DNA from: Gammaproteobacteria bacterium
GTDB lineage: Bacteria > Pseudomonadota > Gammaproteobacteria > Arenicellales > JAJDZL01
Reading direction: 5' to 3'
DNA length: 64,000 nt
NCBI GenBank assembly: GCA_022823625.1
Contig: JAJEHQ010000001.1
Coordinates: 124,001-188,000, forward strand
Shown here: in pieces, positions 1 through 64,000 of the stretch
Layout of the letters: each line of letters opens with the position of its first letter
Numbering within the stretch: position 1 is the stretch's first letter
The notes under the pieces: generated by a model
What the model was told of the DNA's origin: nothing
The model's database searches: none
Seen by the model: only the letters and a program-made list of their open reading frames with translations
Program-made: the position numbers and the translations under genes

Positions 1-217
1 TCCACTGTTCAAGGTGCAAACCGGTGCAATGCAGGGCAGACTGGTCGACACCGAGCAGCTCAAGCAGTTAGCGGACTTGCCTGGCCGGGAAGTATTGCTG
101 TCTACGCTGATTGGAACAATGGCGGCGCCGATGCAGAAACTGGTGCGTACTTTGAATGCTGTACCATCCAATCTGCTTTACGCACTGGTTGCAATCAGAG
201 ATTCGAAGAGCGAATAG
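1..217 (+). CDS. rplJ: 50S ribosomal protein L10, C-terminal part (partial)
   Basis: The frame is open from base 2 and encodes only the last 71 residues; the start lies outside the window. The visible part is the end of the globular domain plus the C-terminal helix (TLIGTMAAPMQKLVRTLNAV), which in L10 carries the L7/L12 dimers on the ribosomal stalk. It sits directly before rplL, as in the usual rplJL-rpoBC operon. Identification rests on this helix and on position. Confidence 0.9.
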   Translation, partial: PLFKVQTGAMQGRLVDTEQLKQLADLPGREVLLSTLIGTMAAPMQKLVRTLNAVPSNLLYALVAIRDSKSE

Positions 218-285
218 TTCTCCATTATTGAACGATTAATTTAGCAGAAAATCATTAACTTAACATCCACCACGAGGGAAAATTT

Positions 286-669
286 ATGTCTTTATCAAGG
301 CAAGAAATCATTGATGCAATCTCGGAAATGTCAGTATTGGACCTGTCCGAACTGATCAAAGATATGGAAAATCATTTTGGTGTGTCAGCTGCAGCACCAG
401 TGGCAGTCGCCGGAGCGGTTGCACCTGCAGCCGACCAGGCTGAAGAAGCAGAAGAACAAACCGAATTCACTGTTACTTTAACCTCCGCTGGTGAGAAGAA
501 AATTGGCGTCATCAAGGTCGTACGAGCCGCTGCCGGCCTCGGACTCAAAGAGTCCAAGGAGTTAACGGAAAAACTGCCAGCGACGGTTCTTGAAGGAATG
601 TCAAAGGAGGATGCTGAAAAACTAAAGCAAGAAATCGAAGAAGCTGGCGGCTCAGCAGAAATCAAATAG
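286..669 (+). CDS. rplL: 50S ribosomal protein L7/L12
   Basis: A 127-aa stalk protein that recruits translation GTPases to the ribosome. The N-terminal dimerisation helix pair (about residues 1-33) is followed by an Ala/Glu-rich flexible hinge (about 34-57) and the compact C-terminal domain with the conserved GLGLKESKELTEKLP segment that contacts elongation factors. The ATG follows a purine-rich GAGGGAAAA. It lies 68 bp after rplJ and is followed by a hairpin before rpoB, the usual arrangement for producing extra L7/L12 relative to RNA polymerase. Confidence 0.97.
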   Translation: MSLSRQEIIDAISEMSVLDLSELIKDMENHFGVSAAAPVAVAGAVAPAADQAEEAEEQTEFTVTLTSAGEKKIGVIKVVRAAAGLGLKESKELTEKLPATVLEGMSKEDAEKLKQEIEEAGGSAEIK

Positions 670-727
670 CTGATTACCTGGTCTGCCTGGTATTTCAAAC
701 CATCGCCTCGAGCGTTTTTTCCCTTGT

Positions 728-756
728 CGACGGCTCTGTCCGGGATAGAGCCGTTG
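728..756 (+). promoter_or_regulatory. rplL-rpoB intergenic hairpin (attenuator candidate)
   Basis: A 10-bp stem (CGACGGCTCT pairing with AGAGCCGTTG, one G-U pair) with a 9-nt loop lies between rplL and rpoB. It is followed by mixed rather than U-only sequence (TACGCGCGTATTTG), so full termination is unlikely. In enterobacteria this gap holds a partial terminator that lowers rpoBC expression relative to rplJL. The same role here is inferred from position. Confidence 0.6.
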
Positions 757-807
757 TACGCGCGTATTTGTAATTTGCAACTAACCGACTATGCGTCCTG
801 ATACCCT

Positions 808-3800
808 ATGAGCTACAGTTTCACCGAAAAGAAACGGATACGAAAGAATTTTGGCAAGCGTACTGATGTATTGCCGGTTCCGTACCTATTAGAAATTCAA
901 AAGAGTTCTTACAAGAAGTTTTTGCAGGATGATATTCCCCCGCTGGAGCGGGAAAATGTAGGCCTGCAAGCAGCCTTTAACTCCGCCTTTCCAATTCCAA
1001 GTCAAAATGGATTGATCGAACTGCAGTTTGATGAATACCGTTTGGACCCGCCAAAGTTTGACGAAACAGAATGCCGTCGACGCGGGTTGACCTTCACTGC
1101 GCCTCTCAAAGCGACGCTTAAACTTGTCAGTTACGACCGTAGTGCGGATTCAGGTGCTGGTGGTGAAGATGTGCAAAGATCCGTCGTTAACGTGAAAGAA
1201 AGCGAAGCCGTTTACATCGGTGAAATTCCGTTGATGACTGAGAGCAGTTCGTTCATCATCAATGGAACCGAGCGGGTAGTAGTATCCCAGTTACATCGTT
1301 CACCCGGCGTGTTTTTGGATCACGACAAGGGTAAGAGTCATTCTTCGGGCAAGGTACTTTTCAACTGCCGCATTATTCCGTACTGGGGTTCTTGGCTTGA
1401 CTTCGAATTTGATGCCAAAGATTTGCTGTACATGCGGATCGATCGAAAAAAGAAAGAACCGGCCACGATGCTGTTACGAGCGATGGGTTTTGACACCGCC
1501 AAGATACTGAGTACGTTTTACGATTTCGATACGTTTCTGCTCAATGACAATGGCACCGTCACAATGCAGTTGGACGACCCGAATAGACTGCGTGGTTTGG
1601 TGCTCAATTTCGATATCAAAACGCGGTCTGGCAGGGTGGTAATTGAAAAAGGGCGTCGCATCAATCAGGCAGACACGCGTAAGCTGGCGTCTTCGCGTCT
1701 TCGACAAATCGATGTTCCCGCTTCGTTTCTAAATGGTCGAGTTTGTGCAACAGACATCAAATCTGACGGCGACAGTGGCGTCATGGAGACTTTCGCTTTG
1801 CGAAAGGACGGGCATTTGTCACTGGTGCTGGAATCAGCGGAACGCTTAGTCGGTACAGCCTTTGAATTTGATCTAGTCAGCAATCGTAATGATGAAGTGT
1901 TTGTTAAAGCAGGCAATCGAGTCACTTCAGATGATGCGGTACGCATTAAGGAATCTGGAATAAAACGTATTCAGGTTCCAGAAGAATATCTGGATGGCAA
2001 GATCGTCCCTGATGTACTTGCAGCATCCGATACGGGTGAAATTGTTTTGAAAGGCGGTGAGCGCTATGCAGCGGGTGGTGATACGCTGAAGAAGTTGCTT
2101 GGCGCTGGTATTTACCAACTCAAACTTTTAACAGTGTCTGACGAATTCAAAAAGGGTGAGACTGTTGCTGAAGCCAATCAGGTGTTTGACGAAGAAGGCG
2201 AGTTGTTTGCCAAGCTGCGTTTGGCTGGGATTAAAGAATTCCAAACGATTTATACGAACGATATTGATCGCGGATCATACGTATCCGATACGCTACGAAT
2301 TGATCCAACGCTAGACGAAATTGATGCAAAACGGCGCATCTATCGAATTATGCGTCCAGGTGACCCACCGACCAATGATGCAGCCGAGTATCTGTTCCAG
2401 ACATTGTTCTTTTCGCCATTGAGATACAACCTATCATCGGTTGGACGCATGAAGCTGTCTCGGCGTCTGAAAAGAGAAGAGGTCAATGACTCAACAGTAT
2501 TGGATGAGTCCGATATTGTCGATGTGATGAAACTGCTAATTGACTTGAAAGATGGCAAGGAAACAGTTGATGACATTGATAATCTGGGTAATCGTAGAGT
2601 TCGCTCTGTTGGTGAGTTGATTGAAAATCAGTTTCGCACCGGGCTCGGTAGAGTTGAGCGGGCTGTAAAAGAGCGCCTGAGCCAGGTAGATGTAGACACT
2701 TTAACGCCTCAGGATCTGATTAATGCGAAACCGGTGTCGTCAGTTGTGCGGGAGTTCTTTCGCTCTAGTCAGTTGTCACAGTTTATGGATCAGACCAATC
2801 CACTATCTGAGGTCACACACAAACGTCGAGTAACGGCATTGGGACCCGGTGGACTATCGCGTGAACGCGCTAGTTTTGAAGTTCGGGACGTTCATCCTAC
2901 TCACTATGGGCGGGTTTGTCCGATTGAGACGCCAGAAGGTCCAAACATTGGTCTCATCAATTCGCTGGCGATGTATGCGCGAATCAACAACTACGGTTTT
3001 CTGGAAACGCCATACCGAAAAGTCGTCAACGGCAAGGTTTCAAAAAATCCGGAGGATGTACATTACCTGTCTGCGATTGAAGAGGGTGACTTCGTCATAG
3101 CACCGACGAATGTAGCCTCAGGTGATAAGGGCCAACTCACCAAGGACCTTGTGCCCTGCAGACGTGGCAATGAATTCACGTTGTCGAGCCCTGAACTGAT
3201 CAATTATGTTGACGTTGCTCCAGCACAGATTGTGTCAATCGCAACAGCCTGCATTCCATTTCTGGAACACGATGATGCCAACCGCGCATTAATGGGTTCC
3301 AATATGCAGCGACAGGCTGTTCCAATTGTAGAAACCGAGACACCATTGATCGGTACGGGCACCGAGCGGACAGTTGGTGTGGAATCGGGTGTGACGGTTT
3401 CCGCGTTGAGAGGCGGTGTAGTGGATTCTGTTGACAGTGGAAGAATTGTTATTCGAGCCGACGAGTCTGAAACCAGTGATCAGGATTCTGGTGTGGATAT
3501 TTATTCACTCATTAAATATCGCCGCTCAAACCAGAGCACCACAATCAACCAACGTCCACTGGTCAATGTTGGCGATCGGATTGAGAAGGGCGACACTATA
3601 GCCGATGGACCGGCAACTAATATGGGAGAATTGGCACTCGGCAGGAATATTCTGGTCGCATTTATGGCCTGGTGTGGGTACAACTTTGAAGACTCAATTG
3701 TGATTTCAGAGCGCCTGGTGCAAGACGAGGTTTACACCACGGTACATATTGAAGAGTTTTCCATCGAAGCGCGGGATACACGGCTTGGACCAGAAGAAAT

Positions 3801-5313
3801 CACCCGTGACATTCCGAATGTCAGGGAGACTGCACTGTCGAAGTTGGATGATTCTGGCATTATTTTCAATGGTGCCGAGGTGTTTGCGGGCGACGTGCTG
3901 GTTGGTAAAGTATCCCCGAAGGGTGATGTACAGCCAACCCCGGAACAGAAGTTGATGTTTGCGATTTTTGGCGAAAAGGCGTCTGACATCAAGGATACCT
4001 CGCTGAAGATGCCATCTGGCACATCAGGCACGGTCATCGATGTTCAGGTGTTCACGCGCGAGGGAGTCGACCGTGATAGCCGTGCTGAGGAAAATATTGC
4101 GATGGAAGTTGATATCGCACGGAAGGACCTGGATGATAAGTTCAGGATCGAAGAAAAAGCGGCCTTCGATCGAATTGAAACACTGCTGGAGGGAGAGATC
4201 GCTGAAGGTGGCCCAGATGGGCTGAATAAGGATGATGTAATTACCAAGGAATATTTGGATAACTTGCATCGTAAAGCTTGGTTTGAAATCCGTGTGCGTG
4301 ATGACGAAGTTGCTCGCCAATTTGAATCCATCAGGGGATTGATTGAGAGAAAGCGGCAGCAATATGATGAAGAGTTCGAAAGCAAGCGAGAGAAAATCGA
4401 GGAAGGAGATGATCTGAAGACCGGTGTGTTGAAACGGGTCAAAGTGTTTGTGGCGATCAAACGCCGCCTGCAACCAGGTGACAAAATGGCTGGACGCCAT
4501 GGAAATAAGGGTGTCATCTCAAAGATTGTTCCTATCGAAGACATGCCACATTTAGAAGATGGGACGCCGGTAGACATTATTCTTAACCCATTGGGTGTTC
4601 CATCCCGAATGAACATTGGACAGGTCCTTGAAACCCACCTTGGCTGGGCATCCAAAGAAATCGGTCGTCAGATTGGTGAGATGATTGATGCTGGAATGAA
4701 AGGCCCGCAGATGAAAAAACACTTGCAGACCTTTTACACGGCACCGTCAGAAAAGTCATTGCTGAAGTCGCTGAATGCACGCGAAGTAATTGAGCTTGCA
4801 GGAAACCTTCGTAACGGACTTCCCATGGCAACACCGGTATTTGATGGAGCAACGGAAGCTGAGGTTAAGGAGATGTTGGGATTGGCCGGATTACCCAAAA
4901 GCGGTCAGGCCACTCTTTATGATGGAAGAACCGGTGAGCCATTTGCTCGCCCGGTTACAGTCGGATACATGTACATGCTGAAATTGACACACCTGGTTGA
5001 TGAGAAGATGCATGCGCGCTCGACCGGTCCTTACAGTCTGGTGACTCAGCAGCCACTGGGTGGTAAGGCAATGGGCGGAGGCCAGCGCTTCGGTGAAATG
5101 GAAGTTTGGGCATTGGAGGCTTACGGTGCGGCATATACCTTGCAGGAAATGCTGACGGTTAAGTCGGATGACATGTTCGGCCGTTCAAAAATTTACGAAA
5201 ACATAGTTGCGGGACGTCACCGCATGGAGGCAAATACACCTGAATCATTCAATGTACTAGTGAAGGAAATCCGTTCACTTGGACTAAATGTCGAAATGAG
5301 AGATTCAAAGTAA
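808..5313 (+). CDS. rpoB: DNA-directed RNA polymerase subunit beta (enlarged)
   Basis: The beta subunit of RNA polymerase forms half of the active-site cleft. The N-terminus [18 protein letters not shown] is typical. The rifampicin-pocket stretch [10 protein letters not shown] starts at residue 653, and the catalytic-side [12 protein letters not shown] and the C-terminal clamp segment are present. At 1501 aa it is about 160 longer than the E. coli protein (1342). About 130 of the extra residues fall between residues 266 and 487, where a lineage-specific module seems duplicated. In the rifampicin pocket the position matching E. coli Ser531 is Thr676 ([10 protein letters not shown]). rpoC follows after 45 bp. 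Confidence 0.98.
1603..2268 (+). repeat. Internal duplication within rpoB (codons 266-487)
   Basis: Two degenerate copies of one protein module are read in frame. Copy 1 starts [20 protein letters not shown] and continues to [12 protein letters not shown]. Copy 2 starts [21 protein letters not shown] and continues to [13 protein letters not shown] partial third echo ([21 protein letters not shown]) precedes the conserved TNDID. E. coli has a single such unit (SFDIEANGKVYVEKGRR to IEVPVEYIAGKV) in its dispensable region 1. The DNA copies are diverged, so this is an old protein-level duplication. Confidence 0.7.
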
Positions 5314-5358
5314 AGAATTGATCTCATTAGATTAGCAGACAGAATTGAGAGTTGCAAA

Positions 5359-8300
5359 ATGAGAAATCTTGATAACTTGATGAAGCGGGCAGGAAGGCTC
5401 GAAGACTTTGATGAAATCCGAATTGGATTGGCGTCGCCAGAAAAGATTCGAAGCTGGTCCTATGGAGAAGTACGAAAGCCAGAGACGATTAACTACAGGA
5501 CTTTCAAGCCTGAACGCGACGGTTTGTTTTGTGCCAAGTTGTTCGGACCCGTCAAGGACAATGAGTGCCAGTGTGGAAAGTACAAGCGTCTAAAGCATCA
5601 GGGAGTTGTGTGTGAAAAGTGCGGTGTCGAGGTGACCAATTCCAAGGTTCGTCGCGAGCGTATGGGACATATTGAACTGGCAAGTCCAGTTGCCCACATC
5701 TGGTTTCTGAAGAGCCTGCCCTCCCGGCTTGGGTTGCTGCTTGACATGACTGTGCGGCAGATTGAGACGGTGATGTACTTTGAAGCCTATGTCGTAATCG
5801 ATCCAGGTGAAAACACCATGCTTGAGCGCGGCCATTGCTTAAATGAGGAAGAGTACCTCAAGGCGTATGAAGAGTACGGGAGTGAGTTTGAAGTGGGTAT
5901 GGGAGCTGAAGCCATTCGTACCCTGATCCGCAGTATTGATTTTGAAGAGGAAGCTGAGCTTTTGCGAGAGCAGCTCAATGACACCAAGTCGGATACCAAA
6001 ATCAAGAAACTGACAAAGCGTTTGAAGCTGATTGAGTCCTTCATTTATTCCGGAAATAAACCGGAATGGATGATTCTTCAGGTCCTGCCAATTCTACCAC
6101 CCGACCTGAGGCCGCTCGTGCCACTTGATGCCGGCAGATTTGCAACTTCAGATCTGAATGATCTTTACCGCAGAGTCATTAATCGCAACAACAGACTTCA
6201 ACGACTGCTTGATCTATATGCTCCTGATATTATCGTCAGAAACGAAAAACGCATGCTTCAGGAAGCGGTTGATGCATTGTTGGACAATGGTCGGCGAGGC
6301 AAGTCAATCACCGGAGCGAACAAGCAGAAACTTAAATCTCTAGCCGATTCGATTAAGGGCAAGCAAGGTCGATTTCGACAGAACCTGCTGGGTAAACGAG
6401 TGGACTATTCTGGCCGTTCAGTAATTGTGGTTGGCCCGACCTTGAAATTGCATCAGTGCGGACTGCCAAAACGGATGGCGCTTGAATTATTCAAACCGTT
6501 TGTTTTCTGTGAACTGAATCGGCGCTACCCGGAACGCTCCAATATTCGCTGGGCGAAGAGTGTGATCGAGAAAGAGGGTTCGGAGGTATGGGACATTCTT
6601 GAAGAGGTGGTGATTCGTGAGCACCCAGTGCTTCTGAACCGTGCACCAACATTGCATCGGCTGGGCATTCAGGCTTTCGAGCCGATTTTGGTTGAAGGCA
6701 AGGCAATTCAGTTGCACCCATTAGTCTGTACGCCATACAACGCGGACTTTGATGGCGACCAGATGGCCGTACATATTCCGCTGACTGTGGAATCTCAAAT
6801 CGAAGCACGCACACTAATGATGTCAACTAACAATATTCTGTCCCCCGCTAATGGTGAGCCCATCATCGTTCCGTCACAGGATATTGTGCTCGGGTTGTAC
6901 TATCTGACTCGGGAAGCCAACAATCCCAAGGGTCATGGAAAAGTATTTGCGGACGTTGCAGAAGTTCGAAGAGCTCATGATGTGGGTGCGGTTTCGCTGC
7001 ACGCAGGTATTCGAGTCAAAATCAAAGAGCGTATGAAAACCAATGGCGAATGGAGCGACAAAACGCTTTATTACGATACTACTGTTGGTCGAGCCCTGCT
7101 TTCCGAGATTTTGCCGGATGGCATGTCATTTTCGCTAATCAATCGGGTGCTCAACAAGCGAGCAATTTCCGAGATCGTGAACGAATGCTACCGTCACGTT
7201 GGCCTGAAGGAAACAGTGGTCCTGGCCGACCAGTTAATGTATGTCGGATTCGATTATGCGGCGAAAGGTGGAATTTCCATCTGCGTGGATGACATTGAGA
7301 TTCCTGAGGATAAGAAGGAAATTCTGGAAAAAGCCGACAAGGAAGTTGAATTTGTTGAGCGACAGGCTACTAACGGACTTTTGACTGATGGTGAGCGTTA
7401 CAACAAGGTGGTTGATATCTGGGGCCGTGCCAGCGACAAGGTCGCTAAAGCTATGATGGACAAATTGAGTGTTGAGACTGTAATCGATCAGCATGGAAAC
7501 GAAGTAGAGCAAAAGTCATTCAATCCTGTTCACGTCATGGCGGATTCAGGTGCTCGTGGCTCACATGCCCAGATTAGACAGCTGGCTGCCATGCGTGGAT
7601 TGATGTCCAAACCGGATGGCACAATCATCGAAACCCCGATTAAGGCGAATTTTCGCGAAGGTCTAGATGTGTTGCAGTATTTCATTTCAACTCACGGTGC
7701 CCGAAAGGGATTGGCTGATACAGCTTTGAAGACTGCAAACTCGGGCTATTTAACCAGACGATTGATTGACGTATGTCAGGACCTTGTTGTTACAGAACTA
7801 GATTGCGGTACCACAGAAGGGATCAAGCTAGAAGCACTGGTTAAGGGTGGAGAAATCGTGGTGCCACTTGCCAGTCGAATTCTTGGCCGATCAACCGCCG
7901 AAGACCTTAAATCTCCTTTCTATGGAAATGTACTGGTCACAGCAGGTGAGATGATAACCGAAAGGCTGATTCAACAGTTTGAACAGCACGCAATTCACCG
8001 TGTGAAAGTCCGCTCCCCTGTTACATGCCAAACCAAGTATGGAATTTGTGCGACCTGCTACGGCCGGGATCTTGGGAGAGGGCATCTGGTCAACCGAGGA
8101 GAAGCGGTTGGTGTGATTGCTGCCCAAAGTATTGGCGAGCCGGGTACGCAGTTAACCATGCGTACATTTCACATGGGTGGTGTCGCCGAACGTGAGCAGA
8201 CGGCAACAGGCATTATTGTAAAGACCAAGGGAACGCTTGAATTTGACCGTGTCAGCTACATCAGGAATACGCGGGGCAATTTAATTGTGAATACCCGATC

Positions 8301-9639
8301 TGGTGAAGTGAAAATTCTTGATACCAATGGAATCGTAGCGGAGCGCTACCAGGTTCCGTATGGAGCGGAACTTTTCGTCGAAGATGGAACATCTGTTTTG
8401 CCGGATCAGTCAATCGCGAGTTGGGACCCGCACATTCATCCGATCATCAATGAGGTCGGTGGCATTGTCAAGTTGGAGAACTTTGTTGATAGTATCACAG
8501 TCTCTCAATCCACTGATGATGGAAGTGATGAGGGCAGCGATCGAAGACCATTTTTTACGGTGTTGGACTCGAAGCAGAAGCTGCTGGAAGATCGTCCAGC
8601 GATTCGACTGGTTGATGAACAGGATGAGACCGTTATGTTCCCAAAAACGAATCGCGAGGTTCGCTACCTGCTGCCGACCGGCGCTCAGGTGTTGGTTCAG
8701 CATGGGTCTGAAGTGAATGTCGGTGATGTGTTAGCCAGAATTCCACATGAATATGATTCAACCCGGGACATTACCGGTGGTCTGCCGCGGGTTGCAGAAT
8801 TGTTTGAAGCACGCAAGCCAAAAGATCCTGCTGTCTACGCCAGACACTCTGGTTCTGTCAGTTTCGGTGAGGAGACTAAGGGAAAGATTCGGTTGATTAT
8901 TACCGATGAAGCGGGTAATGAACACAAAGAATTGATTGCCAAAGGTCGTTCATTCATGGTGTTTGACGGTGAAACGGTTGAACGTGGTGAACAGATTGTC
9001 GATGGCGCACCTGTATCTTCTGACATACTGGAGCTTAAGGGTGTAGAGGAACTGACGGCGTATATTGTCAAAGAAGTGCAGGAAGTATATCGGTTGCAGG
9101 GTGTAGCGATAAACGACAAACACATTGAAGTGATTGTTCGCCAGATGTTGCGTAAGGTTCGAATTGAAGAGCCGGGAACAACCAAATTTTTGCCAGGGGA
9201 GTTGGTAGAGCGTTCTTATTTTGAGCAGATCAATGAAGAGATTCGTGAAGCCAAAGAGTCTGATCCTGAATCTGAACAGGAAGAAGCGAAAGCCGTTCGA
9301 GTGCTGTTGGGGATCACCAAGGCCTCATTGATGACTGAGTCCTTTATCTCTGCAGCATCATTCCAGGAGACGACTCGTGTGTTGACGGATGCTTCGGTGA
9401 GTGGCAAGGTTGATAAACTGCGTGGACTCAAAGAAAATGTGATCGTCGGACGTTTGATTCCGGCTGGTACCGGCCTTGTGCATCATGAAGAACGTAAGCG
9501 CCAGCGCCGTCAGCAATTGAAGTTGCAGACACCGGAAATGGAGTTTGAACAAGGATTCCAGCAGTCTGTTGCAAGAACTCCTGATGATCCTGAGAGTGTG
9601 ATTGATCCAGATCGGTTGTTTCAAACCGGAGTGAATTGA
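5359..9639 (+). CDS. rpoC: DNA-directed RNA polymerase subunit beta'
   Basis: The catalytic large subunit, 1426 aa against about 1407 in E. coli. The N-terminal zinc ribbon is visible ([20 protein letters not shown]). The absolutely conserved [12 protein letters not shown] gives the three Mg-binding aspartates. The second zinc site ([20 protein letters not shown]) is followed by the bridge-helix/trigger-loop region ([16 protein letters not shown]). No frameshift or missing motif is seen. It is the last gene of the rplJL-rpoBC unit and is followed by a 223-bp gap with two hairpin structures before rpsL. Confidence 0.98.
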
Positions 9640-9667
9640 TCAGGTTGCAACGCTACGTATGAAATCG

Positions 9668-9717
9668 GAATTTCAAGCCTCTGTGATTGAGATTTTTCGA
9701 AATCAGGCTTGAAATTC
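9668..9717 (+). other. Long inverted repeat after rpoC
   Basis: GAATTTCAAGCCT and AGGCTTGAAATTC form a perfect 13-bp stem. The 24-nt loop can itself pair further (GATTT/AAATC). It starts 29 bp after the rpoC stop. No U-tract follows, so it resembles an mRNA-stabilising or processing stem more than a simple terminator. A TATAAT hexamer lies just downstream at 9722-9727 and may be the -10 of an rpsL promoter, but no good -35 is spaced for it. Confidence 0.5.
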
Positions 9718-9752
9718 TACCTATAATAGGATAATATTATTTAACTTTGTGC

Positions 9753-9823
9753 TTGCCGTCGGATCGGCGACAGGCAAAAAGACAGGTCGAACGCGGTCTG
9801 TCTTTTTATTATTTGTTTTTTTT
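9753..9823 (+). terminator. Tandem hairpins with U-tract ahead of rpsL
   Basis: A first stem (TTGCCGTCG with CGAC-A-GGCAA, 9753-9777) abuts a second (AAAAAGACAG with CTGTCTTTTT, 9776-9807). The second is followed by ATTATTTGTTTTTTTT, a textbook intrinsic terminator. It ends 39 bp before the rpsL ATG, so it closes the rpoBC transcript. If transcription of rpsL starts at the TATAAT near 9722, it would instead act as a leader attenuator. The two stems share two bases, so they could compete. Confidence 0.75.
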
Positions 9824-9862
9824 GGGAAAAATACTCAATCGTTCCAAGGATTCTGAACGAAA

Positions 9863-10237
9863 ATGCCGACAATTAATCAGCTGGTCAACCGACCGCGAAA
9901 GAAACAGACGAAAAAAACGAACGTGCCCGCACTTGAGGCATGTCCGCAAAAACGCGGCGTATGTACTCGTGTCTACACTACCACACCGAAGAAACCGAAT
10001 TCAGCATTGCGTAAGGTTGCACGTGTCCGGTTGACAAACGGCTACGAAGTTACCACCTACATCGGCGGCGAATCTCATAACTTGCAGGAACACTCAGTTG
10101 TACTGATTCGGGGTGGACGAGTCAAAGACCTGCCAGGTGTTCGCTACCATACAGTGCGAGGCGCGTTAGATACCTCTGGTGTGGATAAGCGACGACAGGG
10201 TCGCTCAAAGTATGGCACCAAACGGCCACGCTCATAA
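9863..10237 (+). CDS. rpsL: 30S ribosomal protein S12
   Basis: 124 aa, full length. S12 sits at the decoding centre and monitors codon-anticodon pairing. Both classic streptomycin-site segments are wild type: [11 protein letters not shown] (Lys43) and the Lys in [14 protein letters not shown]. It is the first gene of the str group, preceded by a terminator-like leader and followed 37 bp later by rpsG. Confidence 0.98.
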
Positions 10238-10274
10238 ACAACACCTACTGAATTAGCAGAAGCGGACAGAAATT

Positions 10275-10745
10275 ATGCCCAGACGTCGACTGGTTCCAAA
10301 AAGGAAAATTATGCCGGATCCGAAGTACAAGCAGATCATGGTGGCTAAGTTCATCAATGCCTTGATGCTGGACGGTAAAAAATCTATTGCTGAAAAAATT
10401 CTTTACAACGCGTTTGACGTCATCGTCAGTCGTGGAGCAGGTGAACCTCTGGAGATTTTTGAAGGGGCTATGGAAAATGTGAGACCGACCGTGGAAGTGA
10501 AAAGCCGACGTGTCGGAGGTGCAACCTATCAGGTCCCGATTGAAGTACGGGCTACACGTCGCGACGCATTGGCGATTCGCTGGATTATTGATGCTGCAAG
10601 AAGGCGCCGGGAGAAATCCATGGCGATTCGGCTTGCAGCTGAGTTGATTGAGGCTTCGAACAAATCGGGTGAAGCGTTCAAGAAATGTGAGAACACGCAC
10701 AAAATGGCGGAAGCTAATAAGGCTTTTTCACATTTCAGATACTAA
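10275..10745 (+). CDS. rpsG: 30S ribosomal protein S7
   Basis: 156 aa, the common length for S7, starting [17 protein letters not shown]7 nucleates assembly of the 30S head and contacts tRNA at the E site through its beta-hairpin. In E. coli it represses its own operon by binding the rpsL-rpsG gap. Here that gap is only 37 bp, so a large regulatory structure is unlikely. fusA follows 21 bp later. Confidence 0.97.
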
Positions 10746-10766
10746 TACGAGGCTAATAAACGTCTG

Positions 10767-12866
10767 ATGGCAAAAAGAACGCCAATCAAGAATTATCGCA
10801 ATATCGGCATCATGGCTCACATAGATGCCGGTAAAACGACCACAACGGAAAGAATCTTGTTCTACGCTGGAATCTCGCACAAGATCGGCGAAGTTCATGA
10901 TGGCAACGCCGTTATGGACTGGATGGAACAGGAACAGGAGCGCGGCATTACGATCACTTCCGCTGCTACAACATGTTTTTGGAAAGGTGCGCGCACCGAT
11001 ATGAAAGAACATCGGATCAACATTATTGATACACCGGGACATGTTGACTTCACAATTGAGGTGGAGCGTTCGCTGCGAGTGCTGGACGGTGCCATCACTG
11101 TGCTGTGTGCCGTCGGTGGTGTAGAACCTCAAACCGAAACCGTGTGGCGTCAGGCTGATCGTTATGGAGTGCCAAGAATGATCTTCATCAATAAGATGGA
11201 TCGCATTGGAGCGGACTTTGAAAATGTGATCGGACAGGTGGAAAAATACTTGGGAGCGCGAGCGATTCCGGTGCAGCTTCCGATCGGGTCTGAGGAAAAG
11301 TTTTTGGGAGTTGTCGATTTAATTTCGATGGAAGCCTGGTATTGGGATGACTCCACTATGGGAGCTAAATATAGCCGCAAGTCAGTACCCGATGAACTCG
11401 TTGAACAAGCGGCCGTCATGCGAGAGAGTCTGGTCGAAGTTGCTGCTGAAGCGAATGATGACCTGATGAATACCTGGCTTGAAGATGGCACACTTAATGA
11501 GACTCAAATCCGTCAAGGGCTGCGCAGTCTGACGATTGACAATTCCATTGTACCTGTCTTTTGCGGTTCAGCGTTCAAAAACAAAGGTGTACAGCTATTG
11601 CTGGATGGAGTGATCGACTATCTGCCGAATCCGACGGATGTGCCACCGGTTGAGGGTGTTGTTGATGCCGATAAGGGGATCGTTGAAGTACGCCGGCCCG
11701 ATGAGTCGGAAAAATTTGCTGCACTGGCATTTAAGATTATGACAGACCCATTTGTTGGTCAATTGGTATTTATGCGAGTGTATTCCGGCAAATTGGTGTC
11801 TGGAGACTCTGTAATCAACGTTTCGAATGGTAAGAAAGAACGCATTGGCCGTCTGTTGCTGATGCATGCCAATGATCGAGTTGAAATCAAGGAAATCAGT
11901 GCGGGTGACATCATTGCTGCAGTAGGACTGAAAAATGTTTCGACCGGAGACACTATTGCAACAAAGGGAAATGAAATTGCGCTTGAGCGAATGGAATTTC
12001 CAGAACCGGTTGTCTCCCAGGCTGTCGAACCAAAAACCCGTGCAGACGAAGACAAGTTGTCGCTAGCGCTGACGAAATTGTCAAAAGAAGATCCATCATT
12101 CAAAGTTCGAACCGATTCAGAGTCGGGTCAAACCATCATTTCTGGAATGGGTGAACTACATCTGGAAATCATAATTGATCGTTTGAGGCGGGAGTTCGGT
12201 GTTGATTCTAATATTGGGCAGCCTCAGGTAGCCTATCGCGAAACAATTAGAACTGCTGTTGAACAGGAGACTCGTCATGTGCGACAGACAGGCGGACGCG
12301 GTCAGTTTGCGCATGTTGTAGTTCTGATTGAACCGTTGCCACAGGGTGGCGGATTTGAATTTTCGGACAAAATTGTCGGTGGTGCAATTCCCAAGGAATT
12401 TATTCCTGCTGTCAAGCGTGGCATAGAGGGCGCAATGGGAGCAGGTGTCATTGCCGGATATCCAGTGGTGGATGTGAAAGCAACGCTATTGGATGGTTCA
12501 TTTCATGAAGTTGATTCATCCGAACAGGCATTTCGAGTCGCTGGTACTCAGGCATTTCGCGATGCAGCACAGCGAGCCAAGCCACAACTGTTGCAGCCGT
12601 TCATGTCGGTTGAAGTCGTAACGCCCAGTGAATACCTGGGAGCCGTTACAAATGACTTGAATTCAAGACGCGGCATTATTGAAGAAGTTTCAGACGTTAG
12701 CAGCGGAAAAGTGATCAAAGCCAGAGTGCCATTGGTGAAGATGTTTGGTTATGTAACTGCATTGCGTTCACTCACTCAGGGACGAGCAACCTACTCCATG
12801 GAATTTGACAATTATGTTCCGGTTTCCATTGAAGAAGCAGGATTGGGGCTTAGGAAAGCCAGTTGA
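10767..12866 (+). CDS. fusA: Translation elongation factor G
   Basis: 699 aa, the ribosomal translocase GTPase. G1 ([13 protein letters not shown]), G2/switch I (RGITITSA), G3 (DTPGHVDF) and G4 (NKMD) are intact, and the domain IV segment with [16 protein letters not shown] and the C-terminal [12 protein letters not shown] are recognisable. In many gammaproteobacteria fusA is followed by a copy of tuf. Here the next gene, 67 bp on, is rpsJ, so this cluster has no EF-Tu gene. Confidence 0.98.
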
Positions 12867-12933
12867 CGGATTCAGGCGTTTAGACAGCGAATCAACTAAA
12901 TCAATTAATTTCTTTTTGGAAGAATAGAACACC

Positions 12934-13269
12934 ATGGCAAGTCCGGCAGTAAGAGCGATCGATGAACAGAAGGTTCGCATTCGGCTGAAAGCATTCGATC
13001 ATCGAATGATTGATAGTTCAGCAGCGCAAATTTTTGAGACAGCAAAACGCACCGGTGCACTGGTGCGGGGTCCCATTCCTTTGCCGACGCGAATTGAGCG
13101 GTATACACTGCTGCGTTCGCCAAACGCAGACAAAAAATCTCGTGACCAGTTTGAAATTCGTACGCACAAGCGAATTATTGACATTGTTTCACCGACCGAC
13201 AAGACGATTGACGCATTGATGAAATTGGATCTGCCATCCGGTGTGGATGTCGAAATCAAGCTCAAATAA
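12934..13269 (+). CDS. rpsJ: 30S ribosomal protein S10
   Basis: 111 aa, slightly longer than the usual 103 because of a short N-terminal extension ([12 protein letters not shown]) before the conserved [13 protein letters not shown]10 is a 30S head protein and the NusB partner in transcription antitermination. The ATG has GGAAGAA upstream. It opens the S10 ribosomal protein group and directly follows fusA. Confidence 0.96.
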
Positions 13270-13298
13270 AAACACAGACGGATTGAGAGAAACTAAAC

Positions 13299-13943
13299 AT
13301 GTCATTAGGGCTGATTGGAACAAAACTGGGCATGACGCGGGTCTTCAAAGAAGACGGTGACTCTATTCCTGTAACCGTTGTTGGCGTTGAGCCACATCGT
13401 ATTACCGCACTTAAGTCTGAATCAAGAGACGGCTACAGTGCGATTGCAGTAACGATGGGTAAATCAAAGGAAGAAAAGTTAAGTGCGCCGATCCGCGGCG
13501 TTTACGAGAAAGCAGGTGTTGAACCAGGTAGAGGCTTGTGGGAGTTTCGAGTTGATGCTGAAGAAGCTGAATCTTACAAAGTCGGTGACCGGGTTGATGT
13601 GTCACTGTTCAATGAAGGACAAAAAGTGGATGTAAAGGGTACTTCAATTGGTAAAGGCTTCACGGGTGTGATGAAACGATACAGTTTTGGTGGTGGTCGT
13701 GCAACTCACGGAAACTCCAAAGCGCACCGTAAACCGGGATCAATTGGACAGAATCAGACGCCGAGTCGGGTGTTTCCCGGCAAGAAGATGGCAGGGCATT
13801 CTGGCAACGCAACACGAGTGCAGCAAAATCTTGAAATCGTAAAGATTGATCTAGAGCGTAAACTACTGTTGATCAAAGGATCAATTCCAGGCTCGCGGCA
13901 ATCAGACATCATCGTTACGAAAGCCGCCAAACAGAAATCCTAA
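13299..13943 (+). CDS. rplC: 50S ribosomal protein L3
   Basis: 214 aa. L3 is an early-assembly 50S protein with an extension that reaches the peptidyl-transferase centre. The extension is visible (RATHGNSKAHRKPGSIGQNQ and KKMAGHSG), including the Gln that PrmB methylates in E. coli (GSIGQNQTP). It sits in standard S10-operon order between rpsJ and rplD. Confidence 0.97.
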   Translation: MSLGLIGTKLGMTRVFKEDGDSIPVTVVGVEPHRITALKSESRDGYSAIAVTMGKSKEEKLSAPIRGVYEKAGVEPGRGLWEFRVDAEEAESYKVGDRVDVSLFNEGQKVDVKGTSIGKGFTGVMKRYSFGGGRATHGNSKAHRKPGSIGQNQTPSRVFPGKKMAGHSGNATRVQQNLEIVKIDLERKLLLIKGSIPGSRQSDIIVTKAAKQKS

Positions 13944-13968
13944 TTTTTACCTGGAGCAGGAACCGAAC

Positions 13969-14586
13969 ATGAAAATTGAGGTATTGGACAAAGAAGGAAA
14001 TCGACAAAAATCGATCGAGGTTTCCAGTGCCAATTTTGATGCTGAATTTAACAGCGCTTTGGTACACCAGGTCGTAGTCGCTTACCGAGCTGCATTTCGG
14101 GCGGGTACGCACGCACAGAAGAATCGTTCCAGGGTGCGTGGCGGTGGAGCCAAACCGTTTAGGCAGAAAGGTACCGGCCGAGCGAGGGCAGGCACGCGAA
14201 ACAGTCCGCTGAATCGTGGTGGTGGTCAGACATTCGCCGCTTCTCCACGAGACTACTCACAGAAAGTGAATCGCAAGGCCTTTCGGACAGCAATGCGTTC
14301 AACATTATCGGAAACGCTTAGAAGGGACAATCTAATTGTGGTGACTGATTTAGATTGTGATGCGCCGAGTACCAAACAGGCAGTTCAGCAGTTGAAGAAC
14401 TTGAATTGCCAGAAGGTGCTAATCGTCGATGATAACGCAAGTGATAATTTGTACCTGTCTTTGAGAAATATACCGAATGTTCACCTGATTGACCCTTCGA
14501 TGCTGAACCCGGCTGATGTTGTTGATCAGGGCAAAGTGCTAATGACAGAAAGTGCTGTCAAAAGAGTTGACGAGTGGCTGCAATGA
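13969..14586 (+). CDS. rplD: 50S ribosomal protein L4
   Basis: 205 aa. L4 has a globular domain and a long loop lining the exit tunnel (RSRVRGGGAKPFRQKGTGRA, then RSPLNRGGGQTF-like residues). In E. coli it also represses the S10 operon. The start has a purine-rich GGAGCAGGAA. The stop codon overlaps the rplW start, giving translational coupling. Confidence 0.97.
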   Translation: MKIEVLDKEGNRQKSIEVSSANFDAEFNSALVHQVVVAYRAAFRAGTHAQKNRSRVRGGGAKPFRQKGTGRARAGTRNSPLNRGGGQTFAASPRDYSQKVNRKAFRTAMRSTLSETLRRDNLIVVTDLDCDAPSTKQAVQQLKNLNCQKVLIVDDNASDNLYLSLRNIPNVHLIDPSMLNPADVVDQGKVLMTESAVKRVDEWLQ

Positions 14587-14885
14587 ACGAAGAGCGCATG
14601 TACACAATAATTCGCTATCCGATTATTTCGGAGAAGAGTACGATGGTTGCCGATCGGGCAAAACAGATCGTATTTGAAGTTTCGAAGGATGCCACGAAAA
14701 GTGAAATTAAAGAATCTGTAGAAAAACTGTTCAAAGTTCGAGTTTTGTCGGTTCAGGTGCTGAATGTGCGTGGCAAAGAAAAGCGATTTGGACGAACGAT
14801 CGGGCGACAGAGTGATCGTCGCAAAGCCTATATCAGATTGCACAAGGATGATGATATTGATTTTTCACAGGCCGTTGAAGCTTAG
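14583..14885 (+). CDS. rplW: 50S ribosomal protein L23
   Basis: 100 aa with the ATG at 14583, the usual length. This start overlaps the rplD stop as ATGA; a GTG three codons upstream is also possible. The conserved IIRYPIISEKS start and the C-terminal KRFGRTIGRQSDRRKAYI region are present. L23 lies at the tunnel exit and docks trigger factor and SRP. Confidence 0.95.
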   Translation: MNEERMYTIIRYPIISEKSTMVADRAKQIVFEVSKDATKSEIKESVEKLFKVRVLSVQVLNVRGKEKRFGRTIGRQSDRRKAYIRLHKDDDIDFSQAVEA

Positions 14886-14900
14886 ATACAGAAAATAGAT

Positions 14901-15731
14901 ATGACACTTGTAAAACAAAATCCGACGACGCCTGGACGCCGCGGGATGGTTAAGGTTGAGAACCAGCAAATCCATCGCGGCAGCCCGCACCGCGCACTTT
15001 TGGATTCAGTCAGCAAGACCGACGGACGTAACAATGTAGGACGGATTACAGTTCGGCATCGAGGCGGGGGACACAAACGCAGGTATCGGATCATCGACTT
15101 CAAACGTGATAAAGACAATATTCCAGCTCGCGTTGAACGAATTGAGTACGACCCCAATCGCAGTGCACATATCGCATTGCTTCTGTATGCAGATGGTGAA
15201 CGAAGATACGTCATCGCACCCAAGGGAATTAAGGCAGGTGCTACGCTGGAGTCTGGTACTACCGTACAGATTAGGCCCGGCAACTGTTTGCCACTGGAAA
15301 GAATCCCTCAAGGTACAGTGGTTCACTGCATTGAGATGAAACCCGGCAAGGGTGCGCAACTGGCGCGCTCAGCTGGTTCTTCGGCACAGCTTCTTGGTCG
15401 TGAAGGCAAATATGCTCTTATGCGAATGCGTTCGGGAGAAATGAGAAAAATCAATTCCAAGTGCCGGGCAACCATTGGTGAAGTTGGAAACGAAGAGCAT
15501 GGGTTACGCAAACTGGGTAAAGCAGGCGCTAAACGATGGCGAGGAATCCGTCCAACCGTGCGTGGTGTTGCCATGAACCCTGTAGATCATCCACATGGCG
15601 GTGGTGAAGGTAGAACATCTGGAGGTCGTGATCCGGTATCGCCTTGGGGCGTGCCAACCAAAGGTTATCGTACTCGGCGGACAAGACGCACTTCGAACAT
15701 GATTGTTCGACGAGCCAGCAAGCGCAGATAG
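14901..15731 (+). CDS. rplB: 50S ribosomal protein L2
   Basis: 276 aa. L2 is a core 50S protein needed for subunit association and peptidyl-transferase activity. The N-terminal basic tail, the SH3/OB-like body and the catalytic-centre loop with [15 protein letters not shown] (the functionally critical His) are visible, as is the C-terminal [18 protein letters not shown]-type tail. Its stop is 17 bp before the TTG start of rpsS. Confidence 0.98.
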
Positions 15732-15748
15732 TCAGTGAGGATAGACGA

Positions 15749-16021
15749 TTGAGTAGATCAATTAAAAAAGGACCGTTTGTCGATCACCACTTGTGGGCAA
15801 AAATTCAAAAAGCCCGCGAAACCAATAGTCGACAACCGATTAAGACCTGGTCGAGACGTTCCATGATTTTGCCGGACTTTATAGGACTGACGATTGCAGT
15901 TCACAATGGGCGCCACCATGTGCCAATATTGATTACGGAAAACATGGTTGGACATAAGCTGGGTGAATTTGCACCAACTCGAACATTCAGGGCGTTTTCC
16001 GCCGACAAGAAAGCGCGATAG
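15749..16021 (+). CDS. rpsS: 30S ribosomal protein S19
   Basis: 90 aa from a TTG start, chosen because the family begins (M)[14 protein letters not shown] and a GTGAGG Shine-Dalgarno lies 8 nt upstream. Longer in-frame starts would run into rplB. S19 binds 16S rRNA in the 30S head with S13. [13 protein letters not shown] is the conserved C-terminal block. Confidence 0.94.
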
Positions 16022-16033
16022 GAGCGAGAGACA

Positions 16034-16366
16034 GTGCAAGTCAGATCAGTTTCCAAGTATGTTCGATCGTCACCATACAAGTGCCGATTGGTTGTCAACC
16101 AGATACGTAGTCTCCCTGTAGAGCAGGCGAGAGATATATTGACCTACAGCACAAGAAAAGCTGCGGGGTTAGTTCTCAAGACGCTGGATTCGGCCATAGC
16201 CAACGCTGAAGTCAATAACAATGCAAATATCGATGAGCTGTATGTTCAGGCAGCATTTGTTGATGAAGCACCGGTTCTAAAGCGTTGGCGGGCTAGAGCA
16301 CGGGGACGTGTGAATCGAATTCATAAGCGCAACAGCCATATCACGGTTATTGTGTCTGACGAGTAA
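16034..16366 (+). CDS. rplV: 50S ribosomal protein L22
   Basis: 110 aa from a GTG start with AGGAG nine nt upstream. L22 spans the 50S from surface to exit tunnel. Its tunnel hairpin corresponds to LKRWRARARGRVNRIHKR, where macrolide-resistance changes map in other bacteria. SHITVIVSD is the standard C-terminus. It lies 12 bp after rpsS and 14 bp before rpsC. Confidence 0.96.
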   Translation: MQVRSVSKYVRSSPYKCRLVVNQIRSLPVEQARDILTYSTRKAAGLVLKTLDSAIANAEVNNNANIDELYVQAAFVDEAPVLKRWRARARGRVNRIHKRNSHITVIVSDE

Positions 16367-16380
16367 CGGAGTAAAGGAAC

Positions 16381-17052
16381 ATGGGTCAGAAAGTACAGCC
16401 GGTTGGAATACGACTGGGAATCTCATCAGACTGGAAATCGTGTTGGTATGCATCCGGTAGGGATTACGCGCGATATCTCAATGAAGACTTGGAGGTACGG
16501 GACTTTATCCGCAAACGTTTGCCCAATGCATCGATCAGCGATATTTTGATTGAACGTCCGGCACAGAATTTGAAAGTGACGATTCACTCCGCTCGCCCAG
16601 GTACTGTTATTGGGAAGAAAGGAGAAGATATCAACAGTTTGCGTCTTGAGTTGAGCAAAATGAACGGCGCTCCAGTCGCCGTTTCAGTCGAAGAAATTCG
16701 CAAACCTGATTTGGTTGCTAACCTGGTTGCCGAAAGTATTTGTCAGAAGTTGGAAAAACGAATGATGTTTCGAAGAGCGATGAAACTTGCAGTCAAGAAT
16801 TCCATGCGGGTTGGAGCATTAGGGGTCAAGGTCATGATATCTGGACGTCTCAATGGTGCTGATATTGCCCGTACTGAGTGGTATAGGGAAGGTCGAGTTC
16901 CCTTGCACACATTTCGAGCAAAAGTCGACTATGGCTTTGCTGAAGCGATCACAACATATGGAGTGATAGGTGTGAAAGTCTGGATTTTTAACGGTGAAGT
17001 GTTCCGGGACTCTCATAACCCATCAAAGAGCGCAGCCGCGGCAGATGCGTAA
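16381..17052 (+). CDS. rpsC: 30S ribosomal protein S3
   Basis: 223 aa. S3 forms part of the mRNA entry channel. The KH RNA-binding motif is clear ([18 protein letters not shown]) and the C-terminal domain has the conserved [14 protein letters not shown] and WIFNGEVF segments. The tail is a short Ala-rich stretch. Start [13 protein letters not shown] is canonical. Confidence 0.98.
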
Positions 17053-17069
17053 GACAGGTGGATTGAACA

Positions 17070-17486
17070 ATGCTGCAACCCAAACGTACTAAATTCAGAA
17101 AACAGCAAAAAGGACGAAATCGCGGTCTTGCAACTCGCGGAAATCAAGTGAGTTTCGGCGAATTCGGACTGAAGGCAACAACGCGTGGAAGAATCACGGC
17201 GAGAGAGATTGAAGCAGGTCGTCGGGCAATCAACCGGTATGTCAGAAGAGGTGGAAAACTTTGGATTCGTATTTTTCCGGACAAACCTGTTTCGAAGAAG
17301 CCGCTTGAGGTAAGAATGGGAAAGGGAAAGGGCAATCCAGAATACTGGGTATTTGTTGTCAAACCCGGACATATGCTCTATGAAATAGAAGGTGTATCTG
17401 AAGCCATGGCCCGCGAAGCCTTTCGTCGTGCGAGTGCCAAGTTTTCAGTACAAACAACATTTGCAAAACGACAGGGGCTGCTGTGA
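17070..17486 (+). CDS. rplP: 50S ribosomal protein L16
   Basis: 138 aa. L16 helps position tRNA in the A site. The conserved [17 protein letters not shown] start and the loop with the Arg that YcfD hydroxylates in E. coli ([16 protein letters not shown]) are present. The stop overlaps the rpmC start by 4 bp. Confidence 0.97.
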
Positions 17487-17680
17487 ACAAGGCGAGCGAT
17501 TTACGTAATAGTTCGCAAGAAGAGTTGCAAAAGCAGCTCATCGAACTGCGTCGTACACAATTGGAAATTCGAATTCAGCATCGAACCGGGCAGTTCGCGG
17601 ATGTAGCTAAATTCCGCGATGTGAAACGAGACATTGCCCGTATCAAAACGATTATGAATGAACAGAAACGTGCCGGATAA
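17483..17680 (+). CDS. rpmC: 50S ribosomal protein L29
   Basis: 65 aa helical hairpin protein at the tunnel exit. It starts GTG within the rplP stop (GTGA overlap) and has the family segment [17 protein letters not shown] followed by the basic [14 protein letters not shown] helix. Overlap with L16 indicates translational coupling. Confidence 0.93.
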
Positions 17681-17681
17681 C

Positions 17682-17945
17682 ATGGAAGAGACTACAACTG
17701 CCAAGAAAACGCGTTCGATTCCTGGGGTAGTAACCAGCGCACGCATGGATAAGACGATCACTGTTTCGATCGTCCGTAAAATTCCTCACCCGCTGTATCG
17801 CAAATACGTCAAGCGTATCACTAAATTACATGCGCATGATGAAAATAACAGCTGCAAGGAAAATGACAAAGTGCTGATCGAAGAGTGCCGTCCAATATCG
17901 CGCACAAAGAGTTGGCGATTGGTCAAGATTTTGGAAAGCAAATAA
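17682..17945 (+). CDS. rpsQ: 30S ribosomal protein S17
   Basis: 87 aa from the ATG one base after the rpmC stop; the in-frame ATG at 17658 would overlap rpmC and give an atypical extension. The OB-fold protein shows [19 protein letters not shown] and the C-terminal [17 protein letters not shown] signature. It is a primary 16S rRNA binder. Confidence 0.94.
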
Positions 17946-17970
17946 GAACTAAACCTGAGGTTGCAGTGCA

Positions 17971-18339
17971 ATGATTCAGATGCAGACCATGCTTGATGTG
18001 GCAGACAACAGTGGAGCCAAACGGGTTCAGTGTATTAAAGTGCTAGGTGGGTCCAAGCGACGATATGCAGGAATTGGCGACATTATTCGTATCACGATCA
18101 AGGAAGCTATTCCGAATAGTCGCGTGCGCAAAGGTGATGTGTTTTTTGCAGTGGTAGTCAGAACCAGAAAAGGCGTCAGACGTCGAGATGGATCACTAAT
18201 CCGATTTGACCGAAATGCCGTTGTTTTACTGAACGCTCAGCACATGCCCGTTGGCACACGTATTTTTGGTCCGGTCACACGCGAGCTTAGACAAGAGAAA
18301 TTCATGCGAATTGTTTCGCTGGCACCCGAAGTAATTTAG
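17971..18339 (+). CDS. rplN: 50S ribosomal protein L14
   Basis: 122 aa, standard length. [17 protein letters not shown] and the conserved C-terminal [23 protein letters not shown]-type end are present. L14 lies at the subunit interface and forms bridges with 16S rRNA. It is the first gene of the spc-type subgroup, 25 bp after rpsQ, with no promoter or terminator evident in the gap. Confidence 0.97.
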
Positions 18340-18349
18340 AAAACTAAAG

Positions 18350-18670
18350 ATGAACAAGATTAAGAAAGGCGATGAAGTCATTGTATTGTCGGGCAAAGAC
18401 CGCGGTAAGCGGGGAACTGTATTGGACATCAGCTCGGATGGCAGGAAAGCTCGGGTAAATGACATAAATGTCGTAAAGAGACATACACGGCCGAATCCAA
18501 ATGCTCAACAGGCGGGTGGAATTCTTTCCAAAGAGGCCCCCATTCAGTTGTCAAATTTAGCGGTTTACAACCCTGCAACAAATAAGGGAGACAGGATTGG
18601 GTTTAAATTTCTAGCGGATGGCACCAAGGTGCGTTATTTCAAATCAAACGGCGAAGTACTGACAGATTAG
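18350..18670 (+). CDS. rplX: 50S ribosomal protein L24
   Basis: 106 aa. The KOW motif is clear ([18 protein letters not shown]), followed by [15 protein letters not shown]24 initiates 50S assembly by binding the 5' end of 23S rRNA. It lies 10 bp after rplN and 7 bp before rplE. Confidence 0.96.
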
Positions 18671-18677
18671 AGGCGAG

Positions 18678-19241
18678 ATGGCAAACGACGCAACTCCAAG
18701 ACTTGAGCAGTTCTACAAGGACGAATTATTCAATCGTCTTAAGGACGAGTTCAATTATGAAAATTCGATGCAGGTGCCGCGTGTTACGAAGATCACCCTG
18801 AACATGGGTCTCGGTGATTCAGTAGTGAAAAAGGACAAAAACCTGGTAACCAATGCTGTGACTGACATGCAGCAGATCGCCGGTCAGAAACCGGTAGTAA
18901 CAAAAGCACGAAAGGCCATTGCAGCATTCAAGATTCGCGAAGGTTTCGAAGTAGGGTGCATGGTCACGCTGAGAAGAAATCGGATGTACGAGTTTCTGGA
19001 CCGACTGATTGCCATCGCTATCCCACGAATTCGAGACTTTCGTGGACTATCTGCCAAAGCATTCGATGGGCAGGGGAATTATTCATTTGGAATCAAAGAA
19101 CAAATTGTGTTTCCTGAAATCAACTATGACAATGTTGATGTCATTCGCGGCATGAACGTTACGATTACAACATCAGCACGAACTGATGAAGAAGCTGCTG
19201 CATTGTTGCGTGGCTTTAGTTTTCCACTTAGGCAGAATTAG
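18678..19241 (+). CDS. rplE: 50S ribosomal protein L5
   Basis: 187 aa. L5 binds 5S rRNA and contacts P-site tRNA. Conserved blocks include [36 protein letters not shown] and [19 protein letters not shown]. rpsN begins 2 bp after the stop. Confidence 0.97.
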
Positions 19242-19243
19242 CT

Positions 19244-19549
19244 ATGGCAAAGAAATCCATGCTGGCTCGTGAAGTCAAGCGGCAGAAACTCTGTAAGCGA
19301 TACAGTGAAAAAAGAGCCTTGCTGAAAAAGAGGGTTATTGATCCAGATCTTTCTATGGAAGAACGTTTGGAAGCTGTGATGGATCTTCAAAAGTTGCCTC
19401 GAGACAGCAATCCGAATCGCCAGCGCAATCGTTGTGCACTCACGGGACGACCACGCGGTTATTACCGACGCTTTGGCTTGGGGCGCAACAAACTGCGCGA
19501 GGTGATAATGAAAGGTGAAGCACCTGGTGCCACCAAGGCAAGTTGGTAA
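19244..19549 (+). CDS. rpsN: 30S ribosomal protein S14 (long, zinc-independent form)
   Basis: 101 aa, the long C-minus form: it has the ~40-residue insert of the zinc-free paralogue and lacks the paired CxxC motifs. [25 protein letters not shown] is the family block. This differs from the L36 in the same cluster, which keeps its zinc site. Confidence 0.96.
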
Positions 19550-19591
19550 ATTTGAATTGGCAAGGAAACGAATTTACGGAGAAATTGACTA

Positions 19592-19987
19592 ATGGCAATG
19601 ACTGACCCAATCGCAGATATGCTGACGCGAATTCGAAATGCTTTGAGTGCATCTCACGCGAGTGTATCAATGCCAGATTCCAGGATCAAGCGCGAAATAG
19701 CCGACGTATTGCAAAAAGAAGGCTATATCCGCGGTTTTTCAAGTAATTCTGATTCTGGCAAACCGATTTTGAGCATCGATTTGAAATACTATCATGGCAG
19801 GCCGGTTATTGATACGCTTGAAAGAGTTAGCAAGCCTGGAAGACGAGTTTATCGAGGCATTGACAATATGCCTCTCGTCAATGCGGGGCTAGGTGTGACA
19901 ATCGTCTCGACATCGAAGGGAATTATGACAGCAAAGACCGCCAAGCACATGAATGTTGGCGGTGAAATCATTTGTACAGTCAGTTAA
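19592..19987 (+). CDS. rpsH: 30S ribosomal protein S8
   Basis: 131 aa. MAMTDPIADMLTRIRNA is the canonical start, and the C-terminal GIMTAKTAKHMNVGGEIICTV matches the family. S8 binds the 16S central domain; in E. coli it also represses the spc operon by binding near rplE, but no such site was assessed here. ACGGAGAAA precedes the start. Confidence 0.97.
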   Translation: MAMTDPIADMLTRIRNALSASHASVSMPDSRIKREIADVLQKEGYIRGFSSNSDSGKPILSIDLKYYHGRPVIDTLERVSKPGRRVYRGIDNMPLVNAGLGVTIVSTSKGIMTAKTAKHMNVGGEIICTVS

Positions 19988-20001
19988 AAAGGTAAATAAG
20001 C

Positions 20002-20550
20002 GTGTCCAGAATTGCCAAAGAACCGGTTGTGATCCCGAATGGCGTCACTATTGATTTGTCAGCCCGGGACATTACTGCCAAAGGACCAAAAGGTAAATTG
20101 CACATGTCAATTCATCCTTTGGTAAAGGTAGAAAACGAAAACGGATTGATTAAAGTTACTGCGCGCAATACAAGCCAGTATTCCCGAGCAATGTCTGGAA
20201 CGATGCGTTCACTGGTCAATAACATGGTTACTGGTGTCAGTACTGGATTTAGTAAGGAACTGACTTTGGTTGGTACTGGATATCGAGTTCAGGTGAATCA
20301 GTCAACTGCGAAGTTTTCGTTAGGATATTCGCATCCGATTGAATATCGAGCACCGGATGGTGTTTCATTTGAAATCAAATCTGAAACCAGTTCGCAGGTC
20401 GAAATGGTTGTACACGGACACGATAAACAGGTAGTTGGCCAGGTTGCGGCAGATATACGCAGAATGCGTCCAGTGGAGCCTTACAAAGGTAAAGGAGTTC
20501 GATACTCGGATGAATGGGTGCGTAGGAAACAGGCTAAGAGTGTAGGATAA
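20002..20550 (+). CDS. rplF: 50S ribosomal protein L6
   Basis: 182 aa from a GTG start (MSRIAKEPVVIPNGV). The two tandem alpha/beta domains and the C-terminal signature RRMRPVEPYKGKGVRYSDE are present. L6 supports the stalk base. The stop (TAA) abuts the rplR ATG with no spacer. Confidence 0.97.
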   Translation: MSRIAKEPVVIPNGVTIDLSARDITAKGPKGKLHMSIHPLVKVENENGLIKVTARNTSQYSRAMSGTMRSLVNNMVTGVSTGFSKELTLVGTGYRVQVNQSTAKFSLGYSHPIEYRAPDGVSFEIKSETSSQVEMVVHGHDKQVVGQVAADIRRMRPVEPYKGKGVRYSDEWVRRKQAKSVG

Positions 20551-20910
20551 ATGGCATCTGATAAGAAATCCAGGCGACTGCAACGGGCTCGCCGAACGAG
20601 AGCGAAGTTGCGATTACATCACAAGAACCGTTTGTGTGTCTATCGTTCTTCGCGGCATATCTATGCACAAATAATTTCAGCCGATGGACAGAAAACACTG
20701 ACTAGTGCTTCTACTGTTGAACCCGAACTTCGCAAACAACTGAAAACTGGTGGCAATATTGAAGCAGCGAAACTAGTTGGCACCACCATTGCACAACGTG
20801 CACTTGAAGCAGACATCGGTAACATTGGGTTTGACCGTTCAGGGCATCAATATCATGGACGTGTCAAACAATTGGCCGAATCAGCACGCGAAGCCGGGTT
20901 GATGATTTAG
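20551..20910 (+). CDS. rplR: 50S ribosomal protein L18
   Basis: 119 aa. L18 bridges 5S and 23S rRNA. The basic N-terminus (KKSRRLQRARRTRAKLR) and FDRSGHQYHGRVKQLAESAREAGL near the C-terminus identify it. The start is immediately after the rplF stop, so translation is probably coupled. Confidence 0.95.
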   Translation: MASDKKSRRLQRARRTRAKLRLHHKNRLCVYRSSRHIYAQIISADGQKTLTSASTVEPELRKQLKTGGNIEAAKLVGTTIAQRALEADIGNIGFDRSGHQYHGRVKQLAESAREAGLMI

Positions 20911-20929
20911 TGATTAGGATTGATTGAAT

Positions 20930-21439
20930 ATGGCAATTAGTGAACAACAAAGCAATCAGAGTGGCGAAGGTTTAAAAGAACAGTTAATCAAGGTTCGCCG
21001 AGTTTCGAAAGTGGTCAAGGGTGGCCGTATTTTTGGATTTTCAGCTCTGACTGTTGTTGGTGACGGTAATGGCAAAGTCGGAATTGGAGTAGGAAAAGCT
21101 CGAGAGGTCCCGTTAGCCGCACAAAAATCGTCTGAAAAAGCCCGGCGAAACATGATTCAGGTTCACCTAAAGGGTGGGACACTGCAGTACCCTGTAATCG
21201 GCCGTCACGGCGCTGCCAAAGTGGTTATTCGTCCTGCGTCCGCGGGTACTGGAATTATCGCAGGAGACACTATGCGTCTAATATTTGAAGCGGCAGGTAT
21301 TGAGGATGTTCTGGCGAAGGTGGTTGGAACGACAAATTCAATTAATGTGGCTAGGGCTACCTTGAACGGGTTGGCGTCGATACAAAGCCCGCAAGAAGTT
21401 GCAAATAAACGGTCAAAGAGTGTATACGAAATTTTTTGA
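20930..21439 (+). CDS. rpsE: 30S ribosomal protein S5
   Basis: 169 aa from the ATG at 20930; a TTG two codons upstream is less likely. S5 lies at the mRNA entry site and affects fidelity. [19 protein letters not shown] and the C-terminal domain with [19 protein letters not shown] are visible. The order rplR-rpsE-rpmD-rplO-secY is standard. Confidence 0.96.
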
Positions 21440-21468
21440 TTGGGCTCTTTGAATATTTGATTTGAAAG

Positions 21469-21666
21469 ATGAATACGAAAACAACTGGAAAGTTACGCGT
21501 TAAACTCGTGCGTAGTACGATCGGACGTTTGAAGAAACATAAAGCCTGTGTGCGCGGTCTTGGACTTCGCCGAATCAATGATACGCGTGAACTTGAAGAT
21601 ACTCCTGAAATTCGTGGTATGATTCGAAAGGTTTCTTACATGGTAGACTTTGAGGAAATTACCTGA
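21469..21666 (+). CDS. rpmD: 50S ribosomal protein L30
   Basis: 65 aa, short form of L30. The core [20 protein letters not shown] and [20 protein letters not shown] match the family. The stop overlaps the upstream candidate start of rplO as ATGA. Confidence 0.94.
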
Positions 21667-22133
21667 TGACTACCGAAGAGATTCAGGAAAGAGAAATGGG
21701 TCCGCGGATCAGACTGGTAAGCACCCCTGGTGCACGTAAGCGTCGCAAAAGAGTGGGTAGAGGAGCGGGTTCCACATTTGGAAGTACCTGCGGACGCGGT
21801 GACAAGGGTCAGAACTCTCGTTCAGGAGGTGGCGTAAGACCAGGTTTCGAAGGCGGACAAATGCCAATCGCTCGTCGTTTACCAAAGCGAGGCTTCAACT
21901 CAATGACACCACGCTCTTGTGCCGAAGTTCGATTGAGAGAACTTAATCAGTTTGCAGGTGAGACTGTTGATCTCGCTTTGCTGAAATCCAAGGGAATTGT
22001 TTCAGTCAAAGCAGTGCGGGCAAAGGTTATTCTCTCAGGAGAACTTGAACATAAGGTGAACCTGAAAGGAATCGCTGTTTCTAAAGGTGCACGAGCAGCA
22101 ATTGTCGCTGCGCAGGGAACGATAGAAGAGTAA
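21666..22133 (+). CDS. rplO: 50S ribosomal protein L15
   Basis: 155 aa from an ATG overlapping the rpmD stop. An internal ATG at 21696 (MGPRIRLV) has a better Shine-Dalgarno (AGGAAAG, 5-nt spacing) and gives a protein closer to the E. coli N-terminus, so the true start is uncertain. The Gly/Arg-rich rRNA-binding region (CGRGDKGQNSRSGGGVRPGF) and GGQMPIARRLPKRGF are clear. L15 is a late-assembly 50S protein next to secY. Confidence 0.95.
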   Translation: MTTEEIQEREMGPRIRLVSTPGARKRRKRVGRGAGSTFGSTCGRGDKGQNSRSGGGVRPGFEGGQMPIARRLPKRGFNSMTPRSCAEVRLRELNQFAGETVDLALLKSKGIVSVKAVRAKVILSGELEHKVNLKGIAVSKGARAAIVAAQGTIEE

Positions 22134-22137
22134 TTAG

Positions 22138-23481
22138 ATGGCTGCACCATTAGCATCACGCCGATTGCCTGGACTCGGCACCCTTAGTGAGTTAAAAATG
22201 AGGGTGCTCTTTGTGTTGGGTGCGATGGTCGTTTTTCGGTTAGGAACTCATGTTCCTGTTCCCGGTGTGGATCCGGTTGCGGTGGCGGCACTGTTTGAAC
22301 AAACCCGTGGTTCGATCGTTGATATCTTTAACGTGTTTTCTGGTGGTGCCCTATCAAGGTTATCCGTATTCGCGTTGGGTGTGATGCCATATATTTCGGC
22401 ATCCATCATCATGCAGATGATGAGTGCCGTTATTCCACAGTTGGAGCAACTAAAGAAAGAGGGAGAAGCAGGTCGGCGAAAGATTACAGAGTATACCCGC
22501 TATGGAACCGTGCTACTTGCGACGTTCCAGGGACTGGGAATTGCGATTGCAATCGAAGGTCAGGTTGCTGGCGGAAGTGCAGTCGTCTTGACACCTGGAC
22601 TGGGTTTTAAGTTATCGACTGTGGCTGCTCTTGTTACAGGTACGATGTTTCTGGTGTGGCTGGGAGAACAAACAACTGAGCGCGGAATTGGAAATGGTAT
22701 TTCACTATTGATTTTCGCTAGTATTGTTGCGGGCTTGCCATCGGCAGTTGCTGGTACGCTGGAACTCGCAAGAACAGGTGCTTTTACCCCAATCGGTGTG
22801 TTGGTGTTGTTTGTTGGTGCGGTTTTTGTTACAGGTTGTGTGGTGTTCTTTGAAAGGGGACAACGTAGAATTACAGTGAATTATGCACAGCGTCAACAAG
22901 GACGCAAGATGCTTGCGGGTCAGACAAGCCACTTGCCCCTGAAAATTAATATGTCCGGTGTCATTCCACCGATTTTTGCCTCAAGCATCATTCTCTTTCC
23001 GGTTAGTTTGGGAAGCTGGTTCGGGCAGACAGAAGGAATGGGCTGGTTAGCTGACATATCGACTGCAATTGGTCCAGGACAGCCGATTTATATGTTGATT
23101 TACTCAGCTATGATTGTGTTCTTTTGCTTTTTCTATACGGCACTGGTATTCAGCCCGAAAGACATGGCGGACAATTTGAAAAAGTCAGGCGCTTTCATTC
23201 CAGGAGTGCGTCCAGGTTCGCAAACGTTAAAGTACATAGACACAGTCGTTTCACGGCTGACACTGGCAGGTGCAATTTACCTGGTCGTTGTCTGTCTGAT
23301 TCCAGAGTTTTTGGTTGTTCAGTGGAGCGTACCATTCTATTTTGGTGGTACGTCACTGTTGATTATTGTTGTGGTTATGCTGGATTTGATTGCACAGGTG
23401 CAATCACATCTAATGTCGCGTCAATATGAGAGTTTGCTGAAGAAGTCTTCAATTTCTCGCGGATTTGGTATGACCCGATAA
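22138..23481 (+). CDS. secY: Protein translocase subunit SecY
   Basis: 447 aa, the channel subunit of the SecYEG translocon in the inner membrane. About ten hydrophobic segments alternate with charged loops. Conserved blocks include [21 protein letters not shown] split around TM2, [18 protein letters not shown] and the cytoplasmic loop [16 protein letters not shown]. It follows rplO by 4 bp and precedes rpmJ, the usual end of the spc group. Confidence 0.98.
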
Positions 23482-23497
23482 TAGTGGGAGAGGAATA

Positions 23498-23614
23498 ATG
23501 AAAGTTAGAGCTTCAGTCAAGAAAATTTGCCGGAACTGCAAGATATTCAAGCGCAACGGTGTGCTCAGGGTGAAATGCACTTCCGACCCGCGTCACAAAC
23601 AGCGTCAAGGCTGA
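23498..23614 (+). CDS. rpmJ: 50S ribosomal protein L36 (zinc-binding form)
   Basis: 38 aa, easily missed because of its size. It reads [20 protein letters not shown] and ends in RHKQRQG. The zinc ligands are Cys11, Cys14, Cys27 and His33, so this is the zinc-containing paralogue. A GGGAGAGGAATA Shine-Dalgarno precedes the ATG. It lies between secY and rpsM as in most bacteria. Confidence 0.95.
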
Positions 23615-23651
23615 TTTAACTTTAGTTTATTGCCAATTTGGGAGTAAAGTT

Positions 23652-24020
23652 TTGGCACGTATAGCAGGGGTAAATTTACCCGTACAGAAACACATTCGTA
23701 TCGCTTTAACGTCGATATACGGTATTGGACTGTCGAGTGCAGAATCGATTTGCAGTATTACTCAGATTGAACCATCCAAGAAAGTACGAGACCTGACAGA
23801 CGAAGAGGCGGAAAAGCTACGCGCTGAGGTAGGTAAGTATCAAATCGAAGGTGATTTACGAAGAGAAGTTGCAATGAATATTAAGCGACTGATGGACCTT
23901 GGTTGCTATCGAGGTCTCAGACATCGACGTGGATTGCCCGTTCGAGGACAGCGAACTTCGACCAATGCTCGAACTCGAAAAGGTCCGAGAAAGGCACCGG
24001 TCAAGAAAAAGAAAAAGTAG
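23652..24020 (+). CDS. rpsM: 30S ribosomal protein S13
   Basis: 122 aa from a TTG start with GGGAG upstream. The N-terminal block [20 protein letters not shown] and the helix-two-turns-helix region are typical, and the basic C-terminal tail ([14 protein letters not shown]) reaches P-site t[20 protein letters not shown] is diagnostic. Confidence 0.97.
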
Positions 24021-24031
24021 GTAATTGAACA

Positions 24032-24424
24032 GTGGCAAAAGCAAAGCAAAGAAAGCGTAAAGCCAAAGTCAAACGCACAGTCAGCATGGGGGTTGCACAT
24101 ATTCACGCAACCTTTAACAATACCATTATCACCATTACGGACAAACAGGGTAATGTCCTATGCTGGTCTACCGCTGGTAAGATGGATTTCAAGGGGTCTC
24201 GGAAAAGCACACCGTTTGCTGCACAGATCGCCTCTGAAGATTGTGCAAAAAGCGCTTTGGACATGGGTATGAAATACATTGATGTAGAGGTTTGCGGACC
24301 CGGGCCCGGACGCGATTCAGCGGTTCGCGCTTTGAACGCTGCCGGTCTTGAGGTGTCAACGATTACCGACGTTACACCCATTCCGCACAATGGTTGTCGA
24401 CCACCAAAACAACGGCGACCTTAA
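24032..24424 (+). CDS. rpsK: 30S ribosomal protein S11
   Basis: 130 aa from a GTG start. S11 forms the 30S platform near the E site. [18 protein letters not shown], the [13 protein letters not shown] loop and the C-terminal [15 protein letters not shown] are all conserved. rpsD begins 11 bp after the stop. Confidence 0.97.
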
Positions 24425-24435
24425 AGGAGATTCGG

Positions 24436-25065
24436 ATGGCTAGATATACAGGACCAACGTGTAAGCTCTCAAGGCGCGAGCAAAGTGACCTTGGTCTGAA
24501 GCGTCGCGGAGATTTCAGGTCAATTACAGACAAGTGTCGTTTCGAAAAGTTACCAGGACAAAAAGCCGTTTCGCACCGCCCTCGTGTTACCGTCTATGGT
24601 CGGTTGCTGAGAGAGAAACAAAAGCTCAGACGTACCTACGGCGTAATGGAAAAGCAATTTCGTCGTCACTTCAAGGAAGCATCCAGACGTCAAGGTTCGA
24701 CAGGAATCAACCTTCTACAGATTCTTGAGTCGCGTCTCGACAACGTTGTTTATCGTATGGGTTTTGGCTGCACTCGGGCTGAGTCCAGACAACTGGTCAG
24801 CCACAATGCAGTATTGGTGAATGGCAGACGTGTCAATATTCCCTCATACGAGGTCCAACCCGGAGACGCTATTGAAATCAGGGAGAAAAGCCGTTCTCAG
24901 GAACGTATAACCGATTCACTTGATGTCACGGAGCGAGTTGGTTTTCCTCCTTGGGTTGACGTTGATGTCACGAATTTTCGCGGGATTTACAAAAATATGC
25001 CAGAACGCAGCGAATTACCAGATGAGATTGATGAGACGCTGGTGATTGGATATTACTCCAAATAA
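24436..25065 (+). CDS. rpsD: 30S ribosomal protein S4
   Basis: 209 aa from the ATG at 24436, chosen for the strong AAAGGAG seven nt upstream and the standard [15 protein letters not shown] start; in-frame sequence further upstream overlaps rpsK. S4 nucleates 30S assembly and, in E. coli, represses the alpha operon. The S4 RNA-binding domain ([20 protein letters not shown]) and the C-terminal [17 protein letters not shown] are visible. Confidence 0.97.
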
Positions 25066-25095
25066 GTAGTTATCACTTTGATTCACAGGGTTTAA

Positions 25096-26121
25096 ATGTA
25101 CGATACTTCACAATTTTTAAAGCCTCGCAACATCAAGATTGAACAGAATGATGCGAAGCATGCCAAAATAACGCTGGACCCGCTAGAGCGCGGTTTTGGA
25201 CATACATTGGGCAATGCACTTCGACGCATACTTTTGTCCTCCATGCCTGGTGCAGCCATCACTGAAGCAAAAATTCAGGGGGCTTTGCACGAATTTACGG
25301 TTCTTGAGGGCGTACGTGAGGAAGTAATAGAAATTCTGATTAACTTGAAAAGCCTAGCCGTCAAAATGAGTGGCGACCGCGAAGAAGCGGTCCTAACTCT
25401 GAGCAAATCCGGTCCTAGTGTTGTGACAGCAGCAGATATTCAACTATCACACGATGTCGAAATTATCGATCCTAATCATGTGATTGCACATTTGCTGACT
25501 GATGCTCAATTGGATATGGAACTGATTGTTACGCGGGGAGTAGGGTTCAGATTTCTGGATGCAGAAGCAGCGCCAAGATCAGCTGAAGACCGGCAGCGGA
25601 CTGAAATTGGAAGGATGAAAGTAGATGCTTACTACTCACCAATTCGCACTGTGTCTTATTCAGTTGAAAATGCTCGGGTTAAACAGCGGACAGATTTGGA
25701 TCGGTTAATATTAAACATCGAGACGAACGGTACAATTGATCCAGGCGAAGCCGTGCGATTCGCAGCAACTATTTTGCATACCCAGATATCAACATTTGTG
25801 AATTTGGAAGAAACAGAAGAAGTCACGCATGTTGAGGAAGAACCACAATTCGATCCAGTTCTTCTGAAGCCGCTTGATGAACTTGAGTTGACTGTACGTT
25901 CGGCAAATTGTTTAAAACAGGAACAGATTCACTATATTGGCGACCTTGTTCAGCGGTCTGAAACTGATTTGTTGAAAACTCCCAACTTAGGTAAGAAGTC
26001 TTTAAACGAAATTAGAGATGTTTTGGCTGAAAGAAACCTTGAACTTGGCCAGAAGTTAGAAAATTGGCCACCCTTGATGCTACGCCGAGATACATTGGAT
26101 CTGGACCGTTTAGGGGACTAA
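25096..26121 (+). CDS. rpoA: DNA-directed RNA polymerase subunit alpha
   Basis: 341 aa (E. coli 329). The N-terminal assembly domain ([21 protein letters not shown]) is joined by an acidic linker ([13 protein letters not shown]) to the C-terminal domain. That domain carries the UP-element and activator surface [18 protein letters not shown], including the Arg equivalent to E. coli R265, and [14 protein letters not shown]. It sits between rpsD and rplQ, the standard alpha-operon order. Confidence 0.98.
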
Positions 26122-26125
26122 ATCA

Positions 26126-26512
26126 ATGAGACACCGAAAATCAGGAAGACATCTTAATCGCACGTCGAGTCACAGAACGGCCATGATGCGAAACATGGCT
26201 GCCTCTCTGTTTCGACATGAGCAGATTAAAACGACTGTGCCCAAAGCTAAAGAGTTGCGGCGATTTGCTGAACCGCTAATCACATTGGCCAAGGAGCCCA
26301 GTGTAGCTAATCGTCGATTGGCATTTGATCGTTTACGCGATCGGGAGATGGTTCAGAAACTGTTCGACAACTTAGGAGCGCGTTACAAAGAACGGCCGGG
26401 TGGCTATATGCGAATCCTGAAGTGCGGCTACCGTACCGGCGATGCGGCGCCAATGGCCTATGTGCAGTTGGTAGATTCTGATGTAATCTGGGATGAGAAT
26501 CAATCGCTCTGA
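26126..26512 (+). CDS. rplQ: 50S ribosomal protein L17
   Basis: 128 aa. [20 protein letters not shown] and the central [20 protein letters not shown] are canonical. It is the last gene of the ribosomal block and lies 4 bp after rpoA. No convincing U-tract terminator follows in the 243-bp convergent gap. Confidence 0.97.
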
Positions 26513-26755
26513 ATTGGCAAACCCATTTAGCTGTAGAAAGCACGAACTTCTGCCGTATTGCGACTTGTTTTGGTCGTATTCATAATACAAACTTACTGTA
26601 TTCGGTACCTGCTCCACCAATTTGATCGACAATAGACACTACGTCTAGCGTTTGCAGCATTGGAAACATGGCCGGTATCTGGAACAGTCAATCTTATTGA
26701 CAGAATTGACCCATTCAGTACGAATGTCAACACATTCTCGTATTGACACTTGTGA
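26513..26755. other. Convergent gap after rplQ with weak hairpins
   Basis: The gap separates rplQ (+) from the ABC-SDR gene (-). It contains TACGAATGT paired with ACATTCTCGTA (26719-26742, two-base bulge) and an imperfect ATTGCGAC/GTCGTATT stem near 26557-26580. Neither has a U-tract. No coding potential is seen. Confidence 0.4.
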
Positions 26756-28387
26756 TCAGCCAGGCAAGTAGCCGGCAAATTCTTTTTCTACCGCTTTCGG
26801 GTCTCCAGCTAGGCCTTGAGCAACACCTGACGCCATGTCGCCGCAATACAATTCTTCATCACCGGATTGAAGAGCACTTAAAGTATCTTCCGCTACTTGA
26901 GCCGGTGGCATTTTTGGTGGCGGGAAGTCTCGACTCATGTCAGTATCAACAGCACCTGGCATCACGGCCAGAACAGCTGTTCCCTGTTGTGCTAGTTCCG
27001 CTCGAACTCCCTGAGTCATGCTTAATGCGGCCGCTTTTGAAGCACATAGAGAACCCATTAGTGGTAAATTGACCCTTGCTAAAATTGAAAGAATATTCAC
27101 GATAGCACCCCCGCCATTTTCGCGAAGTATCGGGGCAAATGCTCTGCACATTGACAGGGTACCAAAGTAGTTTGTTTGCATTTCTTCTTGTGCACTCGAC
27201 AAACTGTCTGCCGCTATAAAAGCTTGAAGACGATTGATTCCGGCATTGTTAATCAGTAGATTGACATCGGCGCATAAGTCCGTAGCATTCGCAATATCTT
27301 CATCATTTGTGATGTCCAGTTTGACTGCTTGAACCTTATCTGAATATTTGGTGACCAAATCATCCAGACTGTCGATATTTCTAGCGCAAGCGTAAACTTT
27401 TTGCGCACCTTGTCCAACCAAGGCTTTTACAAATTCACGACCAATACCACGATTGGCACCAGTTACAAAAGCCGTGCAATTTGAAACTTCAAACTTGTTT
27501 TCCATTGTTCTTTTCTCTCCTTGTTCTTTGGATACTTCTGTCAAATCCATCGAAGGACCGTCAGCTAACCAGTCAGGCTCGATTTTTGGTAACGGAACTG
27601 CGCTCAACAGATGTTTAGTATATGCTGATTTAGGGGATCGAAATATCTGCCTCACATTGCCAGATTCCACAACTTCACCGTTGCGTAGTACGAGCAATCG
27701 ATCACACAAGTGTCTGACTACTGCTAGATCATGACTAATGAATATAAGAGCGAGATTTAAATCTCGTTTCAAGCCCTGTAGCAAGTCAAGGATCCGCGCC
27801 TGTGCAGAAACGTCCAATCCAGAAACTATTTCATCTGCCACGATCAGTTTGGGGCGTAGCATAATCGCACGGGCAATTCCGATGCGTTGACGTTCACCAC
27901 CACTTAATTCATGTGGGTAGCGTTTTCGAAAATTATGTGAAAGTCCAACTCGATCTAGCACAACTCTTGTAATTCGATCTGCTTCGGTTTTCGATTCTAC
28001 ATGTCCAAGCGTGGATAAGGGTTGAGACAGAATGACTTCAATTCGATGCCGGGGATTCAAGGACGATTGCGGGTCTTGAAAAATCATTTGAATGTCTTTG
28101 CGAAATGATTTCAGATTTTTTTCTGAAAGATGTGTGATGTCCTTCCCTTGAAATATCAATTTGCCTCCAGTGGGTTTGTGTAAGCGGAGGATTGTTCGTC
28201 CTAAGGATGTCTTTCCGCTACCAGACTCACCGACTACACCAAGAGACTCGCCCTCGTTAATCGCTAGACTAATATTCGTTAAGATTTTGGCCTCAGGAAC
28301 TTGACCGAACGGTCGCCTTCTGGAGCGATCTGGCAGTGTCAATTGCAGATCTTGAATTTCAAGTAACTTGTGGACAGACTTCATCAA
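26756..28387 (-). CDS. Peptide-type ABC transporter ATPase fused in frame to an SDR domain
   Basis: 543 aa. Residues 1-285 are a DppF/OppF-type ATPase: Walker A GESGSGKTS (53-61), LSGGERQR (161-168), Walker B LIVADE (181-186), H-loop His219. After a short hydrophilic linker, residues 303-543 are a short-chain dehydrogenase/reductase: TGANRGIG (309-316), NNAG (380-383), Ser434 and Lys451. The catalytic Tyr expected at 447 is Leu (GSLCASK), so classical oxidoreductase chemistry is doubtful. An internal ATG at 27505, preceded by AAGGAGAG, would yield a normal 249-aa SDR alone, so the open linker may be a lost stop codon between two genes. The start overlaps the preceding ATPase gene. Confidence 0.85.
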   Translation of the reverse strand: MMKSVHKLLEIQDLQLTLPDRSRRRPFGQVPEAKILTNISLAINEGESLGVVGESGSGKTSLGRTILRLHKPTGGKLIFQGKDITHLSEKNLKSFRKDIQMIFQDPQSSLNPRHRIEVILSQPLSTLGHVESKTEADRITRVVLDRVGLSHNFRKRYPHELSGGERQRIGIARAIMLRPKLIVADEIVSGLDVSAQARILDLLQGLKRDLNLALIFISHDLAVVRHLCDRLLVLRNGEVVESGNVRQIFRSPKSAYTKHLLSAVPLPKIEPDWLADGPSMDLTEVSKEQGEKRTMENKFEVSNCTAFVTGANRGIGREFVKALVGQGAQKVYACARNIDSLDDLVTKYSDKVQAVKLDITNDEDIANATDLCADVNLLINNAGINRLQAFIAADSLSSAQEEMQTNYFGTLSMCRAFAPILRENGGGAIVNILSILARVNLPLMGSLCASKAAALSMTQGVRAELAQQGTAVLAVMPGAVDTDMSRDFPPPKMPPAQVAEDTLSALQSGDEELYCGDMASGVAQGLAGDPKAVEKEFAGYLPG

Positions 28388-29190
28388 TCAGCGTTTTCGA
28401 AACGGTAATAGTGAGAAGTTATCTCCAGCAGATTTTTTGTGTATTTGTTGAGTGGATTTTGAAACAGATTTATTGCACTTTGCATTTCAACAATATTACC
28501 GCTATGAAGAATGCTTACATAGTCACAAATTTTTGCTATGACACCGAGATCATGTGAGATGAAAAGCACCGAGGTGCCTGTCTCCGATTGAAGTTGCTTG
28601 ATCAACTGTAGAATCTGGTGCTGAACGGTAACATCCAGTGCAGTTGTCGGTTCGTCTGCAATAATCAATTCAGGTTTACATGAGAACGCCATCGCTATCA
28701 GAACTCGCTGTCTCATTCCTCCTGACAATTCAAACGGGTATTGATGTACGACCCGTTTTGGATCTCGAATTTGGACATCATTCAAGAGTTCAAGGACTCG
28801 CTCCTGAGCAAGTATGCGATTCAATTTCATATGAAGTCGCAGTACATCACCTAGCTGACTTCCTATGCGACGAACTGGATTCAAAGATGTCATTGGGTCC
28901 TGTGGAATCATGGCGATATGTCTGCTGGCTAACTGTCTTCTTTCGTATCTTGACATGCCAGCTAGATCACTACCCTTGAAATGAATGTAACCTTTGTTGA
29001 TGGTCGTGGAATTTGGTAATATCCCCAGAATCGCCTTAGCCAGCATGCTCTTACCAGCCCCGGACTCACCGACCAGACCATGAATTTGACTGCGCTGAAT
29101 CTCAAGATTCACGCCATTCAATATTGGAGAATACCGATTGTTCTGAGAGACTCCTAGGTACAAATTTTGAACATCCAATACTGCGTTCAT
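28384..29190 (-). CDS. Peptide-type ABC transporter ATPase (DppD/OppD-like)
   Basis: 268 aa, first of two ATPases that would power the importer. Walker A GESGAGKSM, the Q-loop IPQDPMTSLNP, signature LSGGMRQR and Walker B LIIADEPTTALD are complete. The usual C-terminal oligopeptide-transporter extension is short. It overlaps the upstream permease and the downstream ATPase by ATGA junctions, indicating one operon. Substrate cannot be read from the ATPase. Confidence 0.92.
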   Translation of the reverse strand: MNAVLDVQNLYLGVSQNNRYSPILNGVNLEIQRSQIHGLVGESGAGKSMLAKAILGILPNSTTINKGYIHFKGSDLAGMSRYERRQLASRHIAMIPQDPMTSLNPVRRIGSQLGDVLRLHMKLNRILAQERVLELLNDVQIRDPKRVVHQYPFELSGGMRQRVLIAMAFSCKPELIIADEPTTALDVTVQHQILQLIKQLQSETGTSVLFISHDLGVIAKICDYVSILHSGNIVEMQSAINLFQNPLNKYTKNLLEITSHYYRFENAD

Positions 29191-30047
29191 CTTCGCATCA
29201 CCGGATCAAGAATTGCGCGTAAACCATCCCCTAGGGCATTGAATGCCAAAACTGCGATGATGATGCAAATCATTGGCAGACTCATGACCCACCATGCAGA
29301 ATGGACATATTGACGTCCCTCCTGAATTAAGCCACCCCAGGTTGCCTGATCCGAAGATACACTCAACCCGACAAAGCTCAAAATTGCTTCGACAATTACT
29401 GCAATCCCCATTTCCAAGGTCAGTAATGTGACTAAGAGTGGCAACACATTCGGTAAGATTTCTCGCCACAAAATCGTCCACCGCTCAAATCCAATTGAAA
29501 CCGCAGATGAGATGTACTCTTGCTCGCGCTGTACCAGTGTTTCTGCACGAACAACACGACAAAATCGAGTCCAGTCAATGATCACAATTGCAATAACGAC
29601 TGAATGCAGTCCGGTACCAATTACGGCCACCAAAACAATGGACAACAATACAGGTGGAAATGCCATCCAAATTTCAACCAAACGAGAAACTACAGTATCG
29701 AGCCAGCCCCCGTAATACCCAGCCAGAAGACCTAAAACAGTTCCCAACAGGGCTGCTAAACTGGCTGCAATGAACGCAACAATCAATGCGACTTGAGTAC
29801 CGTAGATCAACCGTGATAACACATCTCGTCCTAGGCTGTCCGTTCCTAGAAGAAATGCGGGATCGTGATTATCAAGCCAAAATGGTGCCATCAATCCGCT
29901 GAACAGATCTTGTTTCAATGGATCGTGTGGGGCAATCCACGGTGCGAAAACTGCGATAAGGAAGAACAATCCAATGACTATTCCGCCAAGCCAGACGCGT
30001 ATCAGACTGGATTGGTGAACTCTTCTGGATTGAGTTGGTTCACTCAT
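29187..30047 (-). CDS. Peptide-type ABC transporter permease (DppC-like)
   Basis: 286 aa inner-membrane subunit. The N-terminal segment (VIGLFFLIAVFAPWIAPHDP) is followed by GTDSLGRDVLSRLIYGTQ, the hallmark of DppC/OppC permeases, and the EAA-type loop ERWTILWREILPNVLP that docks the ATPase. Six hydrophobic segments are apparent. It overlaps the DppB-like gene by 8 bp. Confidence 0.93.
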   Translation of the reverse strand: MSEPTQSRRVHQSSLIRVWLGGIVIGLFFLIAVFAPWIAPHDPLKQDLFSGLMAPFWLDNHDPAFLLGTDSLGRDVLSRLIYGTQVALIVAFIAASLAALLGTVLGLLAGYYGGWLDTVVSRLVEIWMAFPPVLLSIVLVAVIGTGLHSVVIAIVIIDWTRFCRVVRAETLVQREQEYISSAVSIGFERWTILWREILPNVLPLLVTLLTLEMGIAVIVEAILSFVGLSVSSDQATWGGLIQEGRQYVHSAWWVMSLPMICIIIAVLAFNALGDGLRAILDPVMRR

Positions 30048-31047
30048 TTCGGACTCTTGGATTTAAAGTTCGATAACTCATGTCAATCACTAGATTTGTG
30101 ATTATGAAGAGTATGGCGAATGTGATTATCAACCCCTGTATTAGCGGGAGGTCCCGATCAATTACAGCTCCTATTGACATATTCCCGATACCTGGATAAC
30201 TGAAAATCCTTTCGATGAGTACGGTGCCACCAAGCAGAAAATTGAACTGAACACCTGACAGGGCTACTGTAGGGATCATAGCGTTTCGTAAGGCCTCTAC
30301 TATCAAAATACGCCAAGGTCCAAATCCTTTAATTTGAGCCATCCGAATGTAATCCTGTGTCATTGTTTCTCGAAGCGAAGCCTTCAAAGAGCGAGAAATT
30401 ACAGCTGTTAGTGGTAAAGCCAATGCAATTGCTGGCATGATCATGTGTTTGATCAGAGTCAGAAATACAGAAAATTCTCCTCGAATCAAACTCTCTGCAA
30501 TGTAGAACTGTGAAACTAAATCGAGACTGATTCTAGGGTCGATGCGACCCGATACGGGAAGCAGGGGCCATAGAACTCCAAGTACTAATATGAATATCAG
30601 ACCCCACAAAAAGTCGGGTATTGCCTGATTTAATCCTGTGAATCCATCGACGATGATTTCAGGCCAACGATTACTCCAAAATGTACCGATCAGTGCGAGC
30701 AATGTCCCAAGAATGACTGAAATGAACATTGCAGCGACTGCCAATTCAATTGTGGCAGGCAACCTTGACAGAATTAATTCGACAACATCTTGGCGCAGGC
30801 TGATAGAGGTGCCGAAATCACCCTTTAGAACTTCAGAAAACCAATCAAAATATTGTTCAAGAATTGGTTTGTCGAGCCCATATAACTGACGCAAATGATC
30901 AATGTCATCCTCCGTAGCACCGGGAGGAATCATCATCATTATTGGATCGCCTGGAACTACGCGAAGCAGTACAAAGACGATAATGGAAACGCCGATTAGT
31001 GTCGGTATGACCAACACCAATCGGCGTAGCAGAAACGGAAAAGACAT
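30040..31047 (-). CDS. Peptide-type ABC transporter permease (DppB-like)
   Basis: 335 aa inner-membrane subunit. It has the DppB/OppB N-terminal signature (LLRRLVLVIPTLIGVSIIVF), the VPGDP motif, the EAA-type loop MAQIKGFGPWRILIVEALRN, and the C-terminal FSYPGIGNMSIGAVIDRDLP typical of the family. It begins 64 bp after the binding-protein gene. Confidence 0.93.
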   Translation of the reverse strand: MSFPFLLRRLVLVIPTLIGVSIIVFVLLRVVPGDPIMMMIPPGATEDDIDHLRQLYGLDKPILEQYFDWFSEVLKGDFGTSISLRQDVVELILSRLPATIELAVAAMFISVILGTLLALIGTFWSNRWPEIIVDGFTGLNQAIPDFLWGLIFILVLGVLWPLLPVSGRIDPRISLDLVSQFYIAESLIRGEFSVFLTLIKHMIMPAIALALPLTAVISRSLKASLRETMTQDYIRMAQIKGFGPWRILIVEALRNAMIPTVALSGVQFNFLLGGTVLIERIFSYPGIGNMSIGAVIDRDLPLIQGLIITFAILFIITNLVIDMSYRTLNPRVRNE

Positions 31048-31111
31048 GTTTCAAGTCATGGTCGTCTGCAAGTAGAGTAGCACTACCACTTGAAGCGACT
31101 ACCTTGAATGT

Positions 31112-32626
31112 CTAGTTGGTTTTCTTTACTAACTGTGGCAATACAAAGTTGGCAACATGAGGCGTTACTTCAATTCCATCACGATGAACGATCGGCTGTA
31201 CAAATTGCAACAAAGGGATGACGTACGCATTTTCGGCAATGTATCGATCAACAGTCTTATAACCATCGATTCTTTTATCCTCATCAGGTTCTCCCCACAA
31301 AGGACCAATCATCGCATCAAGATCATCTGTATCCCAAGTCGAGTGAGGGGAGGGGCCAAACATGGCAAATCCTGTTGAAGTTGATGGATCACCAATCGCA
31401 TTGCCCCAGTTATAAAAGGCGGCTGGTGCCAACGTGTCTTGTGCACGAAGTTCGAAGTGTTTTGCGATTTCATAGACTTCAATTTCAGCTTCTGCACCAA
31501 CATTTCTCCACATACCTACAATCGCTTGGATAATTTCATAATCTTTTGGTTTGAAACCGCGGGTCGTTTGAATCTTGAAACGTACCGGGTTTTCTGTTGA
31601 ATAGCCAGAAGCTGCTAGCAATTCCTTGGATTTTTCAGGATTTGTTTCTACCGCTATTGATTCATCGAATGCAGAGTACTGTGGGGCCTGCAGTGTATCA
31701 ATGGGCACACCATATCCTCGCAGTAGTCGCTCGACTATTGCCTCCTTGTCAATGGCATGGGCCAGAGCTTTTCTCACATTAGCATCTTCCATGACTCCGA
31801 CATCATTTAAAAATATCATTGCGATGTCGGAAACCGGCGTATTTCTGCCTTGAAGCCCATCTTTTTCGCTAAGGCGATCATATTGTTCATATGGAATTTC
31901 AATTGTGATATCTGAGCTGCCACTCTCGATCTCAGCAACACGACTGTTGGCATCAGGAACGAATTTGAAGATCACTGTTTCAAATTCAGGCTGAGGTCCC
32001 CAATATTTATCAAAACGCTTCAATCGAACGAAACTGTTCCGTTCAAACTGATCAACCATGTAAGGTCCCGACCCGACTGGAGCTTTTTCAAATCCTTCGG
32101 CTCCAACACTTTCGTAGTAGTCTTTCGGTAAAACATAGGCAGTGAGAAAAGCCATCCATTTGAAGATTGTTGGTTCAAATCTCAGTACATCTGCTGTGAT
32201 TCTGTTGCCGTCGACAGCAAAGTTGCCGACCGTGCTCCAAATAAACTGAATTGGATTACCAGTGTCGGGATTGCCAGCTCGTTCCAATGACCAAACCACA
32301 TCTGCAGCTGTAACTTGACTGCCATCATGCCAGAATGCACCGTCTCTGACTTCCAGCCAAATTTTCGTTCGATCTTCATTCCATCCCCAGCCAGTCAGTA
32401 AACCATTTTTGAAAGTAAGGTCTGGATTCTGATCAACGTATTGGTCAAAAACCGATTTGTAAATTGATTGAATTGTTGGGTTTACAGCTGAAAGCCCGAC
32501 TGTGGGGTCCCAAGACGGTAAATTTACGTTGTAAGCGATGGTCAACACATCATCGTGGCTATCTGCTTGTGCTTGACCGAAGCCAATAAATAAAGCGAGT
32601 GCCGCGGCGATTATTCGAATTTGCAT
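31112..32626 (-). CDS. Extracellular solute-binding protein, family 5
   Basis: 504 aa with a clear Sec signal peptide (IIAAALALFIGFGQAQA, cleavage near residue 21). The mature protein has SBP_bac_5 features: an early YNVNLPSWDP strand, VRDGAFWHDGSQVTAADVVWSLER and the C-terminal AENAYVIPLLQFVQPIV. This family delivers peptides, nickel, opines, glutathione or sugars to Dpp/Opp importers. The ligand here is unknown, although the neighbouring hydrolase and SDR suggest an organic compound processed after uptake. Confidence 0.92.
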   Translation of the reverse strand: MQIRIIAAALALFIGFGQAQADSHDDVLTIAYNVNLPSWDPTVGLSAVNPTIQSIYKSVFDQYVDQNPDLTFKNGLLTGWGWNEDRTKIWLEVRDGAFWHDGSQVTAADVVWSLERAGNPDTGNPIQFIWSTVGNFAVDGNRITADVLRFEPTIFKWMAFLTAYVLPKDYYESVGAEGFEKAPVGSGPYMVDQFERNSFVRLKRFDKYWGPQPEFETVIFKFVPDANSRVAEIESGSSDITIEIPYEQYDRLSEKDGLQGRNTPVSDIAMIFLNDVGVMEDANVRKALAHAIDKEAIVERLLRGYGVPIDTLQAPQYSAFDESIAVETNPEKSKELLAASGYSTENPVRFKIQTTRGFKPKDYEIIQAIVGMWRNVGAEAEIEVYEIAKHFELRAQDTLAPAAFYNWGNAIGDPSTSTGFAMFGPSPHSTWDTDDLDAMIGPLWGEPDEDKRIDGYKTVDRYIAENAYVIPLLQFVQPIVHRDGIEVTPHVANFVLPQLVKKTN

Positions 32627-32652
32627 GGGAGATCCTCCGATAACTCTACGTT

Positions 32653-33894
32653 TCAGTTGATTGGTTTGCCTTCACTGGATGCCCAGTTCTGCATTAGTGT
32701 ATTTGATGGTTGAGATTCGTCAACCAATTTGACAGCTGTTTCACGACCAGCAACGGGCAACCGGTTCGAGTCAATCAAACCTAACTGTACGAGTACAGAT
32801 GCCTGGTCCCAGTAAATGTGTTCATGACACAATTTATCACCGCGAAAATTGACAATTGCCACAAGGGGAATTTCCACGTATTTTCCAGTGGGCTCAACGC
32901 CAGGCAACATCCAGTCAATTTCCCTGTTATGCGTAAAGCAAAACAACATTTCGTCGACAAGGCGATCGGTTCCGATCGTTCTGGATATAGGAATTAGTGC
33001 CGTGTCATCAGGATTTGCATCAACAAAGTGGTACTTATAGAATCGACTGAGCTGCTCACTGCCAACACCGCCTGTCATCGTTGGAATATGATTGACATAA
33101 GGTTCGTCAACCATTGTCGACATGGTCGCAGGCACATCACGCGTGGCAAATTCGTGGTAACAGTGCATGTCCCACAGTTGACTCAAATTGTAAATTGGGC
33201 CCATTACAGAGCGCAAGAGCGCCAATGATCTTGTGTACGCCATCATTGTTGATGGTTTGTGGTAACTGTCGCGGCCAGGTGTCGCAAATGCATGGTTCAC
33301 ACCAGGGTAGTTATAAATTTCGATTTCAGGGCGGTCACTAAAGGTATCCCTGATTTTTCCCACTGCCTCAGGCGGAACGAAACCGTCCTCATCAGCAAAG
33401 TGCATAACCATGGGGCAGGTGATTGAGTCGGCCTCGCCTAGCGAAGCTTCTATGGCAACGCCGTAATACGATACAGCACAGTCAACATCAGTTCTGGCAG
33501 CCGTTAGATATGCTAGCTTTCCACCCAAGCAATAACCCAGAGCGCCGACTTTACCTTTGCATTGCGGAATGTTACGAATGGCAGCGACTGTGGCAGCAAC
33601 ATCCTCAATACCCTGATCTACATCAAATCGTTGATAATATTCAAAAGCTTGTTGAAAATCCTCGTCTGAATAACTTAAAACGATGCCAGGCTTCATTCGC
33701 CAGAACAAATCTGGTACCAACACGACATAACCTTCCTCGGCAAAGTTGTCAGCCATATCACGAAGATACGTGTTGATTCCAAAAATTTCCTGTAAAAGAA
33801 TCAGTCCGGGTCCAGAATTTTTCTCAGGCTTTGCGAGATAAGCCTGGAACTGTCCGCCATCGGCTGCGGTAATGTCAATCATGGTGCCGCTCAT
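32653..33894 (-). CDS. Dienelactone hydrolase fused to SnoaL/NTF2-like domain
   Basis: 413 aa, apparently cytoplasmic. Residues 1-232 are an alpha/beta hydrolase of the dienelactone hydrolase family with a Cys nucleophile: GYCLGG (Cys122), Asp170 (FADEDGFVP) and His201 (GVNHAF). Residues from about 234 look like a SnoaL/NTF2-type alpha+beta cone, with LWDMHCYHEFATRDVPA at its start; this second assignment is less certain. It is the promoter-proximal gene of the importer operon, 26 bp upstream of the binding protein. The operon context suggests hydrolysis of an imported ester or lactone; the actual substrate is not known. Confidence 0.85.
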   Translation of the reverse strand: MSGTMIDITAADGGQFQAYLAKPEKNSGPGLILLQEIFGINTYLRDMADNFAEEGYVVLVPDLFWRMKPGIVLSYSDEDFQQAFEYYQRFDVDQGIEDVAATVAAIRNIPQCKGKVGALGYCLGGKLAYLTAARTDVDCAVSYYGVAIEASLGEADSITCPMVMHFADEDGFVPPEAVGKIRDTFSDRPEIEIYNYPGVNHAFATPGRDSYHKPSTMMAYTRSLALLRSVMGPIYNLSQLWDMHCYHEFATRDVPATMSTMVDEPYVNHIPTMTGGVGSEQLSRFYKYHFVDANPDDTALIPISRTIGTDRLVDEMLFCFTHNREIDWMLPGVEPTGKYVEIPLVAIVNFRGDKLCHEHIYWDQASVLVQLGLIDSNRLPVAGRETAVKLVDESQPSNTLMQNWASSEGKPIN

Positions 33895-34264
33895 TCATAT
33901 CCCTCTCGATTGATTCAGATGAAAAGAATAAATATATATTATCAATGCTTTGCTTCAAGCCGAATTGAGGCAATTCAATACAGATATATAAGTCCCAAAA
34001 GCTAACGTCATTAGTTGAACAGGTGGACACCATCTTGTGGAAACCCAGCTGATTCACTGCATTAAAATTTCTATTGCGAAACTTGTGTTGAGAGTTTCGC
34101 AATATTTATCAATGCAAAAATAATCGGATGTGAATTAAACAATTATTCTGATTAATAATATGATGGAATTTATTGAAATATCAACGTATTATGAACACAC
34201 AAATATTAACAATCAATGAGAAATCTGAATACTTGTCATTACCAGAGAAAATTAGGTCAATCAA
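33895..34264. other. Divergent AT-rich intergenic region
   Basis: 370 bp between the divergent hydrolase operon (-) and the DUF924 gene (+). It is strongly AT-rich and should hold both promoters, but no hexamer pair is convincing enough to call. It contains the perfect palindrome at 34073-34103. No protein-coding signal is seen. Confidence 0.5.
34073..34103. repeat. Perfect inverted repeat ATTGCGAAACT/AGTTTCGCAAT
   Basis: An 11-bp perfect stem with a 9-nt loop lies in the divergent intergenic region. Its outer half (ATTGCGA...TCGCAAT) matches that of the palindrome at 46924-46951, which precedes the tRNA. It could be an operator or a dispersed repeat element; with two clear copies this cannot be decided. 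Confidence 0.5.
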
Positions 34265-34882
34265 ATGAGTTTTGATGCGGAATCAATTCTTGATTTTTGG
34301 TTTGCAGGCAATGCTTTGACGCCAGAAGGGTACGAGGTGCGTAAGGAACTTTGGTTTTCTGTGAATGAGGAATTTGATTCCGAAATTCGGCGCAGGTTTG
34401 AATCGCAGATTCAAGAAGCGGCTGAATTGTGTAAATCTGGATTGAGTTCTGATGTTAGGCACAACTTAGCGCGAATTATTGCTACAGATCAGTTCCCTCG
34501 GAATGTATATCGTGGTACTGCCCAAGCCTTTGCGTATGATTCAGATGCGTTGAGTGTGACCAAAGGCATGATTAAAAACGGCATGCATGAGCAATTAAGT
34601 TATGTCGAGAGAATGTTTGTTTACATGCCTCTTGAGCATTCCGAATGTCTGGACATGCAGATCCTTTCAGTCAAAATGTTCGAAGCACTTGTTGCTTCTG
34701 AGGACAATCAATTCGAATCAGATTCTGGCGAGTCGATTTGGTATGCTCATCTGCACAAGGAAATAATTGAGCAATTCGGCAGGTTTCCACATCGAAATGA
34801 AATTCTTGGCAGGGAATCAACGGCAGAAGAAATTGAGTATCTCGCATCTGGCCCTGAAAATTTTGGTCAAATCAAAGTGTAG
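34265..34882 (+). CDS. DUF924 family protein
   Basis: 205 aa. The N-terminal ILDFWF, the block IIATDQFPRNVYRGTAQAFAYD, the PLEHSE motif and the C-terminal FGRFPHRNEILGRESTAEE are the conserved features of DUF924 proteins. These are all-helical and TPR-like, and their biochemical role is not established. The gene stands alone, 115 bp before mdh and divergent from the hydrolase operon. Confidence 0.9.
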   Translation: MSFDAESILDFWFAGNALTPEGYEVRKELWFSVNEEFDSEIRRRFESQIQEAAELCKSGLSSDVRHNLARIIATDQFPRNVYRGTAQAFAYDSDALSVTKGMIKNGMHEQLSYVERMFVYMPLEHSECLDMQILSVKMFEALVASEDNQFESDSGESIWYAHLHKEIIEQFGRFPHRNEILGRESTAEEIEYLASGPENFGQIKV

Positions 34883-34997
34883 TCCGATCTAAATGAAAAT
34901 CAGGCTTAATAATTTACTGAGAATTGCAGGTGAGTAGAAAGCACATAATGTTGATACACTCACTTAACCACCGATATTCTTGTAGAGAAGTTCAATA

Positions 34998-35975
34998 ATG
35001 AAAAATCCAGTCAGAGTAACAGTTACAGGAGCAGCGGGGCAGATCAGCTACAACTTGCTGTTTCGATTAGCGGCCGGTGAGATGCTGGGCAAAGACCAAC
35101 CCGTAATTCTCCAATTGTTGGAAATTCCCCCGGCAATGAAAATGCTGGACGGTGTAGTGATGGAACTTGAAGACTGTGCCTTTTCGACTTTGTCCGGAAT
35201 TATCGCCACCGACAATTCGGAACTTGCTTTCGGTGACGCCGAATATGTACTGATGGTTGGTGCAAGGCCACGTGGACCGGGTATGGAACGGAAGGACCTG
35301 CTGGAAGCGAATGCCAAAATATTCACGGAACAGGGTTCAGTATTGGACCGAGTCGCAAGTCAGAATGTGCGTGTTCTCGTTGTTGGAAACCCGGCCAATA
35401 CCAATGCTTTGATCACAGCCAGCAAGCTACAGCGTTTGGACGCTTCACAAGTCACAGCAATGACCCGATTGGATCATAATCGTGCAATCAGTCAAATTGC
35501 TGCAAAGACAGGTAGTTTTTCCTCCTCCGTCAAACGGGTCATAATCTGGGGTAATCATTCAGCAACACAATATCCGGATATTCATCACGCTACTGTCGAC
35601 GGGGCATCAGCTTTGGATGTGGTAGACCAGAATTGGATTGAGTCAGAGTTTATCCCCACAGTACAAAAAAGAGGTGCACAAGTCATTGCTGCCCGTGGGC
35701 TTTCAAGTGCTGCGTCTGCCGGTTCAGCGGCAATGGACCATATCAGGACATGGATGCAGGGTACACCGACTGGCGACTGGACAAGTATGGGAATTGTTAG
35801 TGACGGCTCTTATGAAATTACAGACGGTTTGATTTATTCATACCCGGTAACATGTAAATCCGGTCACTATGAAATTGTTCAGGATTTGGAAATCAATAAG
35901 TTCAGTCGAGATAAGATGCAAATTACTGAACAGGAATTGATCGAAGAACGAGACGCAATCGCTAATTTGCTCTGA
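34998..35975 (+). CDS. mdh: Malate dehydrogenase (NAD-dependent, type 2)
   Basis: 325 aa, catalysing malate to oxaloacetate in the TCA cycle. The nucleotide-binding [17 protein letters not shown], the substrate-binding arginines in [15 protein letters not shown], the NPANTNA block, MTRLDHNRA and the catalytic His in [12 protein letters not shown] are all present. The sequence is of the cytosolic-type group (as in Thermus and animal cytosol) and not the enterobacterial 312-aa type. The GTG of the next gene starts one base after the stop, so mdh may be co-transcribed with the glycosyltransferase-SPL trio. Confidence 0.96.
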
Positions 35976-35976
35976 A

Positions 35977-36819
35977 GTGTTTGACTGCTCTGCAGTGATT
36001 CCGGCTTACAATCGGAAAGACAGGATTCAACCAACAATAGAGTCAGTTCTAAATCAATCTGTTTTGCCGCGCGAGATTATCGTCGTGGATGACGGCTCAA
36101 CTGACGGAACTTCAGAGTTCATCAAATCAACATTTCCTGATGTTAAAGTTGTGACCCAGGCTAACCAAGGTGTCAGCGCAGCTAGAAACAGAGGAATCAT
36201 GGAAGCCAAGGGAGAGTGGGTAGCGTTTCTTGATTCAGATGACGAGTGGCTTCCGTCGAAACTGGAAATTCAGTCCAGTTGGCTTAGAAACCACCCTGAT
36301 ATCAAGATATGTCACTGCGACGAAATCTGGATCAGGAATCAAGTTCGCGTCAATCCTGGTAAACGGCACAAAAAGCAGGGCGGATGGATATATCTAAACT
36401 GCTTGCCACTATGTGTCATCTCTCCATCAGCCGTTGTAATCAATCAAGAGATATTTGACGAAGTAGGAGTGTTCGACGAATGCCTGCCAGCATGTGAAGA
36501 TTATGAATTGTGGCTTCGAATTACCCCAAAATTTGAGGTTGGTTATGTTGACCGACAGTTGCTAGTCAAACATGGAGGGCATAGTGACCAGTTATCTAAG
36601 GCGTATGCGGGGATGGATCGGTTTCGGATCACAGCACTGGTCAAATCTTTGGAACAGGGTGTTCTATCATCCGCCCAGCGAAAGAGCACGATTGAAACAT
36701 TAATCAATAAAACTGAAATTTATTTGAAAGGTGCAAGAAAGCGCGGGAAGCTCTTTGAAGTAAATGATCTTGAAACGCTTTTGGAACGCTATAAAGCAGA
36801 GCTAAGTGAACTTGGATGA
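35977..36819 (+). CDS. Family 2 glycosyltransferase
   Basis: 280 aa from a GTG start one base after the mdh stop. The GT-A fold is visible: SAVIPAYNRKDRI, VVDDG (Asp38-Asp39), GVSAARNRGI and the metal-binding DSDD (86-89), plus a later CEDYELWLRI that supplies the acceptor-side acidic residues. No membrane segment is apparent. It overlaps the next gene by ATGA. The transferred sugar and acceptor are unknown. The tight coupling to a nucleosidase and an SPL-like enzyme is unusual for a polysaccharide gene. Confidence 0.9.
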   Translation: MFDCSAVIPAYNRKDRIQPTIESVLNQSVLPREIIVVDDGSTDGTSEFIKSTFPDVKVVTQANQGVSAARNRGIMEAKGEWVAFLDSDDEWLPSKLEIQSSWLRNHPDIKICHCDEIWIRNQVRVNPGKRHKKQGGWIYLNCLPLCVISPSAVVINQEIFDEVGVFDECLPACEDYELWLRITPKFEVGYVDRQLLVKHGGHSDQLSKAYAGMDRFRITALVKSLEQGVLSSAQRKSTIETLINKTEIYLKGARKRGKLFEVNDLETLLERYKAELSELG

Positions 36820-37631
36820 ATCACAGTGTAAATCTCATAGTTGCTCTGAAAGCTGAAGCTCAACCTCTGATCGAATTCTTCGAACTAAAGGCATTACCGG
36901 TTGATGAAACCATTTCAATATTTGCTAACCATGAGGTAACACTTGCCCTTGCCGGTATGGGAAAATCAGCTGCGGCACATGCAGTCCAGTGCGTCAAAAA
37001 CACGAATCAGGGTTGTGTCAATGCATGGTTAAACATTGGTATTGCAGGGCATGGAGAATTTGATGTAGGTCAGGGATTCCTGGCAAATAGAATTGTTGAT
37101 CAGACTACCATGAAAACCTGGTATCCGCAGTTTGTGTTTCAACCAGTCTGTCGAACCGGAACCCTAATGACTGTCGATAAAGTTGAGACAGACTATTCAG
37201 ACCCGGTAGGCTATGACATGGAAGCGTCTGGATTTTATTCCGCAGCAGTTAATTGCTCCACAATTGAGCTGGTGCACACTTACAAGATTGTTTCGGATAA
37301 TCCGAGAAATTCGGTCGCAAAAGTCACCCGTTCCAAAATAGACAATCTGATCAAATCTAAACTGTCAGAAATCCGATGTACGATCGATTCACTTAAAAAG
37401 CTAACAGCAGAAGTTGCTACTCGAAACTCATCAGATGAGTTGTTGCATCAATTTCTTCAACGATGGAGATTTTCAGTTACTCAGCAGATTCAACTGAAAT
37501 CATTTTTATGTAAAACCAATGTATTAAAGATTGATATTGATGTTGAGTCTAATGAATTTATGTCGTGTCGAAATGGCAAATCGGCTTTAAAAGTCGTTGA
37601 GAGAACTGTAGAAACGCATTGGCGTAATTAA
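36816..37631 (+). CDS. MTA/SAH nucleosidase-like (PNP superfamily) protein
   Basis: 271 aa. The first ~170 residues resemble 5'-methylthioadenosine/S-adenosylhomocysteine nucleosidase: Glu14 (LKAEAQPL), LNIGIAGHG, the Met135-Glu136 pair (YDMEASGF) that binds the ribose, and Asp161 (IVSDNP), the catalytic acid. The remaining ~100 residues are a helical, basic C-terminal extension not found in MTAN. It overlaps the glycosyltransferase gene by 4 bp and is 11 bp upstream of the SPL-like gene. A role in clearing 5'-deoxyadenosine or SAM by-products of the radical SAM partner is an inference. Confidence 0.8.
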   Translation: MNHSVNLIVALKAEAQPLIEFFELKALPVDETISIFANHEVTLALAGMGKSAAAHAVQCVKNTNQGCVNAWLNIGIAGHGEFDVGQGFLANRIVDQTTMKTWYPQFVFQPVCRTGTLMTVDKVETDYSDPVGYDMEASGFYSAAVNCSTIELVHTYKIVSDNPRNSVAKVTRSKIDNLIKSKLSEIRCTIDSLKKLTAEVATRNSSDELLHQFLQRWRFSVTQQIQLKSFLCKTNVLKIDIDVESNEFMSCRNGKSALKVVERTVETHWRN

Positions 37632-37642
37632 ACAATCTGCAA

Positions 37643-38707
37643 ATGTATAGAAATATTTATGTCGAATCTGAAGTGCTGCGGTATCACCGTGTTAAGGAGA
37701 TTTTGGCACGATATACCGACGCATCGGTTGTGACATGTGATCGATATACGGAAATTTTCAACCTAAAGTCTCAGGACTTCAGGCTGCAAAAAAAACAGCC
37801 TGCGCTGATTCTGGCAAGAAAACACAGAGGATATATCCAACAGGCACCGGCGGGATATGGTGTGGGCGGCGATCATAACTTCTATTTTTCGACGATGATG
37901 AACTGTCTTTATGATTGTCGATATTGTTTTCTGCAGGGCATGTACCGCTCAGCGAACCATGTGGTATTTGTAAATTATGAAGATTTTTCCAGTGCCCTGT
38001 TGAAAACAGCTGCCAGGTTCGAGAAGGATGAACAGGTGTGGTTTTTTTCAGGATACGACTGTGATAGCCTAGCCCTGGAACCAGTTCTCAGTATGGCTGA
38101 TTTCTTTATTGAAACAGTGTCATCAAGTCAGAATGTATGGCTTGAATTGAGAACCAAGAGTACTCAAATTCGTTCGCTTTTGAAGCGCACACCACTGCCA
38201 AATATCGTGACTGCATTTAGTTTTACACCGACAGCAATTTCAGAACAGATTGAACATCAAGTACCAGGAGTTGAGAAGAGACTTGCGGCTATGCTCCGAT
38301 TGCAGGAGCAGGGATGGTCAGTTGGACTTCGATTCGATCCACTCATTTACTCGCATAATTTTCGAGAGCAGTATCAGGATCTGTTCAACCTTCTGTTTTT
38401 GTCTTTGAACCCAGACCTTATTCATTCCATAAGTATTGGTGTTTTTCGATTACCAAAAGATTTCTATAAGCAACTGGAGCGACTCTATCCGGACGATAGC
38501 TTCATCGCCCAGCCATTTAATTCACGAAACGGGCAAGTTTCTTATCCACTGAATATTGAACTTGAGATGAAAAGCTGGTGTTATAAGCAGATTCAGGAAC
38601 ATATCGAGAAAAACAAAATCTTTTTTGCAGAAATTTCGGTACCAGATTCTATTCCAGCAACATCTATCTCGTTAAAATCTGAACTCGATGTACGAAATGT
38701 CAATTAA
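37643..38707 (+). CDS. Spore photoproduct lyase-like radical SAM protein
   Basis: 354 aa. The radical SAM cluster motif is Cys88-x3-Cys92-x2-Cys95 (NCLYDCRYCFLQ). A Cys at 140 (SGYDCDS) lies at the place of the H-donating Cys141 of Bacillus SPL, and overall length is close to the family's ~340 aa. SPL reverses the thymine spore photoproduct in DNA. This organism shows no sign of sporulation, so the substrate is an open question. It is the last gene of the coupled trio; no terminator is evident after it. Confidence 0.88.
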   Translation: MYRNIYVESEVLRYHRVKEILARYTDASVVTCDRYTEIFNLKSQDFRLQKKQPALILARKHRGYIQQAPAGYGVGGDHNFYFSTMMNCLYDCRYCFLQGMYRSANHVVFVNYEDFSSALLKTAARFEKDEQVWFFSGYDCDSLALEPVLSMADFFIETVSSSQNVWLELRTKSTQIRSLLKRTPLPNIVTAFSFTPTAISEQIEHQVPGVEKRLAAMLRLQEQGWSVGLRFDPLIYSHNFREQYQDLFNLLFLSLNPDLIHSISIGVFRLPKDFYKQLERLYPDDSFIAQPFNSRNGQVSYPLNIELEMKSWCYKQIQEHIEKNKIFFAEISVPDSIPATSISLKSELDVRNVN

Positions 38708-38896
38708 GATCCTTTCATGTGTAATAAAGTAGACTCTGACTATGATTTTTGTCAGTCTGAATATTTCTCTGCCTGCATTTCTCGGTGATACGATAATGCT
38801 AGGGGTGAACAATCCAAAGGCTTGCCACGGTTTGCGAGTGCCCGATAAGAGAAAGTAAATCAAATGGTAATGTAGATTTACTGGCATAAGCAATGA

Positions 38897-39226
38897 CAAA
38901 GGTTTTTCACGAATCAATGGAAGGCGTTCGTGGGGTTTTTCAAGTCCTATACCGAAGCGGAACTCATCAAGCTGAATGCTAAGGGGTTCATCAACGATGA
39001 CGGACTTGCGGAGCCTGTGGTTGGCCTCGAGCCCGACGGCCCCGGTTTTTCCGGCCCGGAATTCCTAATGGCGTAGCAAGATGTCTGGAGCGTTCGGGAT
39101 ACCACTTTTTCGAACTGGTACGTGATCGAAATCGAAGCGGAAATACCGGATCGCCTTCGAGCCCTCAAAGATCTGCCGCAGACCGATTTCGTGCTTCAGA
39201 ATTACGGCTTGTGGCTGTGCCACTGA
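38897..39226 (+). pseudogene. Decayed, unrecognised gene with in-frame amber
   Basis: An open frame without a start reads FFKSYTEAELIKLNAKGF, then is cut by TAG at 39074, and continues in the same frame as DVWSVRDTTFSNWYVIEIEA to GLWLCH and a TGA. Codon choice is G/C-rich at third positions, unlike the flanking AT-rich DNA, on both sides of the stop. This fits the remains of a horizontally acquired gene. I do not recognise the family. A minus-strand frame across 39065-39286 is less convincing. Confidence 0.5.
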
Positions 39227-39362
39227 AAAGAGCCGTTCGGCTTCGCGGACAGGTCGTTGTCTGGGCCGGTTCAGGCCGAGTTTCATCGCTCTTCGAAAAG
39301 ACTGATACGCTGTCCCCTGATTACGATGATATTTTGTTTACACAAATGGAAAATGTTTACCG

Positions 39363-39391
39363 TTGACAATATTCTATTTGTGGAATATATT
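39363..39391 (+). promoter_or_regulatory. Sigma70-type promoter with operator for the toxin-antitoxin pair
   Basis: TTGACA (39363-39368) and TATATT (39386-39391) are separated by exactly 17 bp. The inverted repeat ATATTC (39369-39374) and GAATAT (39383-39388) sits between and overlaps the -10. A repressor bound there would block the polymerase, as expected for autoregulation by an antitoxin. AAGGA follows at 39398, just before the toxin start. Confidence 0.75.
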
Positions 39392-39406
39392 CTCTTTAAG
39401 GAATGA

Positions 39407-39772
39407 ATGATGGCTTGGGAGGCGGAGTATACAGATGAATTTGGCAAGTGGTGGGACACCCTCACTGAGAATCAACAAGATAGCATCACCGCCACGGTGG
39501 AGTTATTAATGGAATATGGCCCTCAACTGAAATTTCCGCATTCCTCGAGCATTGAGGGTTCCAAGTATAGCCATATGCGTGAGCTACGAGTTCAATCGGG
39601 CGGAAATCCCATCAGAATATTTTACGCCTTTGACCCTCGTAGAATAGCCATACTGCTGACTGGTAGCAGCAAGACGGGAAAAGACCGCTTTTATGAGGAA
39701 CAAATCCCCGTTGCCGACAAGCTGTATACCCAGCACATTGAAGATCTGAATAAAGAGGGGTTAATCAAATGA
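39407..39772 (+). CDS. HigB/Gp49-family type II toxin
   Basis: 121 aa (or 120 from the second ATG, better spaced from AAGGA). It resembles RelE/HigB-like toxins of the phage Gp49 family: an N-terminal WEAEYTDEFGKWWDTL helix, basic MRELRVQSGGNPIRIFYAFDP and LLTGSSKTGKDRFYEEQIP. Such toxins cleave mRNA on the ribosome. The toxin precedes the antitoxin, the HigBA order, with a 4-bp overlap. Confidence 0.88.
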   Translation: MMAWEAEYTDEFGKWWDTLTENQQDSITATVELLMEYGPQLKFPHSSSIEGSKYSHMRELRVQSGGNPIRIFYAFDPRRIAILLTGSSKTGKDRFYEEQIPVADKLYTQHIEDLNKEGLIK

Positions 39773-40083
39773 CTGGCAGAAACAAATTTTCCAAACTGAC
39801 AGAAAACTTGTCGCCGGAGCGGCGTGCCAAAATCGAAATGCGCAAGATTGACCTGCGTGAAGAAATGGCACTGCACGAACTGCGCAAAGTTCTCGGTACA
39901 TCACAGGCAGATTTGGCGGCACGACTCGACGTAAACCAACCCGCCATCACCAAGATGGAGCGCCGCACAGATATCCGCATTAGCAGCTTGAAGAGAATGA
40001 TTGAAGCAATGGGCGGTTCGCTGGAAATCAAAGCCTGTTTCCCTCAAGGCGATGTCACAATCACAAACTATAGGAATACCTGA
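39769..40083 (+). CDS. XRE-family antitoxin (HigA-like)
   Basis: 104 aa. A helix-turn-helix is clear at about residues 45-66 (SQADLAARLDVNQPAITKME), followed by a dimerisation segment (SSLKRMIEAMGGSLEIKA). It is translationally coupled to the toxin by an ATGA overlap and would repress the promoter upstream through the palindrome there while neutralising the toxin. Confidence 0.9.
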   Translation: MTGRNKFSKLTENLSPERRAKIEMRKIDLREEMALHELRKVLGTSQADLAARLDVNQPAITKMERRTDIRISSLKRMIEAMGGSLEIKACFPQGDVTITNYRNT

Positions 40084-40420
40084 ATAATTGCGTTCCAGGG
40101 CAATCGTATTGGATACAACAGAATTGTGGTAAATTTAAACCGCTGTTGACACTCATCCTGTTGATTGAGAGTCATCTGCACTTTTATGACTCGGCGTCCC
40201 TAGCTTGAGAACCACACTGTGTCACCGACCAGTCGCCTGTAATAGCATACCTTTGAGCACTAAATCAGACGTTCAGAAGGTCTATTAGGGAATAACAGAG
40301 TAGGACTGTTTATGTCTGAGTGAACTGTCTAAATTAGGAATTTAACCATGAAAGAACACACAATTTGAGATAATTGAACTTCGGATCAGAACTCGGTAGT
40401 TTAATTCTGAAATCAAGAAT
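40084..40420. other. Intergenic region between antitoxin and dapB
   Basis: 337 bp without a credible gene. An inverted repeat TGACACTCA (40147-40155) and TGAGAGTCA (40166-40174), one mismatch, could end the toxin-antitoxin transcript but lacks a U-tract. A TTGACA at 40146-40151 overlaps it without a matching -10. The dapB promoter must lie here but is not clear. Confidence 0.4.
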
Positions 40421-41218
40421 ATGTTGCGAATAGGAATATCAGGAGCCTCTGGCAGAATGGGTAGAACGCTTGTACAAGCGGTACATTTGACGGATGGCGT
40501 TCAGTTATCAATGGCTCTTGAATACGAAGGTAATCCATCGGTAGGCAAAGATGCAGGCACAATAGCAGGGATTGAAAATCAGAATGTGTCGATTACAGAT
40601 CAATTGTCAAAGGATGATTTTGATGTACTGATTGAGTTCACACTCCCGGAAGCGACGGTGATACATGCGGAACAATGTGTAGAAGCCGGGAAACCAATTG
40701 TGATAGGAACAACAGGATTTACAGATAGCCAGCTTGAAACACTACATAGCGCAGCTGAGACGCTTCCAGTTGTACTTGCTCCAAATATGAGTGTTGGTGT
40801 GAATGTGTGTTTGAAACTGCTCCAGACTGCGGCGCAGGCGTTTGGTGATTCTGTAGACATTGAGGTGATTGAGGCTCACCATCGGCACAAAATTGATGCA
40901 CCCTCAGGTACCGCATTGAAAATGGGGGAAGTGGTCGCAGATGCACTAGGTCGTACACTGAAAGAGGATGGTATATTTTCCCGACATGGGAGGACTGGCG
41001 AAAGAGAACGAAAATCAATTGGATTTTCAACCATTCGAGGCGGCGATATTGTTGGTGATCATACAGTGATGTTTATCGGTGCTGGTGAGCGAATTGAAGT
41101 CACACATCGTTCAAATAGCAGAATGACCTATGCATCCGGTGCGGTTCGAGCAGCACAGTGGGTGGTAGAACAACCACCAGGATTTTATGGTATGTCAGAT
41201 ATTCTGAATTTGGACTGA
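40421..41218 (+). CDS. dapB: 4-hydroxy-tetrahydrodipicolinate reductase
   Basis: 265 aa. It catalyses the NAD(P)H-dependent step after DapA in lysine/meso-diaminopimelate synthesis. The Rossmann motif GISGASGRMGRTL at the N-terminus and the catalytic/substrate block VIEAHHRHKIDAPSGTALKMGE are intact, as is FSTIRGGDIVGDHTVMF. dapB followed by carAB is a common gammaproteobacterial order. Confidence 0.97.
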   Translation: MLRIGISGASGRMGRTLVQAVHLTDGVQLSMALEYEGNPSVGKDAGTIAGIENQNVSITDQLSKDDFDVLIEFTLPEATVIHAEQCVEAGKPIVIGTTGFTDSQLETLHSAAETLPVVLAPNMSVGVNVCLKLLQTAAQAFGDSVDIEVIEAHHRHKIDAPSGTALKMGEVVADALGRTLKEDGIFSRHGRTGERERKSIGFSTIRGGDIVGDHTVMFIGAGERIEVTHRSNSRMTYASGAVRAAQWVVEQPPGFYGMSDILNLD

Positions 41219-41239
41219 GTGCAGCAGAAGTGCCGACTA

Positions 41240-41440
41240 TTAGCCGAATTGAGGTACAGATAGGATCATGCTGACATAACAGAATGCCAGATCGATGTAA
41301 TCCGAATTTGGAAGAGAAAAGTAACGAAGGAATTCCGCAGTTGTAATGCGTCCCTCATTGTAGTAATTCATGAATAGTTCGCTAACGGGATGTAGTCTTA
41401 GCGGAAAATCACAGAAAAACTGAGCTTTTAAATAGTCCAT
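41240..41440 (-). CDS. Possible small protein between dapB and carA
   Basis: A 66-aa frame on the minus strand in the 324-bp dapB-carA gap, starting MDYLKAQFFCDFPLRLHPVS. The composition is protein-like, but there is no Shine-Dalgarno and no recognisable family. It may be chance. Apart from it, the gap shows nothing I can name. Confidence 0.25.
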   Translation of the reverse strand: MDYLKAQFFCDFPLRLHPVSELFMNYYNEGRITTAEFLRYFSLPNSDYIDLAFCYVSMILSVPQFG

Positions 41441-41542
41441 GGTTGTTTAACTTATCAGATTTTGGGAAATAAATCAAATGCAATTTATCCGATCACAATT
41501 GCCAAACTGTGAGCGTGGTTCAAAATTTGTACCTGAGGCTGA

Positions 41543-42727
41543 GTGAAAGGCAGGCAAAGATTGACTGTAAATGCAACTCTGGCACTTGAAAATGGTACCA
41601 TTTTTCAAGGCTATTCTTTCGGCTGTACCGATACCGCTATCGGTGAAGTTATTTTCAATACCTCAATAACAGGTTATCAGGAAATCGTTACCGATCCATC
41701 ATACGCCCTCCAGATTATCACACTTACACACCCGCAAATTGGCAATGTGGGTGCAAATGACATTGATGTCGAAGCAGATGTATTACACGCATCTGCACTG
41801 GTCGTAAAGAGCCTTCCAAAACGGGTCAGTAACTGGCGCTCAGATTTTTCTCTAGATGCGTTTCTGAAAGCAAGGAAGGTTTCGGGGATCTACGGAATAG
41901 ATACCAGGAAACTAACGCGCATGCTTCGCACCGAAGGTGCGTTGAACGGCTGCCTGATGTGTGGCGACGATGTCAATGAAACAGCGATTGAAAATGCAAG
42001 AGCGTTTGCCGGTTTGAAGGGAATGGATTTAGCTAAAGTCGTTTCGACAAAAGAGAGATATGACTGGAAAACTGGATCGTATGAAGTGTTTGACGAAGAG
42101 CCGAGTAGTATTGAATACCCTGATAGAAAATCGCTTAACGTTATCGCCTATGACTTTGGAATTAAACAGAATATCTTGCGTATGCTGACAGATCGAGGCT
42201 GTTCGGTAACTGTTGTGCCAGCGCAAACGAATTTCACCACATTAGATAAAGATGTCGATGGATATTTTTTGTCAAATGGTCCGGGAGATCCCGAACCCTG
42301 TGTCTATGCAATTGAGGCTATTCGAGAAATGTTTCAGAGTGGAGTTCCGATTTTCGGTATCTGCCTGGGTCACCAACTGCTTGGACTTTCGGCTGGTGCA
42401 CGAACTCAGAAAATGAAATATGGCCATCACGGTGCAAATCACCCAGTTAGAGACTTGCTTACAGGCGAAATCATGATTACCAGTCAGAATCATGGATTTG
42501 CAGTTGACGATGAAAGTCTGCCAGCCGACCTTATCGTAACGCACCGATCTTTATTCGATGGTACGATTCAGGGACTTCAGCATGCGAAGTATCCAGCATT
42601 TTCATTTCAAGGGCACCCAGAAGCCAGTCCTGGGCCGCACGATTGTGGGGCCCAGTTTTTTGACCGGTTTGTTGAGCTGATGCAACAGCATAAAGACGAT
42701 AGATTGAAACATGCCAAAGCGAACTGA
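41543..42727 (+). CDS. carA: Carbamoyl-phosphate synthase small subunit
   Basis: 394 aa from GTG with GAGG upstream; a TTG six codons later ([12 protein letters not shown]) is an alternative. CarA hydrolyses glutamine and passes ammonia to CarB for arginine and pyrimidine synthesis. The N-terminal domain shows [11 protein letters not shown] and [15 protein letters not shown]. The class I amidotransferase domain has the nucleophile [14 protein letters not shown] and the His/Glu pair in [13 protein letters not shown]. It overlaps carB by 17 bp. Confidence 0.96.
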
Positions 42728-45700
42728 TCTGGAATCAATTTTGATCATCGGTGCCGGTCCAATCATCATTGGACAGGCGTGTGAATTCGACTATTCAGGT
42801 GTGCAGGCGTGTCGTGCCCTGCGTAGTGAAGGCTATCGAGTCATACTGGTTAATTCAAATCCAGCCACAATTATGACCGATCCAGAGTTCGCGGATTCGA
42901 CATACATTGAACCCATACGCTGGCAGTCTGTAGCAGAAATAATCCGGAAAGAAAAGCCAGATGCCGTACTGCCCACAATGGGAGGACAAACTGGACTAAA
43001 TTGTGCTTTGGATTTGGTGCGCGAGGGGATATTGGAAAAAAACGGTGTCGAATTAATCGGCGCAACGAGGGAATCAATAGATAAAGCGGAAGATCGAGAA
43101 AAGTTTCGTGATTGCATGGATCAAATCGGGCTTGAATCGGTTCGAGGCAATTTGGCTCATAGTTTAGAGCAGGCGTATGAAGTTTTGCATGAAATTGGCT
43201 TTCCTGCAATCATACGTCCATCTTTCACGCTCGGTGGAACCGGTGGCGGTATCGCATACAACCAGGACGAATTTACCGAGATATGTATGCGCGGACTCGC
43301 TGCTTCACCTACAAGCGAACTCTTGATTGAAGAAAGTATTGCGGGCTGGAAAGAATATGAAATGGAAGTTGTTCGAGATCGCTGCGATAACTGCATTATT
43401 GTCTGTTCAATTGAAAATTTCGATGCCATGGGAGTCCATACAGGCGACTCGATCACGATTGCACCTGCTCAAACGCTGACAGATAAGGAATATCAGCGAA
43501 TGCGAGATGCAAGTATCGCGATCATGCGAGTGATTGGTGTTGATACTGGAGGGTCCAATGTTCAGTTTGCAATCAATCCGCGAAACGGCAGAATGGTGGT
43601 CATTGAAATGAATCCTAGGGTTTCGAGATCATCTGCACTTGCTTCGAAAGCAACTGGATTTCCAATTGCTAAAGTTGCAGCAAAGCTCGCAGTCGGGTAC
43701 ACCCTGGATGAACTCAAGAACGATATTACTGGCGGCGCAACACCAGCTTCATTTGAACCTTCTATTGACTACATTGTCACCAAAATTCCACGATTTGATT
43801 TTCAAAAGTTTCCACATTCGGATTCAACCTTAACAACTCAAATGAAGTCAGTCGGTGAAGTAATGGCGATTGGCAGAACTTTTCAGGAGTCTTTGCAGAA
43901 AGCGATTCGAAGTCTTGAGATCGGCACTTTTGGATTTGAACCTTTGCTGAGTGACGAACGAAAAAGTAGAGGAGATCTAGACGGATATTTTAGAGCTCGG
44001 CTCAGAGTCCCGGGTGCCGAACGATTGTGGCACATCGCGGACGCTCTGAGGTGTGATTTCAGTGTTGAAGAAATACATAGACTGACAGGGGTAGATCCTT
44101 GGTTTCTTGCAGAAATCGAAGATATTGTCTCTACTGAAATTGAAATTCAGAAATTTGGTCAAACTGGTAATTATTCTTTACTTCGCACCTGGAAGCAAAA
44201 GGGGTTTTCCGACAAAAGAATTGCTGATCTTGTCGAAACAGACGAGCAGTTTATTCGTAGTGTCCGAGTTGCCAACTATATTCACCCGGTCTACAAGAGA
44301 GTTGACTCGTGTGCTGGAGAGTTTGATACACCAACAGCGTATATGTACTCGACCTATGAAGAAGAGTGTGAGTCGGAACCGACCGGAAATCGAAAAATTG
44401 TCGTCTTGGGAGGCGGTCCCAATCGAATAGGACAAGGTATTGAATTTGATTACTGTTGCGTACACGCCGCGATGTCACTTCGGGAAGATGGCTACGAGAC
44501 CATTATGGTTAACTGCAACCCAGAAACGGTTTCGACGGACTATGATGTCTCAGACCGACTCTATTTCGAGCCTCTTACGATTGAAGATGTGCTGGAAGTA
44601 TGTCGCGTCGAAAGGCCCAATGGCGTAATTGTGCAGTATGGCGGACAGACGCCGCTGAAACTGGCAAGAGAGTTAACAGAAGAAAATGTAGTCATTGTCG
44701 GGACGTCTGCAGAATCCATACATGAGGCAGAAGACCGTGAGTTTTTTCAATCACTGATAAAAGAATTGAAATTACAACAGCCGTCCAATGCGACTGCAGT
44801 TAGTGTTGATGATGCGTTGCTTGCTGCAAAGTCAATTGGCTATCCCTTGGTTGTCAGACCTTCCTATGTTTTGGGTGGACGTGCGATGGAGATTGTAAGA
44901 GACGAAGATCAATTGAGTCAGTACATGGGTGCAGCAATCGATGTATCACACAATTCACCAGTTTTACTTGATAAGTTTCTGAGTGATGCAATTGAGGTTG
45001 ACGTTGATGCAATCTGTGATGGAGAAAGAGTTCTGATTGGTGGAATCATGCAACACATCGAACTCGCTGGTGTACACTCGGGCGACTCATCATGTTCACT
45101 GCCACCTTACAACCTGTCTAATTCAGTTCAAGATGAGATTCGTCGACAAACTGAAAAAATGGCATTTGCGCTTGATGTGTTGGGTTTAGTAAATATTCAG
45201 TTTGCTGTAAAAGGTGATGACGTCTATGTTCTTGAGGTTAATCCTAGAGCTTCCAGAACTGTTCCATTTGTTTCGAAAGCCACATCCATTCCTTTGGCCA
45301 AGATAGCGGCTCGATGCATGCTAGGTCAATCACTTGCTGATCAAAGAATAACGGAGGAATTCATTCCAAATTTCTTTAGTGTGAAGGAAGCAGTATTTCC
45401 ATTTGAAAAATTTCCCGGCGCAGAACCCGTACTCGGGCCAGAAATGAAAAGCACTGGCGAGGTTATGGGCATAGGAAAGACATTTGGTGAAGCGTATTGG
45501 AAAGCTTATCACGCAACTGGATTTACAATTTCTCATGGCGGTAATGCACTGTTGAGTGTATCAGAAGACGATCAGGAAGGTTTAGTGGATGTAGGCCGAG
45601 CACTGCAGGAAAGGGGGTTCAAGCTCTTTGGCACTCAAGGGACTGCTGATCTATTGCGTAGCCATGGGATTGATATTAGAAGGGTAAACAAGGTTCGAGA

Positions 45701-45983
45701 AGGGCGCCCTCATGTAGTTGACATGCTGAAGAATAACGAAATTAATTTGATTGTCAACGTCCCTCGAAAGCGCACAAGCCTGGCAGATTCTGAGACCATT
45801 CTGAAAGAGGCTTTGAAACGTAGAGTTGCCTATTTCACAACCATCGCTGCTGCCAAGGCAATTTGTGGTGCATTCAAAGATTCGTCAAAGTTGACGAATC
45901 CCTATCGACTACAGACCCTGCATCAAAAACAAGCCGCCGTACGACAAAGTCGCACGGCGGCTGATGGTTTATTTCAGAATTGA
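42711..45983 (+). CDS. carB: Carbamoyl-phosphate synthase large subunit
   Basis: 1090 aa (E. coli 1073). Two homologous ATP-grasp halves are visible, beginning [21 protein letters not shown] and [20 protein letters not shown], each with VRPS motifs ([28 protein letters not shown]). The C-terminal MGS-like allosteric domain starts near [20 protein letters not shown]. The last ~18 codons ([18 protein letters not shown]) coincide with a terminator hairpin and have no obvious family counterpart. The gene ends 7 bp from a convergent gene. Confidence 0.97.
45932..45962. terminator. Terminator hairpin inside the carB 3' coding end
   Basis: AGCCGCCGT (45932-45940) pairs perfectly with ACGGCGGCT (45954-45962). 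After one mismatch, the inner CGAC/GTCG closes on an AAA loop. On the minus strand the stem is followed by TGTTTTTG, a fair U-tract for ending the convergent YccA-like transcript. On the plus strand it is followed by GATGGTTTATTT. It thus probably works in both directions while encoding CarB residues. Confidence 0.75.
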
Positions 45984-45990
45984 AGTTAGA

Positions 45991-46659
45991 CTACTCTTTG
46001 CCGCCGAAGATACCAAGAATTTGGATTAGGCTGATGAACAGGTTGTAGATACTGATGAACAGTGTCACTGTAGCCATGATGTAATTTGTTTCGCCACCAT
46101 GAATGATTGCGCTGGTTTGGTACAGAATCAATCCTGACATAAGTAGAATAAACATTCCGGACACAGCAATCGACAGAATTGGTAAGCTAAAGAATATAGC
46201 TACCAGGGACAAAACGAACGCAGTAAGTATTCCTGCAAACAGCATTCCACCCAGGAAAGCGAAATTCTTTCTTGTTGTCAGCGCATACGCGGACAGACCA
46301 AAAAAGATCAAACCGGTTCCACCAAATGCAGTCATTACAACTTGGTCGCCGTTAGGGATAACGGTCAGGTAATAACCGATGATCGGACCAAGTGTCAGAC
46401 CCATGAACCCTGTCAGGGCGAATACAAACACTAATCCCAGAGCTGAATTTCTAAATGCTGAGGTGAGAAACAGCAATCCAAAATATCCAGCCAAAGTCAG
46501 GAGCAGTCCTGGATAAGGCCAGTTGAATACCACTGAGAGGGCTGCAACCAAAGCGCAGAACAAAAGCGTCATTGACAGCAGAATGTACGTGTTTCTCAAA
46601 ACACGATTGGCTTCAATACTAAATGAGGGGCGTGATAATACTTGGGTGTTAAGCCTCAT
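45991..46659 (-). CDS. Bax inhibitor-1/YccA family membrane protein
   Basis: 222 aa with about seven hydrophobic segments after a polar N-terminus. The family block ETNYIMATVTLFISIYNLFI near the C-terminus and the N-terminal NRVLRNTYILLSMTLLFCAL identify it. E. coli YccA is an FtsH substrate and inhibitor; others are pH-sensitive Ca2+ leak channels. The specific role here is not known. It converges on carB. Confidence 0.92.
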   Translation of the reverse strand: MRLNTQVLSRPSFSIEANRVLRNTYILLSMTLLFCALVAALSVVFNWPYPGLLLTLAGYFGLLFLTSAFRNSALGLVFVFALTGFMGLTLGPIIGYYLTVIPNGDQVVMTAFGGTGLIFFGLSAYALTTRKNFAFLGGMLFAGILTAFVLSLVAIFFSLPILSIAVSGMFILLMSGLILYQTSAIIHGGETNYIMATVTLFISIYNLFISLIQILGIFGGKE

Positions 46660-46967
46660 GAGACAAAATCCTCACAGTTGTACAGATAATGGTTACTATT
46701 TTATTCATAGTTAATAGAAAGTTCAATCAGCAGTTGAAACTGTTCTTATCAAAATATGGAGATGAATCATAATATTTCAACTGCGGCAGATATAGTCGGC
46801 AGCAGATTCTGCTTGATTTGAGAAGGCATTGGCATTGTTTCATATTAGGAATCTGGCAGCAAATAAGGATTCAATTGCATCCCGTCGACTTGATGTAGAT
46901 TTATCTGCCTGCACATTGCAGTTATTGCGAGATTCATTCGAATCTCGCAATCTTCATATTCAGGTTT
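46660..46967. other. Intergenic region between YccA-like gene and tRNA-Ser
   Basis: 308 bp with no coding signal. It should contain promoters for the YccA-like gene (-) and the tRNA (+); none is clear. CAGTTGAAA near 46731 and TTTCAACTG near 46775 form a distant inverted repeat, and a strong palindrome at 46924-46951 lies just before the tRNA. Confidence 0.4.
46924..46951. repeat. Perfect palindrome upstream of tRNA-Ser
   Basis: ATTGCGAGATTC and GAATCTCGCAAT form a perfect 12-bp stem with loop ATTC, ending 16 bp before the tRNA. It shares the outer ATTGCGA/TCGCAAT arms with the repeat at 34073-34103. It lacks a U-tract. Confidence 0.6.
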
Positions 46968-47055
46968 GGAGAGGTGGCTGAGTGGACGAAAGCGGCGGTC
47001 TTGAAAACCGTTGGGGGGCAACCTCCCGGGGGTTCGAATCCCTCCCTCTCCGCCA
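46968..47055 (+). tRNA. tRNA-Ser (anticodon UGA)
   Basis: 88 nt. The acceptor GGAGAGG pairs with CCTCTCC, followed by discriminator G and an encoded CCA. The anticodon arm CGGTCTTGAAAACCG shows anticodon TGA, and the long variable arm (TTGGGGGGCAACCTCCCG) is typical of tRNA-Ser. The T-arm GGGGGTTCGAATCCCTC is regular. An insertion-sequence remnant begins within about 15 bp of the 3' end. Confidence 0.97.
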
Positions 47056-47067
47056 TTGACTACAAAC

Positions 47068-47247
47068 GAACATTCTTATGTCTTGGTCCTCACCTCCAAC
47101 CGAACCTTCTCCGATTGGGGCGAAGTGTTCGGCAATCCGGTGATCACAGCTGCACTGTTGGACTGACTGCTGTATCAAGTCGTTTTGATCAACACTGAAG
47201 ATGCGAGCCATCGTTTCAGAGAACACCGGGACCTTCTGTACCGCAAG
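47068..47247 (+). pseudogene. IS21-family istB ATPase, 3' remnant
   Basis: The plus-strand frame reads YVLVLTSNRTFSDWGEVFGN, then PVITAALLD, a TGA at 47164-47166 where IstB has Arg, then LLYQVVLINTEDASHRFREH. This matches the C-terminal part of the IS21 helper ATPase (SN-F-WGEVFGDPV-ATALLDRLLHH-VI-SYRLREHR). A CGA-to-TGA change explains the stop. No istA or IS ends are seen, so only a tail remains, wedged between the tRNA and the Fic gene. Confidence 0.8.
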
Positions 47248-47468
47248 ACTCGTTTTTATGTTGCTGGCTCCCGCATAAAGTGCCTGGTGTTGTGGTTACC
47301 AACCCCAAACTGCTGGATGGATGAGTATGCGAATAGAGCTATCTGACCAAATTGCTAAAATTGGCAAAATGGATATTGAGATGCTCATGCGGTGAATAGC
47401 GAGCTTATTCTCCGCACATTGTGCGGTGTATAGACTCTATAATCACCTTAAATGTTGCGGTGATTACC

Positions 47469-48578
47469 ATGTGGATCCACGAACACAAAACCTGGCCAGA
47501 ATTTACATGGAATGCAGAAGCTCTTGCATCAAAACTGGCAGATATACGCCATCGCCAAGGACGTTTGCTTGGTCGCATGGAAGGTCTTGGCTTTGAACTC
47601 AAGCGCGAAGCCAGCCTGAGCACAATGACCAATGATGTGGTCAAATCCTCAGCTATTGAAGGTGAATACCTAAATTCTGAAGAAGTGCGCTCTTCAATTG
47701 CCGGCAGACTTGGGATTCATATCGCCGGGCTTATTCCTGCAAACAAAGATGTGGATGGTATCGTTGAAATTGTGCTGGATGCCACACAGCAGTTTTCAAA
47801 GCCATTGACGAAGGATCGCCTATTTGACTGGTGTGCCGCATTGTTCCCAACAGGGCGAAGTGGCATGAAAAGAATCACTGTTGGAGGTTGGCGTACTAAA
47901 GACGCAGGCCTTATGAAGGTTGTTTCCGGTCCTATGGGTAAAGAAACGATTCACTTTGAAGCGCCCAATGCCGATCGTCTGGAAAAAGAAATGCGAGCAT
48001 TTCTGGCATGGTTTGAAGGCAGCGATGATATTGATCCAGTCATCAAGGCAGCTATCGCACATTTATGGTTTGTCACCATTCACCCGTTTGAAGATGGAAA
48101 TGGGCGGATAGCCAGTGCAATTGGTGACACGGCCTTGGCTCGTGCTGATGGCACGCAAGATCGGTTTTACAGCCTATCATCTCAAATTGAGGCGGAATGT
48201 AAGCACTATTACAATCAGCTTGAGAAACAGCAACGTGCAACGCCAGACATTACAGACTGGCTATTTTGGTTCTTAGATTGCCTTGGCAGAGCTATTGCTA
48301 ATGCTGAAATAACACTCGGAAATGTTCTATTCAAGGCACAACTCTGGGATGCCATTAACCAGAAGCCCGTGAATGAACGTCAGCGCATTATCATTAACCG
48401 TATGCTTGACGATGACTTTGAAGGTTTCATGAACACTTCGAAATACGCCAAGCTAGCCAAGTGCTCAAACGATACGGCGTTACGCGATATTCAGAAATTG
48501 AAGGAAAGAGGAATCTTTATCCAAAACCCCGGTGGTGGGCGTAGCACAAGTTATAGATTGCCGGACCGAGGGACTTAA
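47469..48578 (+). CDS. Fic family protein with DUF4172 N-terminal domain
   Basis: 369 aa from the ATG giving MWIHEHKTWPEFTWN, the usual start of DUF4172 Fic proteins. The N-terminal inhibitory motif is SSAIEG (Ser60-x3-Glu64-Gly65). The Fic loop is HPFEDGNGRIAS (205-216), with catalytic His205 and Asp209. The terminal Arg expected at 216 (HxFx[DE]GNGRxxR) is Ser. The C-terminal part has a winged-helix-like SNDTALRDIQKLKERGIF. Fic enzymes usually AMPylate proteins. The neighbouring IS remnant suggests acquisition. Confidence 0.9.
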   Translation: MWIHEHKTWPEFTWNAEALASKLADIRHRQGRLLGRMEGLGFELKREASLSTMTNDVVKSSAIEGEYLNSEEVRSSIAGRLGIHIAGLIPANKDVDGIVEIVLDATQQFSKPLTKDRLFDWCAALFPTGRSGMKRITVGGWRTKDAGLMKVVSGPMGKETIHFEAPNADRLEKEMRAFLAWFEGSDDIDPVIKAAIAHLWFVTIHPFEDGNGRIASAIGDTALARADGTQDRFYSLSSQIEAECKHYYNQLEKQQRATPDITDWLFWFLDCLGRAIANAEITLGNVLFKAQLWDAINQKPVNERQRIIINRMLDDDFEGFMNTSKYAKLAKCSNDTALRDIQKLKERGIFIQNPGGGRSTSYRLPDRGT

Positions 48579-48923
48579 CCACGTTTCTAACGAATCCCAA
48601 ACAAGGATTCGAACGCACGACTAGTACCGTATTGTTGTAGCTATGATTTACAAATTGGTTGAAAGTGGAAATTCAATTAGCACGAGGCGTTCCAACATAG
48701 ATCGTGGTTTTTCTTGTTTTCAGGGCGATTGATTACGACCACATCCAGTGATGGCTACGCTTAAATTCTGATGCTAGGTCCTCAACGTCAAACCTGCTGA
48801 TATCAAAGACCTGAAGGATTAAGACATTCTTTCTCTAATTCAGACGGCGAGTGCGGCACTGGCTACAGGCGACCTAGTTGGACTGAATTCAGTGAACTGT
48901 TAAGAGGGTGCGAAATATCAGCT
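48579..48923. other. Intergenic region after fic with a decayed fragment
   Basis: 345 bp between fic (+) and the ABC permease (-). A plus-strand frame from 48778 to 48903 reads VLNVKPADIKDLKD, TAA at 48820-48822, then DILSLIQTASAALATGDLVG in the same frame. It looks like the tail of a lost gene, but I cannot assign a family. Nothing else stands out. Confidence 0.35.
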
Positions 48924-49712
48924 TTATCGATTGAAGCCAGATCGATGAGCCCAGCCGGTCATACGCTGTTCCAGACCAGCCATGATTGCATACATGCCAA
49001 TTCCTTCAACTGCCAGCGCAATCAAACAGGCGAATACCAATGGAACTTCAAAATTTGCCTGAGCTGTTAGCATCATGTGTCCAATACCGGAATTTGCCGC
49101 AATAGTTTCAGAAAGCACTGATCCGATAAAAGCAAGAGTGATAGCGACTTTTAGTGCGCCAAAGAAATAGGGCAGGGACCGGGGAATCCCAACTTTTACC
49201 ATCACATCAAGTTTCTTCGCTCCCAGTGCACGCAATACATCTTCCATTTCAGGCTCAATTGTCGCAAGTCCTGTTGCAACATTGACAACAATGGGGAAAA
49301 ATGAGATCAGGAAAGCAGTGAGTACAGCTGGAAGCCACCCCGCACCAAACCATAGTACCAAAATTGGCACAACAGCAATCTTTGGGATCGAGTTGAATCC
49401 AATCATCAGTGGATAAAGTCCCGCATAAATTCGCTTGTCCCAACCAATGAACAACCCCAGCAAAAGACCAAATACGATGGCCATTGCGAAGCCCAGCAAA
49501 GTAGTCCAAAGCGTCTGAATTGAATTGAACCACAGTGCACCAGCAAACTCATACATGGCGTATCCGATTTGGGTTGGTGCCGGCAAAATGTAATATGGAA
49601 TACTGAACACCCAAACACTAGCCTCCCAAATCGCAAAGAGACCAATGGTACAAAGCCAGGGTGAGGCTCTGACCCAGTCGATATTCGCAAAACCAGCAGA
49701 CTTAGTTTGCAT
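48924..49712 (-). CDS. NitT/TauT-type ABC transporter permease
   Basis: 262 aa inner-membrane permease of the SsuC/TauC/ThiX group. Six hydrophobic segments are visible, with FNSIPKIAVVPILVLWFG and the EAA-like loop EDVLRALGAKKLDVMVKVGIP that contacts the ATPase. It is the last gene of the three-gene importer, 5 bp after the ATPase gene. The substrate cannot be read from the sequence. Confidence 0.93.
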   Translation of the reverse strand: MQTKSAGFANIDWVRASPWLCTIGLFAIWEASVWVFSIPYYILPAPTQIGYAMYEFAGALWFNSIQTLWTTLLGFAMAIVFGLLLGLFIGWDKRIYAGLYPLMIGFNSIPKIAVVPILVLWFGAGWLPAVLTAFLISFFPIVVNVATGLATIEPEMEDVLRALGAKKLDVMVKVGIPRSLPYFFGALKVAITLAFIGSVLSETIAANSGIGHMMLTAQANFEVPLVFACLIALAVEGIGMYAIMAGLEQRMTGWAHRSGFNR

Positions 49713-49717
49713 GAGAG

Positions 49718-50509
49718 TTATCCCCGGGCTTCCGCAATGTGGCCGCGCAGTTCATGAGTTAATTCAGCAAACTCAGTTTCGTAGGTTATCTCTATGGGAC
49801 GGGGACGGGGAATTGGAATGGTACGACTCACAATGATCTGGCCGGGACGCGCACTCATCACATGTACGGTATCTGCTAGAAATACTGCTTCTCTGAGATC
49901 GTGAGTGACAAGAATGCAAGTGAACTGTTTTTCCTGATGCAAGTCTCTGATTACGCACCACAACTCCTCTCGGGTAAACGCATCAAGTGCTGCAAACGGC
50001 TCATCCAGAAGCAACAGTTCTGGATCATGAATGAGAGCCCGGCACAGCGAGGCTCTCTGTTGCATTCCACCAGACAGTTGCCAGGGATACTGATCGCCGG
50101 CACCTACCAATCCTACAGACGCCAATATTTCATCCGCCTGCTGCTTGTACTTGGTGCGATTCGTCCGAATTTGTCTGCGGTGAGGGTCGACAACTTCCAT
50201 AGGCAACAGGACATTGTCCCGCGTCGACCGCCAGGGCAGCATGACAGGATTCTGAAATGCCATGCCTGCAATCGAAACTGGCCCATTTACCACCTTGCCA
50301 TCTAGACGAACCACTCCTGCACTTGGAAAGTGCAATCCAGTGGCGAGTTTCATTAGAGTTGATTTGCCACACCCTGATGGACCGACCACGGCGACGAAGT
50401 CGCCGCGGTGGACTTTTAAATTAAGGTGTTCAACGGCTAATGTATCTTGGCTGCCAGCTCTTCCCGTATATCGAAGTGCAACATCACTGATATCGACGAA
50501 AGTTTCCAC
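49718..50509 (-). CDS. NitT/TauT-type ABC transporter ATPase
   Basis: 263 aa. Walker A GPSGCGKST, signature LSGGMQQR, Walker B LLLLDEPFAALD and the H-loop VTHDLREAVFL are intact. The D-loop and the FTREELW segment match the SsuB/TauB/ThiZ group. It lies 5 bp after the binding-protein gene. Confidence 0.94.
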   Translation of the reverse strand: METFVDISDVALRYTGRAGSQDTLAVEHLNLKVHRGDFVAVVGPSGCGKSTLMKLATGLHFPSAGVVRLDGKVVNGPVSIAGMAFQNPVMLPWRSTRDNVLLPMEVVDPHRRQIRTNRTKYKQQADEILASVGLVGAGDQYPWQLSGGMQQRASLCRALIHDPELLLLDEPFAALDAFTREELWCVIRDLHQEKQFTCILVTHDLREAVFLADTVHVMSARPGQIIVSRTIPIPRPRPIEITYETEFAELTHELRGHIAEARG

Positions 50510-50514
50510 CGAAA

Positions 50515-51522
50515 TTACGGTACCATTCTTTCTGATGGCTCGGGGAGAAAACTGGAGTCAAATACATCGTAAACTGCAGGGCGATTTTCAAATTCGTAAG
50601 TATCAGCAATTTGGTCGATTGAACGTTGAAGTCGTTCAATCACCACACCACCTAAACCATTTGCTCGCACCTCATCGGTAACGATGTTCTGATTGATTGC
50701 CATTATGAGTCGTTCCAATTCAACTTCTTCCCGAGCGACATCATTGTGATTGATGACATGCTGTACTGCACTTGCCGGGTCAGCGATGGTTGCTTGAAAC
50801 CCTTTAATGGTTGCTCTTAAAAACCCCTTGACTGCATCCGGATTTTCTTTCGCAAACTGTGGATTGACAAGAATGACATTGCCGTACAGGTCCAGTCCGT
50901 GCTCCCGCATGAGCAATACTGAAATATCGTCTTCCGGGACGCCATTAGCCTTGAGATTGATGAAAGATGAAAATGCGTAGCCGGTAATTGCGTCGACTTT
51001 ACCTTGAGCCAGCATTGGTTCTCGGACAGGAAAACCAACGTTCTCAATTGTTACCTGGCTGGCGTCAATGCCATTGGCTTTAACAAAAGCGTTCCACTGC
51101 GCGTATGCACCATCCGGAGCCGGCGCGCCTAGAATTTTGCCTTCCAGGTCTTTGGGTGCATTTACCCCAAGTGATTTACGGCCAACAATAGCGAAGGGTG
51201 GAGCGTTGTACAGCATAAAAATTGCTTTAACAGGCAGGTCAGGATTTTTGTCACGGAACTTAATCAATGAATTGATATCTGCGTTGCCCATTTCATAAGT
51301 GCCTGATGCGACTCTGGGAATGGCATCCAAAGAACCCTTACCAGTGTCCATCTGAACATCAAGTCCTTCGGCTGAATAGAGTCCAGTGTCCCATGCCAAC
51401 AGTAGCGGTGCTGCTGGCCCTTCCCATTTCCAATCGTTGGCAAACTTAATTGACGTTTCGGCATGTGCCGCACTGGCCATGAACAGACTGGCGAGAAGCA
51501 CAATAATTGTTCTAAGTTTCAT
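50515..51522 (-). CDS. NMT1/THI5-like substrate-binding protein
   Basis: 335 aa with a Sec signal peptide (LRTIIVLLASLFMASAAHA). The mature part fits NMT1/THI5-type periplasmic binding proteins: FANDWKWEGPAAPLLLAWD, GLYSAEGLDVQ, GNADINSLIKFR and NPDAVKGFLRATIKGF. Such proteins bind pyrimidine precursors, riboflavin, nitrate or sulfonates. No TPP-riboswitch motif was seen in the 294-bp upstream gap, so thiamine-precursor uptake is only one possibility. The start follows GAGGAAA. Confidence 0.9.
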   Translation of the reverse strand: MKLRTIIVLLASLFMASAAHAETSIKFANDWKWEGPAAPLLLAWDTGLYSAEGLDVQMDTGKGSLDAIPRVASGTYEMGNADINSLIKFRDKNPDLPVKAIFMLYNAPPFAIVGRKSLGVNAPKDLEGKILGAPAPDGAYAQWNAFVKANGIDASQVTIENVGFPVREPMLAQGKVDAITGYAFSSFINLKANGVPEDDISVLLMREHGLDLYGNVILVNPQFAKENPDAVKGFLRATIKGFQATIADPASAVQHVINHNDVAREEVELERLIMAINQNIVTDEVRANGLGGVVIERLQRSIDQIADTYEFENRPAVYDVFDSSFLPEPSERMVP

Positions 51523-51816
51523 TTCACATTTCCTCAGGTAATCGAGAATTTTTTAGAATTTTAATGAAGTCAATTTTATTGCAACTATATGCCTCGAGAA
51601 TTGATATTGCGAATTTCACCAGATGCTGATCTTGAACTATGGTTAGTCTGATGTCGTATTTCTTCAGCAACTGGAATGCACTTCGTGCAAGTGACGAGTC
51701 AATAAGTGGACTGGAGATTTATACAGGCAGATTTATTGTGCCTCTGCCTTAAGATTTTCGACTTTTTAAAAAGACTTCAAATACCCAGTGTCAGTGAACA
51801 CCAAGAATTTGAATGA

Positions 51817-53208
51817 CTATTCAACCAAGGCGACCAGTTTGTCGATACTGTCTTTTGCATCGCCAAAAAGCATTCGATTGTTTTCCTTGTAGAAAAGTGG
51901 GTTATCAACACCCGCATAACCGGAGGCCATACTTCGCTTCAGTACAATCGTGTTCTTGGCCTTCCACACCTCGATGACAGGCATGCCTGCGATCGGGCCG
52001 TCGTCATCTTCCTGAGCAGAAGGATTGACAATATCGTTGGCACCGATCACCAGAATTGCATCTGTATCCGGCATATCTTCATTGATTTCGTCCATTTCCA
52101 TCACGATGTCATAGGGAACTTTCGCCTCTGCAAGCAAAACATTCATGTGTCCTGGCATTCTGCCCGCAACTGGATGAATTGCAAATCGAACAGTGATACC
52201 CTTGTCGCGCAGCCTTCGAGTCAACTCAGCTACTGGGTGCTGTGCATGCGCGACAGCCATGCCATATCCAGGCACAATGACAATGGATTTTGACGAGTTG
52301 AGCAGCGAAGCAGTTTCATCCGGAAAGATTTCAGAAATTTCACCGCCTGATTCACCGGAAGCTGAACTTTTGCTGGTCGTTCCAAACCCACCCATAATGA
52401 CACTGACAAAATGCCGGTTCATTGCTCGGCACATGATGTAACTCAAAATCGCACCACTACTTCCGACCAGAGCACCTACTAGTATCAGCAAGTCATTCGC
52501 CAGCATGAATCCGGTTGCCGCTGCTGCCCAACCAGAGTAGCTGTTCAGCATCGATATTACAACAGGCATATCAGCTCCACCAATCGCAAGCACCAGATGA
52601 AGTCCCAAAATAAATGCCAGCAGCGTCATGATAAGCAGGAAATTCGTGCCGGACACAAGTGAATCTGCGGTGAGAAACTCCGCACCCAACCAAACACAAA
52701 AAATCACGATGGCAAGATTTAACCAGTGTCGCAGCGGAAGCATCAATGGACTGCTGGAAATTAATCCTTGAAGCTTCCCGAATGCTGCAACTGAACCAGT
52801 AAAGGTAATGGCTCCAATAAATACGCCAACAAAAATTTCTATTTCATGAACCAACTTTTCAGTTCCTTCGAATTCGGTCAAAGGTTCAATGAAGTTGGCA
52901 AATCCCACCAATACCGCGGCAAGTCCCACAAGACTGTGAAGTATCGCAACCAGTTGCGGCATTGCGGTCATTCTGACTCTCATGGTGACCAGAATGCCGA
53001 TCACACCTCCAACTGCCATCATGCCGATGACAATACCAATACTGTCAAGAGATTTCGCTGCTATTGTTCCACCAACCGCGAGAATCATGCCCAGAATACC
53101 GAAAACATTCCCGCGTACGGCGGATTCTTGGTGACTCAAGCCGCCAAGACTCAAGATGAAGAATATCGAAGCGATGATATAGAGTGAATTGATAAATCCG
53201 TCGAACAT
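51817..53208 (-). CDS. pntB: NAD(P) transhydrogenase subunit beta
   Basis: 463 aa. The N-terminal domain II has about nine membrane helices and forms the proton channel. The C-terminal domain III binds NADP(H), with [37 protein letters not shown] and [10 protein letters not shown]-like residues ([10 protein letters not shown]). With PntA it uses the proton gradient to make NADPH from NADH. The ATG starts directly after the pntA stop. Confidence 0.96.
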
Positions 53209-54750
53209 TTACTTCTGAAACATTTTGAGCATTTTTCGGGTAATAAAAAACCCACCAAAAATATTGATGGAAGCGATCAGAATTGATACCGCTGCAAAAA
53301 TTTTCACCCAAGGGTTCACGGCACCAATTTCGAGTAGTGCGCCAACGATGATGATGCCGCTAATTGCATTGGTTACGCTCATTAATGGTGTATGCAATGC
53401 TGGAGTCACATTCCAGATCACATGCCAGCCAACAAAAATCGCCAATACAAACACAGTGAAATGAGCAAGAAAAGAAGGCGGCGCAAATACTCCAACACCG
53501 AGTATTGATGCCAGTGCCAGAATAAATGCATAGGGAGCTAGTCTGAATTTCTTCTTCGGCGGGGCTTTGGCTTCATCTACGTCAGTCGATGCATCCAGTT
53601 TTTGTACAGGTGCTGCTGAAACTTCAACTGGAGGCGGAGGCCATTTGATTTCGCCATCTAAGGTTACTGTCGCACCACGAATAACATCATCATTCATGTC
53701 GAGCACTAGCGTACCGTCATTTTCGGGACAGAGATCATCAATGAAATTTACAATGTTGGAAGCGTAGAGTTGGCTCGATTGAGCAGGTAGTCTGCTTGGA
53801 AAATCTGTGTAACCAATAATGCTGACACCGTTTTCGATTACGACCTGATCCGGTTGAGTGAGTGCACAGTTTCCGCCTTGTTCGGCCGCTAGATCAACAA
53901 TGACGCTTCCTGGCTTCATACTGCGTACCATTTCTTCGGTAATGAGTTCTGGTGCAGGCCGTCCAGGAATTAGTGCGGTTGTGATGATGATATCGACTTC
54001 TCGCGCCTGCTCAGAAAAAAGCTTCATCTCGGCTTCGATGAATTCCTTGCTCATGACCTTCGCATACCCACCTGTACCGGACCCTTCTTCTTCAAAATCC
54101 AAGTCCAAGAACTCTGCTCCCATGCTTTCAACCTGTTCTTTCACCTCAGGGCGAGTATCGAAGGCGCGAACGATTGCACCGAGACTGGTTGCCGCACCGA
54201 TAGCAGACAAGCCAGCAACTCCAGCACCGATGATCATGATCTTTGCAGGCGGTACTCGACCCGCTGCTGTAATTTGCCCACCAAAAAACCGTCCAAAATG
54301 ACTGGCAGATTCAACAACCGCGCGGTAACCGGCGACATTTGCCATAGAGGACAGTGCATCAAGCTTCTGTGCTCTGGAAATTCGTGGAATGGCATCCATT
54401 GAAATCGCGTTCACACCACTATTGGCTAGCTTTTCAAGTAATTCAGGATTTTGCGCTGGCCACAGAAAACTCATCAGATATTGACCTTCGCGATGTAGAT
54501 CGAGTTCTGATTCATCAGGTGCACGTACTTTCACAATGACATCTGCATCGTGAAAAACAGATTTTGCACTCGAAACGACCGTGGCACCTACTTCTTCGTA
54601 GGCCAAATCGCTGAAACTTGCCAACGCTCCTGCATTGGCTTCAATCAGTACGTCAAATCCCATTTTCTGGAGTTTGGGTATCGAATCAGGTGTCAGAGCT
54701 ACACGCTGTTCCCGAGGATATTGCTCTTTAACTATTCCAATTTTCATCAA
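53209..54750 (-). CDS. pntA: NAD(P) transhydrogenase subunit alpha
   Basis: 513 aa, full-length fused alpha subunit. Domain I binds NAD(H): [37 protein letters not shown] with the following acidic residue, and [18 protein letters not shown] Pro/Ala/Lys-rich linker (about 375-400) leads to four C-terminal membrane helices. It is the first gene of pntAB, divergent from prfB. Confidence 0.97.
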
Positions 54751-54901
54751 GCTGCCAAATAAATTAGGGAAAATGAAACGATGAACGGGAAAACATTATA
54801 GATTTGTCGACTTGGACAATATCCGCAAACATTAGACTATTTATTAGTTCTCCGACGCAATAAAATAGGTTTTCATTATCAATTTGTAGCAGAAATTTAC
54901 C

Positions 54902-55997
54902 ATGGAAACAGGCTCAGTATTCGATCAATTGAACGACATCAATCTTCGGATTGAATCCTTGTGGAGGTTTCTTTGACGTCGAAACGAAACAGTCAAGATT
55001 GAACGAGATTGATGAGCAGTTAGAGAATCCGGATCTGTGGCAGAATTTCGAACTTAGTCGGAATCTAAATCAAGAAAAATCCAGCCTGGAAAAGTCGCTA
55101 CATGCGATTCAGTCGCTCAAGACCGCGGTAGCTGATGCACTTGAACTCGCAGAACTTGCACGCGAGGAAGATGATCAGGAAACTCTCTACGCTATCGCAG
55201 AAGACGTCAAGGATTACGGTCAAGAAATTGACAGTCTTGAATTTACTAGTATTTTCAGTGGACAGATGGATGCATCTAATGCATTTGTTGACATTAAACC
55301 CGGCTCTGGTGGTATAGAAGCACAAGACTGGGCTGAGATGTTGTACAAAATGTATCAACATTGGGCGCTGAAAAAGGGGTTCCGAATCGAAACGGTTGAT
55401 TACTGTGATGGAGAGGTTGCGGGAATAAAAAGCGCAACACTTAAAATTATTGGGGAATTCGCGTTTGGCTGGATTCGAACTGAAAATGGCGTGCACCGTC
55501 TGGTTCGTAAATCACCGTTTGATTCAGGGCAGAGACGTCATACTTCATTCGCCTCAGTATTTGCTTATCCGGAAGTCGATCAGCAAATAGAAATTGATAT
55601 TGACCCTGGAGACCTTCGTATTGACACCTATCGGGCGAGTGGGGCAGGTGGTCAGCATGTGAATCGAACTGATTCCGCGGTGCGAATTACACACAAGCCT
55701 ACCGGCGTTGTAGTGCAGTGTCAGAATGACCGGTCCCAGCATCGAAACAAAGCTGAAGCGATGGCCATGCTGCGTGCAAGGCTGTTTGATCTGGAGCAAC
55801 AGAAAGAACTTGAGGAACGTCAGAAATTGGAAGATGCAAAACCGGATATTTCCTGGGGAAATCAAATTCGGTCGTATGTACTGGATCAGTCACGAATTAA
55901 AGACATACGCACGGGAGTGGAAACAGGGAATGTGAACGCTGTATTGGAAGGTGATTTGGATGAATTTATTGAAGCTAGTTTAAAGGCAGGTTTGTAG
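54902..55997 (+). CDS. prfB: Peptide chain release factor 2 (programmed +1 frameshift)
   Basis: 364 aa if translated 54902-54973 and then 54975-55997. The first 24 codons end at an in-frame TGA (54974-54976) and the rest continues in the +1 frame. RF2 reads UGA and UAA: the recognition tripeptide SPF is in VRKSPFDSGQRRHTSF, and the GGQ hydrolysis motif is in GAGGQHVNRTDSAV. A plain reading misses the N-terminus. lysS starts 6 bp later, as in many gammaproteobacteria. Confidence 0.95.
54961..54977 (+). promoter_or_regulatory. RF2 autoregulatory frameshift site
   Basis: GTGGAGGTTTCTTTGAC contains the slippery CTT, the TGA stop and following C, and an internal Shine-Dalgarno-like GGAGG upstream of CTT. 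This is the classical RF2 signal: when RF2 is scarce, the ribosome pauses at UGA and slips +1 into the main frame. The spacing of GGAGG to CTT is slightly different from the E. coli AGGGGGTATCTTTGAC. Confidence 0.92.
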
Positions 55998-56003
55998 CTA
56001 ACT

Positions 56004-57497
56004 ATGTTGAACGAAAGCGAACAGAGCAAGTTGCGCAGAGAAAAACTTGCCGAACTGCGCCAGACTGACTTGGCATATCCAAATGACTTCACACCTGATG
56101 CACAGGCTGGTGAACTGCAGCAGCAATTTCAAGATTACTCAAGCGAAGACTTGCACAATGAAGAGGTTGTTGTAAATATCGCAGGTCGCTTAATGAGTCG
56201 GCGCAGGATGGGGAAAGTAACTTTCGCCGATTTTCGAGATGCTAGTGGAAAGATTCAATTGTTTATTCGGAAGAATGCACTGTCTGAAAATGAGTACAGT
56301 CAATTTCAATCTTACGATATTGGAGATATAGTCGGTGTGCATGGTACAGTGTTTCGAACGCGTACTGGAGAGCTCAGTATTTTGGTCGACTCGATCAGGC
56401 TTTTGACCAAAGCACTGCAACCTTTTCCGGAAAAATTTCATGGGTTGACCGATCAGGAACTTCGATATCGACAGCGATATCTGGATCTCATCATCAACCA
56501 AGATGTTAAGGAAACTTTTCAGACTCGCAGCACCATTATTCGATGTATTCGGGCATTCATGGATGAACATCAGTTTCTTGAAGTCGAAACGCCAATGATG
56601 CATTCCATCCCCGGCGGTGCAATTGCCAGACCATTCATTACTCATCACAATGCGCTATCACTGGACATGTATCTGAGAGTAGCTCCTGAGCTTTTTCTCA
56701 AGCGTTTGGTTGTGGGTGGATTGGAAAGGGTCTATGAAATCAACCGAAACTTCAGGAATGAAGGTATCAGTACACAGCACAATCCTGAGTTCACTATGCT
56801 GGAGTTTTATCAGGCATATGCGGACTATAACGACTTCATGAACTTTACTGAGCTGATGTTCGAGCGGTTAATCGATGAGGTCCCAATACCATCAACGATC
56901 AATTTTGGCGAGCATGAAATTGATATACGGCCACCATATCGACGACTGTCATTACATGATGCGGTATTGTCACATAACACCAAACTGAAACGGGAAGATC
57001 TGGATCAAATTGATCGCTTGCGAAGTCATCTGGAACAGGTTGGCGGGCCGATATCTAATCAATGGGGAGGTGGTAAGTTATTGTTTGAAATATTTGAGCG
57101 AACGGTTGAAGATCAGTTAATTGAACCCACTTTCATCACACACTATCCACTTGAAGTTTCTCCCTTATCCCGTGTATCTGATTCTGATCCAACGATAACG
57201 GACCGATTCGAGTTTTTCGTCGGTGGTATGGAAATCGCAAATGGATTCTCGGAACTCAATGACCCGGAAGACCAGGCGGAGCGCTTTATGCATCAGATCG
57301 CACAACGCCAATCGGGGGACGACGAAGCGATGCATTACGACGACGATTACATTCGAGCGCTGGAGTTTGGCTTGCCACCAAGCGCGGGGGAAGGTATTGG
57401 GATCGACCGGTTGGTGATGCTGTTAACTGACAAACCATCGATCCGCGATGTGATCCTGTTTCCGTACATGAAGCCAATATCGCAAACCGGTGAATGA
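56004..57497 (+). CDS. lysS: Lysyl-tRNA synthetase (class II)
   Basis: 497 aa. The N-terminal OB-fold anticodon-binding domain (VVVNIAGRLMSRRRMGKVTF) is followed by the class II catalytic core: motif 1 with FLEVETPMMHSIPGGA, motif 2 around FRNEGISTQHNPEFTMLEFY, and motif 3 GEGIGIDRLVMLLTD. It attaches lysine to tRNA-Lys in the cytosol. It overlaps lolC by 4 bp. Confidence 0.97.
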   Translation: MLNESEQSKLRREKLAELRQTDLAYPNDFTPDAQAGELQQQFQDYSSEDLHNEEVVVNIAGRLMSRRRMGKVTFADFRDASGKIQLFIRKNALSENEYSQFQSYDIGDIVGVHGTVFRTRTGELSILVDSIRLLTKALQPFPEKFHGLTDQELRYRQRYLDLIINQDVKETFQTRSTIIRCIRAFMDEHQFLEVETPMMHSIPGGAIARPFITHHNALSLDMYLRVAPELFLKRLVVGGLERVYEINRNFRNEGISTQHNPEFTMLEFYQAYADYNDFMNFTELMFERLIDEVPIPSTINFGEHEIDIRPPYRRLSLHDAVLSHNTKLKREDLDQIDRLRSHLEQVGGPISNQWGGGKLLFEIFERTVEDQLIEPTFITHYPLEVSPLSRVSDSDPTITDRFEFFVGGMEIANGFSELNDPEDQAERFMHQIAQRQSGDDEAMHYDDDYIRALEFGLPPSAGEGIGIDRLVMLLTDKPSIRDVILFPYMKPISQTGE

Positions 57498-58744
57498 TTC
57501 GTCCATTTGAACTTTTCATCGGGCTGCGCTATATACGCGCCAAACGGCGCACCCGATTTATCTCATTCATTACGGCAACTTCAGTCTTGGGCATCATTAT
57601 TGGTGTCTGGGCGCTGATTTCAGTGTTATCGGTTATGAATGGGTTTGAGCGGGAACTTAAGTCCAGAATATTGACCGTTGCTTCCCACATTCGGGTCAGT
57701 GGTACTGGTGGTTGGCTTCTCGATTGGCAAGATGTAGCTCAAAAAGTAGATAAACTGCCAAGTATCAGCGCACACGCGCCATATATTCTCAGCCACGGGA
57801 TGCTGAAATTCAATAACCGAGTCAATCCGGCTATTGTGCGAGGTGTTACACCTGAACTTGAAGCTACCGTTTCAGCAATTGGCGAAAACATGATCGCGGG
57901 CAGTATGAACGGACTTCAGGATGGTGAATTCGGAATGGTTCTCGGGGAAGACATGGCACTTTCGATGGGAAACATACAAGTAGGAGATCAGGTCATTTTG
58001 ATCAGTTCCAGGGGTAAATCTTCACCAGTTGGCGTATTACCTCGACTGAAGCGCTTTACCGTTGTAGGAATATTTAACTTAAATTTCTACGAATATGACA
58101 GTGGACTGGTTCTAGTCAATATCAATGATCTTGCAAAATTGCAAAGAGTGAACGATGCAGTTTCAGGTTTGCGAATTAAAACGACAGACGCTTTTCAGGC
58201 ACCATTGATATCAAGAGATTTACGTCAGGTGCTTGGGGCAAATTTTACTGTCGCTGATTGGACGCGGGAATATTCAAATTTATTTGAGGCGCTGAAAATT
58301 GAAAGGCGCGTCATGTTCATTATTCTGTTCCTGATCGTAGCGGTTGCGGCATTTAACATTGTGTCTTCGCTGGTAATGCTAGTATCCGATAAGAGTGCAG
58401 ATATTGCCGTTTTGCGAACGATTGGAGTAACGCCAAAGAGTGTGATGGTAATATTTGTAGTGCATGGAATTGTCATCGGTATTGTTGGTACACTGCTTGG
58501 CGTTATTTCGGGTGTTGCAACGGGGCTAAATCTTGAAACGCTGATTCCGTGGGCGGAACAACTGCTCGGCACACAGTTTTTTCCAGATGAAATCTATGTC
58601 ATCTCTAAATTTCCTGCCGAACTTATCTGGGAAGATGTGATCAAGGTCGCAGTAGTTGCACTATTGATGAGTCTATTGGCTACGATTTATCCAGCCTGGC
58701 GTGCTTCCAAAGTTCATCCGGCTGAGGCATTGCGCTATGACTGA
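57494..58744 (+). CDS. lolC: Lipoprotein-releasing ABC transporter permease (LolC/LolE family)
   Basis: 416 aa. The topology is one N-terminal membrane helix, a large periplasmic domain (about 45-260) and three C-terminal helices. The start IRPFELFIGLRYIRAKRRTRFISFIT and the MacB-like end PAWRASKVHPAEALRYD are family hallmarks. With LolD it extracts outer-membrane lipoproteins for LolA. Only one permease gene is present beside lolD, so it may act as a homodimer (LolF-like) or pair with a LolE elsewhere. Confidence 0.93.
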   Translation: MIRPFELFIGLRYIRAKRRTRFISFITATSVLGIIIGVWALISVLSVMNGFERELKSRILTVASHIRVSGTGGWLLDWQDVAQKVDKLPSISAHAPYILSHGMLKFNNRVNPAIVRGVTPELEATVSAIGENMIAGSMNGLQDGEFGMVLGEDMALSMGNIQVGDQVILISSRGKSSPVGVLPRLKRFTVVGIFNLNFYEYDSGLVLVNINDLAKLQRVNDAVSGLRIKTTDAFQAPLISRDLRQVLGANFTVADWTREYSNLFEALKIERRVMFIILFLIVAVAAFNIVSSLVMLVSDKSADIAVLRTIGVTPKSVMVIFVVHGIVIGIVGTLLGVISGVATGLNLETLIPWAEQLLGTQFFPDEIYVISKFPAELIWEDVIKVAVVALLMSLLATIYPAWRASKVHPAEALRYD

Positions 58745-59420
58745 ACTGGTCCTGCAGGCAAGTTCGGTTTCCAAAACCTACCGACAGGGATCGTTTGAAG
58801 TGCCTGTACTTCACAATGTTCACCTTGAAGTTCGCCGAAGTGAGCAAATAGCAATAGTTGGTGCATCCGGTACTGGGAAGAGCACGTTATTGCACTTACT
58901 CGGCGGACTTGATTTACCGACAAGTGGCACCGTATCACTAGACGGTCAAAACTTGGCTGAAGTGAATGAGGTTGAGAGAAGTCACCTCAGAAATCAAAAA
59001 ATTGGCTTTGTTTACCAGTTTCACCATTTGTTGCCGGAGTTCACCGCACTGGAAAATGTGATGATGCCATTGTTGGTGAGACGGCTTTCCACAAAAGAGT
59101 CCAAGGAAAAAGCAGTACATTTACTAGATCAGGTAGGATTAGCTCACAGACTTAATCACAAACCTGCAGAACTTTCTGGGGGAGAACGCCAAAGAGCTGC
59201 TATAGCACGGGCACTCATTATCGAACCGTTGTGTTTGCTGGCAGACGAACCAACCGGAAATATTGATCGGCAAAATGCAAAAAACATTCAGCAGTTGATG
59301 ACGAGCCTAGACCGGGACTATCAGGTCAGCTTGATTGTTGCAACACACGATTTGCAACTGGCATCGTCGATTGATCGTGTTCTTCAGATTGAAGACGGCA
59401 AACTGAAACCAGTTGAGTGA
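58737..59420 (+). CDS. lolD: Lipoprotein-releasing ATPase LolD
   Basis: 227 aa from the ATG at 58737 (MTELVLQASSVSKTYRQG), which overlaps the lolC stop by 8 bp; upstream in-frame codons lie inside lolC. Walker A GASGTGKST, signature LSGGERQRAAIARAL and Walker B LLADEPTGNID are intact. LolD energises lipoprotein release from the inner membrane. Confidence 0.95.
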   Translation: MTELVLQASSVSKTYRQGSFEVPVLHNVHLEVRRSEQIAIVGASGTGKSTLLHLLGGLDLPTSGTVSLDGQNLAEVNEVERSHLRNQKIGFVYQFHHLLPEFTALENVMMPLLVRRLSTKESKEKAVHLLDQVGLAHRLNHKPAELSGGERQRAAIARALIIEPLCLLADEPTGNIDRQNAKNIQQLMTSLDRDYQVSLIVATHDLQLASSIDRVLQIEDGKLKPVE

Positions 59421-59485
59421 TTGGTAGGGCGGGTAGAGAGAATAAAAGTAATTGTTGAGGACTTTGACAATTAAGAAGCTGTAGT

Positions 59486-60220
59486 TTAGCAGTGCACGAT
59501 AACTTCAGAGAATTCTTCAATAGTCATGAGTTCGACCTGCTTCGATGTGAATTCGGATACATTGAGTATCTCGAAGTCCAGTTGTAACCGGAATTCAAAT
59601 TTGGTCAGAAATTCATCAAACTTCTCGCCGCCTCTTGTCCCGACTGCAGCAATCGTATCGTCTTGGGCTGAATATTCAAGCTGAATTGAGGCAAGTGGCT
59701 GTGGTGCTGGGCCACCTAAAACTTTCGCACCAAGCTTTGGATCGTAGACACTGCGCTCCGAGCAGCAGTAAATAATTTTTTGCCTTTCCTGCCTGCTACG
59801 ATTTTCATCGAAAAAAACGACTTTTGAGTGTCGGTAGTTTATAAAGCTGGCGGACTTGGCAGGGTATGTCATCTGATGGGCACAAATTGCAGAATACGCC
59901 ACAATGGAGCGAGAAGGGCCGATACCTCCCTGCCAGGAGTATTTTGAACCCGATTCAGTCTTAAGCTGATATGGATCTTCTACAGACTCTCCCAAATTGA
60001 AAATCATGCATGGAGTTGTAACATATGGGTAATGAAAGATGTAGACCTGACCCTCCGCGAAATCACTGGCACGCATGGGTCTGGATTCCCTCATCAGCTG
60101 TACGCGGTGATACAAACGAATCGGATTTGATGCAGCTGTAGTCTTCGGATGCAATGAAGCCAGTCCTGCAACATAACCTCCACAAATCTGGAAGAATTTT
60201 CTTCGATTAAATTGACTCAT
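59486..60220 (-). CDS. Exported Rieske-like protein with altered cluster ligands
   Basis: 244 aa. The N-terminus NRRKFFQICGGYVAGLASL resembles a Tat signal (RRKFF). A Rieske-type core follows: box I C113-A-H115 (AICAHQMTY), box II C152-C-S-E155 (YCCSERSVYD) and GGPAPQPL. In a normal Rieske box II the sequence is CxCH, so the second His ligand is Glu155 here. Both disulfide cysteines are also missing (Thr at the box I site, Ser154). Ligation by Glu, loss of the cluster or a new function are all possible. It is the last of a three-gene minus-strand group. Confidence 0.75.
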   Translation of the reverse strand: MSQFNRRKFFQICGGYVAGLASLHPKTTAASNPIRLYHRVQLMRESRPMRASDFAEGQVYIFHYPYVTTPCMIFNLGESVEDPYQLKTESGSKYSWQGGIGPSRSIVAYSAICAHQMTYPAKSASFINYRHSKVVFFDENRSRQERQKIIYCCSERSVYDPKLGAKVLGGPAPQPLASIQLEYSAQDDTIAAVGTRGGEKFDEFLTKFEFRLQLDFEILNVSEFTSKQVELMTIEEFSEVIVHC

Positions 60221-60240
60221 ACCAAACTAAAACAACGAGT

Positions 60241-61005
60241 TCAAGATCGACTGTCGAGTAAACTCACAATTGAAGCGTGGTTATTCACAATTGCACGGCC
60301 GCGTGGGTCCAGTTCAAACCGATCCCTAATCGTAGACGATGCATTGTACTCCAGCAATAACTCAACTATTCCAGCATAACCATTGGTTGCTGCGTGATGC
60401 ATCGCTGTAGCGCCGTTATCATCTTGTGCATTAACATCTATTTTTGCATCACTTAGCAGTGCTGCAACCGTCTGCTCATGTCCGGAAAATGATGCGCGCA
60501 TGAGTGGCGTCCAACGATAAACATCCCGAGTGTTTACCTCTGCACCATGATCAATCAATATAGATGTTACTTCAGCGTGCCCCTTGGCTGCCGCAACCAT
60601 GAGTGCAGTCCATCCAAATTTTGCAGCCGCATTGACTTCAGCCCCGTGGTTCAGTAGCAGAATCATTGTTTCCAAATCACCCCGAATTGCCGAATACATT
60701 AATGCTGTTCCACCATTCAGATTTCTATCATTGATTTCAGCTCCCGCGCTAAGGAGCTTTTTCACTACTTCGCGAGAACTGAGTTTCGCAGCGAGCATCA
60801 ATGCCGTGCGTCCGTCATTAAGGCGGATGTTTGGATCCTGAAGCTGGTCAACATATCGATTCATCGCGACAATGTCTTCACGCTTCATCGCTTCATAAAA
60901 ACTGTCTGCCTCCGCCAGTGGCACATTGATTGCACTACCGATCAATGTCAACGATAGACCGGCAATTGCCACCAAAATTTTCTTATGGTACGCTATTGAA
61001 ATCAT
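60241..61005 (-). CDS. Exported ankyrin-repeat protein
   Basis: 254 aa from the ATG at 61005; a GTG one codon upstream is also possible. A signal peptide (ILVAIAGLSLTLIGSAINVPLAEA) precedes about six ankyrin repeats, e.g. DGRTALMLAAKLSSREVVKK and GWTALMVAAAKGHAEVTSIL. Ankyrin stacks bind proteins. The upstream stop TGA lies within a few bases of the start, so the unknown gene before it and this one are coupled. The Rieske-like gene follows 20 bp later. Confidence 0.88.
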   Translation of the reverse strand: MISIAYHKKILVAIAGLSLTLIGSAINVPLAEADSFYEAMKREDIVAMNRYVDQLQDPNIRLNDGRTALMLAAKLSSREVVKKLLSAGAEINDRNLNGGTALMYSAIRGDLETMILLLNHGAEVNAAAKFGWTALMVAAAKGHAEVTSILIDHGAEVNTRDVYRWTPLMRASFSGHEQTVAALLSDAKIDVNAQDDNGATAMHHAATNGYAGIVELLLEYNASSTIRDRFELDPRGRAIVNNHASIVSLLDSRS

Positions 61006-61008
61006 CAC

Positions 61009-61596
61009 TCAATGGACTTCAGATGATGACACTGAACGACTCCAACCAGTCTCCCGGAACTCATAATGCGATACAACCTCAGTAAGTGCTGCCTGAACAT
61101 CGTACTTTCCAGTTAATCGAATTAAGGCATCATGCTGTGTTGCCTGATCCAGTACATCCTTAAAAGCCTCATGCTCCATTAGACCTAACTGATTTTGCTG
61201 GCTATGAATGATCCAGTATGCTGCGTCCGCAAAATACCAGCGAATTCGTGGTTGAGAAGACAAAAGTTTAAGTGTTTCGAAATGTGATTCTGTTTCACCC
61301 GGTGTAAGCAGCACCTCACCGGTGAGTGGGTTGTCATCACCTCGGGTGAAGACTTCAAGTCGAATGACAACGACGGACGCACTTTCATGTTTAATGACAT
61401 CGGATTCTATCGCCACCGGTACAACACCTTCTCCAAGGCGTGTCAGATTACGTCGATCCAGTTTCGATTCGCCGCCGCCAATCTGAAAAAATATTGCAGT
61501 TTCCCAATTGCCAGCGTCAAAACTCACGGGCAGACAGGTCACACTTGAACCAGTGTAATCCATGCTGCTTCGTACAAATTCAGGAAACCTCTTCAT
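61009..61596 (-). CDS. Hypothetical protein
   Basis: 195 aa, not recognised. No signal peptide or membrane helix is apparent. The sequence mixes beta-like stretches (SVVVIRLEVFTRGDD) with a helical C-terminal half (MEHEAFKDVLDQATQHDALI). It begins the ankyrin/Rieske group, about 90 bp downstream of the formate dehydrogenase gamma gene and separated from it by a strong terminator. Confidence 0.7.
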   Translation of the reverse strand: MKRFPEFVRSSMDYTGSSVTCLPVSFDAGNWETAIFFQIGGGESKLDRRNLTRLGEGVVPVAIESDVIKHESASVVVIRLEVFTRGDDNPLTGEVLLTPGETESHFETLKLLSSQPRIRWYFADAAYWIIHSQQNQLGLMEHEAFKDVLDQATQHDALIRLTGKYDVQAALTEVVSHYEFRETGWSRSVSSSEVH

Positions 61597-61620
61597 TTTA
61601 TAGATTTTAGTTCCTGGGCA

Positions 61621-61662
61621 AGAAAAAAGCGCATCTAGAGCAACGAACTCAAGATGCGCTTT
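61621..61662 (-). terminator. Intrinsic terminator of the formate dehydrogenase operon
   Basis: AAAGCGCATCT (61626-61636) and AGATGCGCTTT (61652-61662) form a perfect 11-bp stem with a 15-nt loop. On the minus strand the stem is followed by six T residues. It lies 27 bp after the gamma-subunit stop, so it closes that transcript. Confidence 0.88.
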
Positions 61663-61688
61663 GTGTCTTTGGAATTCTTATCTAATGA

Positions 61689-62783
61689 TCAGGCAGTTGA
61701 TTCCGTTTCGCTTGAACTCGCAGGTGATGCTGAACTGTCAGCATCTTTAACTTCATCATACCACAAATCATGATGTTGCTTCGCCCACTCCTTGCTAACG
61801 TGTCCTTTAGTCATCGCATCAAGGGAGCCTTCAGAACCGATAGTTCCGATGTACACGTGTCCAAAGAAAACAGCGATCCAAAGTAGAGCTGAAACTGCAT
61901 GCAAGATATGCATGTATTGGGCATAGGATCGAGTGAACTCGACTCCGAAATACTCCTGAACCCAACCGATCAGCGCAAAACCTGAAAAACTGACTGCGCC
62001 AACCCCGAGCAAAATGACGATCCAGAACCAAACTTTCTCTCCACCGTTTGCCTTACCTGCACTTGGATGTGCTTTTCCGATAATTCCGCCACCTTTAAAG
62101 AACCACGCGACATCTACCGCAGTGGGAAGGTTATGGCGAACCCAGAAAATAAACATGAGAATCGGACCCAGTACGAAAAATGGGCCGAGGGTGTTGTGAA
62201 TGTTGATTGAAAGTCCTGCCCAGAAAGAAAACCCTTCAGGTCCCAGCAATGGTATCAGCAGGGCTCTTCCAAACAGCAAACTGAGCCCGGTTATTGCCAA
62301 AGCAATAAATAGTGAAGCTGTATACCAATGCATTGAGCGTTCCCAAAACCCCCATCGCTGAACTCGTTCACCAGATTCCGGTTCTGTCAGATCAATGCGA
62401 CCTCGCAGTGTATAGAACAAAACGATTGCAATCACGACGGCGAACAAAAACCAGCCGCCATAGTTTGCAATCAATCCGTTTCGAATCTGGCGCCAGTTCT
62501 GACCAGTTATGTTGTAGAGAGTGTTCGTTTCAGGATTTACTGACGAACTGGTTACGGAACTATAACCAGCACCGCCTTCCCGAACTACACGCCAGAATTC
62601 AGATCGTTGGTTTGCGTCACCTGCGGCCTGTTGTGCCTGCGCAGTTACACTCTGCGTTTCAGGAAACAAGTATCCCGTCAGTGGCAGAACTATCGCACAC
62701 ACCAAGACGAGCGCCAAGGTTAGTGTCATTTGCCGCACCCGTTTGGAGCGCACTCTGCCAGTAGTGATGTTGTGTGTGGCCAT
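61689..62783 (-). CDS. Formate dehydrogenase gamma subunit (cytochrome b556)
   Basis: 364 aa membrane diheme cytochrome b that passes electrons from the beta subunit to quinone. The core has four membrane helices with candidate heme His in RSMHWYTASLFI, SINIHNTLGPFF, MHILHAVSALLW and FFGHVYIGT. An N-terminal extension of about 110 residues has a signal-like helix and a polar domain before a further helix, which makes it longer than the ~210-aa E. coli FdnI. AAGGAG precedes the ATG. Confidence 0.92.
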   Translation of the reverse strand: MATHNITTGRVRSKRVRQMTLTLALVLVCAIVLPLTGYLFPETQSVTAQAQQAAGDANQRSEFWRVVREGGAGYSSVTSSSVNPETNTLYNITGQNWRQIRNGLIANYGGWFLFAVVIAIVLFYTLRGRIDLTEPESGERVQRWGFWERSMHWYTASLFIALAITGLSLLFGRALLIPLLGPEGFSFWAGLSINIHNTLGPFFVLGPILMFIFWVRHNLPTAVDVAWFFKGGGIIGKAHPSAGKANGGEKVWFWIVILLGVGAVSFSGFALIGWVQEYFGVEFTRSYAQYMHILHAVSALLWIAVFFGHVYIGTIGSEGSLDAMTKGHVSKEWAKQHHDLWYDEVKDADSSASPASSSETESTA

Positions 62784-62911
62784 TGATGTTAACTCCTTAC
62801 CTTATTCGTTACACTTACAGCGCTTTACGCATATAACTTGAGTGTCGATTTGTTTGTATTTCAATTTTCGGTCAGTTGTCGCAGCGGACACAGAACCGTT
62901 CAACCGTCTAA

Positions 62912-63109
62912 CTATCGATCCATCTGACCAGTGGTCAGTCTTTCTACAAGAGCACTGGACTGCGAAGTTCCCAACAATTGATCTTCGGGGCCCATGTAGA
63001 TTCCTGGTTCATGTAGCGTGACTTGAAAATCTTCCAAGCATCCACTGAGTGCTAATGAGCCGAAAATAATAAGAATTATTACTAAGAGCTTTCGATGCAT
63101 GTCCTTCAT
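62912..63109 (-). CDS. Small lipoprotein in the formate dehydrogenase operon
   Basis: 65 aa from the ATG at 63109 (MKDMHRK), preceded by CGGAGC. The signal ends in a lipobox LSGC (Cys24), so the mature peptide is about 42 residues with EDFQVTLHEPGIYMGPEDQL. Longer starts would begin inside the hairpin at 63170-63194. I do not know a characterised family. Its position between beta and gamma suggests an assembly or anchoring role. Confidence 0.7.
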   Translation of the reverse strand: MKDMHRKLLVIILIIFGSLALSGCLEDFQVTLHEPGIYMGPEDQLLGTSQSSALVERLTTGQMDR

Positions 63110-63169
63110 TGCTCCGATTGAATTGTTGATTTGTACCTGATTTTTTGGTTGTAGTTTATTCAGAGTCAA

Positions 63170-63194
63170 AAGGGGGAGGGTGTACCTCCCCCTT
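63170..63194 (-). terminator. Hairpin between formate dehydrogenase beta and the lipoprotein gene
   Basis: AAGGGGGAGG pairs with CCTCCCCCTT (10 bp, 5-nt loop). On the minus strand the stem is followed by TTGACTC, adjoining the stem's own TT. It begins 14 bp after the beta stop. It may cause partial termination or protect the alpha-beta mRNA and so set the subunit ratio. Confidence 0.65.
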
Positions 63195-63207
63195 CGACTA
63201 TTTCAGT

Positions 63208-63795
63208 TTATCCGGTAGGATAAGCCGTTTCCCATCCCCATGTCTGAGGTCGGGTTCCTCTTTGCAGTATGCGCTCACGGTAAATGTCGGCGATCATATC
63301 GCCATCACCTGCAATGAGTGCCTTAGTGGCACACATTTCAGCGCAAAGCGGAAGCTTACCTTCGGAGATGCGGTTACGACCATATTTGGTGTATTCTGCA
63401 TCCGAATTGTCAGCCAACGGACCACCTGCACAGAATGTGCATTTGTCCATTTTTCCGCGTACTCCAAACGCCTGCTGTTGTGGGAACTGCGGCGCGCCAA
63501 ACGGGCACGCATAGAAGCAGTAGCCACAGCCAATGCACAGGTCCTTGTCGTGCAGGACAATGCCGTCGTCGGTTGTGTAGAAACAATCGACTGGGCAAAC
63601 CGCAGCACAAGGAGCATCGGTACAGTGCATACATGCGACTGAAATTGACTTTTCACCAGGCTCACCATCACCTAACACGACAACGCGTCGACGATTGACA
63701 CCCCATGGAACTTCATTTTCATTTTTGCATGCAGTAACACAAGAGTTGCATTCGATGCATCGCTCTGCGTCGCACAGAAATTTCATTCTAGCCAT
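63208..63795 (-). CDS. Formate dehydrogenase beta (iron-sulfur) subunit
   Basis: 195 aa ferredoxin-like electron-transfer subunit. Four [4Fe-4S] motifs are readable: CIECNSCVTACK with CDAERC before it, CMHCTDAPCAAVCP, CIGCGYCFYACP, and CTFC plus later cysteines. It is shorter than E. coli FdnH (~294 aa) and lacks the C-terminal membrane helix. Spacing to the alpha gene is 14 bp with an AAGGAGG Shine-Dalgarno. Confidence 0.94.
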   Translation of the reverse strand: MARMKFLCDAERCIECNSCVTACKNENEVPWGVNRRRVVVLGDGEPGEKSISVACMHCTDAPCAAVCPVDCFYTTDDGIVLHDKDLCIGCGYCFYACPFGAPQFPQQQAFGVRGKMDKCTFCAGGPLADNSDAEYTKYGRNRISEGKLPLCAEMCATKALIAGDGDMIADIYRERILQRGTRPQTWGWETAYPTG

Positions 63796-63809
63796 AATTC
63801 AGACCTCCT

Positions 63810-64000
63810 TTAGGTGCTGAGTTTGCAGAGAGTAACTTTCGTCTCCTGCATTTGTGTTACTGAATCGTACCCATAGGTAAAAGCTGTGTTACAGGCTTCA
63901 CCTCTGACATATGGTGCAGTACCAGCCGGATATTTATCGACTAGATCCTTACCTTGGAACCATCCACCAAAGTGGAACGGAGTAAACACAGTTCCTGCAT
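63810..64000 (-). CDS. Formate dehydrogenase alpha subunit, C-terminal part (partial)
   Basis: Only the last ~63 codons lie in the window; the frame is open at the right edge. It reads GTVFTPFHFGGWFQGKDLVD and ends GYDSVTQMQETKVTLCKLST. This matches the C-terminal molybdopterin-dinucleotide-binding domain of respiratory formate dehydrogenases (FHFGGW, EACNTAFTYGYDSVTQMQETK). Whether it is a selenoprotein cannot be seen, because the active-site region is outside. Confidence 0.9.
   Translation of the reverse strand, partial: AGTVFTPFHFGGWFQGKDLVDKYPAGTAPYVRGEACNTAFTYGYDSVTQMQETKVTLCKLST

Follow-up and report, generated by a model that had tools for sequence, protein, structure and literature searches.

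A glycosyltransferase, an MTAN-like nucleosidase and an SPL-family radical SAM enzyme form one genetic unit that probably serves biosynthesis

Downstream of the malate dehydrogenase gene mdh, a gammaproteobacterium that does not form spores carries a gene for a protein resembling spore photoproduct lyase (SPL), which is preceded by genes for a glycosyltransferase and a nucleosidase-like protein. This raises the question of whether the three genes serve a common process and, if so, whether this process concerns DNA lesions, as had been proposed in an earlier note on this DNA, or something else. We therefore followed up the genes of the window, i.e., the whole analyzed stretch of 64,000 nucleotides, in other genomes.

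Gene order and co-occurrence

The window encodes, on the plus strand, mdh (34998-35975), a GT2 glycosyltransferase of 280 amino acids with a GTG start (35977-36819), an MTAN-like nucleosidase of 271 amino acids (36816-37631), and an SPL-family radical SAM enzyme of 354 amino acids (37643-38707). The ORF table and the sequence agree with the earlier description of three intact genes: one free base separates the mdh stop codon from the glycosyltransferase gene, which overlaps the nucleosidase gene by 4 bp, and an 11-bp gap precedes the SPL-like gene. Beyond the genus, mdh is linked to this cassette only in a few related families.

We compared the neighbourhoods of high-scoring SPL-like genes at 68 loci. 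In 59 of them, the nucleosidase gene is located directly upstream of the SPL-like gene, with a median overlap of 4 bp; this number comprises 57 same-strand, directly upstream cases and two overlapping cases from a re-check, and three of the pairs are single fused open reading frames. The fusions are encoded in Fusobacterium vincentii (L062, 8107-9978), Scybalocola (L011, 5005-6993), and a third genome of the Bacillota phylum. The pairing spans Gammaproteobacteria, Bacillota, Desulfobacterota-type genomes, and Fusobacterium, and the SPL-like protein also occurs in gut Lachnospiraceae and Eubacteriaceae. Adjacency and fusions thus bear out the link between nucleosidase and radical SAM enzyme that the earlier note had drawn. 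A few members have a degenerate nucleosidase or none. Neither repair genes nor mqn genes were noticed beside the cassette in the examined neighbourhoods.

Some loci show additional features. Three of them (L118-L120) contain the SPL-like gene without the nucleosidase gene, preceded by a gene for a repetitive coiled-coil protein. In four others (L003, 4665-5147; L004; L085; L092), the glycosyltransferase and nucleosidase genes are separated by a dual-specificity-phosphatase-like gene, and a PutP-like sodium symporter is encoded downstream. The Fusobacterium vincentii record (NZ_CP084075.1, L062) is filed as a plasmid, although its size of 2.1 Mb fits a chromosome. An anti-phage defence system was considered and rejected, as none of the three proteins matched a PADLOC defence model, and a phage origin was dismissed, as no relative was confirmed among 2.9 million viral contigs.

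A fourth gene, encoding a short-chain reductase (SDR), immediately follows the SPL-like gene in 33 of the 68 loci, again with a median overlap of 4 bp, and the YxxxK motif is kept in all 33 SDRs. Three species of the window genus carry it. In the window species, neither an SDR nor a convincing remnant was found at the corresponding position (38708-39406), and no ortholog is encoded elsewhere in the genome (best match, 28% identity), which explains why the gene was overlooked in the earlier note. Between the SPL-like gene and dapB, where same-genus relatives have the SDR, the window contains a RelE/HigB-like toxin gene (PF05973) and, overlapping it by 4 bp, a gene for an HTH antitoxin (39407-40083). 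In three related gammaproteobacterial genomes (L101, 4820-5809, minus strand; L102, 4381-5370, minus strand; L138), an aldo-keto reductase gene occupies the place of the SDR gene, following a related SPL subtype that is linked to a ParB_N-domain protein.

The glycosyltransferase gene is located upstream in 35 of the 68 loci, including 34 of the 42 gammaproteobacterial ones; most members from Bacillota and Fusobacterium lack it, and several members lack the SDR. Within the same genomes, orthologs of the window enzyme (44-55% identity; E-values of 3e-66 or better) are clearly separated from other GT2 enzymes (6e-31 or worse). Among 369 gammaproteobacterial genomes, we found 59 with both glycosyltransferase and SPL-like protein, 5 with the SPL-like protein only, none with the glycosyltransferase only, and 305 with neither (Fisher test, 5e-63, a value that ignores relatedness). 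In 297 genomes from the phylum of the deltaproteobacterium at locus L008, the corresponding numbers were 163, 19, 10, and 105 (Fisher test, 1e-47, likewise ignoring relatedness). These calls depend on fixed E-value cut-offs, and draft genomes inflate absences. The glycosyltransferase, whose role the earlier note had left unexplained, is thus a constant partner (59/59 and 163/173 glycosyltransferase-positive genomes) and the most consistently co-occurring one of SPL-like proteins. The positive gammaproteobacteria cover 31 families; in four of these, the members differ in whether they have the cassette-type SPL or another SPL subtype, and the glycosyltransferase is always the same. Such a swap around the same enzyme argues against simple shared ancestry, although the counts are not tree-corrected.

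Additional architectures connect the partners. A nucleosidase domain is fused to the N-terminus of the glycosyltransferase in four genomes, three from gammaproteobacteria and one from the second phylum; this order is opposite to that of the operon, so the fusion is not a simple read-through. Five other genomes have a glycosyltransferase-nucleosidase-SDR operon with an SPL subtype of 430 amino acids encoded elsewhere, in one case right beside it. In Desulfobacterota-type genomes, the glycosyltransferase, a ParB_N-domain protein, and an SPL subtype are grouped together. The ParB_N protein of about 330 amino acids is encoded directly before the related SPL subtype there and in some gammaproteobacterial genomes (L126, 4568-5572; L128, 1552-2589; L101, 6949-7962, minus strand). 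Together, the nucleosidase-SPL and nucleosidase-glycosyltransferase fusions tie all three proteins into one process. The GT2 enzyme, the nucleosidase, the SPL-family enzyme, and, in most gammaproteobacterial relatives, the SDR are genetically one unit. It also stays together across genomes in the absence of mdh, with conserved order, overlaps, and fusions in several phyla.

Sequence and predicted structure of the proteins

The glycosyltransferase matches Glycos_transf_2 (PF00535, E = 2e-34), and its DxD-type residues Asp86/Asp88 as well as Glu174-Asp175 are invariant in a family alignment of 59 sequences. Judged by these features, it is a GT2 enzyme with a GT-A domain, a DxD motif, and a catalytic Glu-Asp motif, in agreement with the earlier assignment.

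The nucleosidase-like protein had no Pfam match, the gathering score of PF01048 not being reached, and its sole NCBIfam match was futalosine hydrolase (TIGR03664), with 25 bits against a cut-off of 124.7. A profile built from 16 relatives retrieved MTA/SAH nucleosidases from the PDB (5e-11). Glu14, Met135-Glu136, and Asp161 align to Glu12, Met173-Glu174, and Asp197 of Escherichia coli MTAN; they are invariant in 47 cassette relatives and 10 divergent forms and are kept across all three architectures. The best structural matches of the AF2 model (pLDDT 95.7) were MTA/SAH nucleosidases, and futalosine hydrolase was also among them. Alignment, profile, and model therefore confirm the MTAN-like protein recognized earlier by these residues; by residues and model, the middle protein belongs to the MTA/SAH nucleosidase fold family. 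An ordinary nucleoside enzyme of the PF01048 family is additionally encoded in all 23 cassette genomes checked, so that the dedicated nucleosidase suggests a pathway-specific substrate.

According to the secondary structure of the model, residues ~183-271 (37362-37628) form a C-terminal helical extension, which is missing from the nucleosidase forms accompanying other SPL subtypes. At two loci (L096, 4396-5058; L116, 4949-5599), the protein encoded upstream of the SPL-like gene has no nucleosidase catalytic motifs and has lost most of the nucleosidase part, while the C-terminal helical region still matches. The region may therefore have a role of its own with the SPL-like enzyme. In the 430-amino-acid SPL subtype (L103, L136, L169-L188), ~100 extra N-terminal residues include the motif 'RFTxQELR'. 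Its resemblance to 'WRFTVTQ', found in the C-terminal extension of the nucleosidase, is vague and not significant, and homology of the two regions was rejected (hhalign E = 0.009, probability 4.5%).

The third protein matches the Pfam SPL family (1e-12), and Cys88, Cys92, and Cys95 of its CxxxCxxC iron-sulphur motif (37904-37927) are invariant in an alignment of 56 relatives. The six best Foldseek matches of its model were all Geobacillus SPL (5.8e-21, TM 0.78-0.82); one plasmid-collection record had been left out of the alignments for the structure models. The protein scored 67.5 bits against TIGR04070 (equivalog cut-off 400) and 64 bits against TIGR03886 (cut-off 437.55). In the tree, it falls into a clade apart from SplB with a support of 100/100 and a long stem. 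The basic hairpin of SPL (KRRYKWGRYGIGKY in SplB) is seven residues shorter. Phe96 occupies the position of SplB Tyr99 (Bacillus subtilis numbering; Tyr98 in Geobacillus); Phe is found here in the window and in 43 of the 56 relatives, and Tyr in the remaining 13. Additionally, a true SPL coexists with the SPL-like protein in 10 of 24 cassette-bearing genomes of the Bacillota phylum. Tree, score, residue positions, and this coexistence indicate that the protein is not a spore photoproduct lyase, and spore photoproduct repair was rejected on these grounds.

The catalytic cysteine deserves separate consideration. The fold and the three invariant cysteines uphold the earlier description as SPL-like, and Cys140, which had been listed with them, exists; however, four alignments place Tyr138 opposite the catalytic Cys141 of SplB (Cys140 in Geobacillus numbering), with Cys140 two residues further on in the same loop (Tyr138-Asp139-Cys140-Asp141, 38054-38065). 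The comparison with Geobacillus SPL thus agrees in fold and departs at this position. As assigned by sequence alignment, Cys140 is present in 36 of the 56 relatives and a Cys in the loop of residues 67-75 in 18, all of which have Thr or Ser at position 140, and 2 relatives have neither. Bona fide SPLs also alternate between two Cys loops, using C141 in Bacillus and C74 in Clostridium acetobutylicum (PMC5368176). The two cysteines replace each other as in SPLs, though shifted, which makes a role of Cys140 as hydrogen donor plausible; a first view that Cys140 is irrelevant, being two residues off, was softened once this alternation emerged.

Possible functions of the gene set

The gene set probably represents a biosynthesis route and not DNA repair. 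We tentatively favour a module in which the SPL-family enzyme adenosylates an acceptor and the nucleosidase, the reductase, and the glycosyltransferase follow, in the same order of steps as in the formation of the C35 hopanoid side chain. The radical SAM enzyme would form a 5'-deoxyadenosyl radical and attach this to an unsaturated acceptor; the hydrogen that terminates adenosylation would come from Cys140 or the Cys of the 67-75 loop. The nucleosidase would hydrolyse off adenine, leaving a 5-deoxyribosyl adduct. Its exposed aldehyde would be reduced by the SDR in most gammaproteobacterial relatives, possibly by an aldo-keto reductase in some others, and by an unlinked enzyme in the window species, and the glycosyltransferase would add a sugar as the last step.

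This proposal is preferred because the nucleosidase stays with the glycosyltransferase and the reductase when the radical SAM subtype is encoded elsewhere, because the nucleosidase-glycosyltransferase fusion has the inverted order, and because ordinary nucleoside enzymes are already present in the cassette genomes. On the other hand, the SPL fold is known for hydrogen abstraction and lesion splitting, not for the addition of adenosyl groups, and in structure, the adenosylating enzyme MqnE matches only distantly (TM ~0.45). The glycosyltransferase is absent from most Bacillota and Fusobacterium members, the SDR from several, and the nucleosidase is lost or degenerate in a few; the aldo-keto reductase link comes from three related genomes, and the co-occurrence counts are uncorrected for shared ancestry.

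Our preference is only moderate, and a second explanation is nearly as likely. Here, the substrate would be of sugar or nucleotide type; the radical SAM enzyme would abstract a hydrogen from it and consume SAM, the nucleosidase would destroy the inhibitory 5'-deoxyadenosine (5'-dA), the SDR would reduce the resulting ketone or aldehyde, and the glycosyltransferase would use the product. The Phe at the Tyr99 position in most relatives is in line with this, as the Y99F variant of B. subtilis SPL no longer regenerates SAM and releases one 5'-dA per turnover (PMC3742179), and pairs of a radical SAM enzyme and an NADPH reductase exist, such as AprD4/AprD3 (PMC5461906). The SPL-family fold and direct nucleosidase-SPL fusions would also fit local removal of 5'-dA. 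However, the 13 relatives with Tyr96 mostly have the nucleosidase too, ordinary nucleoside enzymes are present anyway, and neither the nucleosidase-glycosyltransferase fusion nor the retention of the nucleosidase beside glycosyltransferase and SDR with the SPL subtype elsewhere is explained.

Repair or modification of nucleic acid bases, which is close to the role proposed earlier, appears improbable. The SPL-like enzyme would act on DNA or RNA, the nucleosidase would remove 5'-dA or a released nucleoside, and the glycosyltransferase would decorate the base. Such a role would suit the SPL fold with its CxxxCxxC motif, the Cys that 54 of 56 relatives, like bona fide SPLs, have in one or the other of two loops, and the ParB_N-domain protein beside the related SPL subtype in Desulfobacterota-type genomes. 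It fits poorly with the shortened hairpin, the separate clade, and the true SPL encoded alongside. Moreover, the enzyme is constantly accompanied by a glycosyltransferase and a reductase instead of repair genes, and the hosts include Fusobacterium and gut anaerobes, in which UV lesions would hardly explain why the gene is kept. Together with the low profile score and the position of the catalytic residue, these observations speak against the DNA-lesion role.

A fortuitous grouping of unrelated genes after mdh, compatible with the SDR missing here and with the poorly conserved mdh neighbour, is refuted for practical purposes, as several phyla show the conserved gene order, the overlaps and fusions, and the co-occurrence across whole genomes.

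A search of an open-access library returned no paper on the combination of glycosyltransferase, nucleosidase, and SPL-like protein; the pathway is widespread in bacteria and apparently undescribed. SPL-like proteins in non-spore-formers are easily taken for UV-damage repair enzymes; a large SPL-like clade has, instead, a specific glycosyltransferase, nucleosidase, and reductase as close partners. The proposed four-enzyme pathway can be tested directly, and its hosts are common environmental bacteria, some gut anaerobes, and Fusobacterium.

Relation to known systems

The closest relative by fold is SplB (TIGR04070, PF20903), which shares the radical SAM fold, the CxxxCxxC motif, and, in most members, a Cys in either of two active-site loops. 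The SPL-like enzyme differs from it by its score (67.5 versus 400 bits), its placement in a separate clade, Tyr aligned with Cys141, Phe instead of Tyr99 in the majority of members, the shortened basic hairpin, its glycosyltransferase, nucleosidase, and SDR partners, and a host that is no spore-former. TIGR03886 proteins of Alphaproteobacteria and Deinococcus belong to the same superfamily and likewise occur in non-spore-formers. Unlike the SPL-like clade, they group with SPL in the midpoint-rooted tree, the window protein stays far below their cut-off, and the loci of Aureimonas and Deinococcus gobiensis have no glycosyltransferase or nucleosidase neighbours.

AprD4/AprD3 of apramycin biosynthesis resembles the gene set in that a radical SAM enzyme and an NADPH reductase dedicated to it act on a sugar-type substrate. 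AprD4 is from a different radical SAM subfamily, and no nucleosidase partner of the pair is known. In the futalosine pathway, the adenosylating radical SAM enzyme MqnE is followed by the MTAN-type nucleosidase MqnB; here, the nucleosidase remains well below the futalosine hydrolase cut-off, the MqnE fold is distant, no neighbouring mqn gene was noticed, and a glycosyltransferase is present.

None of the NCBIfam matches of the three proteins was to an HpnG or HpnH model. A further, non-hopanoid route of radical SAM adenosylation, in which an SPL-family enzyme, a dedicated nucleosidase, a reductase, and the glycosyltransferase lead to a ribosyl or ribityl glycoconjugate, is conceivable, though less likely than not. 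If true, about one sixth of the sampled gammaproteobacterial genomes and more than half of those from the second phylum would have this route, and three alternative radical SAM subtypes would serve it. To build the hopanoid side chain, HpnH attaches the 5'-deoxyadenosyl radical and HpnG then cleaves off adenine; the enzyme that turns ribosylhopane into bacteriohopanetetrol is not yet established, and HpnI carries out the glycosylation (PMC12583986). The C35 hopanoid pathway thus combines the same four classes of activity, i.e., a radical SAM enzyme, an adenine-removing enzyme, a reduction, and a glycosyltransferase.
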